Source of the DNA: Gammaproteobacteria bacterium
Lineage (GTDB): Bacteria; Pseudomonadota; Gammaproteobacteria; SURF-13
DNA: 64,000 bases
Direction: 5' to 3'
Assembly: GCA_030680605.1 (NCBI GenBank)
Contig: JAUXUQ010000001.1
Location: 1-64,000, forward strand
The notes under the pieces are model-generated. The model was not told the origin of the DNA, did no database searches, and was given only the letters and a program-made list of their open reading frames with translations. The translations under genes were made by a program, and so were the position numbers. This document shows positions 1 to 64,000 of this stretch, one piece after another (position 1 is the stretch's first letter; every line of letters begins with the position of its first letter).

Positions 1-306
1 GGTCTGATGAAGCAGGCCCAGCAGATGCAAGACAACATGAAGAAGATGCAGGAGCAACTGGCCTCGGTGGAAGTGGAAGGCCAGGCAGGCGCCGGCATGG
101 TGAAAGTCGTCATGACCTGCCGCCATGACGTCAAGCGCGTCAGCATCGACGACAGCTTGATGACTGAAGACAAGGAAATGCTGGAAGACCTGCTGGCTGC
201 GGCGGTCAACGATGCCGTGCGCCGCGTGGAGCAGACCAGCCAGGAAAAGATGTCGGGCTTTACCAGCGGCCTGAACCTGCCGCCGGGCTTCAAGCTGCCG
301 TTTTAA
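1..306 (+). CDS. ybaB: YbaB/EbfC nucleoid-associated protein (5' end outside window)
   Basis: Small dimeric DNA-binding protein of the YbaB/EbfC family, typically encoded just upstream of recR, as here. The frame is already open at base 1 and reads [10 protein letters not shown], so the first ten or so residues lie off the window; the ATG at 7 is an internal Met of the family, not the start. The visible ~101 residues show the N-terminal Gln/Lys-rich helix, the GAGMVKV strand, the DKEMLEDL helix, and the LPPGFKLPF tail with which members of this family end. It ends about 110 bases before recR; the gap holds a hairpin. Family assignment is secure. A role in nucleoid structure or in recombination with RecR is known for homologues and inferred here. 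Confidence 0.95.
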
Positions 307-312
307 AGGCTC

Positions 313-409
313 GTGAAATGTGAAGCGTGAAGCGTGAAGCGTGAAGCGTTAATATCCTTTACCCTTCACAGCGCGGCGCAGCGGAGCGGCTTCACTTTTC
401 ACATTTCAC
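313..409. repeat. Intergenic hairpin with four tandem GTGAAGC heptamers
   Basis: Between ybaB and recR lies a perfect 12-bp inverted repeat, GTGAAATGTGAA (313-324) against TTCACATTTCAC (398-409). Inside the left arm GTGAAGC is repeated four times without mismatch (320-347); the right side carries the complementary words TTCAC at 365 and 391. It could fold in RNA or DNA. No T-run follows, so a plain terminator is unlikely. Similar hairpins occur in four other gaps of this window. Confidence 0.85.
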
Positions 410-415
410 TCAAAA

Positions 416-1012
416 ATGAAAACCCCTTCCAGTCTCGACCATCTCATCGAAGCCCTGCGCTGCCTGCCGGGTGTCGGGCCGAAATCGGCGCAACGCATGG
501 CGTTTCATCTGCTGGAGCGTAACCGCGCCGGTGCGCGTGCACTGGCGCAGGCGCTTACAGCAGCCATGGAGAACATTCATCATTGCAAGTCGTGCCGCAG
601 CCTGAGCGAGAGCGAGCTATGCCGCTTGTGCGCCGACTCCCGGCGTGACATCAGCCTGCTGTGTGTGGTGGAGACGCCTGCCGATGTGCTGGCGGTGGAT
701 CGTGCCACGGATTTTAAAGGGCTGTATTTTGTGCTCATGGGCCACCTGTCGCCACTAGACGGGATTGGGCCCAATGAGCTGGGTATCGACAAGCTGGCGG
801 CACGCTTTGACGCGGGCGAGATTACGGAAGTCATACTCGCCACCAACCTGACCGTCGAGGGCGAGGCCACGGCGCATTACATCAGCGAGCTGGCGCGCGC
901 ACGCGGCATCAAGCCCACGCGCATCGCGCATGGCGTGCCCTTGGGTGGCGAGCTCGAGTACGTCGATAGCGGGACACTGTCCCATGCCTTTAGCGGCAGG
1001 CGGGAGATTTAA
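416..1012 (+). CDS. recR: Recombination protein RecR
   Basis: RecR works with RecF and RecO to load RecA at gaps in single-stranded DNA. The 198-residue protein is of normal length (E. coli 201). An N-terminal helix-hairpin-helix lies around residues 8-30 ([17 protein letters not shown]). A four-cysteine zinc finger follows at C57, C60, C69 and C72. The TOPRIM domain covers roughly residues 80-175 ([25 protein letters not shown]), and the C-terminal part has [12 protein letters not shown] and ends in SGRREI. The ATG at 416 fits the family N-terminus. It pairs with ybaB upstream, the usual arrangement, and converges on dapE 22 bases downstream. Confidence 0.97.
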
Positions 1013-1034
1013 TATCACCTCGGCGTGTATTGCC

Positions 1035-2515
<1,481 letters not shown>

Positions 2516-3340
2516 TTAAATATCCCGCAACAACTCGTTGATGCCGACTTTGCTGCGGGTCTTGGCGTCAACCTGTTTTACGATGACCGCGCAGTACAGA
2601 CTGTAGCTGCCGTCCTTGGAGGGCAGGTTACCGGAGACTACCACTGATCCTGCCGGGATGCGGCCATAGCTGACTTCACCGGTCATGCGGTTGAATATCC
2701 TGGTGCTTTGGCCGATGTAAACGCCCATCGATATCACCGAGCCTTCCTCGACGATCACACCCTCGACCACTTCGGAGCGGGCGCCAATGAAGCAATTGTC
2801 TTCGATGATCGTCGGCCCGGCCTGCACCGGCTCCAGCACGCCGCCGATGCCGACGCCGCCGGAGAGGTGCACATTCTTGCCGATCTGGGCGCAGGAGCCT
2901 ACGGTGGCCCAGGTGTCGACCATGGTGCCGGAGTCGACATAGGCGCCGATATTGACGTAGGAGGGCATGAGCACCACGCCCGGTGCAATGTAGCAACCCT
3001 TGCGCGCCATCGCGGGCGGCACCACGCGCACACCGCTTTGCTTGAAGCGGGCGTCGTCATAACTGCTGAATTTGCCGGGAACCTTGTCGTAGTAAGCGCT
3101 GTAGGCACCCTGGATAAAGCGGTTCTCCTCCACCCGAAACGACAATAGCACAGCCTTCTTCAGCCACTGGTTGACAGTCCAGCCGCCATCAGACTGTTTC
3201 TGCGCCACACGCAGCGTGCCGGCATCCAGCTGCTCGAGCGTCTCCTGAATAGCCTGCTTGAGGCGTGCGTCCGCATTTTGCGGCGTGATTTCGGCGCGTC
3301 TTTCAAAGCCCTGCTCGATGATTTCCTGTGTGCTGCTCAT
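2516..3340 (-). CDS. dapD: Tetrahydrodipicolinate N-succinyltransferase DapD
   Basis: Transfers succinate from succinyl-CoA to tetrahydrodipicolinate, the committed step of the succinylase branch of lysine/DAP synthesis. The protein is 274 residues, equal to E. coli DapD. Residues ~100-240 form a left-handed beta-helix of hexapeptide repeats ([52 protein letters not shown]). The N-terminal helical part starts [18 protein letters not shown]. It sits between dapC (25 bases upstream) and the arsC-like gene with no gap, so one transcript is likely. Active as a trimer in the cytoplasm by family knowledge. Confidence 0.97.
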
Positions 3341-3364
3341 GGTGTTGTCTTCTCCACTATCAAG

Positions 3365-4561
3365 TTACAAACTGCGAATAAAATCAGACAGCCTGTGTGC
3401 GGCTTCGATGCATTCCTGTTCTTCTGCCACCAATGCGATGCGTACATGGTTCTGGCCGGGATTGTTGCCGTGCGCCTTGCGTGACAGGAAGCTGCCGGGT
3501 AATACGGTTACGTTATGGTGGGCGTAGAGTTCGCGGGTGAAGGCCTGGTCGTCAATGGGCGTGGGCAGCCAGAGGCAAAATCCACCTGCAGGCTGCGGTA
3601 CGTCGATGACAGGCGCCAGTACGTCGATCACGGCGTCTATTTTCTTGCGGTATAGCTTGCGATTTTCCGTGACGTGTTTCTCGTCGCGCCAGGCCTTGAT
3701 ACTCGCGGCCTGGACATAAAGCGGCATGGCGCAGCCGTGATAGGTGCGGTAGAGCAGGAATTTTTCGATGATGCGGGCGTCACCCGCTACAAACCCAGAG
3801 CGCATGCCGGCGACGCTGGAGCGCTTGGACAGACTGTGAAACACGATGCAATGGCGATAATCATCGCGTCCCATGCGGGCGGCGGTCTCAAGCAGGCCGG
3901 GGGGCGGCTGATCTTCGTGAGTATAGATTTCCGAGTAGCATTCGTCAGCGGCAATCACGAAATCATATTTGTCGGCGAGCAGAATCAGTTGCTCCAGCGC
4001 CGCGGTACCCAGCACTGCACCGGTAGGATTGCCGGGGGAGCAGATGTAGATCAGCTGGCACTGTTTCCATGCGGATGCCGGTACGGCGTCAAAATTGGGC
4101 AGCAGGCCGGTCTGTGGCGTGGTATTCATGAACCAGGGCTGCGCGCCTGCAAGCAGCGCTGCACCTTCATAGATCTGGTAGAACGGGTTGGGCATCAGCA
4201 CCAGCGGTCTGGGTTGACGATCGATGACACATTGGGCGAGCGCAAACAGCGCCTCGCGGGTGCCATTCACCGGCAGGATGTGGCGCTCGGCATCCAGCGG
4301 GCATGCCTGCAGATGAAAGCGCTGTGTCAGCCAGTCGGCGATGGCTTGTCGCAGCGCCTGTGTACCGCGAGTCGTGGGGTAGCTGGAAAGGCTGGACAGC
4401 TGAGCCTTGATTTCAGTGGCGATGAAGGCAGGCGGCTTGTGCTTGGGCTCGCCCATGGACATCACGATGGGCGTCTTGCCGTGCGGCTGGCTAGCGTCGC
4501 CCATAAGCTGGTTCAAGCGCTCGAAGGGGTAGGGTAGCAGCGTGGACAGATCAGGGTTCAT
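3365..4561 (-). CDS. dapC: Succinyldiaminopimelate aminotransferase DapC
   Basis: PLP-dependent class I/II aminotransferase of 398 residues, most like the gammaproteobacterial DapC family that makes N-succinyl-LL-DAP from N-succinyl-2-amino-6-ketopimelate. The PLP lysine is K246 in HSLSKRSSVAGMRSGF; the SPGNPTG motif (175-181), the DECYSEIY motif (206-213) and an N-terminal GEPKHKPP segment are present. First gene of the minus-strand dap cluster, which supports DapC over other aminotransferases; E. coli uses ArgD for this step. The ATG at 4561 faces the EamA transporter gene across 132 bases. Confidence 0.92.
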   Translation of the reverse strand: MNPDLSTLLPYPFERLNQLMGDASQPHGKTPIVMSMGEPKHKPPAFIATEIKAQLSSLSSYPTTRGTQALRQAIADWLTQRFHLQACPLDAERHILPVNGTREALFALAQCVIDRQPRPLVLMPNPFYQIYEGAALLAGAQPWFMNTTPQTGLLPNFDAVPASAWKQCQLIYICSPGNPTGAVLGTAALEQLILLADKYDFVIAADECYSEIYTHEDQPPPGLLETAARMGRDDYRHCIVFHSLSKRSSVAGMRSGFVAGDARIIEKFLLYRTYHGCAMPLYVQAASIKAWRDEKHVTENRKLYRKKIDAVIDVLAPVIDVPQPAGGFCLWLPTPIDDQAFTRELYAHHNVTVLPGSFLSRKAHGNNPGQNHVRIALVAEEQECIEAAHRLSDFIRSL

Positions 4562-4693
4562 GAAGGATATCGGGCCGGTGCATGCAGTTCATATGCTGTA
4601 GTATAAAGTACCCCCATGACCCAGCGCCACGTATCATGTGTCGCGTGACGCAGGTGATGACCTTTTCAGCCCCAGCTGCAGGAAGTCTGCCCG

Positions 4694-5590
4694 ATGGTTC
4701 ACGCCATAGTAGCCCGCCGCGCGTTGTCCACTTTGCCTGTAGCAGCACTATTACTGGGTGCGACACTCTGGGGCGTGCTCTGGTACCCACTACGCTGGTT
4801 TGAGGAGAGCGGCCTCACGGGCTTGTGGGTGAGTCTGATCATGAATGCCGCCGCCCTGGGTTCATGCCTTCCCTTGCTCATACGCCAGCGTCGTGAGATT
4901 GCGCGCGCGCCTGTTGTGCAGCTGCTGCTTCTCATGCTGGCCGCCGGGTTTTGCAATACTGCGTTCATCCTCGCCGTGATCGACGGTACTGTGGTCAGAG
5001 TGCTGCTGCTGTTTTATCTCGCACCGGTATGGGCGTCGCTGCTGGGTTGGTGGCTGTTACGGGAAAGCTTGTCAGTCACGGCATGGATTACGCTGGTGAT
5101 GGCCATGAGCGGTGCCTTGATCATGTTGTGGGATACCAGTCTCGGATGGCCCTGGCCACAACAGTCAGCTGACTGGCTGGCGCTGGCATCGGGTGTCGCC
5201 TTTGCGGTATCGAATGTGCTGGTGCGCAAAATGGCGGATGTACCGGTGACGGTGAAGACCATGGCAGCCTGGGTCGGGGGCGTGGTGCTGGCCATCGCGT
5301 GGATAGGCTATGCCGGTACGCCAGTCCCTGCAGTCGAACCGGTGATGTTTGCACTGGCGGCGGCGCTGGGGATATTAGGAATCACGCTTATGACACTGGC
5401 GGTGCAATACGGTGTGAGTCACATGCCAGTGCACCGTTCGGCGGTCATTCTGCTGTTTGAGGTGGTTGTAGGTGCGGTGTCTGCTGCCTGGCTCGCGCAT
5501 GAAATTCTGACGGCACAGGAATGGGCGGGTGGTTTGCTGATTGTTGTGGCGGCGTGGCTATCCGCACATGGCGCCCGGCAGGAGGGCTAG
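4694..5590 (+). CDS. EamA-family (drug/metabolite transporter) membrane protein
   Basis: A 298-residue hydrophobic protein with about ten predicted membrane segments arranged as two EamA repeats, each of five (roughly residues 12-150 and 160-295). Recognisable words are GATLWGVLWYPLRW near the N-terminus and the membrane-helix start SGVAFAVSNVLVRKMAD in the second half. Members of the drug/metabolite transporter superfamily export amino acids, nucleosides or other metabolites; the substrate cannot be read from sequence. Start chosen at the ATG at 4694 because the first hydrophobic segment follows soon after. It diverges from dapC and converges on glnD 29 bases downstream. Confidence 0.85.
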   Translation: MVHAIVARRALSTLPVAALLLGATLWGVLWYPLRWFEESGLTGLWVSLIMNAAALGSCLPLLIRQRREIARAPVVQLLLLMLAAGFCNTAFILAVIDGTVVRVLLLFYLAPVWASLLGWWLLRESLSVTAWITLVMAMSGALIMLWDTSLGWPWPQQSADWLALASGVAFAVSNVLVRKMADVPVTVKTMAAWVGGVVLAIAWIGYAGTPVPAVEPVMFALAAALGILGITLMTLAVQYGVSHMPVHRSAVILLFEVVVGAVSAAWLAHEILTAQEWAGGLLIVVAAWLSAHGARQEG

Positions 5591-5619
5591 CATCTTCGCG
5601 GCACTGCTTTAAGCCTGGG

Positions 5620-8289
5620 TCAGGCCTGGTTTTTGAGGGGCTGGTCGATGCTGTGCAACAGTGCTTGCTGAAGCTGCCACTGCTGCTCCGGGGACAATGG
5701 CTGATTGTGTGCGTCAGTAATGAAAAAAATATCTTCGGCTCGTGCGCCCAAGGTGGCGATCTTGGCATTTTGCAGTTGTACGCCGGCCGCCATGAGCGCG
5801 TGACCAATAGCGGAGAGCAAACCCGGGCGGTCGGCGCTGATAACCTCAAGTACAGTGCGCCGGTTGCGTGTGTCATCGGTGAAGGTGATTTGTGTCGGTA
5901 CCTTGAAGTGCCTGACATGACGGCGTACCCGGCGTGTCACCGGGCCGGTTTCCCCTTGTGCCAGTGTGTGTTCCAGAAAGGTGACGATTTCATGCATGCG
6001 CTGTGGCGTGAGGGCGGACTCGCCTGATTCCTCGAGAATATGAAAGGTATCCAGCGTGTAGCCGGTGTGCGCAGTAACAATGCGGGCGCCGACGATAGAT
6101 AACGCCATCTGATCGAGCGCGGCCGTAGTCAGGGCAAACAGGTTTTTCTGGTCGCGGGTGTAAATGAACAGTTCTGTGCCCCGTTGTGCGCTGTGGCGAA
6201 TACGCACCAGTGGCTGATTGCCGGCAGTGGCGCCAACGACGGCTGCGGTATGCCAGACGATTTCATCCGCCTCGTGCCGCAGGAAATAATCATCGTCCAG
6301 CGCATCCCAGAAAAGGGTGATGGCGTGGTCATCTACTGACTCTGCATGCAGCAGCGCCCGGGCTTCGGCCTGGGTGGTACGGATGCGCTCGGTCTGATCG
6401 ATGGGGGCGCCCAGCCCGCGCCGCAGCAAGGCTGCCGTTGCAAGGTAGAGCTCGCTCAGCAGCGCCCCCTTCCAGCTGTTCCAGAGAGTGGAGTTGGTGG
6501 CGCGAATGTCGGCCACTGTCAGCAGATACAGGTAGTCGAGATGAGTATTATCACAGACGGCTGAGGCGAAGTGGGCAATGACCTCGGGATCCTGGATATC
6601 CTCGCGTTGTGCAGTGCGCGAGAGCACCAGATGGTGCCTGACCAGCCAGGCCACAATGCGTGCGTCATGGGCGCTCATGCCGTGATGCAGGCAGAAGCCA
6701 AGGGCGTCTTCAGCGCCCAGTGTGGAGTGGTCGCCGCCACGACCCTTGGCGATGTCATGAAACAGGCCGGCCAGATAGAGAATCTCGGGTTTCGGCAGGC
6801 GCTGGAATATCTCGCTGCATAATGGAAATTCCTGGGAAAATTCCGGTAGCGAGAAGCGCCGCAGGTTACGTAACAGGAACAGCGTGTGCTCGTCTACCGT
6901 ATAGACGTGAAACAGGTCGTATTGCATCTGGCCTTCAACTGCGCCAAAGCTGGGGATGTAGGCGCCGAGAACGCCATAACGATGCATGCGTCGCAGCTCA
7001 CGCATGATGCCCTGGGGTTGGCGCAACAACTCCATGAACAGCATGCGGCAGCGCAGGTCGGCCCTGAAGGCTTGGTCTATCAGGTAGCGGTGATCCCGTA
7101 TCAGACGGATGGTGGAGGCGCGTACGCCCTTGAGCTTGGGCTGCTGCGCCAGCAGCAGGAAAATCTCCAGCAGGGCGAACGGGTAGCGACGGAACACGTC
7201 GGGGTGTACGACTTCAATGACGTCATTGCGGAGGTGGAAGCGTTTATTGATGGGCCTGATCTCGGCGCTGTGGGTGGCGGCATACAGGAGGCTTTCCTGA
7301 AAATGCTGTAATAGCATTTCGTTTAGTCGGCCCAGCTCCATGGCTGCAAGGTAGTAGCGCTTCATGAGTTGTTCGACGGCAAGGCGATGGCCCTCGTCGT
7401 GGTAGCCGAATTGCGTGGCCAGCGTGCCCTGGTAGTCGAACAGCAGGCGGTCTTCGCAGCGTCCGGTGAGGAGGTGGAGCGCAAAACGGATGCGCCATAA
7501 AAACTCCCTGCCCTCACGCAGCAGGGTGTGTTCGCTTTCGGTGAGAAAGCCGTGAGTAACGAGGTCATGCAGGTGGTTGCTGCCGAAATGACGCAAGGTA
7601 ATCCAGCTGATGGTCTGGATGTCACGCAGTCCGCCCGGGCCTTCCTTGATGTTGGGCTCAAGGTTGTAAGCCGTGTCGTGATATTTGTGATGCCGCCGCC
7701 TCTGCTCGTCGTACTTGGCCTGGAAAAATTCGGGGGTTGGCCAGATGGCGTGTGTGGCGATAGCGCTGCGCAGGTCATCGAACAGCGCGGGTGGCCCTGT
7801 GAGCAGGCGTGCCTCCATCAGGCTGGTCATGATGGTCACGTCCCGCGCTGCCTCATGTGCGCACTGTTCGACGGTGCGGACACTGTGTGCCAGGGCGAGG
7901 CCGGTATCCCACAGCAACTGGGTGAATTGCTCGATTGCCCTGCGGGCGGGCTCAGCAGGCGCACCCTCCAGCAGGATCAGGAGATCAATATCTGAACCCG
8001 GGTGCAGTTCTCCGCGCCCATAGCCACCAACAGCAATCAGGCCTGCCGAGGCAGGGAGTGGAGATGCCTGTGTCTGCCATACTCGCAGCAGTACCCGATC
8101 GATAAAGGCCGCACGTGCCCGCACCAGTTGGGTGACAGGCAGGTTGGCCTCGAAGCCCTGACGCAAGCTGGCGTCGTGCTGTGCCAGCAGCGCACGCAGT
8201 GTGGACGCTACAGGCTCGGCGTCCGCCAGTGCCCGTTCCAGCGCGGCACTGTCAAGGAGGGCGCTGTGAGTTGCCGTGAGCAGGCTCAT
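5620..8289 (-). CDS. glnD: Bifunctional [protein-PII] uridylyltransferase/uridylyl-removing enzyme GlnD
   Basis: Senses glutamine and adds or removes UMP on the PII signalling proteins, so controlling glutamine synthetase and nitrogen regulation. The protein has 889 residues, like E. coli (890). Domains in order: a nucleotidyltransferase domain with GGYGRGELHPGSDIDLLIL (metal residues D100 and D102), a linker with NIKEGPGGLRDIQT, an HD hydrolase domain (H511-D512 in GLFHDIAKGRGGDHS), and two C-terminal ACT domains at ~704-760 and ~815-885 for glutamine binding. The gene is 6 bases downstream of map on the same strand, the usual gammaproteobacterial order map-glnD. Confidence 0.98.
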   Translation of the reverse strand: MSLLTATHSALLDSAALERALADAEPVASTLRALLAQHDASLRQGFEANLPVTQLVRARAAFIDRVLLRVWQTQASPLPASAGLIAVGGYGRGELHPGSDIDLLILLEGAPAEPARRAIEQFTQLLWDTGLALAHSVRTVEQCAHEAARDVTIMTSLMEARLLTGPPALFDDLRSAIATHAIWPTPEFFQAKYDEQRRRHHKYHDTAYNLEPNIKEGPGGLRDIQTISWITLRHFGSNHLHDLVTHGFLTESEHTLLREGREFLWRIRFALHLLTGRCEDRLLFDYQGTLATQFGYHDEGHRLAVEQLMKRYYLAAMELGRLNEMLLQHFQESLLYAATHSAEIRPINKRFHLRNDVIEVVHPDVFRRYPFALLEIFLLLAQQPKLKGVRASTIRLIRDHRYLIDQAFRADLRCRMLFMELLRQPQGIMRELRRMHRYGVLGAYIPSFGAVEGQMQYDLFHVYTVDEHTLFLLRNLRRFSLPEFSQEFPLCSEIFQRLPKPEILYLAGLFHDIAKGRGGDHSTLGAEDALGFCLHHGMSAHDARIVAWLVRHHLVLSRTAQREDIQDPEVIAHFASAVCDNTHLDYLYLLTVADIRATNSTLWNSWKGALLSELYLATAALLRRGLGAPIDQTERIRTTQAEARALLHAESVDDHAITLFWDALDDDYFLRHEADEIVWHTAAVVGATAGNQPLVRIRHSAQRGTELFIYTRDQKNLFALTTAALDQMALSIVGARIVTAHTGYTLDTFHILEESGESALTPQRMHEIVTFLEHTLAQGETGPVTRRVRRHVRHFKVPTQITFTDDTRNRRTVLEVISADRPGLLSAIGHALMAAGVQLQNAKIATLGARAEDIFFITDAHNQPLSPEQQWQLQQALLHSIDQPLKNQA

Positions 8290-8295
8290 GGGTTA

Positions 8296-9063
8296 TCAGA
8301 GGGTGTCGTCGGGTCGCCGGGTAAGCACTTCGTGGCCCGTATCAGTGACGAGCAGGGTGTGTTCCCACTGGGCCGAAAGGCTGTGATCCTTGGTGACCAC
8401 GGTCCACTGATCCGGCAGCAGTTTTACGTGGCGTTTGCCGGCATTGATCATGGGCTCGATGGTGAAGGTCATGCCCGGCTCCAGTATCATGCCGGTGCCG
8501 GGTAGCCCATAGTGCAACACCTGCGGCTCTTCATGGAATACCCGGCCAATGCCGTGGCCGCAATACTCGCGTACCACGGAGCAGTGGTTGGCTTCGGCAT
8601 GGCGCTGGATGGCATGGCCGATGTCACCCAGACGCACGCCAGGCCTGACCATCTCAATGCCGATACACATGCCTTCGTAGCTTACACGTGTCACCCGCCT
8701 GGCGATGACGGAGGGCTCGCCAACAAAGAACATCTTGCTGGTGTCGCCATGGTAATCGTCCTTGATGACGGTGATGTCGATGTTGACGATATCTCCGTCC
8801 TTCAGCACCCGGTCACCCGGTATCCCGTGGCAGACCTGGTGGTTGACCGAGGTGCAGATGGACTTGGGAAAGCCATGGTAGTTGAGCGGTGCCGGGGTGG
8901 CCTGCTGCACGTTGACGATATAGTCGTGGCACAGGCGGTCGAGTTCGCCGGTGCTAATACCGGGCCGGACGTGGGGGCGGATCATATGCAGCACATCGGC
9001 GGCCAGCCGGCCTGCGATACGCATCTTTTCGATTTCGCCAGTTGTTTTGATGGTGACGGTCAT
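8296..9063 (-). CDS. map: Methionine aminopeptidase, type I
   Basis: Removes the N-terminal methionine from new proteins. The start is set at the ATG at 9063 (MTVTIKTTGEIEKMRIAGRLA), giving 255 residues. The frame stays open up to 9180, but the extra 39 residues do not resemble the family and run over the rpsB leader. Metal-binding segments are present: IVNIDITVIKDDYHGDTSK (two Asp), VVREYCGHGIGRVFHEEP (His), GMTFTIEPMIN (Glu) and AQWEHTLLVT (Glu). The divergent pair map/rpsB is a standard gammaproteobacterial arrangement. Linked to glnD downstream. Confidence 0.97.
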   Translation of the reverse strand: MTVTIKTTGEIEKMRIAGRLAADVLHMIRPHVRPGISTGELDRLCHDYIVNVQQATPAPLNYHGFPKSICTSVNHQVCHGIPGDRVLKDGDIVNIDITVIKDDYHGDTSKMFFVGEPSVIARRVTRVSYEGMCIGIEMVRPGVRLGDIGHAIQRHAEANHCSVVREYCGHGIGRVFHEEPQVLHYGLPGTGMILEPGMTFTIEPMINAGKRHVKLLPDQWTVVTKDHSLSAQWEHTLLVTDTGHEVLTRRPDDTL

Positions 9064-9213
9064 AGGGTTTCTGGTACAATAACCGCGCTTTAACAGCAGC
9101 AGTACACTACACACATGTGCCACTACCCGAACAGCGGGGTGCCAACTGGTGATAGCCAGGGGTTCGCTGCCGGGGCGCATGGAGGACTAACCCAACAATG
9201 AGGAGTATACAAC
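9053..9213 (+). promoter_or_regulatory. Promoter and structured leader of rpsB-tsf
   Basis: A plausible promoter lies inside the 5' end of map: GTGACG (9053-9058), a 16-base spacer, then TACAAT (9075-9080). It leaves an untranslated leader of about 125 bases. Short stems are visible: ACCC...GGGT (9125-9140) and CTGG/CCAG (9146-9159). In E. coli and relatives the rpsB leader is a conserved structure through which protein S2 represses rpsB-tsf; that role here is inferred from position and length. A purine-rich site, AATGAGGAG (9197-9205), precedes the ATG. Confidence 0.5.
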
Positions 9214-10128
9214 ATGGCTAATGTGACCATGCGTCAAATGCTGGAGGCCGGCGTGCATTTCGGTCATCAGACCCGTTACTGGAACCCGAAGATGGCACCG
9301 TACATTTTCGGCCAGCGCAACAAGATACACATCATCAACCTTGAAGCCACCCTGCCGTTATACAACGACGCGATGAACTATATCAGTCGCATGGCGGCAA
9401 ACCGCGGCACCATCCTGTTCGTGGCAACCAAACGTGCAGCACAGGAAATCATCGCCGAGGAGGCCAAGCGTTGCGGTATGCCATATGTAGACCAGCGCTG
9501 GCTCGGTGGCATGCTCACCAACTTCAAGACCGTACGTCAGTCCATCAAGCGTCTCAAGGATCTGGAATTGATGGCCCAGGACGGCAGCTTTGATCGCATC
9601 AACAAGAAGGAAGCTCTGCTGCTCACGCGTGAGCGCGACAAGCTGGAACGCGCCCTGGGCGGCATCAAGGATATGGATCATATCCCTGATGCCCTGTTTG
9701 TGATCGACGTAGGCAACGAAAAAATCTCCGTGCGCGAGGCTGGCAAGCTGGGTATTCCGGTGATCGGCATCGTGGACAGTAATAATGATCCGGACGGTGT
9801 CGATTACATGGTGCCCGGAAATGACGATGCCATTCGCGCCATCCAGCTGTATGCGCGTGGTGCCGCTGATGCCATTCTGGAAGGGCGTAGCTCAGTGCAG
9901 GCATTCACTGCCTCCACGGATGAGTTCGTGGAGCTGAGCGAAACCGGTGCCCCTGCCGTGAAGACGGCAGAAGCAGCCAAGAAGCCTGTCCGCACAGCTG
10001 CGAAGAAGCCGGTCAGGAAGGCGGCCGCGGCATCGACCAAGGAAGGCGAGGGTACGGCCACGACAGCAGCGGCGCGTAAAAAGCCCGTAACAAAGTCAAA
10101 GGCTGCTACTTCAGCCAAGGCCAAGTAA
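9214..10128 (+). CDS. rpsB: 30S ribosomal protein S2 with long basic tail
   Basis: Structural protein of the small ribosomal subunit. The first ~235 residues match S2 closely ([52 protein letters not shown]-like segment; [27 protein letters not shown]). The remaining ~65 residues are an extension rich in Ala, Lys, Thr and Arg ([19 protein letters not shown]) absent from the 241-residue E. coli protein. Such tails occur on S2 in several proteobacterial groups, and the tail is probably disordered. The gene heads the rpsB-tsf-pyrH-frr cluster. Confidence 0.98.
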
Positions 10129-10172
10129 GGCGTCCCGACGTCATAACGGTAGATTACGAGAGGACAGTCATA

Positions 10173-11057
10173 ATGGAAATTACAGCCGCACTCGTCAAGG
10201 AACTACGCGAGCGCACCAGCTCTGGCATGATGGAGTGCAAGCGGGCGCTGGTCGAGGCCAAGGGTGATATTGATGCGGCCGCAGAGGCGATGCGCAAGAG
10301 TGGTCTTGCCAAGGCCGACAAGCGGGCAGGCAAGATTGCCGCCGAGGGCGTTATCGTGATCGAGGCCGATACCACCGGCAAGCATGTCGCGATGATAGAG
10401 GTGAACTGCGAGACGGACTTCGTCTCGCGCGGGGAGGAGTTGAGGGGGTTTGCGCAAGCCGTGGCGCAGCGTGTATTGAAGAGTCACCCGGCGGACCTGG
10501 ATGCGTTGTTGGCATTGCCACTGAGAGACGGTGACAGCGCCGACATCAACACCGTGCGCCAAGGGCTGGTTGCCAAGATCGGCGAGAATATCGGTGTGCG
10601 GCGCAGTGTCCGCCTTGCAACAACTGGTCAAATCGGCGTCTATCTGCATGGCAGTCGCATCGGTGTGCTGGTGGAGGTTGAAGGTGGGGACGAGGTACTG
10701 GCCAAGGATATCGCCATGCATATTGCAGCCGCCAAACCCGTCTGTGTTTCGTCTGACGAAGTGGCGCCCGACTTGATCGCCAAAGAAAGGGAAATCTTTG
10801 CCGCGCAGGCCGCAGACAGTGGCAAACCTGCCGCCATCATTGAGAAAATGGTGGATGGGCGCATCAAGAAGTTTATAGGCGAGATTACCCTGCTGGGTCA
10901 GCCATTCGTGAAGAATCCTGATTTCACGGTGGAGACTTTGCTCGGGCAGGCAAAGGCCAGGGTACTCGGATTCCAGCGTTTTGAGGTGGGCGAAGGTATT
11001 GAAAAGAAAGCCGACGACTTTGTCGCCGAGGTGATGGCGCAAGCACGGGGAGGCTAA
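10173..11057 (+). CDS. tsf: Translation elongation factor Ts
   Basis: Nucleotide exchange factor that regenerates EF-Tu-GTP. The 294-residue protein begins [26 protein letters not shown], the conserved N-terminal module, and carries the TDFVSR core motif ([13 protein letters not shown]) that inserts into EF-Tu. The C-terminal part has [14 protein letters not shown]. Length is close to E. coli (283). It lies 44 bases after rpsB, with the site AGAGGACA before the ATG, and only 3 bases before pyrH. Confidence 0.98.
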
Positions 11058-11060
11058 CAC

Positions 11061-11801
11061 ATGTCTTTTGCCGCCCCGAAACCTGCCTATCAGCGCATCC
11101 TGCTAAAGCTGAGTGGTGAGGCGCTGATGGGAGGTGCCGACTATGGTATCGATCCCGCGGTGCTTATACGTGTGGCCGATGAGGTGCGTGCAGTAGTCGA
11201 GTTGGGTGTGCAGGTAGCACTGGTTATTGGCGGCGGCAATATTTTTCGCGGTGCAGGCTTGGCTGCAAGCGGCATGGATCGGGTCACGGCAGACCAGATG
11301 GGCATGCTTGCCACTGTTATCAATGCCCTGGCGATGCAGGATGCGCTGGAGCAGCGTGGTATGCAGGTGCGCGTAATGTCGGCACTCAAGATGCACCAGA
11401 TTTGTGAAGATTACATCCGCCGTCGTGCGGTACGTCATCTTGAGAAAGGCCGTGTGGTCATACTTGCCGCCGGCACGGGCAATCCGTTTTTCACCACAGA
11501 CTCCGCCGCCAGCCTCCGTGGCGTCGAACTCAGTGTCAATCTGGTACTCAAGGCCACCAAGGTTGATGGTGTGTATTCCGCAGATCCGCTCAAGCATGCT
11601 GACGCGCAGTACTACAAGCGTCTCAGCTACGACGAGGTGATTGAGCGCAAGCTGATGGTGATGGATGTCACGGCGATTGTCTTGTGCCGCGACTACGCCA
11701 TGCCGTTGTGTGTATTCAACATGAACAAGCCCGGTGCGCTAATGCGCATAGTGCTGGGCGAAGACGAGGGGACACTGGTGGGGGCGACCCATGTTGAATG
11801 A
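11061..11801 (+). CDS. pyrH: Uridylate kinase (UMP kinase)
   Basis: Phosphorylates UMP to UDP in pyrimidine synthesis; hexameric and usually GTP-activated, UTP-inhibited. The 246-residue protein shows the amino-acid-kinase fold signatures: [12 protein letters not shown] near the N-terminus, [10 protein letters not shown] around residues 54-63, [19 protein letters not shown], and [16 protein letters not shown] good ribosome site (GGGAGG at 11047-11052) precedes the ATG at 11061. It follows tsf by 3 bases and overlaps frr by 11 bases. Confidence 0.98.
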
Positions 11802-12348
11802 CATTATCAATCAATCCACGGTGCGCATGCAGAAGAGCATTGATGCATTGAAGCAGGCATTTTCAAAGATACGCAGTGGACGTGCGCATCCCAGTCTGCT
11901 GGATCATGTGCGCGTGCCCTACTATGGCAATGAAGTACCACTGAGTCAGGTGGCGAGCATCAGTGTGGCAGATGCACGCCTGCTGGTGGTGACGCCGTGG
12001 GAAAAGCAGATGGCGGCCGCTATCGAAAAGGCCATACTTACATCTGATCTGGGTTTGAACCCAGCTGCTGCGGGGGCCGTGATCCGGGTGCCGTTGCCGG
12101 CACTGACCGAAGAACGCCGGCGTGATATGCAGAAAGTGGTTAGAGCCGAGGCCGAGACGGCACGTGTGGCGGTGCGAAACGTGCGCCGCGATGCCAATGC
12201 TGAGGCCAAGCTGCTGCTTAAGGAGAAAAATATTTCTCAGGACGAAGAGCGGCACGCGGAAGAAGATACGCAAAAACTTACCGACAAATATATTGCTGAA
12301 ATTGACAAGCTGTTGGCAGCAAAAGAGAAGGAATTGATGGAGGTTTAA
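11791..12348 (+). CDS. frr: Ribosome recycling factor
   Basis: With EF-G splits ribosomes after termination. It has 185 residues, the same as E. coli, beginning [37 protein letters not shown] with the conserved KIRSGRA motif, then [14 protein letters not shown], and the long helical C-terminal half ([30 protein letters not shown]). The ATG at 11791 lies inside the end of pyrH, so translation is probably coupled. The following 94-base gap holds a hairpin before uppS. Confidence 0.98.
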
Positions 12349-12364
12349 TGCTGTAGCTAATAAC

Positions 12365-12420
12365 GAGTGACGAGCAATAACCTTGTAAGGTTACCTCGTA
12401 AGGTTACCTCACTGCTCGAC
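12365..12420. repeat. Intergenic hairpin with tandem 13-mer (frr-uppS gap)
   Basis: Outer arms CGAGCA (12370-12375) and TGCTCG (12413-12418) enclose AACCTT/AAGGTT (12379-12392) and two exact tandem copies of GTAAGGTTACCTC (12385-12397 and 12398-12410). The left flank, CGAGTGACGAGCA, resembles words found in the dcd gaps. No T-run follows. It separates the translation cluster from the envelope cluster. Confidence 0.75.
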
Positions 12421-12442
12421 ATCCGCTGCTAGCCATTATTCA

Positions 12443-13255
12443 ATGAACCTGAAATCCACTAATCCTGTTCAATCAGCGCGCACGTCTGATTCATTCCCAC
12501 GCCACGTCGCCATTATCATGGATGGCAATGGCCGCTGGGCACGCTCGCGCATGCTGCCGCGCAGTGCCGGTCACAAGGCGGGCACAGATGCAGTCGATGC
12601 GGTGATCCGTACCTGCGTGCACCGGGGTATAGGCATACTTACCCTGTTTGCCTTCAGCAGCGAAAACTGGTCACGCCCCAAGACCGAAGTCACTCAATTA
12701 CTCGATTTATTCCTGCGCGCTCTGCAAAACCGGATGCAGGAACTGCACCGCAACAGTATACGCCTGCAAGTCATTGGCGAACGCTCGGCGTTTTCGGAAA
12801 AACTGCAGCAGCAGATCACCGCTGCCGAACAGTTGACCTGCGACAACACAGGCCTTGTCCTCAACATCGCCGCCAATTACGGCGGACGCTGGGATATCAC
12901 CCAGGCTGCACGCGCATTGGCGCGTAAGGTCGAGCGCGGCGAACTGCGCGCCGATGCCATTGACGATGCGCAGCTGGCTTCGCAGCTGTCGCTGGCCGGC
13001 ATGCCGGAACCTGATCTGTTCATTCGCACGGGTGATGAACAACGGATCAGTAATTTTCTGCTCTGGCAGTTGGCTTACACGGAGTTGTACTTCACCGATG
13101 TGTTGTGGCCCGACTTCAACGCAGTGGAATTCGAAACGGCGCTGACCGCCTATGCGCAGCGCCAACGGCGCTTTGGGCGGGTGAGCGAGGCTGAAGCGGA
13201 AGTGGAGGCGGTTGCCCCGTCACTGACGCAGGAGCAGCAGGTTAGAGGTGCTTAA
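12443..13255 (+). CDS. uppS: Undecaprenyl diphosphate synthase (cis-prenyltransferase)
   Basis: Makes C55-PP, the lipid carrier for peptidoglycan and O-antigen, by adding isopentenyl units to farnesyl diphosphate. The conserved motif HVAIIMDGNGRWA places the catalytic Asp at residue 27. Further family segments are AGHKAGTDAVDAV, LTLFAFSSENWSRP, NIAANYGGRWDI, and PDLFIRTGDEQRISNFLLWQLAYTE-like region ending the core. The product is 270 residues, with a 20-residue loose tail. It overlaps cdsA by 8 bases. Starts at ATG 12443 just after the gap hairpin. Confidence 0.97.
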   Translation: MNLKSTNPVQSARTSDSFPRHVAIIMDGNGRWARSRMLPRSAGHKAGTDAVDAVIRTCVHRGIGILTLFAFSSENWSRPKTEVTQLLDLFLRALQNRMQELHRNSIRLQVIGERSAFSEKLQQQITAAEQLTCDNTGLVLNIAANYGGRWDITQAARALARKVERGELRADAIDDAQLASQLSLAGMPEPDLFIRTGDEQRISNFLLWQLAYTELYFTDVLWPDFNAVEFETALTAYAQRQRRFGRVSEAEAEVEAVAPSLTQEQQVRGA

Positions 13256-14057
13256 GATACGTCTGTTGACTGCGGCGGTGCTGATCCCTCTGGTCATCTG
13301 GGGCGTGCTGGCACTGCCCACACCCTATTTTTCCGTGTTGGTGGCGCTGATTATGGCGCAGGCCGCCTGGGAGTGGTCTGCCTTGGCCGGTATCACTCAG
13401 ATCCGCGGGCGCGCCCTTTATATAGGCTTGCTGCTGTTGACGTTATGGGGAATCAGCACCGCGGCGCCCGCCGGAGTGCTGATAGCGGCAGTCGCGGGTT
13501 GGTGTTTGGCGGCGGTGACAGAACTGCGTCACCCTGCCGGTGTGGCGCTGCTGTCGCGCCACAATGTCGCCGCCGTGGCGGGACTCTGGGTACTGGCGCC
13601 AGCCTGGCTTGCCGTGACGCACCTGCACGCATTGCCTGCGCAAGGCCCATACTGGGTGCTGTTCCTGATGGCCTTGATATGGTCAGCCGATGGCGCGGCC
13701 TATTTCGCCGGCAGACGTTGGGGCAAGACCCGGCTCGCGCCCAGCATCAGCCCGGGCAAGACTTGGGCTGGGGTCTGGGGTGCGCTGGCAGCGACACTGC
13801 TCATTGCACCCATTGCCGGAATCGTCGCCGGGCTGGCTCGGCCGCAGCTGACATGGTTTATTGTGCTCTGTCTGGGGACAGTGGTATTTTCCATTGTTGG
13901 CGATCTCTTTGAAAGCATCTACAAGCGGATACGGGGAGTGAAGGACAGCGGTCGCCTGCTGCCCGGTCACGGCGGAATGCTGGATCGCATCGACAGCTTG
14001 ACGGCGGCGGCGCCTGTGTTCGTGCTGGGTGTGTGGCTGCTCGGAGGCGTGCAATGA
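13248..14057 (+). CDS. cdsA: Phosphatidate cytidylyltransferase CdsA
   Basis: Inner-membrane enzyme making CDP-diacylglycerol from phosphatidate and CTP, the entry to all major phospholipids. The 269-residue protein has about eight hydrophobic segments and the C-terminal signature [20 protein letters not shown] followed by GMLDRID, which is diagnostic of the family. The start is a GTG at 13248 inside the end of upp[17 protein letters not shown] is then the first membrane segment. It overlaps dxr by an ATGA. Confidence 0.97.
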
Positions 14058-15265
14058 CAGGCGTCACAATACTGGGTGCCACGGGCTCTATCGGCGTGAA
14101 CACGCTCGACGTGCTCGCGCGTCATCCGGATCGGTTCGAAGTGATGGCGCTCACGGCCCGCAATTCGGTGGATACACTTTATACACAGTGCTTGACGCAC
14201 CGGCCGCGGTATGCGGTGATGGCCGAACCCGCAGCGGCGGAGCAACTGCGTGTGCGGCTGCGGAGTGAGGCACCGGAGATCGAGGTGCTGAGCGGGCAGG
14301 CGGGTCTGGAGACCGTGGCTGCATTGCCGGAGGTGGACACGGTGATGGCGGCGATTGTAGGCGCAGCCGGGTTGCTGCCTACGCTGGCCGCAGTGCGTGC
14401 GGGCAAGCGTGTGTTGCTGGCCAACAAAGAGGCACTGGTGATGGCGGGCAAGCTATTTATGGATGCGGTACGCACGCACGATGTGCAGCTGTTGCCGATA
14501 GACAGCGAACACAACGCCGTGTTTCAGTGCCTGCCGCATGACTTTCGCGGCGACCTGCGGCAAGCGGGCGTGCGGCGCATTGTGTTGACCGCCTCCGGCG
14601 GGCCGTTTCGCACTACTCCGCTGGAGCAACTGCCATATGTCACACCAGCACAGGCCTGTGCCCACCCGAACTGGGTGATGGGACGCAAGATTTCAGTCGA
14701 TTCAGCCACCATGATGAACAAGGGACTGGAGGTGATTGAGGCCTGCTGGTTGTTCAACGCCACGCTGGATCAGGTCGACGTGGTGTTGCATCCGCAGAGC
14801 ATGCTGCATTCCCTGGTCGAGTATGTGGACGGGTCGCTGCTGGCGGAACTGGGTAGCCCCGATATGCGTACGCCGATCACCCATGCACTGGGGTGGCCGG
14901 AGCGCCTCGCCTCGCCCGCGCCAGCCCTGAGCCTGCTGGATGCACGACTTGATTTTGCCCCGATTGACCATGCGCGCTTTCCGTGTTTGCAGCTGGCGTA
15001 TCAGGCGCATGCCTGCGGCGGCACGGCAAGCGTGACGCTGAATGCCGCCAACGAGGTGGCGGTAGCGGCCTTCCTCGATGGACACCTGTCCTTTACCGGC
15101 ATCCCCGAGGTGATTGAACGTACCCTTGCGAGCAGGCCGGTGCGCGCGGCGGCATCGCTCGAGGTAATACTGGAAGACGATGCCGCCGCGCGTATACAGG
15201 CGCTGCAACATGTACGGGGCTGCACCTCTCGCGGCGGATCATTGGCGGCACGGAGCGGCGCATGA
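14054..15265 (+). CDS. dxr: 1-deoxy-D-xylulose 5-phosphate reductoisomerase
   Basis: First committed step of the MEP isoprenoid pathway, converting DXP to MEP with NADPH and a divalent metal. The start at ATG 14054 ([21 protein letters not shown]) puts the NADPH-binding GATGSIG at the N-terminus; a longer frame upstream is not family-like. Other signatures are [33 protein letters not shown], and [17 protein letters not shown] with the metal- and substrate-binding residues. About 403 residues (E. coli 398). ATGA overlaps both cdsA and rseP. ispD and ispF of the same pathway lie near 34 kb. Confidence 0.97.
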
Positions 15266-16623
15266 GTTCGATCCTGTGGTCAACACTGGCCTTTCTCATC
15301 ACCCTCGGCATCCTGATCACGGTGCACGAGTTCGGGCATTTCTGGGTGGCGCGGCGACTGGGGGTAAAGGTACTGCGCTTCTCCATAGGCTTCGGCAAGG
15401 CATTGTGGATGCGGCGCGGCAAGGACGGGACGGAATACGCCGTGGCGATACTGCCGCTGGGGGGCTATGTGCGCATGCTCGACGAGCGTGAGGCCGAGGT
15501 GCCGAGCGCGGACTTGCCGCAGGCCTTTAACCGCCAACCACTGGCCGCGCGCAGCGCCATCATACTTGCGGGTCCGCTGTTCAATTTTGCCTTTGCCATC
15601 CTGGCCTACTGGTTGATGTTCGTGATCGGTGTCAGCGGTGTGCGGCCCATCATAGGCGCGGTGATTGAGCCCTCGGTAGCCCAGCAGGCGGGACTACAGT
15701 CGGGGGATACGGTGCTTGAGGTGGCGGGTGATCTAACCCCTACATGGAGTACGGTGCAACTTGCCATGCTGGACAAGGCGCTGGACCGTGAACGGATAGT
15801 GTTGACGGTGCAAGGCCAGGACGGGCAACGGCGTATACATGCACTTGATCTCAGTGCGGTCAATGAACCTGACCGTGGCGATCTTCTGGAGCAGCTTGGG
15901 GTGCGGCCTTTGCGCCCATCAGTGCCTGCCGTGCTCGGGCGGGTGTTGCCAGAGGGTGCGGCTGCCCGTGCCGGCCTGCAGGCAGGCGACCGCTTGCTGA
16001 GTGCGGATGACCAGCCATTGGCAGACTGGGATGCCTGGGCTGGATATGTGCGCAGCCACGCCAACACGCCCATCAGACTGGCAGTTGAGCGCGGGGGCGT
16101 GGCTTTACAAATGGAGATAACACCGGAAGCGAAACCATCGCCCGACGGGATCATCGGCCGCATTGAGGCAGGCCCGGAGCCGCTCCAGGGCCTGCCGCCG
16201 GAGTTGCGCGCCGAGCAACGCTACGGCGTTCTGGATGGATTGGTCAAGGCCGTGCGGCATACGGGGGAGATGAGTCTGCTGACCTTGCGCCTGCTGGCCA
16301 AGATGGTGATGGGGCAGGCCTCCCTGGAGAATATCAGCGGGCCCATCGGCATCGCCCAGTATGCCGGCTACTCGGCGAGCGACGGGTTCGCGCCCTTCCT
16401 GCGCTTCCTGGCCCTGGTCAGCGTCAGTCTCGGCGTTCTCAACCTTTTGCCGGTACCGATACTGGATGGCGGCCATTTGATGTATCATTTGGCAGAGGCG
16501 GTGAAAGGTAGCCCAGTATCCCCAAAGGTTCAATACATTGGGCAGCAATTGGGTATCGCTCTGCTGCTCGGACTCATGGTGCTGGCTTTTTATAATGATC
16601 TGACGCGCCTGCTTGGTCTGTAA
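15262..16623 (+). CDS. rseP: Site-2 protease RseP (zinc metalloprotease)
   Basis: Inner-membrane protease that cuts anti-sigma-E RseA within the membrane in the envelope stress pathway and also clears signal peptides. The active site is HEFGH (H22, E23, H26) in the first membrane segment, with the [13 protein letters not shown] motif near the C-terminus supplying the metal-binding Asp. Two PDZ domains lie between, at about residues 120-215 and 220-310 ([27 protein letters not shown]). The length of 453 residues is normal. Overlaps dxr (ATGA) and precedes bamA, whose assembly defects trigger this pathway. Confidence 0.97.
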
Positions 16624-16666
16624 GCCGTACACCAAGCGGGTGACGTTGAGTAATAATGGGTGCGTG

Positions 16667-18952
16667 ATGTGTAAACTATTGCGGATAGGGCTGTTGGGGT
16701 TGTGGTGCTTGGTCGCCGTACCGGCGTGGGCGATGGAGCCCTTCACGGTGCAGGATATCCGACTCGAAGGTTTGCAGCGCATCGCGGCCGGCACAGTGTT
16801 CAATTACCTGCCGGTGAAGGTGGGTGAAACCATGGATGATACGCACGCCAGCGAGGCCATACGCGCCCTGTTCCAGACCGGCTTCTTCAGTGATGTGCGG
16901 CTGGAGCGTGAAGGTGATGTGCTGGTCGTGTTCGTCACCGAGCGGCCTGCCATTTCCAGCATCAAGATCACAGGCAATAAAGACATAGACACCGATCAGC
17001 TGATCAAGGCGCTGAAGGAGCAGGGCCTGGGCGACGGCCTGACCTTTGACCGGGCATTGCTGGACCGGGCCGAGCAGGAACTCAGGCGCCAGTATTTCAG
17101 CCGTGGCAAATACGGTGTAGAGATTTCTGCCACCGCCACACCGCTGGAGCGCAATCGTGTCGGCATTGCGATTGATATCTCGGAGGGTCGTGCAGCGCGT
17201 ATACGTGAGATCAATATCATCGGCAATGACACCTTTGACGATGAGGATCTGCTGGCTGATTTCCAGTCGGGGATTACGGGCACGTTTTCCTTTTACACCG
17301 GGGACGATCAATACTCGAAGCAGAAGCTGTCTGCTGACCTGGAGACCCTGCGCTCCTTCTATCTGGATCGGGGCTATATCAATTTCTCCATCAGTTCTAC
17401 GCAGGTATCCATTACCCCGGACAAGAAAGATATTTACATCACCATCAATGTGGTCGAGGGTGATAAATTTACGGTAAAAGACGTCAAGCTCGCGGGTGAT
17501 CTGGTGTTGTCGGAGGCGGAGCTGGGGGCGCTGGTGACGGTGAAGCCGGGTGAAATATTCTCACGTAAAAGTGCAACCGATACCACCACCAAACTGATTG
17601 AGCGGCTGGGTGATGAGGGCTATGCCTTTGCCAATGTCAATGCCATTCCGGAGATTGACCAGACAGACAGACAGGTGGGGCTGACCTTTTTTGTGGATCC
17701 TGGCAAGCGGGTATATGTGCGGCGTATTAATGTGGCCGGTAATACCAAGACGCGTGATGAAGTGTTGCGGCGCGAGATGCGGCAGCTGGAAAGTGCATGG
17801 ATATCGACCGAGAAGGTCAAGCGCTCGCGCGTGCGCCTGGACAAGCTCAGCTACTTCGAGGAGGTGAATGTGGAGACGCCGGCAGTCCCCGGCACAACCG
17901 ACCAGGTAGACGTGAATTTCACGGTGGTTGAGAAGCCTTCCGGAAATCTGCTTGCAGGTCTGGGTTTTTCACAGAGCCAGGGTATCATTTTCAATACCAG
18001 CATCAAACAGGACAACTTCCTCGGCAGCGGCAAGCACGTGAGCGCAGCCTTCAATAACAGTCGGGTTAATACGGTGTATAGTTTCGCCTATACCAATCCG
18101 TACCATACGCCCGATGGCATCAGCCGCGGCTTTAGCCTTTTTTACAGAACGACGGATGCGAGCAACGCCAACATATCCAATTACAGCACCGACGTTCAAG
18201 GTGCTTTTGTCAACTACGGTATTCCACTGAACGAATACGACAGCGTGCGCTTGAGCGCGGGCTACGAGGGCACCAGCATACAAACAGGCACCCAAACGCC
18301 CACGGAATATACCGACTTCCTCGATGCCGCCGGCCGGGAAGAGTTTGCTACAATAAAACTGACCGGAGGGTGGTCGCACGACACACGCAATCGCGCTGTT
18401 TTTGCCGATGAAGGCATGTTTCAAAATCTGAGTGCCGAGGTGACTGCACCGGGCACCAATCTGGAATTTTATAAAGTCAGATACCGGCACCTGTTGCTGT
18501 ACCCGCTGGCGAAATACTGGACCCTGTCACTGAATGGTGATGTTGGTTATGGTAAAAGCTTTGGTGATACTCCGGAGCTCCCGTTTTTTGAGAATTTTTT
18601 TGCGGGAGGGAGCCGTTCAGTGCGTGGCTTCAAGGATAATACACTTGGCCCCAGGGGCTCTAATGACCGGCCACTGGGCGGAAACCTAAAGGTGGTGGGA
18701 AATGCAGAGGTATTTTTTCCAGTGCCATTTGTCAGGGATAGCAAGTCGGTTCGTTTGAGTTTTTTTGTAGACATAGGAAATGTTTACGGTGATGAGGGTT
18801 TTGAGGCAAGTGAACTGCGCTACTCAAGCGGTTTGTCTGCAGTGTGGCTGTCGCCACTGGGTCCCTTGACCGTCAGTGTCGCGAAACCATTAAATAGCGG
18901 TCCGGAAGATGATGAACAGAGCTTCCAGTTTACACTGGGCTCACTTTTTTAA
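16667..18952 (+). CDS. bamA: Outer-membrane protein assembly factor BamA
   Basis: Central subunit of the BAM complex that folds and inserts beta-barrel proteins in the outer membrane. Start set at ATG 16667 (MCKLLRIGLLGLWCLVAVPAWA), which gives a clean signal peptide cut after AWA; the frame is open from 16613 but the extra residues spoil that signal. After cleavage come five POTRA domains (~residues 24-345; FTVQDIRLEGLQRI starts POTRA1) and the barrel. The L6 motif region reads FFAGGSRSVRGF with the conserved VRGF. The C-terminus ends FQFTLGSLF, an outer-membrane sorting signal. About 761 residues. Followed closely by skp. Confidence 0.97.
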   Translation: MCKLLRIGLLGLWCLVAVPAWAMEPFTVQDIRLEGLQRIAAGTVFNYLPVKVGETMDDTHASEAIRALFQTGFFSDVRLEREGDVLVVFVTERPAISSIKITGNKDIDTDQLIKALKEQGLGDGLTFDRALLDRAEQELRRQYFSRGKYGVEISATATPLERNRVGIAIDISEGRAARIREINIIGNDTFDDEDLLADFQSGITGTFSFYTGDDQYSKQKLSADLETLRSFYLDRGYINFSISSTQVSITPDKKDIYITINVVEGDKFTVKDVKLAGDLVLSEAELGALVTVKPGEIFSRKSATDTTTKLIERLGDEGYAFANVNAIPEIDQTDRQVGLTFFVDPGKRVYVRRINVAGNTKTRDEVLRREMRQLESAWISTEKVKRSRVRLDKLSYFEEVNVETPAVPGTTDQVDVNFTVVEKPSGNLLAGLGFSQSQGIIFNTSIKQDNFLGSGKHVSAAFNNSRVNTVYSFAYTNPYHTPDGISRGFSLFYRTTDASNANISNYSTDVQGAFVNYGIPLNEYDSVRLSAGYEGTSIQTGTQTPTEYTDFLDAAGREEFATIKLTGGWSHDTRNRAVFADEGMFQNLSAEVTAPGTNLEFYKVRYRHLLLYPLAKYWTLSLNGDVGYGKSFGDTPELPFFENFFAGGSRSVRGFKDNTLGPRGSNDRPLGGNLKVVGNAEVFFPVPFVRDSKSVRLSFFVDIGNVYGDEGFEASELRYSSGLSAVWLSPLGPLTVSVAKPLNSGPEDDEQSFQFTLGSLF

Positions 18953-18967
18953 CTCAGGAGCAGGCAT

Positions 18968-19519
18968 TTGAAAAGATATGCAATGATTGCAGTTGCGGTG
19001 ATGCTGGTCTGGACTGGAGCGGCCTCCGCAGCCGAGCTCAAGCTTGGGTTTGTCAATGCGGCCAAGATACTGGAAGAGGCCCCGCAGGCGGATGCCGCAC
19101 GCAACAAGCTGGAAAAAGAATTTTCCGCACGCAACAAAAAGCTGATTGATGGCCAGAAGGAACTCAAGACCCTGGAAGACAAGGTCAGCAAGGACGCGGC
19201 GGTAATGAGCGATGTCGAGCGTGCCAAGGCTGAGCGTAATATCAACGCCTTGCGGCGTGACATGAAGCGTGAACAGGACGAGGCGCGCGAGGATTTCAAT
19301 ATTCGTCGCAATGAAGAGTTCTCAAAACTGCAGAAACTGGTGTATGACGCCATCGTGGCATTGGCCAAGCAGGAGAGCTACGATCTGATCATAGGCGATG
19401 GCGCAATCTATTCGAGCGAGCGTATTGATATCACCGACAAGGTAATGGCGCGCCTCAAGGCGGCGCCGCTGGAGGCAGGCAAGAACGGCGGCCCACAAAC
19501 TGCCGTACCCAAGCAGTAA
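18968..19519 (+). CDS. skp: Periplasmic chaperone Skp/OmpH family
   Basis: Periplasmic holdase for unfolded outer-membrane proteins, delivering them to BamA encoded just upstream. The 183-residue product has a signal peptide (MKRYAMIAVAVMLVWTGAASA, cut after ASA), then the LKLGFVNAAKILEEAP strand region and a long charged coiled-coil arm of Lys/Glu/Arg (~residues 45-125), the tentacle of Skp. The start appears to be TTG at 18968, supported by AGGAG at 18956-18960; an ATG at 18983 would leave a shorter signal peptide. The acidic-basic helix is typical of the OmpH family. Confidence 0.93.
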   Translation: MKRYAMIAVAVMLVWTGAASAAELKLGFVNAAKILEEAPQADAARNKLEKEFSARNKKLIDGQKELKTLEDKVSKDAAVMSDVERAKAERNINALRRDMKREQDEAREDFNIRRNEEFSKLQKLVYDAIVALAKQESYDLIIGDGAIYSSERIDITDKVMARLKAAPLEAGKNGGPQTAVPKQ

Positions 19520-19531
19520 TGGTGGTGCTCA

Positions 19532-20581
19532 GTGGGTCGCATCCTCGCTGAGATCGCCCGCCATATTGGTGCCGAAGTCCGGGGTGATGCGGACTGCGTC
19601 ATTCATGGGCTCGCACCGCTGGAGCGTGCAACATCAGGGGAGCTGAGCTATCTTGCAGGTAGTGGGCGCTATCGCAAATTTCTGTCCCACACCCGCGCCT
19701 CTGCGGTTATTCTTTCGGCACAGAATGCCCCTCACTGCCCGGTCGCTGTACTGATCGTACCTGATCCAGAGCTGGCCTATGCGCGTGCCGCCACCCTGCT
19801 GACAGCACAGCCTGGAAGGCAGGGTGTACACCCTTCGGCCTGGGTTAGTCCGCAGGCACGCGTTGATGAGAGCGCCTGGGTGGGTCCGCAGTGTGTCATC
19901 GAGGCTGGCGTATCGCTGGGCTCCAATGTCCAGCTGGGTCCGGGCTGTGTGGTCGAGGCCGGTGTCAGCATAGGCGCGGATTCCCGCCTGGTGGCACAGG
20001 TTACCGTCTGCCATGGCAGCATCATTGGCCGCCGCGTTCTGATTCACCCAGGAGCTGTGGTCGGCAGTGACGGATTTGGCCTGGCCAACGATCATGGGGT
20101 CTGGATCAAGATCCCACAGCTCGGACGTGTGCGGATAGGTGATGATGTCGAGATCGGCGCCAATACCACCATTGATCGCGGCGCACTTGACGATACCGTC
20201 ATAGGTGAGGGTGTCAAGCTGGATAATCAGATACAGGTGGCGCACAACGTCCATATTGGCGCACATACGGCAATTGCGGGGTGCGTGGGGATTGCCGGCA
20301 GTGCACGCATTGGCCAGCGTTGCCGTATCGGTGGTGGCGTAGGGATTGCCGGTCATCTGGAAATCGCAGATGATGTAACGGTTACCGGTATGTCGCTGGT
20401 GAGCAAATCCATACGCACGTCTGGCGTCTATTCCTCCAGCGTCCCTGCCGAGCCAGTAGCAGCCTGGAACAAGAATCTTGCGCGCCTGCGGCGACTGGAG
20501 CAGCTTAGCAAGCGCCTGAGCGCGCTGGAGGGCATGCCTGTCGAGTGCAGCAGTAATACTAAAAAAAAGGGATACACATGA
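19532..20581 (+). CDS. lpxD: UDP-3-O-acyl-glucosamine N-acyltransferase LpxD
   Basis: Adds the N-linked hydroxy-acyl chain in lipid A synthesis. The protein is 349 residues (E. coli 341). The N-terminal domain ([20 protein letters not shown]) is followed by a left-handed beta-helix of hexapeptide repeats ([20 protein letters not shown] onward) and the catalytic His region [16 protein letters not shown]. The start is GTG at 19532, 12 bases after skp. It overlaps fabZ by an ATGA. Trimeric cytosolic enzyme by family knowledge. Confidence 0.96.
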
Positions 20582-21021
20582 GTGGTATGGATATTCACGA
20601 AGTGCTGCAATACTTGCCGCATCGCTATCCCTTTCTTCTGATCGATCGTGTCCTTGAGTGTACGCCTGGTGAGTCACTGACGGCGGTCAAGAATGTCACC
20701 GTCAATGAGCCGTATTTCCAGGGCCACTTTCCGCATCGGCCGGTAATGCCGGGCGTGATGATACTTGAGGCCATGGCGCAAGCCACGGGCATCCTGGCAT
20801 TTCGCACCACCCAGACACGCCCCAGTGAACACCTGCTCTACTACCTGGTGGGTATCGATGATGCGCGCTTCAAGCAGCCTGTAGAACCGGGCGATCAGCT
20901 GATTATCGAGGTGCGTACGGAGCGCAACATGCGTGGCCTGTGGAAATTTTCCGCCGAGGCGAAGGTGGAGGGCAAGCTGGTGGCAAATGCCAACCTGATG
21001 TGCGCCCGCAAGGAAGTCTGA
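20578..21021 (+). CDS. fabZ: 3-hydroxyacyl-ACP dehydratase FabZ
   Basis: Hot-dog-fold dehydratase of fatty acid elongation that competes with LpxA/LpxD for hydroxyacyl-ACP, which explains its place between them. The 147-residue product carries [15 protein letters not shown] and the catalytic His and Glu in [22 protein letters not shown]-type sequence (split here as [11 protein letters not shown] and ILEAMAQ). Length is normal. It starts with an ATGA overlap with lpxD and ends 14 bases before lpxA. Confidence 0.97.
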
Positions 21022-21035
21022 CGGTGGAGAAGGCC

Positions 21036-21806
21036 ATGGTTGATGCGCGCGCCGTTGTCGAGCCTGGCGCAAAACTTGCCCCTGGTGTGAGTATAGGCGC
21101 CTATTCCATAATCGGCCCGCAGGTCGAGATCGGTGCTGGTACATGGATCGGGCCGCACGTGGTCGTCACAGGACGTACCCATATTGGATGCAATAACCGG
21201 ATATTTCAATTCGCTTCGCTCGGCGAGGAACCGCAGGACAAAAAGTATTCCGGCGAAGATACCTTACTCACAATCGGTGATCGCAATGTCATACGTGAGC
21301 ACTGCACCATGAGTCGCGGCACAGGCCAGGGTGGCGGCATTACGCAGGTAGGGAATGACAACTGGATCATGGCCTACGTGCACATTGCGCATGACTGCGC
21401 AGTGGGTCACCAAACCATCTTCGCCAATTCGGCGTCGCTTGCCGGGCATGTGACGGTAGGAGATTATGCAATACTGGGCGGATTTACACTGGTGCACCAG
21501 TTCTGCGCCATTGGCGCACACAGTTTTTGCGGCATGGGCAGTGTTATTTCCAAGGATATTCCGCCCTATACCATGGTTTCCGGCAATATGGCGCGTGCCC
21601 ACGGCCTTAATAGCGAGGGGCTTAAGCGTCGCGGCTTCAGTGCTGACACCCTGCGCCATCTGCGCGAGGCGTACAAAATACTCTATAAATCCAAGCTCAC
21701 AGTAGTCCAGGCGCTTGTGCGACTTAAAGAGATGCAACACGAGTGCTCCGAGGTGGGTGTGCTGGTGGCCTTTCTGGAGCGCGTGACGCGCGGAATAGTA
21801 AGATGA
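21036..21806 (+). CDS. lpxA: UDP-N-acetylglucosamine acyltransferase LpxA
   Basis: First step of lipid A synthesis, moving an R-3-hydroxyacyl chain to UDP-GlcNAc. Start set at ATG 21036 (MVDARAVVEPGAKLAPGVSIG), with GGAGAAGG just before it; the frame is open further upstream inside fabZ, and a GTG at 21024 is possible. The product is 256 residues (E. coli 262). It has the beta-helix repeats, the catalytic His segment AYVHIAHDCAVGHQ, and the C-terminal helical domain ending near VAFLERVTRGIVR. Followed by an 83-base hairpin gap before lpxB. Confidence 0.96.
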   Translation: MVDARAVVEPGAKLAPGVSIGAYSIIGPQVEIGAGTWIGPHVVVTGRTHIGCNNRIFQFASLGEEPQDKKYSGEDTLLTIGDRNVIREHCTMSRGTGQGGGITQVGNDNWIMAYVHIAHDCAVGHQTIFANSASLAGHVTVGDYAILGGFTLVHQFCAIGAHSFCGMGSVISKDIPPYTMVSGNMARAHGLNSEGLKRRGFSADTLRHLREAYKILYKSKLTVVQALVRLKEMQHECSEVGVLVAFLERVTRGIVR

Positions 21807-21820
21807 CAGAAAATAGACAT

Positions 21821-21875
21821 AAGAGAAAATCGGAATGGAGAAGGGGCGCTACTTTCCTCTTTCCCATTTTCTCTT
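21821..21875. repeat. Intergenic hairpin (lpxA-lpxB gap)
   Basis: A perfect 10-bp inverted repeat, AAGAGAAAAT (21821-21830) and ATTTTCTCTT (21866-21875), encloses a purine-rich left half (GGAATGGAGAAGG) and a pyrimidine-rich right half (CTTTCCTCTTTCC) that can pair further. It fills the only sizeable gap in the lpx run. No T-run follows. It resembles the other intergenic hairpins in design, though not in exact words. Confidence 0.75.
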
Positions 21876-21889
21876 GTATCTGCCGTTAA

Positions 21890-23050
21890 ATGCGTATCGG
21901 CATTGTTGCGGGCGAGGCGTCCGGGGATATTCTGGGTGCGGGGTTGATACGCGCCATCAGGGCGCGTCACCCAGATGCCGTGTTTGAGGGTATCGCTGGT
22001 CCACGCATGATAGAGCAGGGGTGTTGCGCGCTTTATCCGGCGCATAAACTTGCGGTCATGGGTATTTCAGAAGTACTGGGTCGTTTGTTTGAACTGCTCA
22101 AGATCAGGGCGCAACTGCTGCGTCACTTTATCGATAATCCGCCGGATATTTTTATCGGCATCGATGCGCCGGATTTCAATCTGAGGCTTGAGCGAGGGCT
22201 CAAGCGCGCTGGTATACGCACCGTACATTATGTCAGCCCTTCGGTATGGGCCTGGCGAAATTATCGTGTACGTACGATAGGGTATTCGGTAGATCTCATG
22301 TTGACCTTGTTTCCCTTCGAGGCCGATTTCTACGCGGCGCAGCCGGGCCACCAGGTACCAGCATGCTTTGTCGGCCACCCGCTCGCGGACATGATAGGCC
22401 CGCCTGCCGCAGAGGATGCAGCGTTGCGACTGAGATTGCGGCGTGAATTAGGCTTGGTGGAAGATGTGCCGGTAATTGCATTGCTGCCGGGTAGCCGTGA
22501 AACCGAGTTGGGTCGTCTGGCCGCACCGTTTATCGAAGCGGCGGCCTGGTGCGTGAGGCATCGGCCCGAATTACAGTTCATCGCGCCACAGGCCAGTGCA
22601 CAGACGCGCACACTGTTTGAGCAGGCACTGGCGCAGCATGCGCCACACCTCCCGATTACCCTTGTCAACGGCAGGGCGCAGGATGCCCTGCGCAGCGCTG
22701 ATGCTGTGCTTGTCGCCTCCGGCACGGCAACACTGGAGGCATTGTTGTTGCGGCGGCCCATGGTGGTCGCTTATCGCATGGCACCCCTGACTGCATGGAT
22801 CACGCGCCGGATGCTGAAGGTACCGTATTTTTCGCTGCCCAATCTGTTGGCGGACAAGGCGCTGGTGCCCGAGTTCAGTCAGGAGCAGGTAACGGTTGAA
22901 AATCTGGGGCCTGCATTGCTGGCCTGTTTAGATGAAACGCAACAACAGAGTGCTGTGATGAAAGAGTTTGATCGGATTCATCAGGCACTGCGTTGTAATG
23001 CGGATTCGGCGGCGGCTGAGGCCGTGCTGGGGCTGTTGAGCCAAGCATGA
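21890..23050 (+). CDS. lpxB: Lipid-A-disaccharide synthase LpxB
   Basis: Glycosyltransferase joining UDP-diacylglucosamine and lipid X to the lipid A disaccharide at the inner membrane. The 386-residue product begins [20 protein letters not shown], the family N-terminus, and carries [32 protein letters not shown] and [21 protein letters not shown]. Length is close to E. coli (382). It starts at ATG 21890 right after the hairpin gap and overlaps rnhB by an ATGA. Confidence 0.97.
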
Positions 23051-23673
23051 AGCATAACGTTGACAGCCAGTATGGCCTGAGTTTTTCGCTGCCGGAGGGC
23101 AGGGTTGCAGGTGTTGACGAGGTAGGCCGTGGGCCGTGGGCAGGGCCGGTGCTGGCAGCGGCAGTAATTCTGGCGCCGGGACAGGGCATCGTGGGGCTGG
23201 CCGATTCAAAAAAACTGAGCAGCAAGGTGCGTGAGAGACTGGCCATACAGATACGCGCATCGGCGATAGCTTGGGCGCTGGGCGCTGCCTCGGTCGACGA
23301 GATAGACCAATTGAACATTGGCCGTGCCACACTGCTGGCCATGCAGCGCGCGATTGAAGCGCTCACGGTTGCGCCAGACTATGTGCTGGTTGATGGCAAC
23401 GTAAGCCCCGCAGCGCCTTACCCGGTGATCACTGTTGTTAAGGGTGATGCCACGGTTGCATCGATCAGCGCTGCATCGATTATCGCCAAAGTAGAGCGTG
23501 ACGGCATCATGACTGAACTCGATAAGCGTTATCCGGGCTATGGCTTTGCCCAACACAAGGGCTATGGCACGGCGCAGCACATGGAAGCTTTGCGCAGCCT
23601 GGGTGTCTGTGTGGAACACCGCCGTTCATTTGCACCGGTACGTGTGCAGCTCGCTCATAGAGGTACAGCATGA
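23047..23673 (+). CDS. rnhB: Ribonuclease HII
   Basis: Cuts RNA in RNA-DNA hybrids and removes single ribonucleotides from DNA. The 208-residue product has the type 2 RNase H active-site motif [14 protein letters not shown] (Asp and Glu), the D-SKKLS segment, LVDGN, and KVERDGIM near residue 155. A length of about 200 is usual. The gene starts with ATGA on lpxB and ends with ATGA on dnaE, the standard lpxB-rnhB-dnaE order. Confidence 0.97.
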
Positions 23674-26600
23674 CAGCAAGTTTTGTGCATCTGCGTCTGC
23701 ACACCGAATACTCGTTGATAGACGGGACGGTGCGCATTGAGCCTCTGATGCAGTCGCTGCGCTCGGCTGGCATGGGGGCGGTAGCGCTGACCGATCAGTG
23801 CAATCTGTTTGCGATGGTTAAGTTTTACCGTGCGGCAACGCAGGCCGGTATCAAGCCAATTATCGGTGTAGACGTGTGGATACGGCGCAGTGGAAATGCA
23901 GCACCTGGCAGGCTCGTGCTGCTGTGCCAAAATGAGCGCGGCTATCGCAATCTCACGCGCCTCGTCACACGCAGCTATACCGAAGGCCAGCAGCAGGGTG
24001 CACCCACACTGCAAAAGGAATGGCTTGCCGGTGCGAGTGAGGGCCTGATAGCACTCTCCGGCGGGCATGCAGGGGACATTGGTCAGGCCCTGCTGGCGCA
24101 GCAACACACCCAGGCCGAAGCACTGCTGCAGGAATGGCTGGGGTTATTTCCGGAACGCTTTTATCTCGAAGTGAGTCGTGCCGGGCGCGAGGGCGAGGAA
24201 GACTGTCTGCATGCAACGGTGCAGCTCGCGTTGGATACGCAGACCCCGGTAGTGGCCACCAATGACGTACGTTTTCTGGCGCGGGACGATTTTGAAGCGC
24301 ACGAAGCGCGTGCCTGCATTCATGAGGGCCGTATCCTGGCTGACCCGCGCAGGCCACGTCACTACACGGAACAGCAATATCTGCGTAGCCCGGAAGAAAT
24401 GGCCGAGCTGTTTGCCGATTTGCCAGAGGCATTGGAGAACACAGTCGAGATCGCGCGCCGTTGCAATCTCAGTCTGCGATTGGGTGAAAATTACATGCCC
24501 GATTTCCCGGTGCCGGACGGCGTTACGCTTGAGCATCATCTGCGTGTGGAAGCTGAGCGCGGATTGCAGCTACGGATCGCTGTCTTGCTGGAGGCGGTCA
24601 CCGTGCCTGCCAACGACTATCAGGTCAGGCTTGCGACCGAACTCGATGTTATCAACCGGATGGGTTTCGCGGGCTATTTTTTGATCGTAGCGGACTTCAT
24701 ACGCTGGGCCAAGGATAACGGTATTCCCGTGGGGCCAGGACGCGGTTCGGGGGCGGGCTCGCTGGTGGCCTACGTGCTGGGTATTACAGATGTTGATCCA
24801 ATTTATCATGGGCTGCTGTTCGAGCGTTTTCTTAATCCGGAGCGGGTCTCTCTGCCGGATTTCGATATTGATTTCTGCATGGAGCGCCGGGATGAGGTAA
24901 TTGACTACGTGGCCCGACGCTACGGGCGCGAACGCGTATCGCAAATCATCACCTACGGCAGCATGGCGGCAAAGGCAGTGGTGCGCGACGTGGGCCGGGT
25001 GCTGGGATTACCTTATGGCTATGTCGATACCATCGCCAAGCTGATCCCGTTTGAGCTTGGTATTACGCTGGAGCGCGCTCTCAAGCAGGAGCCAGCCCTG
25101 CGCGAGAGATGTGAAAACGAAGATGAAGCCCGCACCCTGCTGGATCTCGCGCGCAAGCTCGAAGGCATCACCCGCAATGCAGGCAAGCATGCCGGTGGAC
25201 TGGTTATTGCACCTTCGGCGCTTACCGACTTCACGCCGTTGTACTGTGAACAGGGGGCGGAGGTCTGCGTGACCCAGTTCGACAAGGACGATATCGAGGC
25301 CGTCGGCCTGGTCAAATTTGACTTTCTCGGGCTGCGCACACTCACCATCATTGACTGGACAGTGAAGAATCTGCGCCAGCGCGGCGTCGAGGTAGATATT
25401 GCCCGGCTGGCGCTGGATGACAAGGCCGCCTTTGAGTTGCTGAAATCCTGTGCTACCAGCGCTGTATTTCAGCTGGAATCACGCGGCATGCGTGATCTCA
25501 TCAAACGGCTGCAGCCCGACCGGTTTGATGAAATCGTGGCCTTGGTGGCGCTGTTTCGGCCCGGCCCACTGCAGTCCGGTATGGTGGATGACTTCATCAA
25601 CCGCAAACATGGCAAGGCACGGGTGGATTACCCGCACCCGGATCTGATGCCCATTCTCAAGCCGACCTATGGTGTGATCTTGTATCAAGAGCAGGTGATG
25701 CAGATAGCGCAGGTGCTGGCGGGCTATACGCTCGGCGCTGCGGATATGCTGCGGCGTGCGATGGGTAAAAAGAAGCCGGCCGAAATGGCCAAACAGCGTG
25801 ACATTTTCATGCAAGGTGCGGCCAAGCATGGCGTCAGACCGGCTGCAGCAACCCATATCTTCGATTTGATGGAAAAGTTCGCGGACTACGGTTTCAATAA
25901 ATCGCACTCCGTCGCGTATGCCCTGATCGCCTACCAGACCGCTTGGCTCAAGGCGCATTATCCAGCGGCCTTTATGGCAGCAGTATTATCGGCCGACATG
26001 GACAATACCGACAAGATCGTGGCCCTGATGGACGAATGCCGGGCCATGAATCTCACTATCGTGCCGCCTGACATCAATCGCTGCGACCATGCATTCACCG
26101 TGCACGACGACAGTGCGTTGCTGTATGGGCTGGGTGCCATCAAGGGTGTTGGTGCGGCGGCTATAGAGGGTGTGCTGGAAAACCGCAGCAAGGCGGGAAA
26201 ATTCGTCGACCTGTTTGATTTCTGCCGCCGCATCGACATGCGCAAGGCCAACCGGCGCGTTCTGGAGGCGCTGATTCGCTCAGGTGCGCTGGATGTCCTG
26301 GGACCAGGCCGCGCTACCCTGTTTGCGACGTTGCCACTAGCGCTGAATGCGGCGGAGCATGAATTGCGCGACCGTATCGCCGGGCAGGACGACCTGTTTG
26401 GCACAGGCGCACGGCGCACCTCCGAAACCCTGCAATTTGTGTCCGTGGATGAATGGACTGAAGGCGAGCGCCTGCAGCATGAGAAAGAAACGCTTGGCTT
26501 GTACCTCACCGGGCATCCCGTTGAGCGCTATCGGGAAGAGCTTGCCAGCATCGTTAGTTGTGTGCTGGCCGACATCAGGCCAATGCAGGGCCAGAGTGTC

Positions 26601-27125
26601 ATCGTAGGTGGCTTGGTCGTGGCGCTAAGGGTAATGAATAACCGGCGCGGTGAGCGAATGGCGTTTATTACGCTTGACGACCGCACGGCACGGGTTGAGA
26701 TTGCGGTGTTCTCGGACGTGTACCAGCATCATCGCGAGTTGCTTGCCAAGGACAAGCTGCTGGTGATTGAGGGTGAAGTCAGTTTGGATGAGTACACGGG
26801 CAATTACAAGATGAGCGCCCTGCACATCACCGATATTAACCAGGCACGTGAGCGTCATGCCCGGAGACTGGTGATTGATCTCGAGCCACTCCAGGGGGAT
26901 ATTGGCATTGCGGCCCAACTTTCAGAATTGTTGGAGCCATTCCGTAATGGAGGTTGCCCGGTATGGATAAATTACAGTAATGCGTATAATGGCAGCAGGA
27001 TCGATGCAGATCTTGCGCTGGGCGAAGAATGGCGCGTACATCCCACGGATGAACTGCTGCACCGCCTTGAAGGGCTGGTGGGGAAAGATCACGTCAAGGT
27101 AGTATATAACCACCCGACTGCATAG
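23670..27125 (+). CDS. dnaE: DNA polymerase III alpha subunit DnaE
   Basis: Catalytic subunit of the replicative polymerase. The protein is 1151 residues (E. coli 1160). The N-terminal PHP domain starts [19 protein letters not shown]. The polymerase active site is in [10 protein letters not shown] (Asp at about 399 and 401), preceded by [14 protein letters not shown], the nucleotide-binding motif. Further on are the tandem helix-hairpin-helix region, an OB-fold around residues 970-1050 ([13 protein letters not shown]), and the C-terminal tau-binding part. It overlaps rnhB by ATGA; accA follows after 17 bases. Confidence 0.98.
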
Positions 27126-27142
27126 AGGCGCGACGTTTATCC

Positions 27143-28099
27143 ATGAAGCTCAACTTTCTTGATTTTGAACAGCCAATCGCCGAGCTTGAAGCCAAGATTG
27201 ACGAGCTACGTTATGTTGACAGTGACAACGCCGTCAATCTCAGCGATGAAATCCTCCGCATTGAAGCCAAGAGCCGCAAGCTCACCGAATCCATCTTTGC
27301 GTCACTGACATCCTGGCAGATTTCGCAGCTCGCACGCCATCCGCAGCGACCGCAGATGCCGCACTATATCGAACGTATTTTTACCGACTTTGAAGAGCTG
27401 CACGGTGACCGTTGCTTCGGCGATGATGCAGCTATCGTGGGTGGTGTGGCGCGGCTGGAGGGGCGTCCGGTCATGCTGGTGGGTACCGTCAAAGGCGTTG
27501 ATACCAAGGAAAAAGTGTGGCGCAATTTCGGCATGCCGCGCCCGGAAGGCTACCGCAAGGCGTTACGCCTGATGCAGATGGCGGAGCGTTTCCGCCTGCC
27601 TATTCTTACCTTCATCGATACACCCGGCGCCTATCCGGGTGTGGGCGCGGAAGAGCGTGGACAGAGCGAGGCCATTGCGCGTAACCTGATGGCCATGAGT
27701 ACACTGCAAACACCGATCATTTGTACCGTTACCGGTGAAGGTGGCTCTGGCGGAGCACTGGCCATCGGTGTCGGCGACCATGTCATGATGCTGCAATACG
27801 GCACCTACTCCGTCATCTCGCCGGAGGGTTGTGCCTCCATCCTCTGGAAGAGTGCTGCCAAGGCGCCCGAGGCAGCAGAAATCATGGGTATTACCTCTGA
27901 TCGCCTGAAAAATCTGGGGCTGGTGGATGAAGTGGTGCCGGAACCGTTGGGCGGCGCGCATCGGGATGTTGCGGCCATGGCGCGTGAGATCAAGCGTGCC
28001 TTGCTGGACAGTCTTGGGCGAATGGAGGGTATGCCGGTGGAGAAGCTTACGGGCACGCGTTACGAACGTTTGCTGCGCTTTGGAGCCTATCAGGAATAG
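27143..28099 (+). CDS. accA: Acetyl-CoA carboxylase carboxyltransferase subunit alpha
   Basis: Alpha half of the carboxyltransferase that makes malonyl-CoA for fatty acid synthesis; its partner AccD is not in the window. The 318 residues match E. coli (319). Family segments include [70 protein letters not shown] and [15 protein letters not shown], where the two Gly-rich stretches bind CoA. It lies 17 bases after dnaE, the usual place. Confidence 0.98.
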
Positions 28100-28136
28100 T
28101 CACCTGAAGTTGCGCGGCAATCAGGCACTTTCTGTG

Positions 28137-31236
<3,100 letters not shown>

Positions 31237-31237
<1 letters not shown>

Positions 31238-32070
31238 TGAAACTGTGCGATTTCGAAGTGGGACAGGAGTACCCACTGTTCCTGATCGCCGGGCCATGCG
31301 TGATTGAGAGCCACGCCCTGGCACTGGAGAGCGCGGGGCGCCTCAAGGAGATCACCGCCAAGCTCGATATTCCATTTATTTATAAATCGTCCTTCGACAA
31401 GGCGAACCGTTCCTCAGGAAAAAGTTTTCGTGGCCCGGGCCTGGAGCAGGGTCTGCGCATCCTGCAAGCTGTCAAACAGCAGCTTGGTGTACCGGTGCTC
31501 ACTGACGTGCACGAAGATACGCCACTGGATGAAGTTGCTGAGGTGGTGGATGTGTTGCAGACCCCTGCCTTTCTGTGCCGGCAGACCAATTTTATCCAAA
31601 GTGTCGCGCGTCTTGGCAAGCCAGTGAATATCAAGAAAGGGCAGTTTCTGGCGCCCTGGGACATGAAAAATGTGGTCGAAAAAGCACGTGAGGCCGGGAA
31701 TCAAGCAATCATGGTCTGCGAGCGCGGCGTGTCATTTGGTTACAATAATCTGGTGTCTGATATGCGCTCGCTCGCGGTGATGCGAGCGACAGGTTGTCCA
31801 GTGGTGTTTGATGCAACGCATTCGGTGCAGCTCCCCGGCGGGCAGGGAACGAGCTCCGGCGGGCAGCGCGAATTCGTGCCGGTATTGGCGCGGGCTGCCG
31901 TCGCGGCAGGCGTTGCAGGCGTATTTATGGAAACCCATCCCACGCCTGAGACGGCGCTGAGCGACGGCCCTAATGCCTGGCCTCTGGCGCACATGGAAGA
32001 GTTGCTGACGACGTTGCTGCTGCTGGATAAGGCCACCAAGGCACGCGGCTTTATTGAAGATCGACTTTAG
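31237..32070 (+). CDS. kdsA: 3-deoxy-8-phosphooctulonate (Kdo-8-P) synthase
   Basis: Condenses arabinose 5-phosphate with phosphoenolpyruvate to Kdo 8-phosphate for the lipopolysaccharide inner core. Start set at ATG 31237, overlapping the pyrG stop by one base; 277 residues (E. coli 284). Signatures: [67 protein letters not shown], and [19 protein letters not shown]. Placed next to eno, which makes the PEP it uses. The following 111-base gap to eno shows no clear element. Confidence 0.97.
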
Positions 32071-32169
32071 GCCAGTTTGTATTTTGTGCTGGGCGATGAG
32101 CAGCTATGTGATTCGCAGGGATTCGGACCGGCAGTCTGCTGTGAAATGGGTTAACACGATTATTTATAA

Positions 32170-33474
<1,305 letters not shown>

Positions 33475-33490
33475 GGGTCACAGGCGCACT

Positions 33491-33763
33491 GTGAAGATTG
33501 TTATCGCTCTGCTGGGGGTGTTGGTGCTGGCGCTGCAATATCCACTCTGGATGGGTAGCGGCAGCCTTGTCGATACCTGGAAGTTACGGCAGGAGCGTGA
33601 TGTCCAGCAAGCAGAGAATCATATGCTCATGGAGCGCAACCAGGCGCTTGAAGCCGAAGTAAATGATTTGAAGCAAGGCCTGGCTGCAATTGAGGAACGG
33701 GCCCGTAGCGAGCTTGGCATGACAAAAAAAGACGAGACATTTTACCAGGTTATACACGAATAG
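33491..33763 (+). CDS. ftsB: Cell division protein FtsB
   Basis: Small bitopic inner-membrane protein that joins FtsL and FtsQ in the divisome and helps activate septal peptidoglycan synthesis. The 90-residue product has a short cytoplasmic start, one membrane helix (IVIALLGVLVLALQYPLWM, residues ~3-21), then a coiled coil of Gln/Glu/Leu (RQERDVQQAENHMLMERNQ) and the GLAAIEERARSELGM motif typical of FtsB. The start is GTG at 33491. The position between eno and ispD is conserved in gammaproteobacteria. Confidence 0.94.
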   Translation: MKIVIALLGVLVLALQYPLWMGSGSLVDTWKLRQERDVQQAENHMLMERNQALEAEVNDLKQGLAAIEERARSELGMTKKDETFYQVIHE

Positions 33764-33788
33764 CAGATACTGACCGCTTGCGCCAGAC

Positions 33789-34526
33789 TTGAGACAGCCA
33801 AACAGCATACAGACTGAACAGCGTTACTGGGCGGTAGTGCCTGCTGCCGGTAGTGGCACACGAATGGGGGCAGCGCTACCGAAGCAGTATCTGCCGCTTG
33901 CTGGCCGTACAGTCATCGAGCATACGCTGCAACGCCTGCTCGATCATGAAACGATAACGGGCGTTGTCGTGGCAGTTGCCGCCGACGATAGTCACTTTGC
34001 CGCGATCAGGGCCAGGCTTGCCGACCACGGCAAGCCTTTGCTGGTAGCAGAGGGCGGGGCCGAGCGTTTTCAGTCTGTGCTGAGTGCGCTCCAGTTGCTG
34101 GCGCAGACAGCCTCCGCGACGGATTGGGTGCTGGTGCACGATGCGGTGCGCCCATGTATCCGCCGGGATGATATTGACCGCTTGCTGCAAGCCCTTGGTG
34201 GGCATGTGGCAGGTGCTTTGTTGGGCCTCCCGTTGCTTGATACGATCAAGCGCGTAGACTCAGCATCCCGGGTAGAGGCGACACTGGACCGCAGTTTGTT
34301 ATGGCGGGCCCTGACGCCACAGGCGTTCCGGCTGGGTGCGCTGGATGCTGCACTGAGAGGTGTGCTGGCAGACAGGGTGCCAGTGACAGATGAGTGTGCT
34401 GCGATGGAGCGCACCGGTGCAGTGCCCCTCATGCTACAGGGCGCGGCTGATAATATCAAAATTACCCGGTCGCAGGATCTGGTGCTCGCCGAGTTTTACT
34501 TAAGCCAACAGAGGAATGAACAGTGA
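33789..34526 (+). CDS. ispD: 2-C-methyl-D-erythritol 4-phosphate cytidylyltransferase
   Basis: MEP-pathway enzyme making CDP-methylerythritol. The nucleotide-binding motif reads VVPAAGSGTRMGAALPKQYLPL; later DAVRPCIRRDDIDRL and ALTPQAFRLGAL fit the family. The length is 245 residues. The only start that keeps the N-terminus is TTG at 33789, because a stop lies in frame at 33771-33773 and no ATG comes before the active site; no clear ribosome site precedes it, so coupling to ftsB is possible. Overlaps ispF by GTGA. Confidence 0.94.
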   Translation: MRQPNSIQTEQRYWAVVPAAGSGTRMGAALPKQYLPLAGRTVIEHTLQRLLDHETITGVVVAVAADDSHFAAIRARLADHGKPLLVAEGGAERFQSVLSALQLLAQTASATDWVLVHDAVRPCIRRDDIDRLLQALGGHVAGALLGLPLLDTIKRVDSASRVEATLDRSLLWRALTPQAFRLGALDAALRGVLADRVPVTDECAAMERTGAVPLMLQGAADNIKITRSQDLVLAEFYLSQQRNEQ

Positions 34527-35020
34527 GAGTTGGCTATGGTTACGATGCACATGCCTTCGCGGAAGGGAGAAGGCTGGTGCTGGGAGGCATCGTTGTCCCG
34601 TATGCGAAAGGGTTGGCGGCGCATTCGGACGGTGATGTGCTGATTCATGCAGTTTGCGATGCATTGCTGGGTGCGGCGGGGCTGGGCGACATCGGCCGAA
34701 TATTCCCGGATACTGATGTCCGCTACCACGACATTGACAGTCGTGTGTTGCTGCAGGAGGTCGTGCTTTTGCTGCGCGGACACAGTCTGGGCATTTCGAA
34801 CATCGACAGCACAATCGTGGCGCAGGCACCCAGACTTGCGCCGCATATCGAAGATATGCGCAAGCTGCTGGCGGATGACCTCGGCATGGATGTCTCACGC
34901 CTCAACATCAAGGCCAAGACCACCGAGGGGATGGGATATATAGGCCGTTCTGAAGGTATCGAGGCCCATGCGGTGGTGATGCTGAAGGAGCTCCAGCCCG
35001 ACACGCCCAGGGAAGGATAG
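34523..35020 (+). CDS. ispF: 2-C-methyl-D-erythritol 2,4-cyclodiphosphate synthase
   Basis: Makes the cyclic diphosphate of the MEP pathway; a zinc trimer. The 165-residue product starts at GTG 34523 (MRVGYGYDAHAFAEGRRLVLGG), with the metal-binding Asp and His in YDAHAF. It goes on with HSDGDVLIHAVCDALLGAAG, DIGRIFPDTD and the C-terminal KTTEGMGYIGRSEGIEAHA. In many relatives truD follows, then surE; here the gene converges on an Smr gene 30 bases on. Confidence 0.97.
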   Translation: MRVGYGYDAHAFAEGRRLVLGGIVVPYAKGLAAHSDGDVLIHAVCDALLGAAGLGDIGRIFPDTDVRYHDIDSRVLLQEVVLLLRGHSLGISNIDSTIVAQAPRLAPHIEDMRKLLADDLGMDVSRLNIKAKTTEGMGYIGRSEGIEAHAVVMLKELQPDTPREG

Positions 35021-35050
35021 GATGCTGCTGCTTTGCGATGGAGTGGAGTG

Positions 35051-35599
35051 CTAGTTGCCCGCCTTTTTCAGCAGTACATAAACGGCGCCTGTGCCGCCGT
35101 CTGCGGGGCGGGCCGAGCAGAATGCCAACACTTCATCGCGCTGCTGTAACCAGTGACTAAGCTTCCCCTTTAATACCGGCAGCTTGTGGCGTGACCCAAG
35201 GCCCTTGCCGTGAATCATGCGTACACAGCGCACATCATTGCGGCGGCAAGCAGCCAGAAAACGCGTCAGGGCGTTGCGTGCCTCGGGCACAGTCATGCCG
35301 TGGAGATCGAGCTCGGCACCCACGCTGAACTGGCCGCGGCGCAGCTTGCGTAACAGTCCGTGCTGGAGGCTGCTGCGTTGAAACAGCAGCTCCTCACCTG
35401 CTTCTACTTCTGCCGTGTAGGGACTGTCTGAAAGCATGTCACGCAGAACCTGCTGCTCATCGATCTCCTTTTGGCGTGGGTGAGGTGACGGCTTCTTCGC
35501 CATGAAAGTAACCTTGTCGTTGCGCAAAGGCACGGTCTTGCTGACCGCATGACGGAACAACTCGGCATCCTTCTGCGATATCTTTGATCTGCGCTGCAT
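35051..35599 (-). CDS. Smr-domain endonuclease (SmrB-like)
   Basis: A 182-residue protein with a C-terminal Smr domain (residues ~95-178) holding the two hallmarks ELDLHGMTVPEARNAL and the MIHGKGLGS loop, then VLAFCSARPADGGTGAVYVLL. The N-terminal half (KDAELFRHAVSKTVPL) matches the gammaproteobacterial SmrB/YfcN group, where the enzyme cleaves mRNA between collided ribosomes during rescue. That role here is inferred from the family. It is the second gene after the EAL-tail protein (2-base gap) and converges on ispF. The placement between ispF and surE, where truD often sits, is unusual. Confidence 0.88.
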   Translation of the reverse strand: MQRRSKISQKDAELFRHAVSKTVPLRNDKVTFMAKKPSPHPRQKEIDEQQVLRDMLSDSPYTAEVEAGEELLFQRSSLQHGLLRKLRRGQFSVGAELDLHGMTVPEARNALTRFLAACRRNDVRCVRMIHGKGLGSRHKLPVLKGKLSHWLQQRDEVLAFCSARPADGGTGAVYVLLKKAGN

Positions 35600-35601
35600 G
35601 G

Positions 35602-36078
35602 CTAATTGGATGCAGGCTGATGTGATTCGTTCAGCAACAATGTTACTTTGTCTGCGGGTAGTGGATGGCCAAAGTAATAGCCTTGGGCATGGTCACAGCC
35701 GAGATTTTTGAGTTTGTCTGCAATCTGGATATTATCCACGCCCTTGGCGCCCACGCCATAGAACGCCCAGATGGCAGTGCCGGGCATAAACGGCCAGCCG
35801 ACCTGCAGGCGCTTTGGATGCTGCTCCGGAGTTAACAGGGCTTCAGGCAGGAAGCGCAGACGGCCACTATCGTCGGCGTAAAAAAGGTCGAGTTGCGCCC
35901 CCAGCGCACTCTGTTTGGGTGCGCTGCACGCTGCGTGCGGGTTCGCGCCTTGATGTGATTTCAGTGTGAGAGTGGGGAACAGGATAAACTTGGCATGCGC
36001 CCACGAACTGCCGAGCAGTAGTAGACAGACGCCCAACAGGTGAGGCAGGCATCTTGCCAACAGCAATTGCAGGTTCAT
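35602..36078 (-). CDS. Exported protein of unknown function ending in an EAL-domain C-terminal fragment
   Basis: I do not recognise this 158-residue protein as a whole. Start set at ATG 36078; a GTG at 36090 would add four residues. Residues 1-30 (MNLQLLLARCLPHLLGVCLL onward) form a signal peptide ending AHA. The middle (~30-105) has a FYADDSGRLRFLPEALLTPE stretch with no family I know. The last ~45 residues (AKGVDNIQIADKLKNLGCDH, then AQGYYFGHPLPADK) closely resemble the final helix-strand part of cyclic-di-GMP EAL phosphodiesterases, but the EAL catalytic residues are absent and the signal peptide would export it. It may be a chimera or a remnant after deletion. Likely co-transcribed with the Smr gene. 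Confidence 0.7.
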   Translation of the reverse strand: MNLQLLLARCLPHLLGVCLLLLGSSWAHAKFILFPTLTLKSHQGANPHAACSAPKQSALGAQLDLFYADDSGRLRFLPEALLTPEQHPKRLQVGWPFMPGTAIWAFYGVGAKGVDNIQIADKLKNLGCDHAQGYYFGHPLPADKVTLLLNESHQPASN

Positions 36079-36105
36079 ATCGGATCTCACATTAAAATTA
36101 GCCGC

Positions 36106-36147
36106 AACCGCACTGCCCTCAGGTAAAATGTACCTGAGATGGCGGTT
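36106..36147. repeat. Two-part inverted repeat upstream of the exported EAL-tail gene
   Basis: CTCAGGTA (36118-36125) and TACCTGAG (36131-36138) are a perfect 8-bp inverted repeat with a 5-base loop. Outside it AACCGC (36106-36111) pairs with GCGGTT (36142-36147). It lies 28 bases upstream of the ATG at 36078, so it could be an operator or a leader hairpin of that minus-strand gene. No regulator is suggested by the sequence. Confidence 0.65.
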
Positions 36148-36432
36148 ACACTAAAAACATACGACCCGACATATGGGAAAAGACGGGGACAAGCCGGCGG
36201 GGACAGATTGTCTCCAGTCGTCGTTGTTATAGTGTCACTGAACCCTGTGAGAATAAAGTAAACGGCTTGATAATCAAGAGGTGTTTAATTATCAGGCCTT
36301 AGGTTGGTGGTATATGCCGGGGTGCACCGGCTGTGATGCACTACGTCGGGCCTGCCTCTATGTAAGGCGTCCGAGGGTGGATCCTGCAGCCTTTTGCGTA
36401 AATATTTTTTACGTTCTTGTAACGATAGGGTC
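36148..36432. other. Gene-free region before surE with several inverted repeats
   Basis: Part of a 354-base gap between divergent genes. It holds GGGGACA/TGTCTCC (36199-36216), resembling words seen near RAYT elements; a TATAGT box (36228-36233) without a convincing -35; an 11-bp hairpin, GGCTTGATAAT/ATTATCAGGCC with one G-T pair (36264-36298); and GTGCA/TGCAC around 36323-36342. No coding frame of note was seen. It probably contains the surE promoter and may encode a small RNA, but no known RNA family could be recognised. Confidence 0.5.
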
Positions 36433-37221
36433 ATGAGAATTCTGCTGACGAATGATGATGGCTACCTGGCCCCGGGCATTATCCGTCTGGCGCAGGCACT
36501 GCGCACACGGGCCGATGTGACCGTGGTGGCCCCGGATCGTGACCGTAGCGGCGCCAGCAACTCACTGACACTCGACAGCCCGATCCGGGCTACCTGGACT
36601 GACAATGACTGCATCCGGGTCGACGGTACGCCGACGGACTGCGTCCACCTCGCGATCACCGGCCTGCTGGAGCAGGAGCCGGACATGGTCGTGTCGGGAA
36701 TTAATGCGGGTGCTAATCTGGGCGATGATGTGCTCTATTCAGGAACGGTGGCCGCTGCCATGGAGGGGCGGTTTCTGGGTCTGCCAGCGCTGGCCATCTC
36801 ACTGGTAGGGCATGAGCATTACGATACTGCCGCGCAGGTGGCGCTGCATATTATCGAGCGGTTGCAATCCGACCCGTTGCCCGCGGATACCATTTTGAAC
36901 ATCAATGTGCCGGACCTGCCGTGGCAGAACATCGCGGGCTTCGAGGCCACCCGCCTGGGTCACCGACACAGGGCGGAGCGTGTCATTCAGGCCGCGGATC
37001 CGCGGGGGCGGCCGATATACTGGGTTGGCCCCCCGGGTGCGGAGCAGGACGCCGGTGCCGGCACTGATTTCGATGCCGTTCGGCGCCGGCATGTATCGGT
37101 AACACCTATTTTGATCGACCTCACGCGTTATACCGCACTCGACAAGGTAGCGAGCTGGCTGAAGGGCGCGTCCGGGCTCAATGCCACGCGTGATGTGGTG
37201 CGGGAGGGCGGCCAACCGTGA
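36433..37221 (+). CDS. surE: 5'/3'-nucleotidase SurE
   Basis: Metal-dependent phosphatase for nucleoside monophosphates, linked to stationary-phase survival. Start set at ATG 36433 ([16 protein letters not shown]); an upstream TTG at 36394 would add unrelated residues. The metal-binding pair is in TNDDGY (D8, D9); further motifs are [51 protein letters not shown]-type region and ALAISLV. The length of 262 residues is near E. coli (253). Overlaps pcm by GTGA. Confidence 0.97.
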
Positions 37222-37877
37222 GTCTGCAACACCACGGCATTGGCATGACCTCGCAACGCACCCGCGAACGGTTGGTGAAGCGACTGGAAGAACAAGGCAT
37301 CAGCAACCCGGCCCTGTTGCAGGCCATACGCTCCACGCCACGGCATATCTTTGTCGATGAGGCCCTGGCAAGCCGTGCCTACGAGGATACGGCGCTCCCC
37401 ATCGGCCATGGCCAGACCATCTCGCAGCCTTATATCGTTGCCCGCATGACACAGGCCCTGCTGGAGGGCGGCACGCCACACAAGGTGCTGGAGATAGGTA
37501 CCGGCTGCGGCTACCAGACGGCGATACTGGCCCGGCTGGTCAACGAAGTGTACAGCGTTGAGCGAATTGCATCGCTGCTCGCCGGTGCGCGCTTGCGCTT
37601 CAGTGAGCTCAAGCTGCGCAATATTCAGATCAAGCATGGTGATGGCTACGCCGGTTGGGCGCAGCATGCCCTCTACGACGCCATTCTGGTGAGTGCCGCC
37701 CCGCTGGAGGTGCCGCAGAGCCTGCTGGAGCAGCTGGCCGAAGGCGGTCACCTGGTGGCGCCCGTGGGCCCCCCCGGTGCGCAAGACCTGATCCGGGTGA
37801 CACGCACGCGCGACGGCTACACGCGCGAATCCCTCGACCGGGTAAGTTTTGTGCCGTTGCTGGGCGGGGCGGCCTGA
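37218..37877 (+). CDS. pcm: Protein-L-isoaspartate O-methyltransferase
   Basis: Repairs isoaspartyl damage in aged proteins using S-adenosylmethionine. The 219-residue product starts at GTG 37218 and has the [23 protein letters not shown] segment, the SAM-binding [18 protein letters not shown], and the C-terminal [10 protein letters not shown]. Usual length (E. coli 208). The gene overlaps surE (GTGA) and yqaA (TGATG), and this surE-pcm pairing is conserved. Confidence 0.97.
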
Positions 37878-38452
37878 TGCACCTGTTTTCCGCCCTGTAC
37901 ACACGTGTGATGCGCTGGTCGACCCACCCCCGCGCGCCGTGGTATCTCACCGCCCTGAGCTTCAGCGAATCGTCATTTTTTCCGGTGCCGCCGGATGTGA
38001 TGCTGGCGCCCATGGCGCTGGCGCAGCCTGATCGCGCCTGGCACTTTGCTACACTGACGCTGGTAGCGTCGGTGCTGGGTGGCCTGCTGGGGTATGTTAT
38101 AGGCTACACCGCTTTTACGCTGATTGAGCCAGTCCTGCACCAGGCCGGTTACTGGGAGCTTTACCTGCGCGCCCACGACTGGTTCCAGCGCTGGGGTTTC
38201 TGGGCGATATTTATTGCCGCGTTTACACCCATACCCTACAAAATGTTTACCATTGCGGCGGGTGTCATCGCGATGGCACTGTTGCCGTTTGTCATTGCTT
38301 CACTGATCGGGCGTGGCGCACGGTTTTTTCTGGTAGCAGCTCTGATGGTCTGGGGTGGCGTACGCATGCAACGCATGCTGCTGGAATACATAGACCGCAT
38401 TGGCTGGACCGTTGTGCTGCTTGCACTGGCCATTTATCTTTGGCACGGATGA
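37877..38452 (+). CDS. DedA/VTT-family inner-membrane protein (YqaA type)
   Basis: A 191-residue membrane protein with four or five hydrophobic segments and the VTT/SNARE-associated features: SFSESSFFPVPPDVMLAPM near residue 28, LLGYVIGY around 70-77, and the FTPIPYKMFTIAAGV motif at ~117-130. Homologues in this spot are called YqaA. Family members are linked to lipid scrambling or carrier recycling and envelope integrity; the specific role here is unknown. The start ATG 37877 overlaps the pcm stop by one base; the gene ends in ATGA with nlpD. Confidence 0.9.
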   Translation: MHLFSALYTRVMRWSTHPRAPWYLTALSFSESSFFPVPPDVMLAPMALAQPDRAWHFATLTLVASVLGGLLGYVIGYTAFTLIEPVLHQAGYWELYLRAHDWFQRWGFWAIFIAAFTPIPYKMFTIAAGVIAMALLPFVIASLIGRGARFFLVAALMVWGGVRMQRMLLEYIDRIGWTVVLLALAIYLWHG

Positions 38453-39249
38453 AACGGGCCCTCTCTGTCGTGGTTCTGTGCCTGCTGCTGGTTGCCTGTG
38501 GCGGCCGTCAGGTAGCGGCACCGGTGCGGGCAGAGTCTGTGCCGCCTCCAGCGGAGCGGGCTGCACCCGTCGTGTCCGCCAGTGGGCAGGCGCGGCAGGC
38601 CGCCGGGGGTTACTATCGGGTACAGCGTGGCGATACCCTGTATTCCATCGCCTGGCAGTACGGACTGGATTACAAAACGCTGGCGCAATGGAACCGCATC
38701 AGGGCACCGTACCGGATTTATGCCGGGCAGACGTTGAGCCTGAAGCCAACTGCCGTAACCGCAGAAACGCAGCAGACTACACCCGCAAGCCCACAGCAAC
38801 GCAAGCCAGCTACGACCCCTGCCGATAAAGCACCCCCGCCCCAGCCGTCTCCGAATGAGGATGTGGCGGCCGCTGCCGCCAGGCCTGTCTGGGCATGGCC
38901 GACGCGCGGCGAGGTGATTGCGACCTTCAACGCCGATGGCAACAAGGGCATCAATATCGCAGGCCGGGAAGGGGATGCGATTAACGCGGCAGCCGAGGGG
39001 CGTGTAGTGTATAGCGGCAACGGTCTGGTCGGGCTGGGTGAGTTGGTTATTATCAAGCATAATGGCACCTTCCTCAGTGCCTACGCGCACAACAAGCTGC
39101 GGCTGGTCAAGGAAGGCGATCTGGTCAAGTCGGGTCAGACCATTGCCCATATGGGGCGTACCGGCAGCGATCGGGTAATGCTGCATTTCGAGGTACGCAG
39201 GGATGGCAAACCGGTAGACCCTTTGCATTATCTGCCCAGGCAGCGTTAA
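38449..39249 (+). CDS. nlpD: Lipoprotein NlpD, LytM-type activator with LysM domain
   Basis: Outer-membrane lipoprotein that activates the amidase AmiC for daughter-cell separation. Start set at ATG 38449, overlapping yqaA by ATGA. The signal peptide ends in a lipobox LVAC (Cys at ~17). A LysM domain follows at ~48-92 (YYRVQRGDTLYSIAWQYGLD), then a Pro/Ala/Thr-rich linker and the M23/LytM domain (~150-265; NIAGREGDAINAAAEGRVVY). The metal-binding histidines of active M23 peptidases are incomplete (YAHN in place of HxH), as in other NlpD/EnvC activators. rpoS, which normally follows, is absent. Confidence 0.95.
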   Translation: MKRALSVVVLCLLLVACGGRQVAAPVRAESVPPPAERAAPVVSASGQARQAAGGYYRVQRGDTLYSIAWQYGLDYKTLAQWNRIRAPYRIYAGQTLSLKPTAVTAETQQTTPASPQQRKPATTPADKAPPPQPSPNEDVAAAAARPVWAWPTRGEVIATFNADGNKGINIAGREGDAINAAAEGRVVYSGNGLVGLGELVIIKHNGTFLSAYAHNKLRLVKEGDLVKSGQTIAHMGRTGSDRVMLHFEVRRDGKPVDPLHYLPRQR

Positions 39250-39262
39250 TGAGCCACAGCGG

Positions 39263-39667
39263 CTATATCATCAGTAACGCTGCGGCGATATTGCGGCCAT
39301 CGCTGGCCAGGATATTGTAGGTGCGGCAGGCGGCGCCGGTATTCATCAGTTCGACAGGGATACCGCGCTGTGCCAGGTGCGCCTGTAATCCAGGCGGCAG
39401 AAAGCGCTGGTGGGGGCCGCACCCCAGCAACAGTACCTCGGGTTGAAGTTCATCGAGGATGGCGAAATGCGCGGTGGCCAGGGCATCGAACTGCTGGGGT
39501 GGCCAGTTACGGATCAGGCGGCTGGGGGTGAGCACCAGGCTTTGGTGCAGCGTTTCGGGCAGGGGGCTCACGCCCGTGCTGGTGGAGTGCAGTATGCATA
39601 TTCCACCATCACTGTAAGAGTGTATGGTGTAACGATCGGTGCCTGTTGCCTGACTGAGTTGCATCAT
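39263..39667 (-). CDS. Mth938-like domain protein (PF04430/DUF498 family)
   Basis: About 134 residues from the ATG at 39667 (MMQLSQATGTDRYTIHSY); the neighbouring ATG at 39664 is equally possible, and an open frame extends to 39709 into a palindrome, which I consider non-coding. The fold is recognised by SLVLTPSRLIRNWPPQQF, EVLLLGCGPHQRFLPPGL, and GIPVELMNTGAACRTYNIL. Related proteins include NDUFAF3, a complex I assembly factor in mitochondria, but the bacterial function is unknown. It converges on nlpD with 13 bases between and diverges from alaC. Confidence 0.88.
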   Translation of the reverse strand: MMQLSQATGTDRYTIHSYSDGGICILHSTSTGVSPLPETLHQSLVLTPSRLIRNWPPQQFDALATAHFAILDELQPEVLLLGCGPHQRFLPPGLQAHLAQRGIPVELMNTGAACRTYNILASDGRNIAAALLMI

Positions 39668-39688
39668 GCTGTGTTGATCATGGTTGGG

Positions 39689-39734
39689 GGCGACGCCGCA
39701 GCCTGTCAAGCAATTGACAGGCTGCGGCGTCGCC
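39689..39734. repeat. Perfect 21-bp palindrome with GCAA loop between divergent genes
   Basis: The left arm (39689-39709) begins GGCGACGCCGCAG and ends CTGTCAA; the right arm (39714-39734) begins TTGACAGG and ends GCGTCGCC. The arms are exact reverse complements over 21 bp, with a 4-base GCAA loop (39710-39713). The right arm starts with a consensus -35 box, TTGACA, which is followed after 17 bases by TATCGT (39737-39742), a possible alaC promoter. The mirror copy places TTGACA on the other strand, but no good -10 follows there. No T-run, so it is not a classical terminator. Confidence 0.9.
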
Positions 39735-39777
39735 AGTATCGTTGCAAGTTTATGATAATACTTATGGGTCTTCCAGC

Positions 39778-41001
39778 GTGATTACCGATTTTCAGCGAAT
39801 CAAGCGTCTGCCGCCCTATGTCTTCAATATCGTAACCGAATTGAAGGCCAAGGCGCGCACGCGCGGCGAGGACATCATTGATTTTGGCATGGGCAATCCG
39901 GATCAGCCTACACCACCCCACATCGTGGACAAGCTGATTGAATCCGTACAGCGTGGCGATACCCATCGCTATTCACTCTCGCGCGGCATCCCCCGGCTAC
40001 GCAAGGCGATCTGTAACTGGTACCAGCGGCGCTTTAACGTCGAACTGGACCATGCCAAGGAGGCCATCGTCACGATAGGCTCGAAAGAAGGGCTGGCCCA
40101 TCTCGCACTCGCCACCATGGGGCCTGGCGATGTCGTGCTGGTGCCGAACCCATCGTATCCGATACACCCGTATGGGTTTGTGATTGCGGGTGCGGACATA
40201 CGGCATGTGCCGCTGGTGGCGGGCGTAGACTTTTTTGCCGAGCTGGAAAAGGCCATCAAGGGCTCGTGGCCCAAACCCAAGATGCTGGTGCTGAATTTTC
40301 CGGGTAATCCGACCACGCAGTGTGTCGAGCTGGATTTTTTTGAGAAGGTGATTGCTATCGCCCGCGAGCACGAAATCTGGGTGGTGCACGATCTGGCCTA
40401 TGCGGATATCGCCTTTGATGGCTATGTTGCGCCATCCATCCTGCAAGTGCCGGGGGCCAAGGAGGTGGCGGTGGAGTTCTTTACCCTGTCCAAGAGCTAC
40501 AACATGCCTGGCTGGCGGGTAGGCTTCATGTGTGGTAACCACCATCTTGTCGAGGCGCTCGCGCGCATGAAATCCTATCTCGATTACGGGATGTTTACGC
40601 CGATCCAGGTCGCGGCCATCACGGCACTGGACGGCCCCCAGGAGTGCGTGCACGAAATTTCCGAGATGTACCGTCAGCGCCGCGACGTATTATGTGAAGG
40701 GCTTAATGCGCTGGGTTGGGCAGTCGAAAAACCGCGCGCCAGCATGTTTGTATGGGCGCCGATCCCCCCCGCTTACCGCCATCTGGGCTCGCTGGAGTTT
40801 TCCAAAAAGCTGCTGGAAGAGGCCAAGGTGGCCGTGTCGCCGGGTATTGGCTTCGGTGAATACGGTGATGACCACGTGCGCTTCGGGCTGATCGAAAATG
40901 AGCACCGTACGCGCCAGGCAGTGCGTTGTATTCGTGAAATGTTCAAGAAGGACAAGGTGTATGCGGCGCACGACACATTAAAAGCGGTTGCCGGTATATG
41001 A
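39778..41001 (+). CDS. alaC: Glutamate-pyruvate (alanine) aminotransferase AlaC
   Basis: PLP-dependent aminotransferase, the chief alanine-forming enzyme of the YfdZ/AlaC group. Closely E. coli-like throughout: [60 protein letters not shown], and [18 protein letters not shown] with the PLP lysine. The start is uncertain. GTG at 39778 gives 407 residues and lies ~30 bases after the predicted promoter; a TTG at 39742 would add 12 residues. Neither has a strong ribosome site. It is followed by hom and thrC, a common trio. Confidence 0.95.
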
Positions 41002-41044
41002 GTCTCATTCTTTTTCAGCTGTCATTGCCGCGTGCACTGATATC

Positions 41045-42358
41045 ATGAAACCCGTCAAGGTAGGGTTACTGGGTCTCGGCACGGTGGGCGGAGGCACGGT
41101 CAACGTGTTGGCGCGCAACGCCGAAGAAATTGCACGGCGTGCCGGGCGCGGTATCCAGGTGACGCATGCCAGTGCCCGCGATCTCAAAAAGAAGCGCATA
41201 TGTGATACCCGGGGTATCACGCTGACAGATCAGCCTCTGGAGGTGGTCAATGATCCCGATATCGACATTATTGTAGAGCTGATCGGCGGCACTGACCTCG
41301 CGCTTGATCTGGTGAGCCGCGCCATCGCCAATGGCAAGCATGTCGTTACTGCCAACAAGGCCCTGATCGCTCGCCACGGCAATGAAATTTTCAATGCCGC
41401 ACGCAAGAAGGGTGTGATGGTGGCGTTCGAGGCCGCCGTGGCGGGCGGCATCCCCATCATCAAGGCGATCCGCGAGGGGCTGGCGGGAAACCGCATTGAA
41501 TGGCTCGCGGGTATTGTTAACGGTACCGGAAATTTCATCCTGACCAAGATGGGCGACGAAGGGCAGGATTTCAATGCCGTGCTGGCAGAGGCCCAACGGC
41601 TGGGTTACGCCGAGGCCGACCCCACCTATGACGTGGAAGGCATCGACGCTGCGCACAAACTTACCATACTTGCGGCCATTGCCTTCGGTATACCGTTGCA
41701 GTTCGACAAGGTATATACCGAGGGCATTACCCGCATCACGCGCGCCGATGTTGGTTACGCCGAGCAGTTGGGTTATCGCATCAAGCACCTGGCCATTGCA
41801 CGCCGCAGTGCACAGGGTATTGAGTTGCGCGTACACCCCACCCTGATTCCGCAGCGACGGCTGATTGCCAACGTGGATGGTGTCATGAACGCCGTGGTGG
41901 TCACAGGGGACGCTGTCGGCCCGACGCTATACTACGGTGCCGGCGCGGGTGCAGAACCCACCGCGTCTGCCGTCGTCGCCGATCTGGTGGACGTGGTGCG
42001 TGTATTGACCTCTGACCCCGAGAACCGCGTGCCGCATCTGGCCTTTCAGCCGGATGCGCTGTCGGATGTTCCGATCCTGCCGATGGAACAGGTGGAGACG
42101 GCCTATTATCTGCGGCTGCAGGCGCTGGACCGCCCCGGAGTGCTGGCAGATGTGACCCGCATTCTTGCGGATCATGCGATCAGCATCGAGTCGATATTGC
42201 AAAAAGAGCCGATGGCGGGTGAGAGCGAGGTGCCTATCATCATACTCACGCACAGCACGCTGGAAAAATCCATGAACCAGGCGATCAATCGTATCGAGGC
42301 GCTGCCTTCCATCAGCGGTAATATCATGCGGATACGGCTTGAGCACCTGTCACGCTGA
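41045..42358 (+). CDS. hom: Homoserine dehydrogenase
   Basis: Reduces aspartate semialdehyde to homoserine for threonine and methionine. Start set at ATG 41045 (MKPVKVGLLGLGTVGGGTVNVL), which places the NAD(P)-binding GLGTVGGG at residues 10-17; a frame open from 40988 adds unrelated residues. Catalytic segments are VTANKALIARHG, FEAAVAGGIPIIKAIREGLAG and YAEADPTYDVEGIDAAHKL. A C-terminal ACT domain (residues ~350-430, LRLQALDRPGVLADVTRIL) suggests threonine feedback control. 437 residues. No aspartokinase fusion, unlike E. coli ThrA. Confidence 0.96.
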   Translation: MKPVKVGLLGLGTVGGGTVNVLARNAEEIARRAGRGIQVTHASARDLKKKRICDTRGITLTDQPLEVVNDPDIDIIVELIGGTDLALDLVSRAIANGKHVVTANKALIARHGNEIFNAARKKGVMVAFEAAVAGGIPIIKAIREGLAGNRIEWLAGIVNGTGNFILTKMGDEGQDFNAVLAEAQRLGYAEADPTYDVEGIDAAHKLTILAAIAFGIPLQFDKVYTEGITRITRADVGYAEQLGYRIKHLAIARRSAQGIELRVHPTLIPQRRLIANVDGVMNAVVVTGDAVGPTLYYGAGAGAEPTASAVVADLVDVVRVLTSDPENRVPHLAFQPDALSDVPILPMEQVETAYYLRLQALDRPGVLADVTRILADHAISIESILQKEPMAGESEVPIIILTHSTLEKSMNQAINRIEALPSISGNIMRIRLEHLSR

Positions 42359-42406
42359 TACGCTGCGTCTCGCCTTACCCTGCATTTATCTGTTGAGAGA
42401 TTCTTC

Positions 42407-43486
42407 ATGCCACAGCATTCACGCTACACCGGCCTTATCGACAAATACCGCGACCGCCTGCCGGTACACGATGACACACGCATCATAAGCCTGGGTGAAG
42501 GCAATACACCGCTGATACGGCTACAGAACATCCCGCGGCAATTAGGCAAGGATGTCGACATCTATGTGAAATATGAAGGCCTCAATCCAACCGGCTCCTT
42601 CAAGGATCGCGGTATGACCATGGCCGTGACCAAGGCGGTGGAGGCGGGCAGTCGCGCGATCATCTGCGCCTCGACCGGAAATACCTCTGCTGCTGCCGCT
42701 GCCTATGCGGCCAGGGCGGAAATTACCGCCTTTGTACTGATCCCGGATGGCAAGATTGCGCTCGGCAAGCTTGCCCAGGCCATGATTTATGGCGCCGAAG
42801 TCATCCAGATCAAGGGCAATTTCGATGACGGCATGCGCCTGGTAAAGGAGGTGGCACAGGCCGTGCCGGTTACCATCGTTAATTCCATTAATCCCTATCG
42901 ACTGCAGGGCCAGAAAACAGCGGCGTTTGAGATCGTTGAAGAGCTTGGCTTTGCGCCGGATTTTCACTGCATACCGGTCGGTAATGCAGGCAATATCACT
43001 GCCTACTGGATGGGGTACAGCGAATATCATGCCAGCGGGATTATTCATCAGCGTCCGCGCATGCTGGGGTATCAGGCCAGCGGCGCGGCGCCCTTTATGC
43101 GTGGCAAAATGGTGGATAACCCGGAAACGATAGCTACAGCCATTCGTATCGGGCACCCACAGTCGTGGGATCAGGCCTGGAAGGTGCGCGAGGAGTCGGA
43201 GGGCTGGTTCGACGAATGTAGCGATGAAGAAATACTTGCGGCGCAGAAACTGCTGTGTGAGAAAGAGGGCATCTTCTGCGAGCCGGCTTCGGCGGCATCG
43301 TTGGCCGGTGCGATGCGTGATATTGCATCCGCCAAAATACCGCAAGGCAGCAGGATAGTGTGTACCCTGACAGGCAATGGTTTGAAAGATCCTGACACTG
43401 CCATGAAGCAGTGCCTCACGCCGATAGTCAGTATCGAGGCAACGCTGAGTCAGGTGCAGCGGGCCATCAGCGAAAGACTTGGCTGA
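42407..43486 (+). CDS. thrC: Threonine synthase (short class)
   Basis: PLP enzyme converting O-phosphohomoserine to threonine. The 359-residue product is of the short class found with monofunctional Hom, shorter than the E. coli protein (428). The PLP lysine is K66 in PTGSFKDRGM; the phosphate-binding loop region has ICASTGNTSAAAAAYAARA, and the C-terminal part has CTLTGNGLKDPD. It follows hom by 48 bases; homoserine kinase thrB is not in the window. A hairpin follows the stop. Confidence 0.96.
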   Translation: MPQHSRYTGLIDKYRDRLPVHDDTRIISLGEGNTPLIRLQNIPRQLGKDVDIYVKYEGLNPTGSFKDRGMTMAVTKAVEAGSRAIICASTGNTSAAAAAYAARAEITAFVLIPDGKIALGKLAQAMIYGAEVIQIKGNFDDGMRLVKEVAQAVPVTIVNSINPYRLQGQKTAAFEIVEELGFAPDFHCIPVGNAGNITAYWMGYSEYHASGIIHQRPRMLGYQASGAAPFMRGKMVDNPETIATAIRIGHPQSWDQAWKVREESEGWFDECSDEEILAAQKLLCEKEGIFCEPASAASLAGAMRDIASAKIPQGSRIVCTLTGNGLKDPDTAMKQCLTPIVSIEATLSQVQRAISERLG

Positions 43487-43497
43487 GAATAAGTGAC

Positions 43498-43518
43498 CTT
43501 GCCAGAGGGTCTGGCAGG
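43498..43518. terminator. Stem-loop between convergent thrC and DUF1841 genes
   Basis: CTTGCCAGA (43498-43506), loop GGG, TCTGGCAGG (43510-43518) forms a 9-bp stem with one G-T pair. It lies 12 bases after thrC and 18 bases from the end of the convergent gene, where a two-way terminator is expected. No clean T-run follows on either strand, so the assignment is tentative. Confidence 0.5.
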
Positions 43519-43536
43519 GCATAACCTTGTCTGTTG

Positions 43537-43974
43537 TCAGTGCTTGTCACTGATTTCTCGCAAACACTCCAGATAGGCAGCTTCATCAGGCGCAGCGGCA
43601 TCACGCTGTGCGCGCCACAGCACTTCACCTAAACACTCCAGCATGTGATGTTCGGCCTGGTGGGGGTCACGCAGTTTCAGCAGCAGGGCCTGGTAGTGTG
43701 ATTCGATACCTGAGGGGCGCCCGGTCGCCAACTGCTCACGTATGGCGATGTGCAGACCCATATGCAGGAACGGGTTGGAGACACCCTGCTCGGGTGAGTA
43801 GTCGCGGCTGAGGGCATGATCGCCATCTGCAAGCAGTTGATGATATTCGGGGTGCAGCAGAATGACATCCACGATACGTCGCTCCATCTCCTCTAGCGGT
43901 TCCTCTGTACTGTGCTTTTCCCATGCGCGCAAAAAGATGCGCCGCATGTCCTCTCGGCCCTCCGGAAATATCAT
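43537..43974 (-). CDS. DUF1841 family protein
   Basis: Cytoplasmic 145-residue protein, mostly helical, without signal peptide or membrane segment. Conserved-looking stretches are RRIFLRAWEKHSTEEPLEEM, VDVILLHPEYH, and NPFLHMGLHIAIREQL; the HMGLHIA sequence with two His and the nearby HPEYH could bind metal, which is a guess. The family is of unknown function but is regularly encoded directly after nth in proteobacteria, as here (ATGA overlap). Confidence 0.88.
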   Translation of the reverse strand: MIFPEGREDMRRIFLRAWEKHSTEEPLEEMERRIVDVILLHPEYHQLLADGDHALSRDYSPEQGVSNPFLHMGLHIAIREQLATGRPSGIESHYQALLLKLRDPHQAEHHMLECLGEVLWRAQRDAAAPDEAAYLECLREISDKH

Positions 43975-44621
43975 GCCGAAGTTCCTTCGTCTGTGATTTT
44001 GTGCCTGTATTCACACAGATCATAAATGACGCATGCCGTACAGCGCGGCTTGCGCGCGATGCAGGTGTAGCGCCCGTGCAGAATGAGCCAATGATGGGCA
44101 TTGAGCCGAAACTCCGGGGGTACCGCACGCATCAACTTGTTCTCGACTGCGACTACGTTCTTTCCCGGTGCAAGGCCGGTACGGTTGGCGACCCGGAAGA
44201 TGTGAGTATCGACAGCAATCGTGGGTTCGCCAAACGCGGTATTGAGGATGACGTTGGCGGTCTTGCGGCCGACACCTGGCAGGGCTTCAAGAGTGGTACG
44301 TTCATGCGGTACCTGGCCTCGGTGCTGTTCGACCAGCAGCCCGCAGGTCCGGATGATGTTGCGCGCCTTGCTGTTGTAAAGGCCGATGGTCTTGATGTGC
44401 TGCTTGAGGCCGTCCTCGCCCAGCGTAAGCATGGCCTGGGGTGTACGTGCAGCCCGGAACAAGCTGGCAGTAGCGCGGTTTACACTCTTGTCGGTGGCTT
44501 GCGCAGACAATATCACAGCGATCAGCAGTTCAAACGGACTATTGTAATGCAGCTCGGTTGTGGGGGCTGGATTGGCCTGTTGCAGGCGTGTGAACAACTC
44601 ACGGCGTTTTTGCAGATTCAT
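43971..44621 (-). CDS. nth: Endonuclease III
   Basis: Base-excision DNA glycosylase/AP lyase for oxidised pyrimidines. The 216 residues have the helix-hairpin-helix LPGVGRKTANVIL with catalytic K120, then D138 in AVDTHIFRVANR, the same numbering as E. coli, and a C-terminal 4Fe-4S loop with Cys spacing 6-2-5 (CIARKPRCTACVIYDLC). It is downstream of rnfE (91-base gap) in the classical rnf-nth arrangement and overlaps the DUF1841 gene by ATGA. Confidence 0.98.
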   Translation of the reverse strand: MNLQKRRELFTRLQQANPAPTTELHYNSPFELLIAVILSAQATDKSVNRATASLFRAARTPQAMLTLGEDGLKQHIKTIGLYNSKARNIIRTCGLLVEQHRGQVPHERTTLEALPGVGRKTANVILNTAFGEPTIAVDTHIFRVANRTGLAPGKNVVAVENKLMRAVPPEFRLNAHHWLILHGRYTCIARKPRCTACVIYDLCEYRHKITDEGTSA

Positions 44622-44712
44622 TCTGGCTTGGCGGTTCGGATGTCGACAGCGATAGTAGATGTCTGAGGCAAGAAGTGTGACCCATTGTATCTATGCAGCG
44701 GCAGACTGGGTT

Positions 44713-45405
44713 TCAGAAGTGTGCGCCCGCACCTTGCGTAACGGGAATGGTGCTTGCAGTGCTGCGCGCGAAGCGGGCATCGATCACATTCTTGATGGCA
44801 ATCAGCAGACCGAGACCGATGAATGCGCCGGGCGGTAATACGGCAAGCAGGAAGCCGGGGTAGTCCTCGACCAGGGTGATGGTCATGCCCCGCGCCGCCT
44901 CGCCAAACATGAGATCGGCATGTGCCAGCAGGGTGCCCTGACCTATCGCTTCCCGCAGGGCGCCGAGCAGTACCAGTACGTACAGTGAGCCCAAGCCCAT
45001 GAACAACCCGTCCATGGAGGCGCGACCGACGCTGTTGCGCGAGGCAAAGGCCTCGGCGCGGGCGATCACGATGCAGTTGGTCACAATCAGGGGGATGAAA
45101 ATACCGAGGATGTTGTAAAGCTCGTGCCAGTAGGCGTTCATGGCGACTTCAATCGCTGTCACCACGCAGGCAATCACCAGCACGAAGACGGGCAACCGGA
45201 TTTCGTCGCTGATCCAGTGGCGTAGAGCCGAGATAATGGTGTTGGAGAGAAACAGCGTAAGCGCTGTAGCCAGCCCCAGTCCCAGCCCATTAATCACGGT
45301 GGAGGAAACGGCAAGCAGCGGGCACAGACCCAGTATCTGCACCAGGGCCGGGTTGTTGCTCCAGAGCCCGTCACGCATGATTCTGTTGTAGCCGATCTCA
45401 GCCAT
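44713..45405 (-). CDS. rnfE: Electron transport complex subunit RnfE/RsxE
   Basis: Integral membrane subunit of the RNF/RSX complex, which moves electrons between ferredoxin and NAD or to SoxR. Start set at ATG 45405 ([20 protein letters not shown]) because AAGGA lies eight bases before it; an upstream ATG at 45411 would sit too close. The protein has 230 residues, six hydrophobic segments, and the family words [38 protein letters not shown] and [11 protein letters not shown]-like region. It overlaps rnfG by 8 bases. Sixth gene of the operon. Confidence 0.95.
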
Positions 45406-46051
45406 GGGCATCCTTTTGTATCTGCTCTGTGGTGGGCCGAGGCCGGAAGATCGCTTCCCGGTGTGCCGCAAAATAGTGGAGGCAATTCTGCACGGCCTTG
45501 ACCACCGCCCGTGGGGTGATGGTAGCACCAGTAAACTGATCAAAGATACCGCCGTCTTTTTTCACTTTCCACTGCGGCGCTGGTGGGTTGCCGAGTGAAC
45601 GCCCGGCGAAACCGAGAATCCAGTCGGAGCGGGTTTCGTCGATCGGATCACCGAGACCGGGTGTTTCCCGATGGGCAATCACGCGCACGCCTGCGAGCAC
45701 GCCGTCGTAGCGTATCACTACCAGCAGCTTGATCGGGCCACTGTAACCGTCGGGTGCGACTACAGGCGTGAATGCCGCCGCGACAGGCAATCCGGATTTA
45801 CGCGCGCGGTATACCGTGACGGGTTTGCTGGAGAGTCCCTTGTCCTGAATCACGAGGGTGTCCTGCAGTGGGTCATTATCATGCAGGGCAGGCGGGCTCA
45901 GCGCATGCAGTTTTCTCAACAGGGCATCGCGTTCGTTTTGCGCGATACGCGCCTTGGTCTGCTCGAAGGTATAGGCAACGATGGCGGTGCCGCCTATCGC
46001 AAACAGGCCGAGCACGACGCCCGTAATCAGAATGTGTTTTGCAATCGTCAT
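45398..46051 (-). CDS. rnfG: Electron transport complex subunit RnfG/RsxG
   Basis: Membrane-anchored flavoprotein subunit of RNF; FMN is bound covalently through a threonine. The 217 residues begin with one membrane helix ([20 protein letters not shown]) and end in the FMN-binding domain with [17 protein letters not shown], where the flavinylated Thr of the (S/T)GAT motif sits. The ETPGLGDPI segment is typical. Starts with an overlap on the rnfD stop. Confidence 0.95.
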
Positions 46052-47079
46052 CAGTCTTTATGGCCGAAGGTGCGCGGCTGCGTGTAGTAATCGATCAAAG
46101 GTGCGGCCATGTTCATCAGCAGGACGGCAAAGGCGATACCATCCGGATAACCACCCCAGGTGCGAATGATGTACGTGAATGCGCCGATGCCCACGCCGTA
46201 GTAGATGCGCCCACGCGGTGTGGTGCTGGCTGTGACGGGGTCAGTGGCGATAAAAAAGGCGCCCAGCAGGGCCGCACCGCTGAACAGGTGAAACACGGGC
46301 GAGGCAAACGTGTCCTGTTCCACGAGATAGAAGAACCCGGCCAGCACGGCGAGGGTGCCGAGTACGGCCACGGGGATGTGCCAGCTGATAACCTTCTTGT
46401 AGATCAGCCACAGCCCGCCCAGCAGAAACATGCCGTTTATCCATTCCCAGCCCTTGCCGCCGAGACTCCCGAACAGGGGGTTGGTCGTCAGGGTCTCGCC
46501 CACGGCGTGCCCCTGGCTGAGCCCGGTCTTTACGCTGTCGAGCGGGGTGGCAGCGCTGACGGCATCCAGCGTCAGTGCGCTGGGCCATTGTCCGGTGAAA
46601 ACAACGGTCAGAGACTCTGCCAGACTGAAGCTGTGACCACTCACCATCTCCGGTGACAGCCACACGGTCATTTCACGCGGGAACGAAATCAGCAACACCA
46701 CATAACCGACCATGGCCGGGTTGAACGGGTTAAAGCCGAGGCCGCCGTAGAGTTGCTTGGCAATGATGATGGCGAAGGCTGTGCCGATCAGAACCATCCA
46801 CCACGGGGCGAGCGGCGGCAAGGCAAGCGCCAACAGCACGGCGGTAACGACGGCACTGCCGTCAAGCAGGAAAGGTTTGAGGGGTCGGTCGCGCATGGCC
46901 AGCATGATGGCTTCACAGGTCAGGGCAACGACGACGGCAAACAGGATGTTGATCAGTACGCCCCAGCCAAAAAACCAGACGTAGGCGGCCACGCCGGGAA
47001 TAAGCGCGTATAGCACGCGCAGCATGATGATGGTGACGGAGTCAGCCCGGTGCAGATAAGGGGAGCTTGAAGTAGGCAT
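46051..47079 (-). CDS. rnfD: Electron transport complex subunit RnfD/RsxD
   Basis: Integral membrane flavoprotein subunit of RNF, with about nine hydrophobic segments in 342 residues. The N-terminal SPYLHRADSVTIIMLRVLYAL and QLYGGLGFNPFNPAMVGYVVL segments, and the FMN site LDAVSAATPLDSVKTG (Thr in the SxATP motif), are as in the family. C-terminal GGYPDGIAFAVLLMNMAAPLID completes the match. It overlaps rnfG and lies 11 bases after rnfC. Confidence 0.96.
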   Translation of the reverse strand: MPTSSSPYLHRADSVTIIMLRVLYALIPGVAAYVWFFGWGVLINILFAVVVALTCEAIMLAMRDRPLKPFLLDGSAVVTAVLLALALPPLAPWWMVLIGTAFAIIIAKQLYGGLGFNPFNPAMVGYVVLLISFPREMTVWLSPEMVSGHSFSLAESLTVVFTGQWPSALTLDAVSAATPLDSVKTGLSQGHAVGETLTTNPLFGSLGGKGWEWINGMFLLGGLWLIYKKVISWHIPVAVLGTLAVLAGFFYLVEQDTFASPVFHLFSGAALLGAFFIATDPVTASTTPRGRIYYGVGIGAFTYIIRTWGGYPDGIAFAVLLMNMAAPLIDYYTQPRTFGHKD

Positions 47080-47090
47080 GAGTACGTATG

Positions 47091-48557
47091 TTAGCTGATG
47101 TTTTCCGTCCGGGGCGCAACCTTGTTGGCCAGGGCGGCCTTCTTTTCGGCATGACGCGCATCGCGTTCAGTCTTCTCCAGCGTCAAGCGTGTCAGCCGCG
47201 CCTCATGGCGCTGGCGCGCGACATCGGCCTTTTGCTTCTCACGCTCCTGCGCCCAGATCTCGCCCTTGGCAAAGCGGTAGTACTGCACCAGCGGAATAGT
47301 GCTGGGGCAGACCGCTGCGCAGGCGCCGCACTCGATGCAGTCAAACAGGTTGTAGGCCTGGGTCTTGGCGAAGTCCTTGGCGCGCGCATGCCAGTAGATC
47401 TGTTGCGGCAGCAGCTGTGCCGGGCAGACATCGACGCAGGCGCCGCAGCGTATGCAGGGCAGGGCCTGCGATGCTGTGGTGGGGCGCGTCAGCAGCAGGC
47501 AGTTGGTGGTTTTGATAACCGGGATGTCTGAATGCCGCAATACAAAACCCATCATGGGGCCACCCATGACCAGACGGGCGCCGTCTGCTGCGCCGCCGCA
47601 TTGCTCAATCAACTCCTGCATGGGCGTGCCGAGCATCACGTCCAGATTGCGCGGCGCTACGACACCGTCACCGGTGACGGTGACGTAGCGCGTGATCAGC
47701 GGTTCGCCATGGGTAATGGCGCGGTAAACGGCGCGGGCCGTGGCGACATTGTGGCACACTACGCTAATCTGTATCGGCAGCCCATTGCTGGGTACCTCTT
47801 TGCCGGTGAGTACATGGATGAGCTGTTTCTCACCCCCTGCAGGGTAGCGCGTCGGTATCTGAATAACTTCTACATCCGGCAAGCTCGCCTGTTGTGCTGC
47901 CCGGAGCATGGCGGCGTAGGCTTCCGGCTTGTTGTCCTCGATACCGATAATGCAGCGTCTGGCCTGCAAGGCATGGCGCATAATCGCCAGTCCGGCGAGA
48001 ATTTCATCCGCATGCTCGCGCATCAGCATGTCATCGCAGGTGATATAGGGTTCGCACTCCGCGCCGTTCAGAACCAAGGTATCGACCACACTGCCGGGCA
48101 GGTGATTCAGTTTGATGAAGCTCGGAAAGCCCGCGCCACCGAGGCCAACGATACCTGCTTCACGTAGCACGTTACGCAATGCACTGGGTTGGACCGCTGC
48201 CGGATTCTCAATCACGTGCCGCTTTCCCCAGCGATCCTCGCCGTCGCTTTCCAGCACAATGCACAATGCGCTGAGGCCGGACGGATGCGGGATCGCGTGC
48301 TCGGCAATTTCGACCACGGTGCCGGAGGTGGGGGCATGCAGAGGGACGCTCACATAGCCGGACGCTGCCGCGATAACCTGCCCCTTCAGTACATGGGTAC
48401 CCACAGCAACCAGCGGTTTGGCGGGCGCACCGATGTGCTGTTGCAGCGGCAGCACCAGCCGCTTGGGCAGGCGCGCCGCGGCAACCGGCGTGGTAGTGGA
48501 TTCGGCTTTATGGCCGTCGAGATGCAGCCCGCCGGGAAAGCGCCACAGTTTTTGCAT
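47091..48557 (-). CDS. rnfC: Electron transport complex subunit RnfC/RsxC
   Basis: Peripheral subunit thought to bind NADH and FMN and pass electrons through two 4Fe-4S clusters. Start set at 48557 ([20 protein letters not shown]), overlapping the rnfB stop by one base; the frame is open to 48602 but those residues are not family-like. Family segments are GLGGAGFPSFIKL (nucleotide binding), ECEPYITCDD and RYPAGGEKQLI. Two cluster motifs near the C-terminus read CIRCGACVDVCP and CIECGACAAVCP. The length is 488 residues; a shorter Ala/Lys tail than the E. coli protein. Confidence 0.96.
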   Translation of the reverse strand: MQKLWRFPGGLHLDGHKAESTTTPVAAARLPKRLVLPLQQHIGAPAKPLVAVGTHVLKGQVIAAASGYVSVPLHAPTSGTVVEIAEHAIPHPSGLSALCIVLESDGEDRWGKRHVIENPAAVQPSALRNVLREAGIVGLGGAGFPSFIKLNHLPGSVVDTLVLNGAECEPYITCDDMLMREHADEILAGLAIMRHALQARRCIIGIEDNKPEAYAAMLRAAQQASLPDVEVIQIPTRYPAGGEKQLIHVLTGKEVPSNGLPIQISVVCHNVATARAVYRAITHGEPLITRYVTVTGDGVVAPRNLDVMLGTPMQELIEQCGGAADGARLVMGGPMMGFVLRHSDIPVIKTTNCLLLTRPTTASQALPCIRCGACVDVCPAQLLPQQIYWHARAKDFAKTQAYNLFDCIECGACAAVCPSTIPLVQYYRFAKGEIWAQEREKQKADVARQRHEARLTRLTLEKTERDARHAEKKAALANKVAPRTENIS

Positions 48558-49114
48558 CACCCTTGGCCCCGGAGGTGTGCCAGCTCGGCGGGCTGAGTCC
48601 ATTTCCAGGTGCCAGCAGTAGCTGTTACCGGAACCATATCAATGCAGTCTACGGGGCAAGGTGGCAGGCATAATTCACAACCGGTGCATTCGGCCGCGAT
48701 CACCGTGTGCATATGCTTGGCCCCGCCGAGGATCGCGTCCACCGGGCAGGCCTGTATGCAGAGCGTGCAGCCGATGCAGCGTTGCTCATCTATGATGGCG
48801 AGCATCTTGGGTTTGCTGACGCCATGCTCGGCGTTGAGCGGCTTGGCTTCGCGCCCGAGTAATTCCGACAGCGCCACGATGGTCGTTTCACCGCCGGGAG
48901 GACACTGGTTGATATCGGCCTCGCCCTTCGCCATGGCCTCGGCATAAGGGCGGCAGCCGGCGTAGCTGCACTGGCCGCACTGCGTCTGTGGCAGCAGGGC
49001 ATCGATCTTGTCCGCCAGCGGATCTCCCTGCACCTTGAAGCGGATGGCGGAAAAACCCAACACCAGCCCCGAGACGACCGCCAGCACGGCCAATGCGAGA
49101 ACGGCCGCCAGCAT
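48557..49114 (-). CDS. rnfB: Electron transport complex subunit RnfB/RsxB
   Basis: Ferredoxin-like subunit of RNF with an N-terminal membrane anchor ([20 protein letters not shown]). It has 185 residues and three iron-sulfur motifs: the Fe-S domain [16 protein letters not shown], and two 4Fe-4S ferredoxin motifs [16 protein letters not shown] and [16 protein letters not shown]. Second gene of the operon; starts 2 bases after rnfA. Confidence 0.96.
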
Positions 49115-49116
49115 GC

Positions 49117-49698
49117 TCAGACCTTGATCAGGCCGGTGAAGCCCATGAAGGCGAGCGACATCAACCCGGCCGTGATGAGCGCAATGGCCGGGCCACGAAA
49201 CACCACCGGCACATCTGCAACCAGAATACGCTCACGCAAGGCGGCGAACAGAATCAGCACCATGGAAAAGCCCACGGCAGCGCCAAAGCCATACACGGCC
49301 GACTGGGTGAAGCCATGCTGCTCTTGCACATTGAGCAGAGCAACGCCGAGTACGGCGCAATTGGTGGTAATCAGCGGCAGGAAGATACCCAGCACCTGAT
49401 ACAACAGCGGACTGGTCTTGTGCACCACCATCTCGGTAAATTGCACCACCACGGCGATCACCAGAATAAAACCTATCGTGCGCAGGTATTCCAGCCCGAG
49501 CGGCGTCAGCAGATACTCATTCACCAGATAGCTGCATACCGACGACAGCGTGAGCACAAAGGTGGTAGCGAGCGCCATCCCGGTCGAGGTCTCGAGCTTG
49601 CGCGAGACCCCCATGAACGGGCACAGACCGAGGAACTTCACCAGCACAAAGTTGTTCACCAGCACCGTGCTGAGGAGAATGAGCGCGTATTCCGTCAT
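49117..49698 (-). CDS. rnfA: Electron transport complex subunit RnfA/RsxA
   Basis: Integral membrane subunit of RNF with six hydrophobic segments, 193 residues (E. coli 193). It begins [20 protein letters not shown] and has [20 protein letters not shown] and [17 protein letters not shown], where conserved Cys residues contribute to an intramembrane iron site. First gene of the minus-strand rnfABCDGE-nth operon. A promoter with TATAAT lies just upstream. Confidence 0.97.
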
Positions 49699-49725
49699 GG
49701 TCGCTGAGAGTTATGTGGGAGGCGC

Positions 49726-49754
49726 ATTATAAAGGCCGTCCCTACATAAATAAA
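49726..49754 (-). promoter_or_regulatory. Promoter of the rnf operon in an AT-rich gap
   Basis: On the minus strand TATAAT (49731 to 49726) is a perfect -10 box, 28 bases upstream of the rnfA ATG. With a 17-base spacer the -35 would read TTTATT (49754 to 49749), a weak match. The DNA behind it up to 49802 is strikingly AT-rich, which may compensate as an UP-like element. Confidence 0.55.
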
Positions 49755-49802
49755 AAGAATATTATTTTATATTTATATGATATTTGGTTATATGTAATGA
49801 GT

Positions 49803-51899
49803 TTATTTTATCCGCATTCCCGGCTGAGCACCGGCATGGGGTTCCATTATCCACAAATCCTTACCGCCGGGCCCTGCGGCCAGCACCATGCCCTCCGACA
49901 GCCCGAACTTCATCTTGCGCGGCGCGAGGTTGGCCACCATCACTGTCAGCTTGCCCTCCAGATCGGCGGGCTGATAGGCCGACTTGATGCCGGCGAACAC
50001 TGTGCGAGGCTGTTCCTCGCCAATATCGAGCGTGAGTTTCAGCAGCTTCTCCGCCCCCTCGACGTGTTCGGCAGTGACAATTCTGGCAATCCGCAGATCG
50101 ATTTTGGCAAAGTCGTCAATGCTGATAGTGGCCGCTTCGTTGGTGACGGGCGTTGCTGTGGGGCTATTCATGGTGTGGGTTTCCTTGCTTGCATCGAGCA
50201 TGGCATCAATTTGTTTGGAGTCGATACGGGTCATAAGGTGCGAGTATGTTCCAATTCTATGGCTGGGTTGTAAGTGCGCGTGTATATCATTCCAGTCGAG
50301 TGGTTTGCTTAGATTTAGAAACTTCTCCGCATTGTCTGCCAGCGCTGGCAGGATTGGTTTCAGGAGAAGTGTGAGCAGTCTGAACGCTTCGATTGCAACG
50401 GAGCACACTCTGTGCAAGTACGCCGGATCGGACGGGTTTTCAGGCGTTAGAAAGTTTTTTGAAAGGGTCCAAGGCTCGCTCTGATCCCACCACTTATTGA
50501 CCTGATCCGCCAGCTTCATGATAAGCTGGGTCGCAGCTGAGAACCGTCTTTGTTCGTAAAGCTGTGAGATCGAGTCAGCATACACAAGCGCATTCCCTAA
50601 TATCACGTCTCGATAGTCCGATACTGGTTGGTTATTCCGGTACCTCTGTCCGAGAGCAAGGTCTCCGATGTTTCCTCCGAAATGTTTGTGGAGAATCGGC
50701 GCAGCTCGGCTGGCGATATTTACATATTTACCTACCAGATCCGAATTTACGCGGGCAACAAAATCATCAAGGCTGAGGTCAATATCGGCCATGCTGTCGT
50801 TGAGCTTGGTGGCGTAGTAATAACGCAGATATTCCGGGTTTAGATGATTCAGATAGGTGCGCGCCGTAATAAAGGTGCCGCGCGACTTCGACATCTTCTG
50901 CCCATTCACGGTAAGGAAGCCGTGGGCGTACACCGCTGTCGGTTTGCGATAGCCAGATCCTTCCAGCATGGCGGGCCAGAACAGGGCGTGGAAGTATAAA
51001 ATATCCTTGCCGATGAAATGATAAAGCTCGGCGCTGCTGTCCTTGTGCCAGTAGTCGTCAAAATTAACGCCCTCACGGGCGCAGTAATTCTGGAAGCTCG
51101 CCATGTAGCCGACCGGCGCGTCGAGCCAGACGTAAAAATATTTGCCGGGCGCGTCAGGAATCTCGAAGCCGAAATAAGGCGCATCACGGGAGATGTCCCA
51201 GTCCTGCAGGCCGGCGTCGAACCATTCATTGAGTTTGTTGGCCGCTTCGGACTGTACGTGGCGGGTCTGGGTGATGTCAGGATTCAGCCACGCCCGCAGC
51301 ATCGGCTCAAAGTCGCCGAGCTTGAAGAAATAATGCTCGGATTCCTTTTCGATCGGCTTCGCGCCAGAGAGCGCCGATACGGCATTCTTCAGATCCGTGG
51401 GTGAGTAGGTTGCGCCACAGGCCTCGCAACTGTCGCCATACTGATCCTTGGCGCCGCAGCGCGGACATTCGCCCTTGATGAAACGGTCGGGCAGAAACAT
51501 CTCCTTGACCGGGTCATAGGCCTGCTTGATGGTGCGCTGGGTGATGTGGCTGTTTTGGCGCAGTTTTAAATAAATAGCGCGTACAAATGCCTCGTTTTCG
51601 GGCGAGTGGGTGGAGTGGTAGTTGTCGAACGCCACGCCGAAGGCCTTGAAATCCGCCTGGTGCTCGTCGCTGATGCGGGCAATCAGCGCCTCGGGCGTGA
51701 TGCCTTCCTGCTGTGCGCGCAGCATGATGGGTGTGCCGTGGGCGTCGTCAGCGCAGACATAGGTGCAATCGTGCCCCTGCATCTTCTGAAACCGCACCCA
51801 GATGTCGGTCTGGATGTATTCCACCAGATGGCCAAGGTGAATTGGCCCGTTGGCATAGGGGAGGGCGCTGGTGACGAGGATTTTACGTGTGTCTGGCAT
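49803..51899 (-). CDS. metG: Methionyl-tRNA synthetase
   Basis: Charges initiator and elongator tRNA-Met. Start set at ATG 51899 ([20 protein letters not shown]); the frame is open to 52313 across mrp, but those residues are unrelated. Domain order: Rossmann core with the HIGH-type HLGH, a four-Cys zinc knuckle ([19 protein letters not shown]), the KMSKSRGTF motif, the helical anticodon-binding domain, and a C-terminal tRNA-binding/dimer domain ([20 protein letters not shown]). About 698 residues (E. coli 677). It diverges from mrp. Confidence 0.97.
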
Positions 51900-52028
51900 G
51901 GCGTTGGGCGGCTGTGAAGAGTGCCATTGTAGCAAGCCAGCGCCGTAAAAGATCGCCGCGCTGCCCTGAATCCGTGTAAAATTATGTGCTTGGGCAGAGA
52001 GTTGTGGGGTGCGCCCCGGAGGATTGCA

Positions 52029-53120
52029 GTGGCAAATGTTACCCAGACACAGGTCGAGGCCGCCTTGCGTGAGGTGGTAGACCCGTATCTGCAAATGGAT
52101 ATGGTGTCGGCCAAGGCCGTAAAGAACATAGGGATAGATGCTGACGGCGTGACGGTGGATGTCGTGCTCGGTTATCCGGCGCAAGGTTTTCAGGCCACCC
52201 TTGCGCTGGCGATTAAGTCCAAGGTCAGTGCCCTGCCGGGTGTACCCAAGGTGACGGTGAACATCACCTCCAGTGTGGTCGCACATGCCGTGCAGAAGAG
52301 TGTAAAGCCGCACGCGAATATCAAAAACATCATTGCCGTGGCATCCGGCAAGGGCGGCGTGGGCAAGTCGACGACGGCGGTGAATCTTGCCTTGGCGCTT
52401 GCGGCTGAAGGCGCCAGCGTCGGCATACTAGATGCGGACATCTACGGCCCGAGCCAGCCACGTATGCTGGGTGTGCAGACGCGCCCGACGTCGGCTGACG
52501 GCAAGAGCATGGCGCCGGTGATGGGTCACGGCCTGCAGTCGATGTCGGTCGGCTATCTGATAGATGAAGAGACACCCATGATTTGGCGCGGCCCGATGGT
52601 CACCCAAGCGCTGGAGCAGCTACTCAACGACACCCGCTGGGAGGCACTGGACTACCTGGTCATAGACCTGCCGCCCGGTACCGGTGACATCCAGTTGACG
52701 TTAGCACAAAAGGTGCCGGTGAGCGGCGCCGTGATTGTCACCACACCACAAGACATTGCGCTGCTGGATGCGCGCAAGGCGCTCAAGATGTTCGAGAAGG
52801 TCGAAGTGCCGGTGTTGGGTATTATCGAGAACATGAGCACACACATTTGCAGCCAGTGTGGCCACGAGGAGCACATTTTCGGCGCCGGTGGCGGCGAGCG
52901 CATGGCGCAGCAGTACAAGGTGGATTTGCTCGGTTCCGTACCACTCGACATCAGCATCCGGGAAAATGCCGACGGGGGGCACCCGAGCGTGGTGGCAGAC
53001 CCGGAAGGTCTTATCGCTCAGGCCTACCGCGAGATTGCGCGCCACGTCGGTGCGAAGCTTTCATTGCGCGCCAGGGATTTCAGCGCTAAATTTCCCAAGA
53101 TCGTGATACAAAATACTTGA
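52029..53120 (+). CDS. mrp: Iron-sulfur cluster carrier protein Mrp/ApbC
   Basis: P-loop ATPase that carries and inserts Fe-S clusters. Start set at GTG 52029 ([20 protein letters not shown]) because GGAGG sits six bases upstream at 52018-52022. An N-terminal MIP18-like domain (residues ~3-90) is followed by the ATPase domain with deviant Walker [26 protein letters not shown] and [13 protein letters not shown]. The cluster-binding CxxC is in [12 protein letters not shown]. 363 residues (E. coli 369). It is divergent from metG, a common gammaproteobacterial pairing, and precedes dcd. Confidence 0.97.
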
Positions 53121-53124
53121 CTGC

Positions 53125-53182
53125 AGTAGCGAGTGACTAGTGGTGAGCAGCGAGGAAAAAATTAGCCTGGCCACTAGCGACT
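53125..53182. repeat. Intergenic hairpin of 7-base words (mrp-dcd gap)
   Basis: CTAGTGG (53137-53143) and CCACTAG (53171-53177) are a perfect 7-bp inverted repeat; widening to 12 bases per arm keeps 10 matches. The left side reads as degenerate 7-base words (GCGAGTG, ACTAGTG, GTGAGCA, GCGAGGA). The same words occur in the dcd-tRNA gap 600 bases on. Confidence 0.7.
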
Positions 53183-53198
53183 TAAAAGGAGCGATTGA

Positions 53199-53765
53199 TT
53201 GAGCATCAAATCCGATAAATGGATCCGCCGCATGGCGGAGAAGCACGGCATGATAGAGCCGTTCGAGCCGGGTCAGGTGAAGCACACGGACAAGGGGCCA
53301 ATTGTGTCCTACGGTACATCGAGCTACGGCTATGATATCCGGTGTTCCACCGAATTCAAGATTTTCACCAACATCAACTCGACCATTGTTGACCCGAAGA
53401 ATTTCGACGCCAACAGTTTTGTCGATGTGAAGGCAGATGTGTGCATCATTCCACCGAATTCGTTTGCGCTGGCGCGCACGGTGGAGTATTTCCGTATTCC
53501 GCGCAACGTACTTACCATCTGCCTGGGCAAGTCTACCTATGCCAGGTGCGGTGTCATTGTCAATGTGACGCCGTTCGAGCCGGAGTGGGAGGGGTATGTA
53601 ACGCTGGAGTTTTCCAACACTACACCGTTGCCTGCGAAGATTTATGCCAACGAAGGCGTGGCGCAGGTGATATTTTTTGAATCAGACGAGGTCTGCGACG
53701 TGTCGTACAAGGATCGCGGTGGCAAATATCAGGGTCAGACAGGGGTAACATTGCCGAAAGCATAG
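53199..53765 (+). CDS. dcd: dCTP deaminase
   Basis: Deaminates dCTP to dUTP, the main source of dTMP precursors in gammaproteobacteria. The 188 residues begin [20 protein letters not shown]; the active site lies in [17 protein letters not shown] and [12 protein letters not shown] with the catalytic Glu. The C-terminal [15 protein letters not shown] closes over the substrate. The start is TTG at 53199 with AAAAGGAG at 53184-53191 before it. The gene follows mrp after a 78-base hairpin gap. Confidence 0.95.
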
Positions 53766-53766
53766 C

Positions 53767-53825
53767 AGCGAGTAGCCAGTGACGAGTAACCGCTTTTCCG
53801 CGTTACTGGCAACCAGCCACTCGCT
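53767..53825. repeat. Intergenic hairpin of 7-base words between dcd and tRNA-Leu
   Basis: Outer arms AGCGAGT (53767-53773) and ACTCGCT (53819-53825) and inner arms AGTAAC (53785-53790) and GTTACT (53802-53807) make a two-part hairpin; the words between (AGCCAGTGACGAG; GGCAACCAGCC) pair partly. It lies between the ends of the convergent dcd and tRNA-Leu genes, where it might stop transcription from both sides, though no T-run of note follows. Confidence 0.7.
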
Positions 53826-53835
53826 ACTGTTTTAA

Positions 53836-53922
53836 TGGTGCCGAGGAGAGGACTTGAACCTCCACGGGGTTACCCCCACTAACACCTGAAGCTAGCGCGT
53901 CTACCAATTCCGCCACCCCGGC
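53836..53922 (-). tRNA. tRNA-Leu (anticodon CAG)
   Basis: An 87-base tRNA including an encoded CCA end (TGG at 53836-53838 on the plus strand). The acceptor stem GCCGGGG (53922 to 53916) pairs with CCTCGGC with one G-T. The D-arm reads GCGGAATTGGTAGACGCG, the anticodon loop TTCAGGT with anticodon CAG complementary to plus bases 53886-53888, a long variable arm (TGGGGGTAACCCC) marks a class II tRNA, and the T-loop is GGTTCAAGTCC. It reads the CTG codon, the commonest leucine codon in these genes. Confidence 0.98.
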
Positions 53923-53962
53923 TCATCGGCACACTCTGCTGAGATGCATGCCGAAGGTGCGC

Positions 53963-53991
53963 ACTTTACTCTACAGGCGGTATTTTTTCAA
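53963..53991 (-). promoter_or_regulatory. Promoter of tRNA-Leu, overlapping the rnr start codon
   Basis: On the minus strand TTGAAA (53991 to 53986), a 17-base spacer, and TAAAGT (53968 to 53963) form a good sigma-70-type promoter about 40 bases before the tRNA. Its -35 box touches the A of the rnr ATG at 53991, so the divergent genes share this DNA. Confidence 0.6.
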
Positions 53992-56261
53992 TGAAGAAGA
54001 AACAGTCCACTACCAGAAACAGACATGACCCGCACGCCGGGCGTGAGGCGTCCAAGTACGACCACCCCATCGCCAGCCGTGAATACATCATGCAGCGCCT
54101 TGCCGAGCAGGGTGTGCCGCTGACCCAGGCGCAAATCGCCGCTGACCTGAAAATCAGTGACGAACAGGGCCTTGAGGCCTTGCGCCGCCGCCTCAAGGCG
54201 ATGGAGCGTGACGGCCAGTTGATCTGCAACCGGCGCGGTGACTATGGGCTGGTGCAGAAGATGGATCTGGTGCGTGGCCGTGTCATCGGTCACCCGGATG
54301 GGTTTGGCTTTCTGGTGCCGGATGAGGGCGGCGATGACCTATTCCTCTCGGCGCACGAAATGCGCGTACTGGTGCACGGTGACCGGGCCATGGCGCGTGT
54401 CTCCGGCATAGATCGCCGCGGCCGGCGCGAGGGTTCCATTGTAGAGGTGCTGGAGCGCAACACCACGCGTGTCGTAGGCCGATTTTACTGCGAGCATGGC
54501 ATCGGCACCGTGTCGCCCGACAACAAGCGCATCCGCCATGACGTCGTCATCCCCGCCGACCAGCAGGCCGGTGCAGCGCATGGACAGATCGTGATCGCCG
54601 AGCTTACGGCGCAGCCGGGCAAGCGTACTCAGGCCGTAGGCAGAATTGTGGAGATACTTGGTGACCACATGGCGCCGGGCATGGAAATCGATGTTGCCAT
54701 TCGCGCCCATAATCTGCCGCTGGAGTGGCCACTACAGGTGGAGACCGAAGTAGGGCAGCTGGGCGCCGAGGTGCCGGAACCGGCCAAGCGTGGCCGCGAA
54801 GATCTGCGTGCTTTGCCACTGGTGACCATCGACGGTGCCGATGCGCGTGATTTCGACGATGCCGTGTTCTGCGAGCGTCAGGGCAAGGGCTGGCGGCTGC
54901 TGGTCGCCATTGCCGATGTATCGAGTTATGTGGTGCCGGGCACGGCGCTCGACACCGAGGCGCGGTTGCGCGGCACTTCGGTGTATTTCCCCCAGCGTGT
55001 CATCCCCATGCTGCCAGAGGTGCTGTCAAACGGCTTGTGCTCGATCAACCCCAACACCGACCGCCTGTGCATGGTGTGCGAAATGCAGGTGAGCAGTACG
55101 GGCAAGGTGGAGCGGCACCGGTTCTTTGAAGGTGTGATGCGCTCGCAGGCACGGCTGACCTACGAAGAAGTAGCGGCAATGGTGGTTGAAGACGACACGG
55201 CACTGGGGCAGAAATATGCCACAGTGTTGCCGCACCTGCATGAGCTGTATGCACTCTACAAGGCCTTGCGCCATGCCCGTGATCAACGTGGCGCGGTGGA
55301 CTTTGAAACCACCGAGACACGGATCATTTTTGGTGCGCAACGCAAGATTGAGAGCATCGTACCGGTGGTGCGCAACGATGCGCACAAACTGATTGAAGAG
55401 TGCATGATAGCAGCCAACGTTGCGGCGGCTGAATTCCTGCTGGAGCACGAAATTCCCGCGCTGTATCGCGTGCACGATGGTCCCGGCAGTGAAAAGCTTA
55501 CCGATCTGCGCGGATTTCTCGCCGAGCTGGGGCTCAGCCTGGGCGGCGGTGACAAGCCTGAGCCCAGGCACTATGCCAAATTGCTGGCCAGTATCCAGCA
55601 GCGCGAGGATGTGCACCTGATTCAGACCGTGCTGCTGCGCAGCCTCGCACAGGCGGTATACACACCCGACAACACCGGCCATTTTGGCCTCGCACTGGAA
55701 GGCTACACGCATTTCACCTCACCTATCCGCCGCTATCCCGACCTGCTGGTGCACCGCGCCATTCGCCACTGTTTGTCACGCAAGGCTGTGGCGAAGTTTG
55801 ATTACACCCACGAGGCCATGCAGTCGTTCGGCGAGCATTGTTCAATGACGGAGCGGCGGGCGGATGAGGCGACGCGCGACGCCGTCACCTGGCTCAAATG
55901 CGAATACATGGTGGACAAGATTGGCGAAGAGTTCGAAGGCGTCATCACCGGTGTCACGAGCTTTGGCTTGTTTCTCGAGCTGAAGAATATCTATGTCGAG
56001 GGCCTGGTGCACGTCACCGCGCTCAGTAACGACTACTACCACTTCGACGCCGGAAAGCATCGCCTGCTGGGCGAGCGTACCAATACCGTGTACCGCCTCG
56101 CTGACACATTGCGCGTCAGGGTGGTGCGGGTAAATATGGATGACCGAAAAATCGATTTTGAGCTGGCAGAGACAGTAGTCAAAACTAAAGGCAAAAAGCC
56201 GGCACCAGCCCAGGAAAAGAAGCCCAAGTCACGTTCCAAGCGCAGGCGTACGCGACACTAA
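53991..56261 (+). CDS. rnr: Ribonuclease R
   Basis: Processive 3'-5' exoribonuclease able to degrade structured RNA, involved in rRNA quality control and trans-translation. The 756-residue protein has an N-terminal winged-helix part (ASREYIMQRLAEQGVPLTQ), two cold-shock domains, and the RNB catalytic domain with TIDGADARDFDDAV holding the metal-binding Asp residues. After it come HFTSPIRRYPDLLVHRAI, a C-terminal S1 domain (EFEGVITGVTSFGLFLELKN) and a basic tail (PKSRSKRRRTRH). Length is slightly short of E. coli (813). rlmB follows two genes later; rnr-rlmB is a common pair. Confidence 0.97.
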   Translation: MKKKQSTTRNRHDPHAGREASKYDHPIASREYIMQRLAEQGVPLTQAQIAADLKISDEQGLEALRRRLKAMERDGQLICNRRGDYGLVQKMDLVRGRVIGHPDGFGFLVPDEGGDDLFLSAHEMRVLVHGDRAMARVSGIDRRGRREGSIVEVLERNTTRVVGRFYCEHGIGTVSPDNKRIRHDVVIPADQQAGAAHGQIVIAELTAQPGKRTQAVGRIVEILGDHMAPGMEIDVAIRAHNLPLEWPLQVETEVGQLGAEVPEPAKRGREDLRALPLVTIDGADARDFDDAVFCERQGKGWRLLVAIADVSSYVVPGTALDTEARLRGTSVYFPQRVIPMLPEVLSNGLCSINPNTDRLCMVCEMQVSSTGKVERHRFFEGVMRSQARLTYEEVAAMVVEDDTALGQKYATVLPHLHELYALYKALRHARDQRGAVDFETTETRIIFGAQRKIESIVPVVRNDAHKLIEECMIAANVAAAEFLLEHEIPALYRVHDGPGSEKLTDLRGFLAELGLSLGGGDKPEPRHYAKLLASIQQREDVHLIQTVLLRSLAQAVYTPDNTGHFGLALEGYTHFTSPIRRYPDLLVHRAIRHCLSRKAVAKFDYTHEAMQSFGEHCSMTERRADEATRDAVTWLKCEYMVDKIGEEFEGVITGVTSFGLFLELKNIYVEGLVHVTALSNDYYHFDAGKHRLLGERTNTVYRLADTLRVRVVRVNMDDRKIDFELAETVVKTKGKKPAPAQEKKPKSRSKRRRTRH

Positions 56262-56303
56262 AGCGTATGCCGTCGCTGCCGAGCCCTGCATGAGGTGATT
56301 GCC

Positions 56304-56771
56304 ATGGCACACACCCTAACAACTCCTGTTCACGGTCAGCTTCTGGTCGGCCTCGCGCTGGCGGTGCTGTTAACTGCCGGTTGTGCCTCAACTGCCAGAC
56401 TTTATCCCGGTCCGGAGCTGGCGCCCGATCAGATCGCTGTTATCGAGGCCGACCCGATGATACCCGGCATCACCGCGCGCGGCGCGCTCTTCGGCAGCGT
56501 GGACGGAGTACATGTGAGCGGCACAGTGTTACGCATAGAGGTATTGCCCGGCGCGCATACCGTGGAGGTACAGTGCAGTTTTCGCGTCAAATCCATGCTG
56601 TTCGACCCGGATTACGACACGCTGACGCCAAGCACGCGTCGCTCCATTGTGCTACAGGCTCGCGCTCCGCTTGCAGTGGAAGTAGAGGCGGGCCATACCT
56701 ATCGGCTCGCTGGCGAACTCACGCGTGAGCGGGGATGCACACCGCTGCTGCAAGACATCACTGCGCGCTAG
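56304..56771 (+). CDS. Putative outer-membrane lipoprotein of unknown function
   Basis: A 155-residue protein not matching a family I can name. Start set at ATG 56304, with GAGGTG at 56292-56297 before it; a GTG at 56295 would add three residues. The N-terminus is a lipoprotein signal with lipobox LTAGC (Cys 27); Ala at +2 and Ser at +3 favour the outer membrane. After it come YPGPELAPDQIAVIE, a VDG turn, and VLPGAHTVEVQCSF, a beta-strand pattern like PEGA or related small envelope domains. It lies between rnr (42 bases) and rlmB (19 bases) and may be read through from rnr. Confidence 0.75.
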   Translation: MAHTLTTPVHGQLLVGLALAVLLTAGCASTARLYPGPELAPDQIAVIEADPMIPGITARGALFGSVDGVHVSGTVLRIEVLPGAHTVEVQCSFRVKSMLFDPDYDTLTPSTRRSIVLQARAPLAVEVEAGHTYRLAGELTRERGCTPLLQDITAR

Positions 56772-56790
56772 AGCCACATCGCTTACCTTT

Positions 56791-57543
56791 ATGGCTCATA
56801 ACCCAATCCATCTTGTTCATGGTCTGCATGCTGTGCAGGCCGCACTGTGCCGTAATGCCGCAGCAGTCACCGGCGTATGGGTGGACGACTCACGTCGTGA
56901 TGCGCGCATGCAGGAAATATTAACTCTGGCACAGCAGGCGAAAGTCACCGTGCATACCATTACGCGTCAGCAACTGGATGCGATGGCCGCAGGCGCGCCC
57001 CATCAAGGGGTGGTGGCGCAATGCGCACCGGCCAAGGCACACACCGAGGATGATCTCGACAGCCTGCTCACTACGCTGAGCGTACCACCTTTTTTGCTGG
57101 TGCTGGATGGCGTGCAAGACCCGCACAACCTCGGCGCCTGCCTGCGTAGCGCCGATGCCGCAGGCGTACACGCGGTGGTTGCCCCGCGCGACAAAAGTGT
57201 CAGCCTCACGCCCACCGTGCGCAAGGTGGCGAGCGGTGCAGCCGAGTCGGTGCCGTTTATTCAGGTTACCAATCTTGCCCGCACCCTGCGCATGTTGCGC
57301 GATGCTGGGGTGTGGTTGATCGGCGCCGACGGCACGGCGGACGCCAGCCTCTACGATGCAGATTTAAAAGGCCCGCTGGCGCTGGTGATGGGGGGCGAGG
57401 GCAAAGGCCTGCGCCGCCTTACGCGCGAGCACTGCGATGTGCTGATCCGCATCCCCATGCACGGCAGCGTGGAGAGCCTCAACGTCTCCGTAGCCACCGG
57501 CATTTGCTTGTACGAAGCCGTGAGGCAGCGTGCGAAAGGGTGA
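56791..57543 (+). CDS. rlmB: 23S rRNA (guanosine-2'-O-)-methyltransferase RlmB
   Basis: SPOUT-fold methyltransferase for 2'-O-methylation of G2251 in 23S rRNA. Start set at ATG 56791 (MAHNPIHLVHGLHAVQAAL); the frame opens earlier at 56725 but those residues overlap the lipoprotein gene. The 250 residues include an N-terminal substrate-binding domain, then LVLDGVQDPHNLGACLRSAD, LTPTVRKVASGAAESVPF, and the knot motifs LVMGGEGKGLRRL and IPMHGSVESLNVSVATGICLYE-type end. Length agrees with E. coli (243). Downstream lies the repeat ladder. Confidence 0.96.
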   Translation: MAHNPIHLVHGLHAVQAALCRNAAAVTGVWVDDSRRDARMQEILTLAQQAKVTVHTITRQQLDAMAAGAPHQGVVAQCAPAKAHTEDDLDSLLTTLSVPPFLLVLDGVQDPHNLGACLRSADAAGVHAVVAPRDKSVSLTPTVRKVASGAAESVPFIQVTNLARTLRMLRDAGVWLIGADGTADASLYDADLKGPLALVMGGEGKGLRRLTREHCDVLIRIPMHGSVESLNVSVATGICLYEAVRQRAKG

Positions 57544-57609
57544 TGAAATGGATGGCTGTAGAGGGCGATGACGTGTTTGGCTTCACAAGCCCAGCTTAAC
57601 CTGCCGAGT

Positions 57610-57819
57610 TTGCGCAATCAATGTGCGCAATCAAGGAAATAAATCAAGAAATCAATGGGGTCAAGAAATCAATCAGAAATCAATGGGGTCAGATTCGATG
57701 AATCAATGGTGAATCAATGGAATCAATGGGGTCACACAGAATCAATGGGGTCACACAAATCAATCAAATCAATGGGGTCAGACTCTACAGAATCAATGGG
57801 GTCAGACTCGATTGATTCT
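57610..57819. repeat. Ladder of REP-like AATCAATGGGGTCA units
   Basis: Exact copies of the 14-mer AATCAATGGGGTCA start at 57650, 57678, 57721, 57740, 57767 and 57791; shortened forms (AATCAATGG) lie at 57701 and 57712. Several continue as GACTC or CACAC. The last unit (57790-57818) is itself an imperfect palindrome, GAATCAAT...ATTGATTC. It begins with a TTGCGCA/TGCGCAA hairpin (57610-57630) that may end rlmB. Spacing varies (~13-43 bases) and no cas genes are near. The ladder ends 50 bases before a truncated RAYT gene. Confidence 0.9.
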
Positions 57820-57869
57820 TGATTAAACACCTCGTACAGTGTCCATTGATATAAACTTCGAGGCCGCCA

Positions 57870-58067
57870 ATGGTGCGCTTACCCAGATTTGTGATTCCCG
57901 GCCAGCCGCAACACGTCATCCTGCGTGGCAACAATCGTACTGAAATCTTCGGTGCCGAGGCAGATTACCGCTTCTACCTTGAAAAATTACAGTTAGCTTG
58001 CGACAAACACGGCTGTGATGTTCATGCAGAATCAATCGAGTCTGACCCCATTGATTCGCAGTGGTAG
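57870..58067 (+). pseudogene. 5' fragment of a REP-associated tyrosine transposase (RAYT)
   Basis: Residues 1-53 (MVRLPRFVIPGQPQHVILRG, NNRTEIFGAEADYRFYLEKL, QLACDKHGCDVHA) match the start of RAYT/TnpA-REP proteins, Y1-family nickases related to IS200/IS605 transposases. The frame then runs into a repeat copy at 58028 and ends after 65 residues. The following His-hydrophobe-His motif (normally soon after this point) and the catalytic Tyr are missing, so it cannot act as a nickase. It is bounded on the left by the repeat ladder and on the right by an inverted exact copy of the last unit. Confidence 0.88.
58028..58057. repeat. Inverted exact copy of the last ladder unit
   Basis: The 30 bases here are the exact reverse complement of 57790-57819. 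The core reads AATCAATCGAGTC followed by TGACCCCATTGATT. Together the two copies form inverted ends of a ~268-base segment containing the RAYT fragment. The copy begins exactly where similarity to RAYT proteins stops. Confidence 0.92.
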
Positions 58068-59096
58068 TTAGCTTGCCACAGGGCCGGACGGGCTGATGCT
58101 CAGCACTACCGCGATATAGCTTACGTATAAAACCCCATTCACGGCCACGTGCCAGACACGCAGCTGGCCGCGCTGGAGCATGAGGCGTATCCAGAGGGCG
58201 GCCGCCAGCGTCACGAAGACGCCTAGCACGACATCAAGACGCGGGCCCCACGGGGTGAGCATGATGCCAATGGCGGGCAGCAGGGTGCCCTGAAACACCA
58301 TGGCGCCGGTGATGTTGCCGAAGGCGAGGGTGTCCTTGCGTTTGCGTATCCACAATATGCTGTTGACCTTTTCCGGCAGCTCGGTGGCGACGGGGATGAT
58401 CAACATGGACAGCAGCAAGGCCGAAATGCCGATAATCGGCGCGACCTCCTCAATGCCATGGATGAAGCCCTTGGCGCCCAGTATCAGCAGCGCCAGGCCC
58501 AGCACCAGCTGCAGATAAATCACCGGGAAGTTGAGTGGCAGCCCCAGACGGCACAGCAGCATGGCGCCCTGGGCCGCTGTGGCGTGGCCGTCCTGCACCA
58601 GCTTGCTTGAGGCGCGCAGGGTGAGCAGGATGTAGACAAAATACACCAGCACCAAGCCGAACCCGATGGCAATGCGGACGATGTCGAACTCGCGCGGGAT
58701 GAACAGGGCGACGGCGGCGAGTGAAAAGGCCAGCAGAAAGAAGTTGAGGTCGCGTGTGAGGCCGGTTTTTTCCGGCGTGAAGTGGCCGTTTATCCCGCGG
58801 GTTTTCACGGTGACGACCAGCAGCAGGAACAGGGTGAGGGTGGAGAGCATGAGCGGCGCGCCGAGGATGGCACCCACGCCGATTTCATGGTTGAGCTCCA
58901 TGTTGTCCGTGCCCGCGAAAATGGCGAGTATCGGCACCATGGTTTCCGGCAGGGCGGTGCCCACGGCGGCGAACAGCGAGCCCACCACCCCTTCGGATAT
59001 CTTCAGCCGCTCGCCCAAGTGTTCCAGCGCATTACAAAAGACTTCCGCCGCTACCAGTATCAGCAGCAACATGAAAACCAGGGTGACAAAGATCAT
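58068..59096 (-). CDS. Sodium/calcium exchanger (CaCA family) membrane protein
   Basis: Inner-membrane antiporter of 342 residues with about ten hydrophobic segments in two inverted halves. The alpha-repeat motifs are GSLFAAVGTALPETMVPILA (first half) and LLSMLIIPVATELPEKVNSI (second half), each with the cation-binding Glu/Pro-Glu; the family swaps Na+ or H+ for Ca2+ or other cations. Start set at ATG 59096 (MIFVTLVFMLLLILV), as the frame open to 59285 adds hydrophilic residues unlike the family. Ends next to the RAYT fragment and diverges from the UPF0114 gene. Confidence 0.88.
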   Translation of the reverse strand: MIFVTLVFMLLLILVAAEVFCNALEHLGERLKISEGVVGSLFAAVGTALPETMVPILAIFAGTDNMELNHEIGVGAILGAPLMLSTLTLFLLLVVTVKTRGINGHFTPEKTGLTRDLNFFLLAFSLAAVALFIPREFDIVRIAIGFGLVLVYFVYILLTLRASSKLVQDGHATAAQGAMLLCRLGLPLNFPVIYLQLVLGLALLILGAKGFIHGIEEVAPIIGISALLLSMLIIPVATELPEKVNSILWIRKRKDTLAFGNITGAMVFQGTLLPAIGIMLTPWGPRLDVVLGVFVTLAAALWIRLMLQRGQLRVWHVAVNGVLYVSYIAVVLSISPSGPVAS

Positions 59097-59202
59097 GGGT
59101 GGGTGCCTGTGCCGGGGTGTGTTCGATGGGGTGGCTGTGATGCATTGCGATTGTGGTAGTATACACGCGTTTTTTAACGTTAATTCAAGGATAGCAACAG
59201 CC

Positions 59203-59715
59203 GTGAACAAGGGCACTGATCTTCTGGGCAAATTCATATTTTCCAGCCGCTGGTTGCAGGCACCGCTGTATGTCGGCCTGATCATCGCGCAGGGCGTCTA
59301 TGTCTATCGCTTCATGGTGGAGCTGTTCCATCTGGTTACCTCCGTGCCCAGCCTCACGGAGAACATGATCATGCTCATGGTGCTGGGGCTGATCGATGTG
59401 GTGATGATCGCCAACCTGCTGATCATGGTGATTATCGGCGGCTATGAGATATTTGTGTCGCGGCTCGCCCTGCAGGTGCACCCCGACCGGCCGGACTGGC
59501 TGGAGCACGTCAGCGCCGGCTCCATCAAGGTAAAGGTGTCCATGGCCCTGATCGGCATCTCCTCGATTCATCTGCTGAAGAGCTTTATCAACGCCGAGCA
59601 GATCGCCGAGAGCGTGCTGATGTGGCAGGTGATTATACATGTGACGTTCCTGATTTCCGCCATTGCGCTGGCCTATACTGACCGCCTGATCAGCCAGCCG
59701 GTACACGCGAAGTAG
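59203..59715 (+). CDS. UPF0114 family membrane protein (YqhA type)
   Basis: A 170-residue protein with about four membrane segments. FSSRWLQAPLYVGLIIAQGV, MVLGLIDVVMIANLLIMVII, GGYEIFVSRL and SSIHLLKSFINAE match the YqhA/UPF0114 group, whose function is unknown. The start is GTG at 59203 (MNKGTDLLGKFIFSSRW), 11 bases after AAGGA; the long open frame upstream runs over the exchanger gene and is not used. Nothing in the neighbourhood fixes a role, though divergence from a cation exchanger is worth noting. Confidence 0.87.
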   Translation: MNKGTDLLGKFIFSSRWLQAPLYVGLIIAQGVYVYRFMVELFHLVTSVPSLTENMIMLMVLGLIDVVMIANLLIMVIIGGYEIFVSRLALQVHPDRPDWLEHVSAGSIKVKVSMALIGISSIHLLKSFINAEQIAESVLMWQVIIHVTFLISAIALAYTDRLISQPVHAK

Positions 59716-59740
59716 CACCCCGACGCGACGTGACAGGCAT

Positions 59741-59771
59741 GCAGGACAGGGGCCTGTTGTGCCCTGTATGC
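59741..59771. terminator. Stem-loop after the UPF0114 gene
   Basis: ACAGGG (59745-59750) and CCCTGT (59761-59766) form a 6-bp perfect stem with a 10-base loop; GCA/TGC can pair outside it. AGGGGTTTTG follows, giving a short T-run. It lies 26 bases after the UPF0114 stop and before the rpsF promoter. Confidence 0.45.
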
Positions 59772-59782
59772 AGGGGTTTTGA

Positions 59783-59812
59783 TTGCAAAGTGATCTGTTT
59801 CCGCCTTAAAAT
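59783..59812 (+). promoter_or_regulatory. Promoter of rpsF-rpsR-rplI
   Basis: TTGCAA (59783-59788), an 18-base spacer and TAAAAT (59807-59812) give a fair sigma-70-type promoter about 75 bases before the rpsF start, in the expected position. Confidence 0.55.
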
Positions 59813-59839
59813 AGCCAGCTTTACCCAACCACACTCCTT

Positions 59840-59863
59840 GCCTCACCGCCCTATGCGGGAGGC
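59840..59863 (+). promoter_or_regulatory. Probable S6:S18 autoregulatory leader motif
   Basis: GCCT (59840-59843) pairs with AGGC (59860-59863); inside, CACCG sits as a bulge and CCC/GGG close a small loop. The conserved CCG bulge in the rpsF leader is the element known to bind the S6:S18 protein pair in many bacteria, mimicking their 16S rRNA site and repressing the operon. Position (25 bases before the start) and sequence fit; regulation is inferred. Confidence 0.65.
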
Positions 59864-59887
59864 TACTGAGCCCTGAGGAGCATTGCA

Positions 59888-60343
59888 TTGAGACACTATG
59901 AAATCGTGTTTCTGGTCCACCCTGACCAGAGCGAGCAGGTTGCCGGCATGATTGAGCGCTATCGCGCGCTCATCGAGTCCAAGGACGGCAAGATTCACCG
60001 TCTGGAAGACTGGGGTCGGCGCCAGCTGGCATACCCCATCCACAAGATACACAAGGCACACTACGTGCTGATGAATGTCGAGTGCAACCAGGAGGTTCTG
60101 GACGAACTCACCAGCGCGTTCCGCTTTAACGATGCCGTGATCCGCAACCTGGTGATTGTGCGCGATGAGGCCATCACCGAGCCGTCACCGCTGATCAAGT
60201 CCAAGGACGAGCGGGAAGAGAGCATGCGCCGTAGCGGCAGCGATGATGCAGTTGAAGACGCTCCCGCCAGCGAAGAATCAACCGAAGATGAGCCCGCCGG
60301 TGACGAGGAAGAAGCGACAGCCGCCCCCTCGAACGCTGCTTAG
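59888..60343 (+). CDS. rpsF: 30S ribosomal protein S6 with acidic tail
   Basis: Small-subunit protein that binds 16S rRNA together with S18. The start is TTG at 59888 ([20 protein letters not shown]), preceded by GAGGAG at 59875-59880. Residues 1-100 match S6 ([33 protein letters not shown]). The last ~50 residues form an acidic tail of Glu, Asp, Ala and Pro ([20 protein letters not shown]). E. coli S6 also has a glutamate tail, lengthened there by RimK. The product is 151 residues. rpsR follows after 26 bases. Confidence 0.97.
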
Positions 60344-60369
60344 GCCGACATTGCTGAGAGGATATAACC

Positions 60370-60600
60370 ATGTCACGCTTTTTTCGCCGCAGAAAGTTTT
60401 GCCGTTTTACCGCCGAGAATGTCAAGGAAATCGACTACAAGGATCTCGCCGTGCTCAAGAATTACCTGAGCGAGAACGGCAAGATCGTGCCGAGTCGCAT
60501 TACCGGCACCAGGGCGCGCTACCAGCGCCAGCTCTCCACCGCCATCAAGCGCGCCCGCTTGCTGGCCTTGATTCCCTATTGCGACTCACATCACCCCTGA
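60370..60600 (+). CDS. rpsR: 30S ribosomal protein S18
   Basis: Small-subunit protein pairing with S6. The 76 residues (E. coli 75) start [20 protein letters not shown] and contain [20 protein letters not shown] and [20 protein letters not shown], the family core. ATG at 60370 with GAGAGGA before it (60355-60361). Sits between rpsF and a DUF2232 gene. Confidence 0.98.
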
Positions 60601-60639
60601 GCTGCCGCCGCGACGGTTGAATTCCGGCGCCAGGCTGCC

Positions 60640-61572
60640 ATGAAAGCGTTGGTTGCCTATATCATGCGCGGACGCATGCAGGCCGGCGGCGTAGTGGCGG
60701 TCTGTGCCGGGTTTTCGCTGCTGTTGCCGCCGATTACCGGGCCACTGGCCTGGCTCAGCGCGGCCGGCGTAGGTCTGGTGACGTTGCGCATAGGCGCGCG
60801 GCAGGGTGTCGTCGTTATGGCAGGCGCGGGCGCGGCCCTGGCCCTGCTGGGTATGCTGTTATCAGGCAGCCCCCTGCTGGGTCTGGTGTTTGCGCTGGTG
60901 CTTTGGCTGCCGGTGTGGGGCCTGGCGCTGGTGCTGGCGAGCACCGGCTCGCTGGCATGGGTGCTGGGTGGTGCAGCCCTGCTGGGTGTGCTGTTTGTCA
61001 GCGGTGTGCATCTCTGGGTGGAGAATCCGGCCGAGGCCTGGCGCGCGGCCCTGGAGATCAGCCTGAGGCCTGCCCTGGAACAGCTTGCGGCACTGCCTGA
61101 GCCGGCGCAAATGGAGCGACTGCTGGATGAAATGGCGCAGGCCATGACGGGACTGCTGACGATTTCGCTGATGTTGTCCGTGACCGTGAGCCTGCTCGTG
61201 GCACGCTGGTGGCAGGGCCTGTTGTATAATGCAGGCGGTTTCCAGCGCGAGTTTCATGGCTTGCGCCTTGCGCGCGCATGTGTGTTGCCGGTGCTGCTGT
61301 TGCTGGGGATGGCCCTGCTGGCAGAGGGAGGGATGCGCCAGTGGTTGCTGGAAGTGCTGGCGGTACTGGTTGTCGTGTATATGATTCAGGGGCTGGCCTT
61401 TGCGCACCGGCTTGTGGCCCAGCGCAACGCCCATACGGCGTGGCTGGCAGCCTTGTATGGTTTGCTGGTGCTGATGCTCCCGCAGATGGTGGTGTTGCTG
61501 GCACTTGTCGGGCTGTTGTACAGTGCCGGGCTGGCGGGCAATGGTTCCAATGACCGGCCCACCCCGGTGTGA
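60640..61572 (+). CDS. DUF2232 family membrane protein
   Basis: A 310-residue, very hydrophobic protein with about eight membrane segments: residues ~18-35, 38-75 and 80-115, then a loop, and four more from ~175 onward. The start at ATG 60640 (MKALVAYIMRGRMQAGGVVA) keeps the first segment. Proteins of this family occur between rpsR and rplI in many gammaproteobacteria, resembling YybS of Bacillus. Function is unknown. The even Leu/Ala/Gly composition gives few motifs; the identification relies on location and topology. Confidence 0.8.
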   Translation: MKALVAYIMRGRMQAGGVVAVCAGFSLLLPPITGPLAWLSAAGVGLVTLRIGARQGVVVMAGAGAALALLGMLLSGSPLLGLVFALVLWLPVWGLALVLASTGSLAWVLGGAALLGVLFVSGVHLWVENPAEAWRAALEISLRPALEQLAALPEPAQMERLLDEMAQAMTGLLTISLMLSVTVSLLVARWWQGLLYNAGGFQREFHGLRLARACVLPVLLLLGMALLAEGGMRQWLLEVLAVLVVVYMIQGLAFAHRLVAQRNAHTAWLAALYGLLVLMLPQMVVLLALVGLLYSAGLAGNGSNDRPTPV

Positions 61573-61621
61573 CGGTGCCCGCAGACGGCAAGCGGATTTT
61601 TATATTTTCAAGAGGTGATTC

Positions 61622-62074
61622 ATGGACGTAATTTTGCTGGAAAAGGTACATAATCTGGGCGCGCTGGGTGACCGCGTGCGTGTCAGGGCGGGTTATGGCC
61701 GCAACTATCTGATTCCGCGCGGCAAGGCCGCACCTGCCACGGAAACCAACATCGTAAAATTCGAGGCACGCCGCGCCGAGCTGGAAAAGGCGGAGGCAGA
61801 GACCCTCGCGCAGGCCCAGGCACGCGCTGCGGCGTTGACCACCTTGGGGGGGGTGTCCCTCGCCCGCAAAGGCGGCGACGAAGGCAAGCTCTACGGCTCG
61901 GTAGGTACTCCGGACATCGCCGAGGCCCTGACCGAGGCCGGCGTGGCGGTCGAAAAGCACGAGGTGCGGCTGTCGAATGGGGTGCTGCGTGAGGCAGGCG
62001 AGCATGAGGTGCTGATTCACTTGCACCCGGATATAAACGTTGCGGTAAAAATCACCATCGTCGCGGAGGCCTGA
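61622..62074 (+). CDS. rplI: 50S ribosomal protein L9
   Basis: Large-subunit protein with two globular domains joined by a long helix, linked to frame maintenance. The 150 residues (E. coli 149) begin [20 protein letters not shown] with [13 protein letters not shown] in the rRNA-binding N-terminal domain; the linker helix is rich in Glu/Ala/Gln, and the C-terminal domain has [27 protein letters not shown] lies before the ATG at 61622. Confidence 0.98.
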
Positions 62075-62142
62075 ACACTCCGCAGTAGACCACGACGGCA
62101 GGGATGCCGTCGGGTTCCCATGTTTTTGAGTGGTGTCAGCAC

Positions 62143-63549
62143 ATGCATGAGCTAGCCTATCCATTTGCGACAGGAAATGTGCCGGATCCGGAGACTGCCG
62201 CCCTCAGGGTTCCCCCACACTCCATTGAAGCCGAGCAGGCGGTGCTCGGTGGCCTCATGCTCGATAACAGCGCATGGGATCTTATTGTCGACCGCATCGT
62301 AGAGGAAGATTTCTACCGCAACGCACACCGCCTGATATTCCGCACCCTGCACGATCTGGCGTCACGCAGCCAGCCCTTCGATGTCGTTACACTGTCCGAA
62401 TCGCTGGGCGGTATCAACGAGCTCGATAATGCAGGCGGTCTGGCCTACCTCGCCCAGCTTGCCAAAAATACCCCCAGCGCCGCCAATATTCGCGCCTACA
62501 CCGACATCGTGCGCGAGCGTTCGGTGCAGCGCCAGTTGATCCGCGTCGCCAACGAGATCGGTAGCAGCGCCTTCAGCCTCGACGGGCGCAGTGTTGCGCA
62601 GATGCTCGACGATGCCGAGCAGCGTGTGTTCCAGATCGCCGAACAGAGTACGCGCGGGCGCCGCAACTTCGTGCCCATGAAGGAACTGATGGGTCTGGTG
62701 ATGGACCGGATAGACCTGCTGGCGCAGCAGGACAATCCCATCATCGGTATCTCGAGTGGCTTCAATGAACTCGACAAAATGACGGCCGGGCTGCAACCGT
62801 CCGATCTCATCATCGTCGCAGGCCGGCCGTCCATGGGCAAGACCAGCTTTGCCATGAACATCGCCGAGCATGCGGCGATCAAGTACGCCGTGCCCTCGGT
62901 AATCTTCAGTATGGAAATGTCGGCCGAACAACTGGCCTTGCGCATGCTGTCATCCCTGAGTCGCCTCGACCACAACAAGGTGCGCACCGGCAAGCTCGAA
63001 GACGATGACTGGCCGCGGCTCAGTTCCACCGTGGGCATACTGGGCGAGGCGCCGCTGTATATCGACGACACCCCGTCGCTGACGCCGATGGACCTGCGGG
63101 CACGGGCGCGCCGACTCAAGCGCGAGCGCGGGCTGGGTCTGATTGTGGTCGACTACCTGCAGTTGATGCAGGTACCCGGCACGAAAGAGACGCGGGCCAA
63201 TGAAATATCAGAAATATCGAGGTCACTCAAGGCATTAGCTAAGGAACTTAATGTTCCAGTGATCGCCCTGTCGCAGCTCAACCGTAACCTGGAGAGCCGC
63301 ACCGACAAGCGGCCGGTGATGTCCGATCTGCGTGAGTCGGGTGGTATCGAACAGGACGCCGATCTCATCATGATGATCTACCGCGACGAGGTCTACAACG
63401 AGACCAGTCCGGACAAGGGCACGGCCGAGATCAACATCGTCAAGCAGCGTAATGGCCCCATCGGAGGTCTGCGGCTGACCTTCCTCGGTCAGTACACGCG
63501 GTTTGAAAACTTCATCCCCAGCGTCTATTCCAACGAGGGTTATGCATGA
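62143..63549 (+). CDS. dnaB: Replicative DNA helicase DnaB
   Basis: Hexameric 5'-3' helicase of the replication fork. Start set at ATG 62143 (MHELAYPFATGNVPDPETAA), which leaves an N-terminus of about the E. coli length before the conserved VPPHSIEAEQAVLGG; an ATG at 62104 would add 13 residues. The N-terminal domain is followed by a linker and the RecA-like domain with Walker A AGRPSMGKTSFAMN, Walker B LIVVDYLQLM, and LSQLNRNLESRTDKRPVMSD. 468 residues. Overlaps alr by ATGA; rplI-dnaB-alr is a standard run. Confidence 0.97.
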   Translation: MHELAYPFATGNVPDPETAALRVPPHSIEAEQAVLGGLMLDNSAWDLIVDRIVEEDFYRNAHRLIFRTLHDLASRSQPFDVVTLSESLGGINELDNAGGLAYLAQLAKNTPSAANIRAYTDIVRERSVQRQLIRVANEIGSSAFSLDGRSVAQMLDDAEQRVFQIAEQSTRGRRNFVPMKELMGLVMDRIDLLAQQDNPIIGISSGFNELDKMTAGLQPSDLIIVAGRPSMGKTSFAMNIAEHAAIKYAVPSVIFSMEMSAEQLALRMLSSLSRLDHNKVRTGKLEDDDWPRLSSTVGILGEAPLYIDDTPSLTPMDLRARARRLKRERGLGLIVVDYLQLMQVPGTKETRANEISEISRSLKALAKELNVPVIALSQLNRNLESRTDKRPVMSDLRESGGIEQDADLIMMIYRDEVYNETSPDKGTAEINIVKQRNGPIGGLRLTFLGQYTRFENFIPSVYSNEGYA

Positions 63550-64000
63550 CGCGCCCGGCGCAGGCGCTGATCGACATCCAGGCCCTGCAACATAACCTCC
63601 GCTGTGTAAAAAACGCCGCCCCGCAAAGCCGGGTCATGGCCATCATCAAGGCCGACGCCTATGGCCACGGCATCGTACGTGCGGCCCGCGCCCTGGCCGC
63701 CGCCGACGGTTTTGGTGTGGCGAGCATCGACGAGGCCATCGTGCTGCGCGAGGCGGGCGTCACACATCCGGTTACCCTGCTTGAGGGTGTGTTTGAGGCC
63801 TCTGAACTCACGCTGGTCAGGCAGCATGGCTTGAGCATGGTGGTGCACCATGCCGCCCAGATCGACATGCTCGAGGCGACGACGACGGGTGCCCCCATCC
63901 CGGTATGGCTCAAGATTGACAGCGGCATGCACCGCCTCGGTTTTGCGCCGACACAGGTGCAACCGGCCTGGCAACGCCTGTCGGCGTGCGCTGCGGTCAG
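63546..64000 (+). CDS. alr: Alanine racemase (3' end outside window)
   Basis: Converts L- to D-alanine for peptidoglycan. The gene starts at ATG 63546, overlapping the dnaB stop (ATGA), and runs off the window, so ~151 residues of about 360 are visible. The PLP-binding lysine is K35 in MAIIKADAYGHG; other matches are FGVASIDEAIVLREAG, LLEGVFEASEL and KIDSGMHRLGF. The catalytic Tyr of the C-terminal domain lies beyond the window. Confidence 0.95.
   Translation, partial: MTRPAQALIDIQALQHNLRCVKNAAPQSRVMAIIKADAYGHGIVRAARALAAADGFGVASIDEAIVLREAGVTHPVTLLEGVFEASELTLVRQHGLSMVVHHAAQIDMLEATTTGAPIPVWLKIDSGMHRLGFAPTQVQPAWQRLSACAAV

Follow-up and report, generated by a model that had tools for sequence, protein, structure and literature searches.

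A perfect 21-bp palindrome over the alaC promoter of a gammaproteobacterium as a probable template-switch scar

The palindrome at positions 39689-39734 of the window, the 64,000-nucleotide stretch of gammaproteobacterial DNA analysed here, most likely marks a recent template switch, a scar on an alaC promoter that is itself old and ordinary. Judged against related genomes, the right arm belongs to a long-standing promoter that predates the palindrome, and a recent template switch associated with a quasipalindrome probably perfected the repeat by copying that arm. A palindrome that stands out in a promoter can thus be the trace of a mutation and need not serve regulation, and a comparison with relatives, arm by arm, tells the older promoter sequence from its later copy. 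The locus offers a natural and well-delimited case of a candidate template switch over a bacterial promoter, and it leaves knowledge of template-switch events unchanged. The palindrome sits in a divergent gap, flanked on the left by a minus-strand DUF498/Mth938-like gene and on the right by plus-strand alaC, a gene pair found in many gammaproteobacterial loci. The features are:

39263..39667, minus strand: DUF498/Mth938-like gene (PF04430), its start aligned to the MTM start of the relatives, divergent from alaC
39689..39709, no strand: left arm of the palindrome, perfect complement of 39714-39734, with TTGACA on the minus strand
39710..39713, no strand: loop GCAA (TCAA in both same-genus relatives)
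39714..39734, plus strand: right arm of the palindrome, made up of the -35 box and the first 15 nt of the alaC promoter spacer
39714..39742, plus strand: predicted sigma-70-type promoter TTGACA-17-TATCGT for alaC, from a promoter scan, with the same hexamers and spacing in genomes G001 and G002
39778..41001, plus strand: alaC-like class I/II aminotransferase (PF00155), with a GTG start at 39778 that is common to the relatives

The arms, GGCGACGCCGCAGCCTGTCAA (39689-39709) and TTGACAGGCTGCGGCGTCGCC (39714-39734), pair at 21 of 21 positions around the GCAA loop, and these 46 bases are indeed the flawless 21-bp inverted repeat that the initial annotation had described. Its rarity, also claimed there, is borne out: about 1.5e-5 such repeats are expected by chance per genome, and in 448 kb of order-2 Markov sequence the arm length never rose above 12 bp. 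No other inverted repeat in the window combines arms of 11 or more with a loop of at most 10. A repeat survey covering 1.445 Mb of the 1.87-Mb genome (77%) found only one perfect repeat with longer arms (25 bp, with a loop of 20); the other repeats with loops below 15 had arms of 17 bp at most, and the palindrome at 39689-39734 had the longest arms among those with tight loops. Its plus strand folds to the full hairpin both as RNA and as DNA, the DNA fold reaching -31.5 kcal/mol (z -11.4).

TTGACA-17-TATCGT is the best promoter-like site of the DUF498-alaC gap. G001 and G002, the two genomes of the same genus, have exactly these hexamers 17 nt apart, and the site combines what is looked for in a sigma-70 promoter: the two hexamers, a spacing of 16-18 nt and a conserved orthologous position. 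In 25 of the 44 gammaproteobacterial orthologous gaps shorter than 400 nt, TTGACA is present without a mismatch (shuffled sequences gave a mean of 1.7 and a maximum of 7); it is the commonest hexamer of all in these gaps, and in 21 of the 44 it is followed at 17 or 18 nt by a -10-like hexamer. Many of the gaps run on from TTGACA as TAATGTTAGCAGCTTT. The earlier reading of TATCGT, 17 bases after TTGACA, as part of a promoter for alaC is supported by this conservation, because of which we infer that the site is an active alaC promoter.

The alaC promoter is unusually well kept across gammaproteobacterial families, as TTGACA-17/18-TAATGT, often with TAGCAGCTTT past the -10; the conserved promoter is seen at 39714-39760 and in gaps L006, L008, L015, L024, L029, L030, L038, L073 and others. 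Conservation past the -10 may point to more than a plain promoter, such as a signal in the initiation region or a regulator site.

The left arm presents a different picture. Outward -35 boxes on both strands had been noted, together with the proposal of a two-way promoter. The boxes are literally present, but they are not functionally symmetric: the scan found promoter sites on the plus strand only and no usable -10 beyond the left TTGACA, and that TTGACA is itself absent from both same-genus relatives. A two-way promoter at 39689-39734 is therefore rejected for want of a minus-strand -10. The palindrome stands between divergent gene starts and, as had been pointed out, is followed by a T-run on neither side; the scan gave no terminator, and we reject an intrinsic terminator on these grounds. 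A known structured RNA is likewise rejected, since nothing in Rfam matched above its gathering score, the only hits being microRNA hairpin models far below theirs.

The perfect palindrome is found in the window genome only. A check of whether relatives share it had been proposed; at this site G001 and G002 hold an imperfect repeat, with arms that are 13/21 self-complementary as against 21/21 in the window. The pairs next to the loop account for much of this, with eight of the inner nine formed in G002 and seven in G001. Outside these nine the complementarity is 5-6/12, near chance, since at least 5/12 is reached by about 19% of random places, a figure that masked N stretches have probably raised slightly. 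The two arms also differ in how far they match the relatives. The right arm of the window is identical to both at 17 of 21 positions, the -35 being unchanged and the four differences lying together in the promoter spacer, whereas the left arm matches them at only 13-14 of 21. Between the DUF498 start and TTGACA there are 46 nt in the window, compared with 59 and 51 nt in the relatives; there has been no net insertion, and sequence was therefore replaced rather than added. At fourfold sites of alaC the window and its relatives are 49% identical, so that a neutral arm would have drifted. That the arms nonetheless hold no mismatch means that the repeat was made, or made perfect again, recently, unless selection has held it.

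These observations fit a template switch of the kind described for quasipalindromes. The ancestral state would have been an old sigma-70-type alaC promoter beside a short imperfect repeat of the form GCCTGGCAA-TCAA-TTGACAGGC, which is still present in a relative. During replication the nascent strand would fold at this repeat, copy the -35 and spacer segment backwards into the upstream flank, displacing the sequence there, and then go back to its own template, the match growing from about nine imperfect to 21 perfect pairs. The imperfect repeat stands at the same place in the relatives, and its inner pairs (8/9 and 7/9) supply the priming structure that a template switch needs. The right arm, with its higher match to the relatives and its promoter kept, would be the source, and the left arm the derived inverted copy. 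The promoter hexamers were retained in the course of this, and alaC is presumably still driven from them; the transcript is predicted to start near 39749, and the hairpin would lie outside its leader of about 30 nt. As for the left arm, it and its outward TTGACA would then be a by-product.

Precedents for such an event are known. Template switching is established in E. coli as a process by which quasipalindromes become more nearly or fully perfect (PMC7202029), and the mutations studied there under the Ripley model and with lacZ QP reporters resemble the present case in the conversion of an imperfect repeat to a perfect one within one lineage, in the short loop and in the identity of one arm with the old sequence. 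The present case differs from that system in being deduced from a comparison of species and in its extent, with arms that would have grown from about nine to 21 pairs and overlap a promoter. A single template-switch event can create perfect stems (PMC8794818); in those short-range switches, as proposed here, a reverse-complement copy replaces neighbouring sequence and gives a perfect stem in one step. Those cases concern microRNA and rRNA genes, whereas this one lies over a bacterial promoter and carries no sign of hairpin transcription.

Several points weigh against a template switch. The left-arm match of 13-14/21 is little below the 17/21 of the right arm, and the four spacer differences in the right arm imply that one or more additional changes took place, or that the history was more complex. 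If selection favoured a perfect hairpin in the window species, the outcome would look alike. The direction of change is also indirect, because G001 and G002 group together and no outgroup with an alignable left arm was found, the DUF498 start of G004, from the next genus, falling at the -35. The same data could thus reflect a palindrome that was already perfect in the ancestor, was preserved here through selection or recurrent correction, and decayed on the way to the relatives. The left-arm positions partly common to the relatives (13-14/21) and the self-complementarity that their arms still show (13/21) would fit such decay. We nevertheless think it unlikely: the outer complementarity of the relatives is at the 5-6/12 level that random places also attain, and many changes would have had to accumulate in one lineage while none of the 42 arm bases changed here, despite the 49% fourfold identity.

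A recent template switch also accounts for the palindrome better than a regulatory role, which we regard as improbable. The palindrome could be an operator, or a cruciform over the -35 that responds to supercoiling and switches alaC, with the DUF498 gene perhaps switched too. It does overlap the conserved promoter, its strand folds strongly as DNA, and promoter regions of E. coli are enriched in inverted repeats (PMC6060812). However, it is not kept in two congeners that retain the promoter, the genome has no second operator-like copy, and the minus strand lacks a -10. For the cruciform site that the initial annotation had envisaged, then, the folding is favourable and the conservation offers no support. 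It is very unlikely that the palindrome, once perfected, has been taken over in this species alone as a DNA switch that senses supercoiling; if so, cruciform extrusion would sequester the alaC -35 and couple alaC transcription to DNA topology.

The suggestion that a REP-like insertion had brought the promoter with it is contradicted by the comparison, in which the promoter is the older element. In this account a palindromic mobile element of the REP or MITE type was inserted into the gap. The genome encodes two Y1_Tnp proteins, other, unrelated palindromes recur in it, and the orthologous gap of genus g3 holds a dispersed palindrome. The likeness to REP palindromes and REPtrons with TnpAREP (PMC8266576) extends to the intergenic position and the perfect arms. 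Unlike REPs, the present palindrome is single-copy, has the native promoter as one arm and adds no length to the gap, which in the relatives is at least as long. A search of the genome at up to three mismatches found no copy of the arm besides the two arms themselves, so the many copies at gene ends that would have marked a plain terminator or dispersed repeat do not exist at that threshold. The several copies expected of a mobile element are thus missing, and we consider its insertion here highly improbable.

The Y1_Tnp genes lie at C21:36029 and C1:250371. Dispersed palindromes are clustered in the window genome (G000) at C2:13405-13557, C2:171789-172318, C7:121992, C10:102926, C12:56873 and C21:16138; examples beginning CATTTTTCAAACAC, GAAAAGCAAAAACCACG and AGGAACCTCTGATT recur together, and perhaps form composite REP-like elements. 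The DUF498-alaC gap of G004 (L088 / L134) contains an unrelated palindrome whose arms measure about 23 bp (TTACTAATCAGAAACAAAGTAAG), a dispersed repeat with further copies in G004 and in G002, and a second hairpin comes after it.

An assembly or amplification artefact in the form of an inverted chimera is scarcely credible, for although the genome is in 23 contigs, conserved gene order continues on both flanks across the palindrome, a continuity that no foldback chimera would show.

For the same pattern of one conserved arm, four further long repeats of the genome were compared with the relatives; the alignments were too poor to tell, with one locus lacking a match and one showing just a weak trace of the pattern. 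At C2:271912-271949 of G000, a perfect palindrome of 17 bp around a 4-base loop aligns poorly in G001 and G002, and one of its arms is possibly the older.
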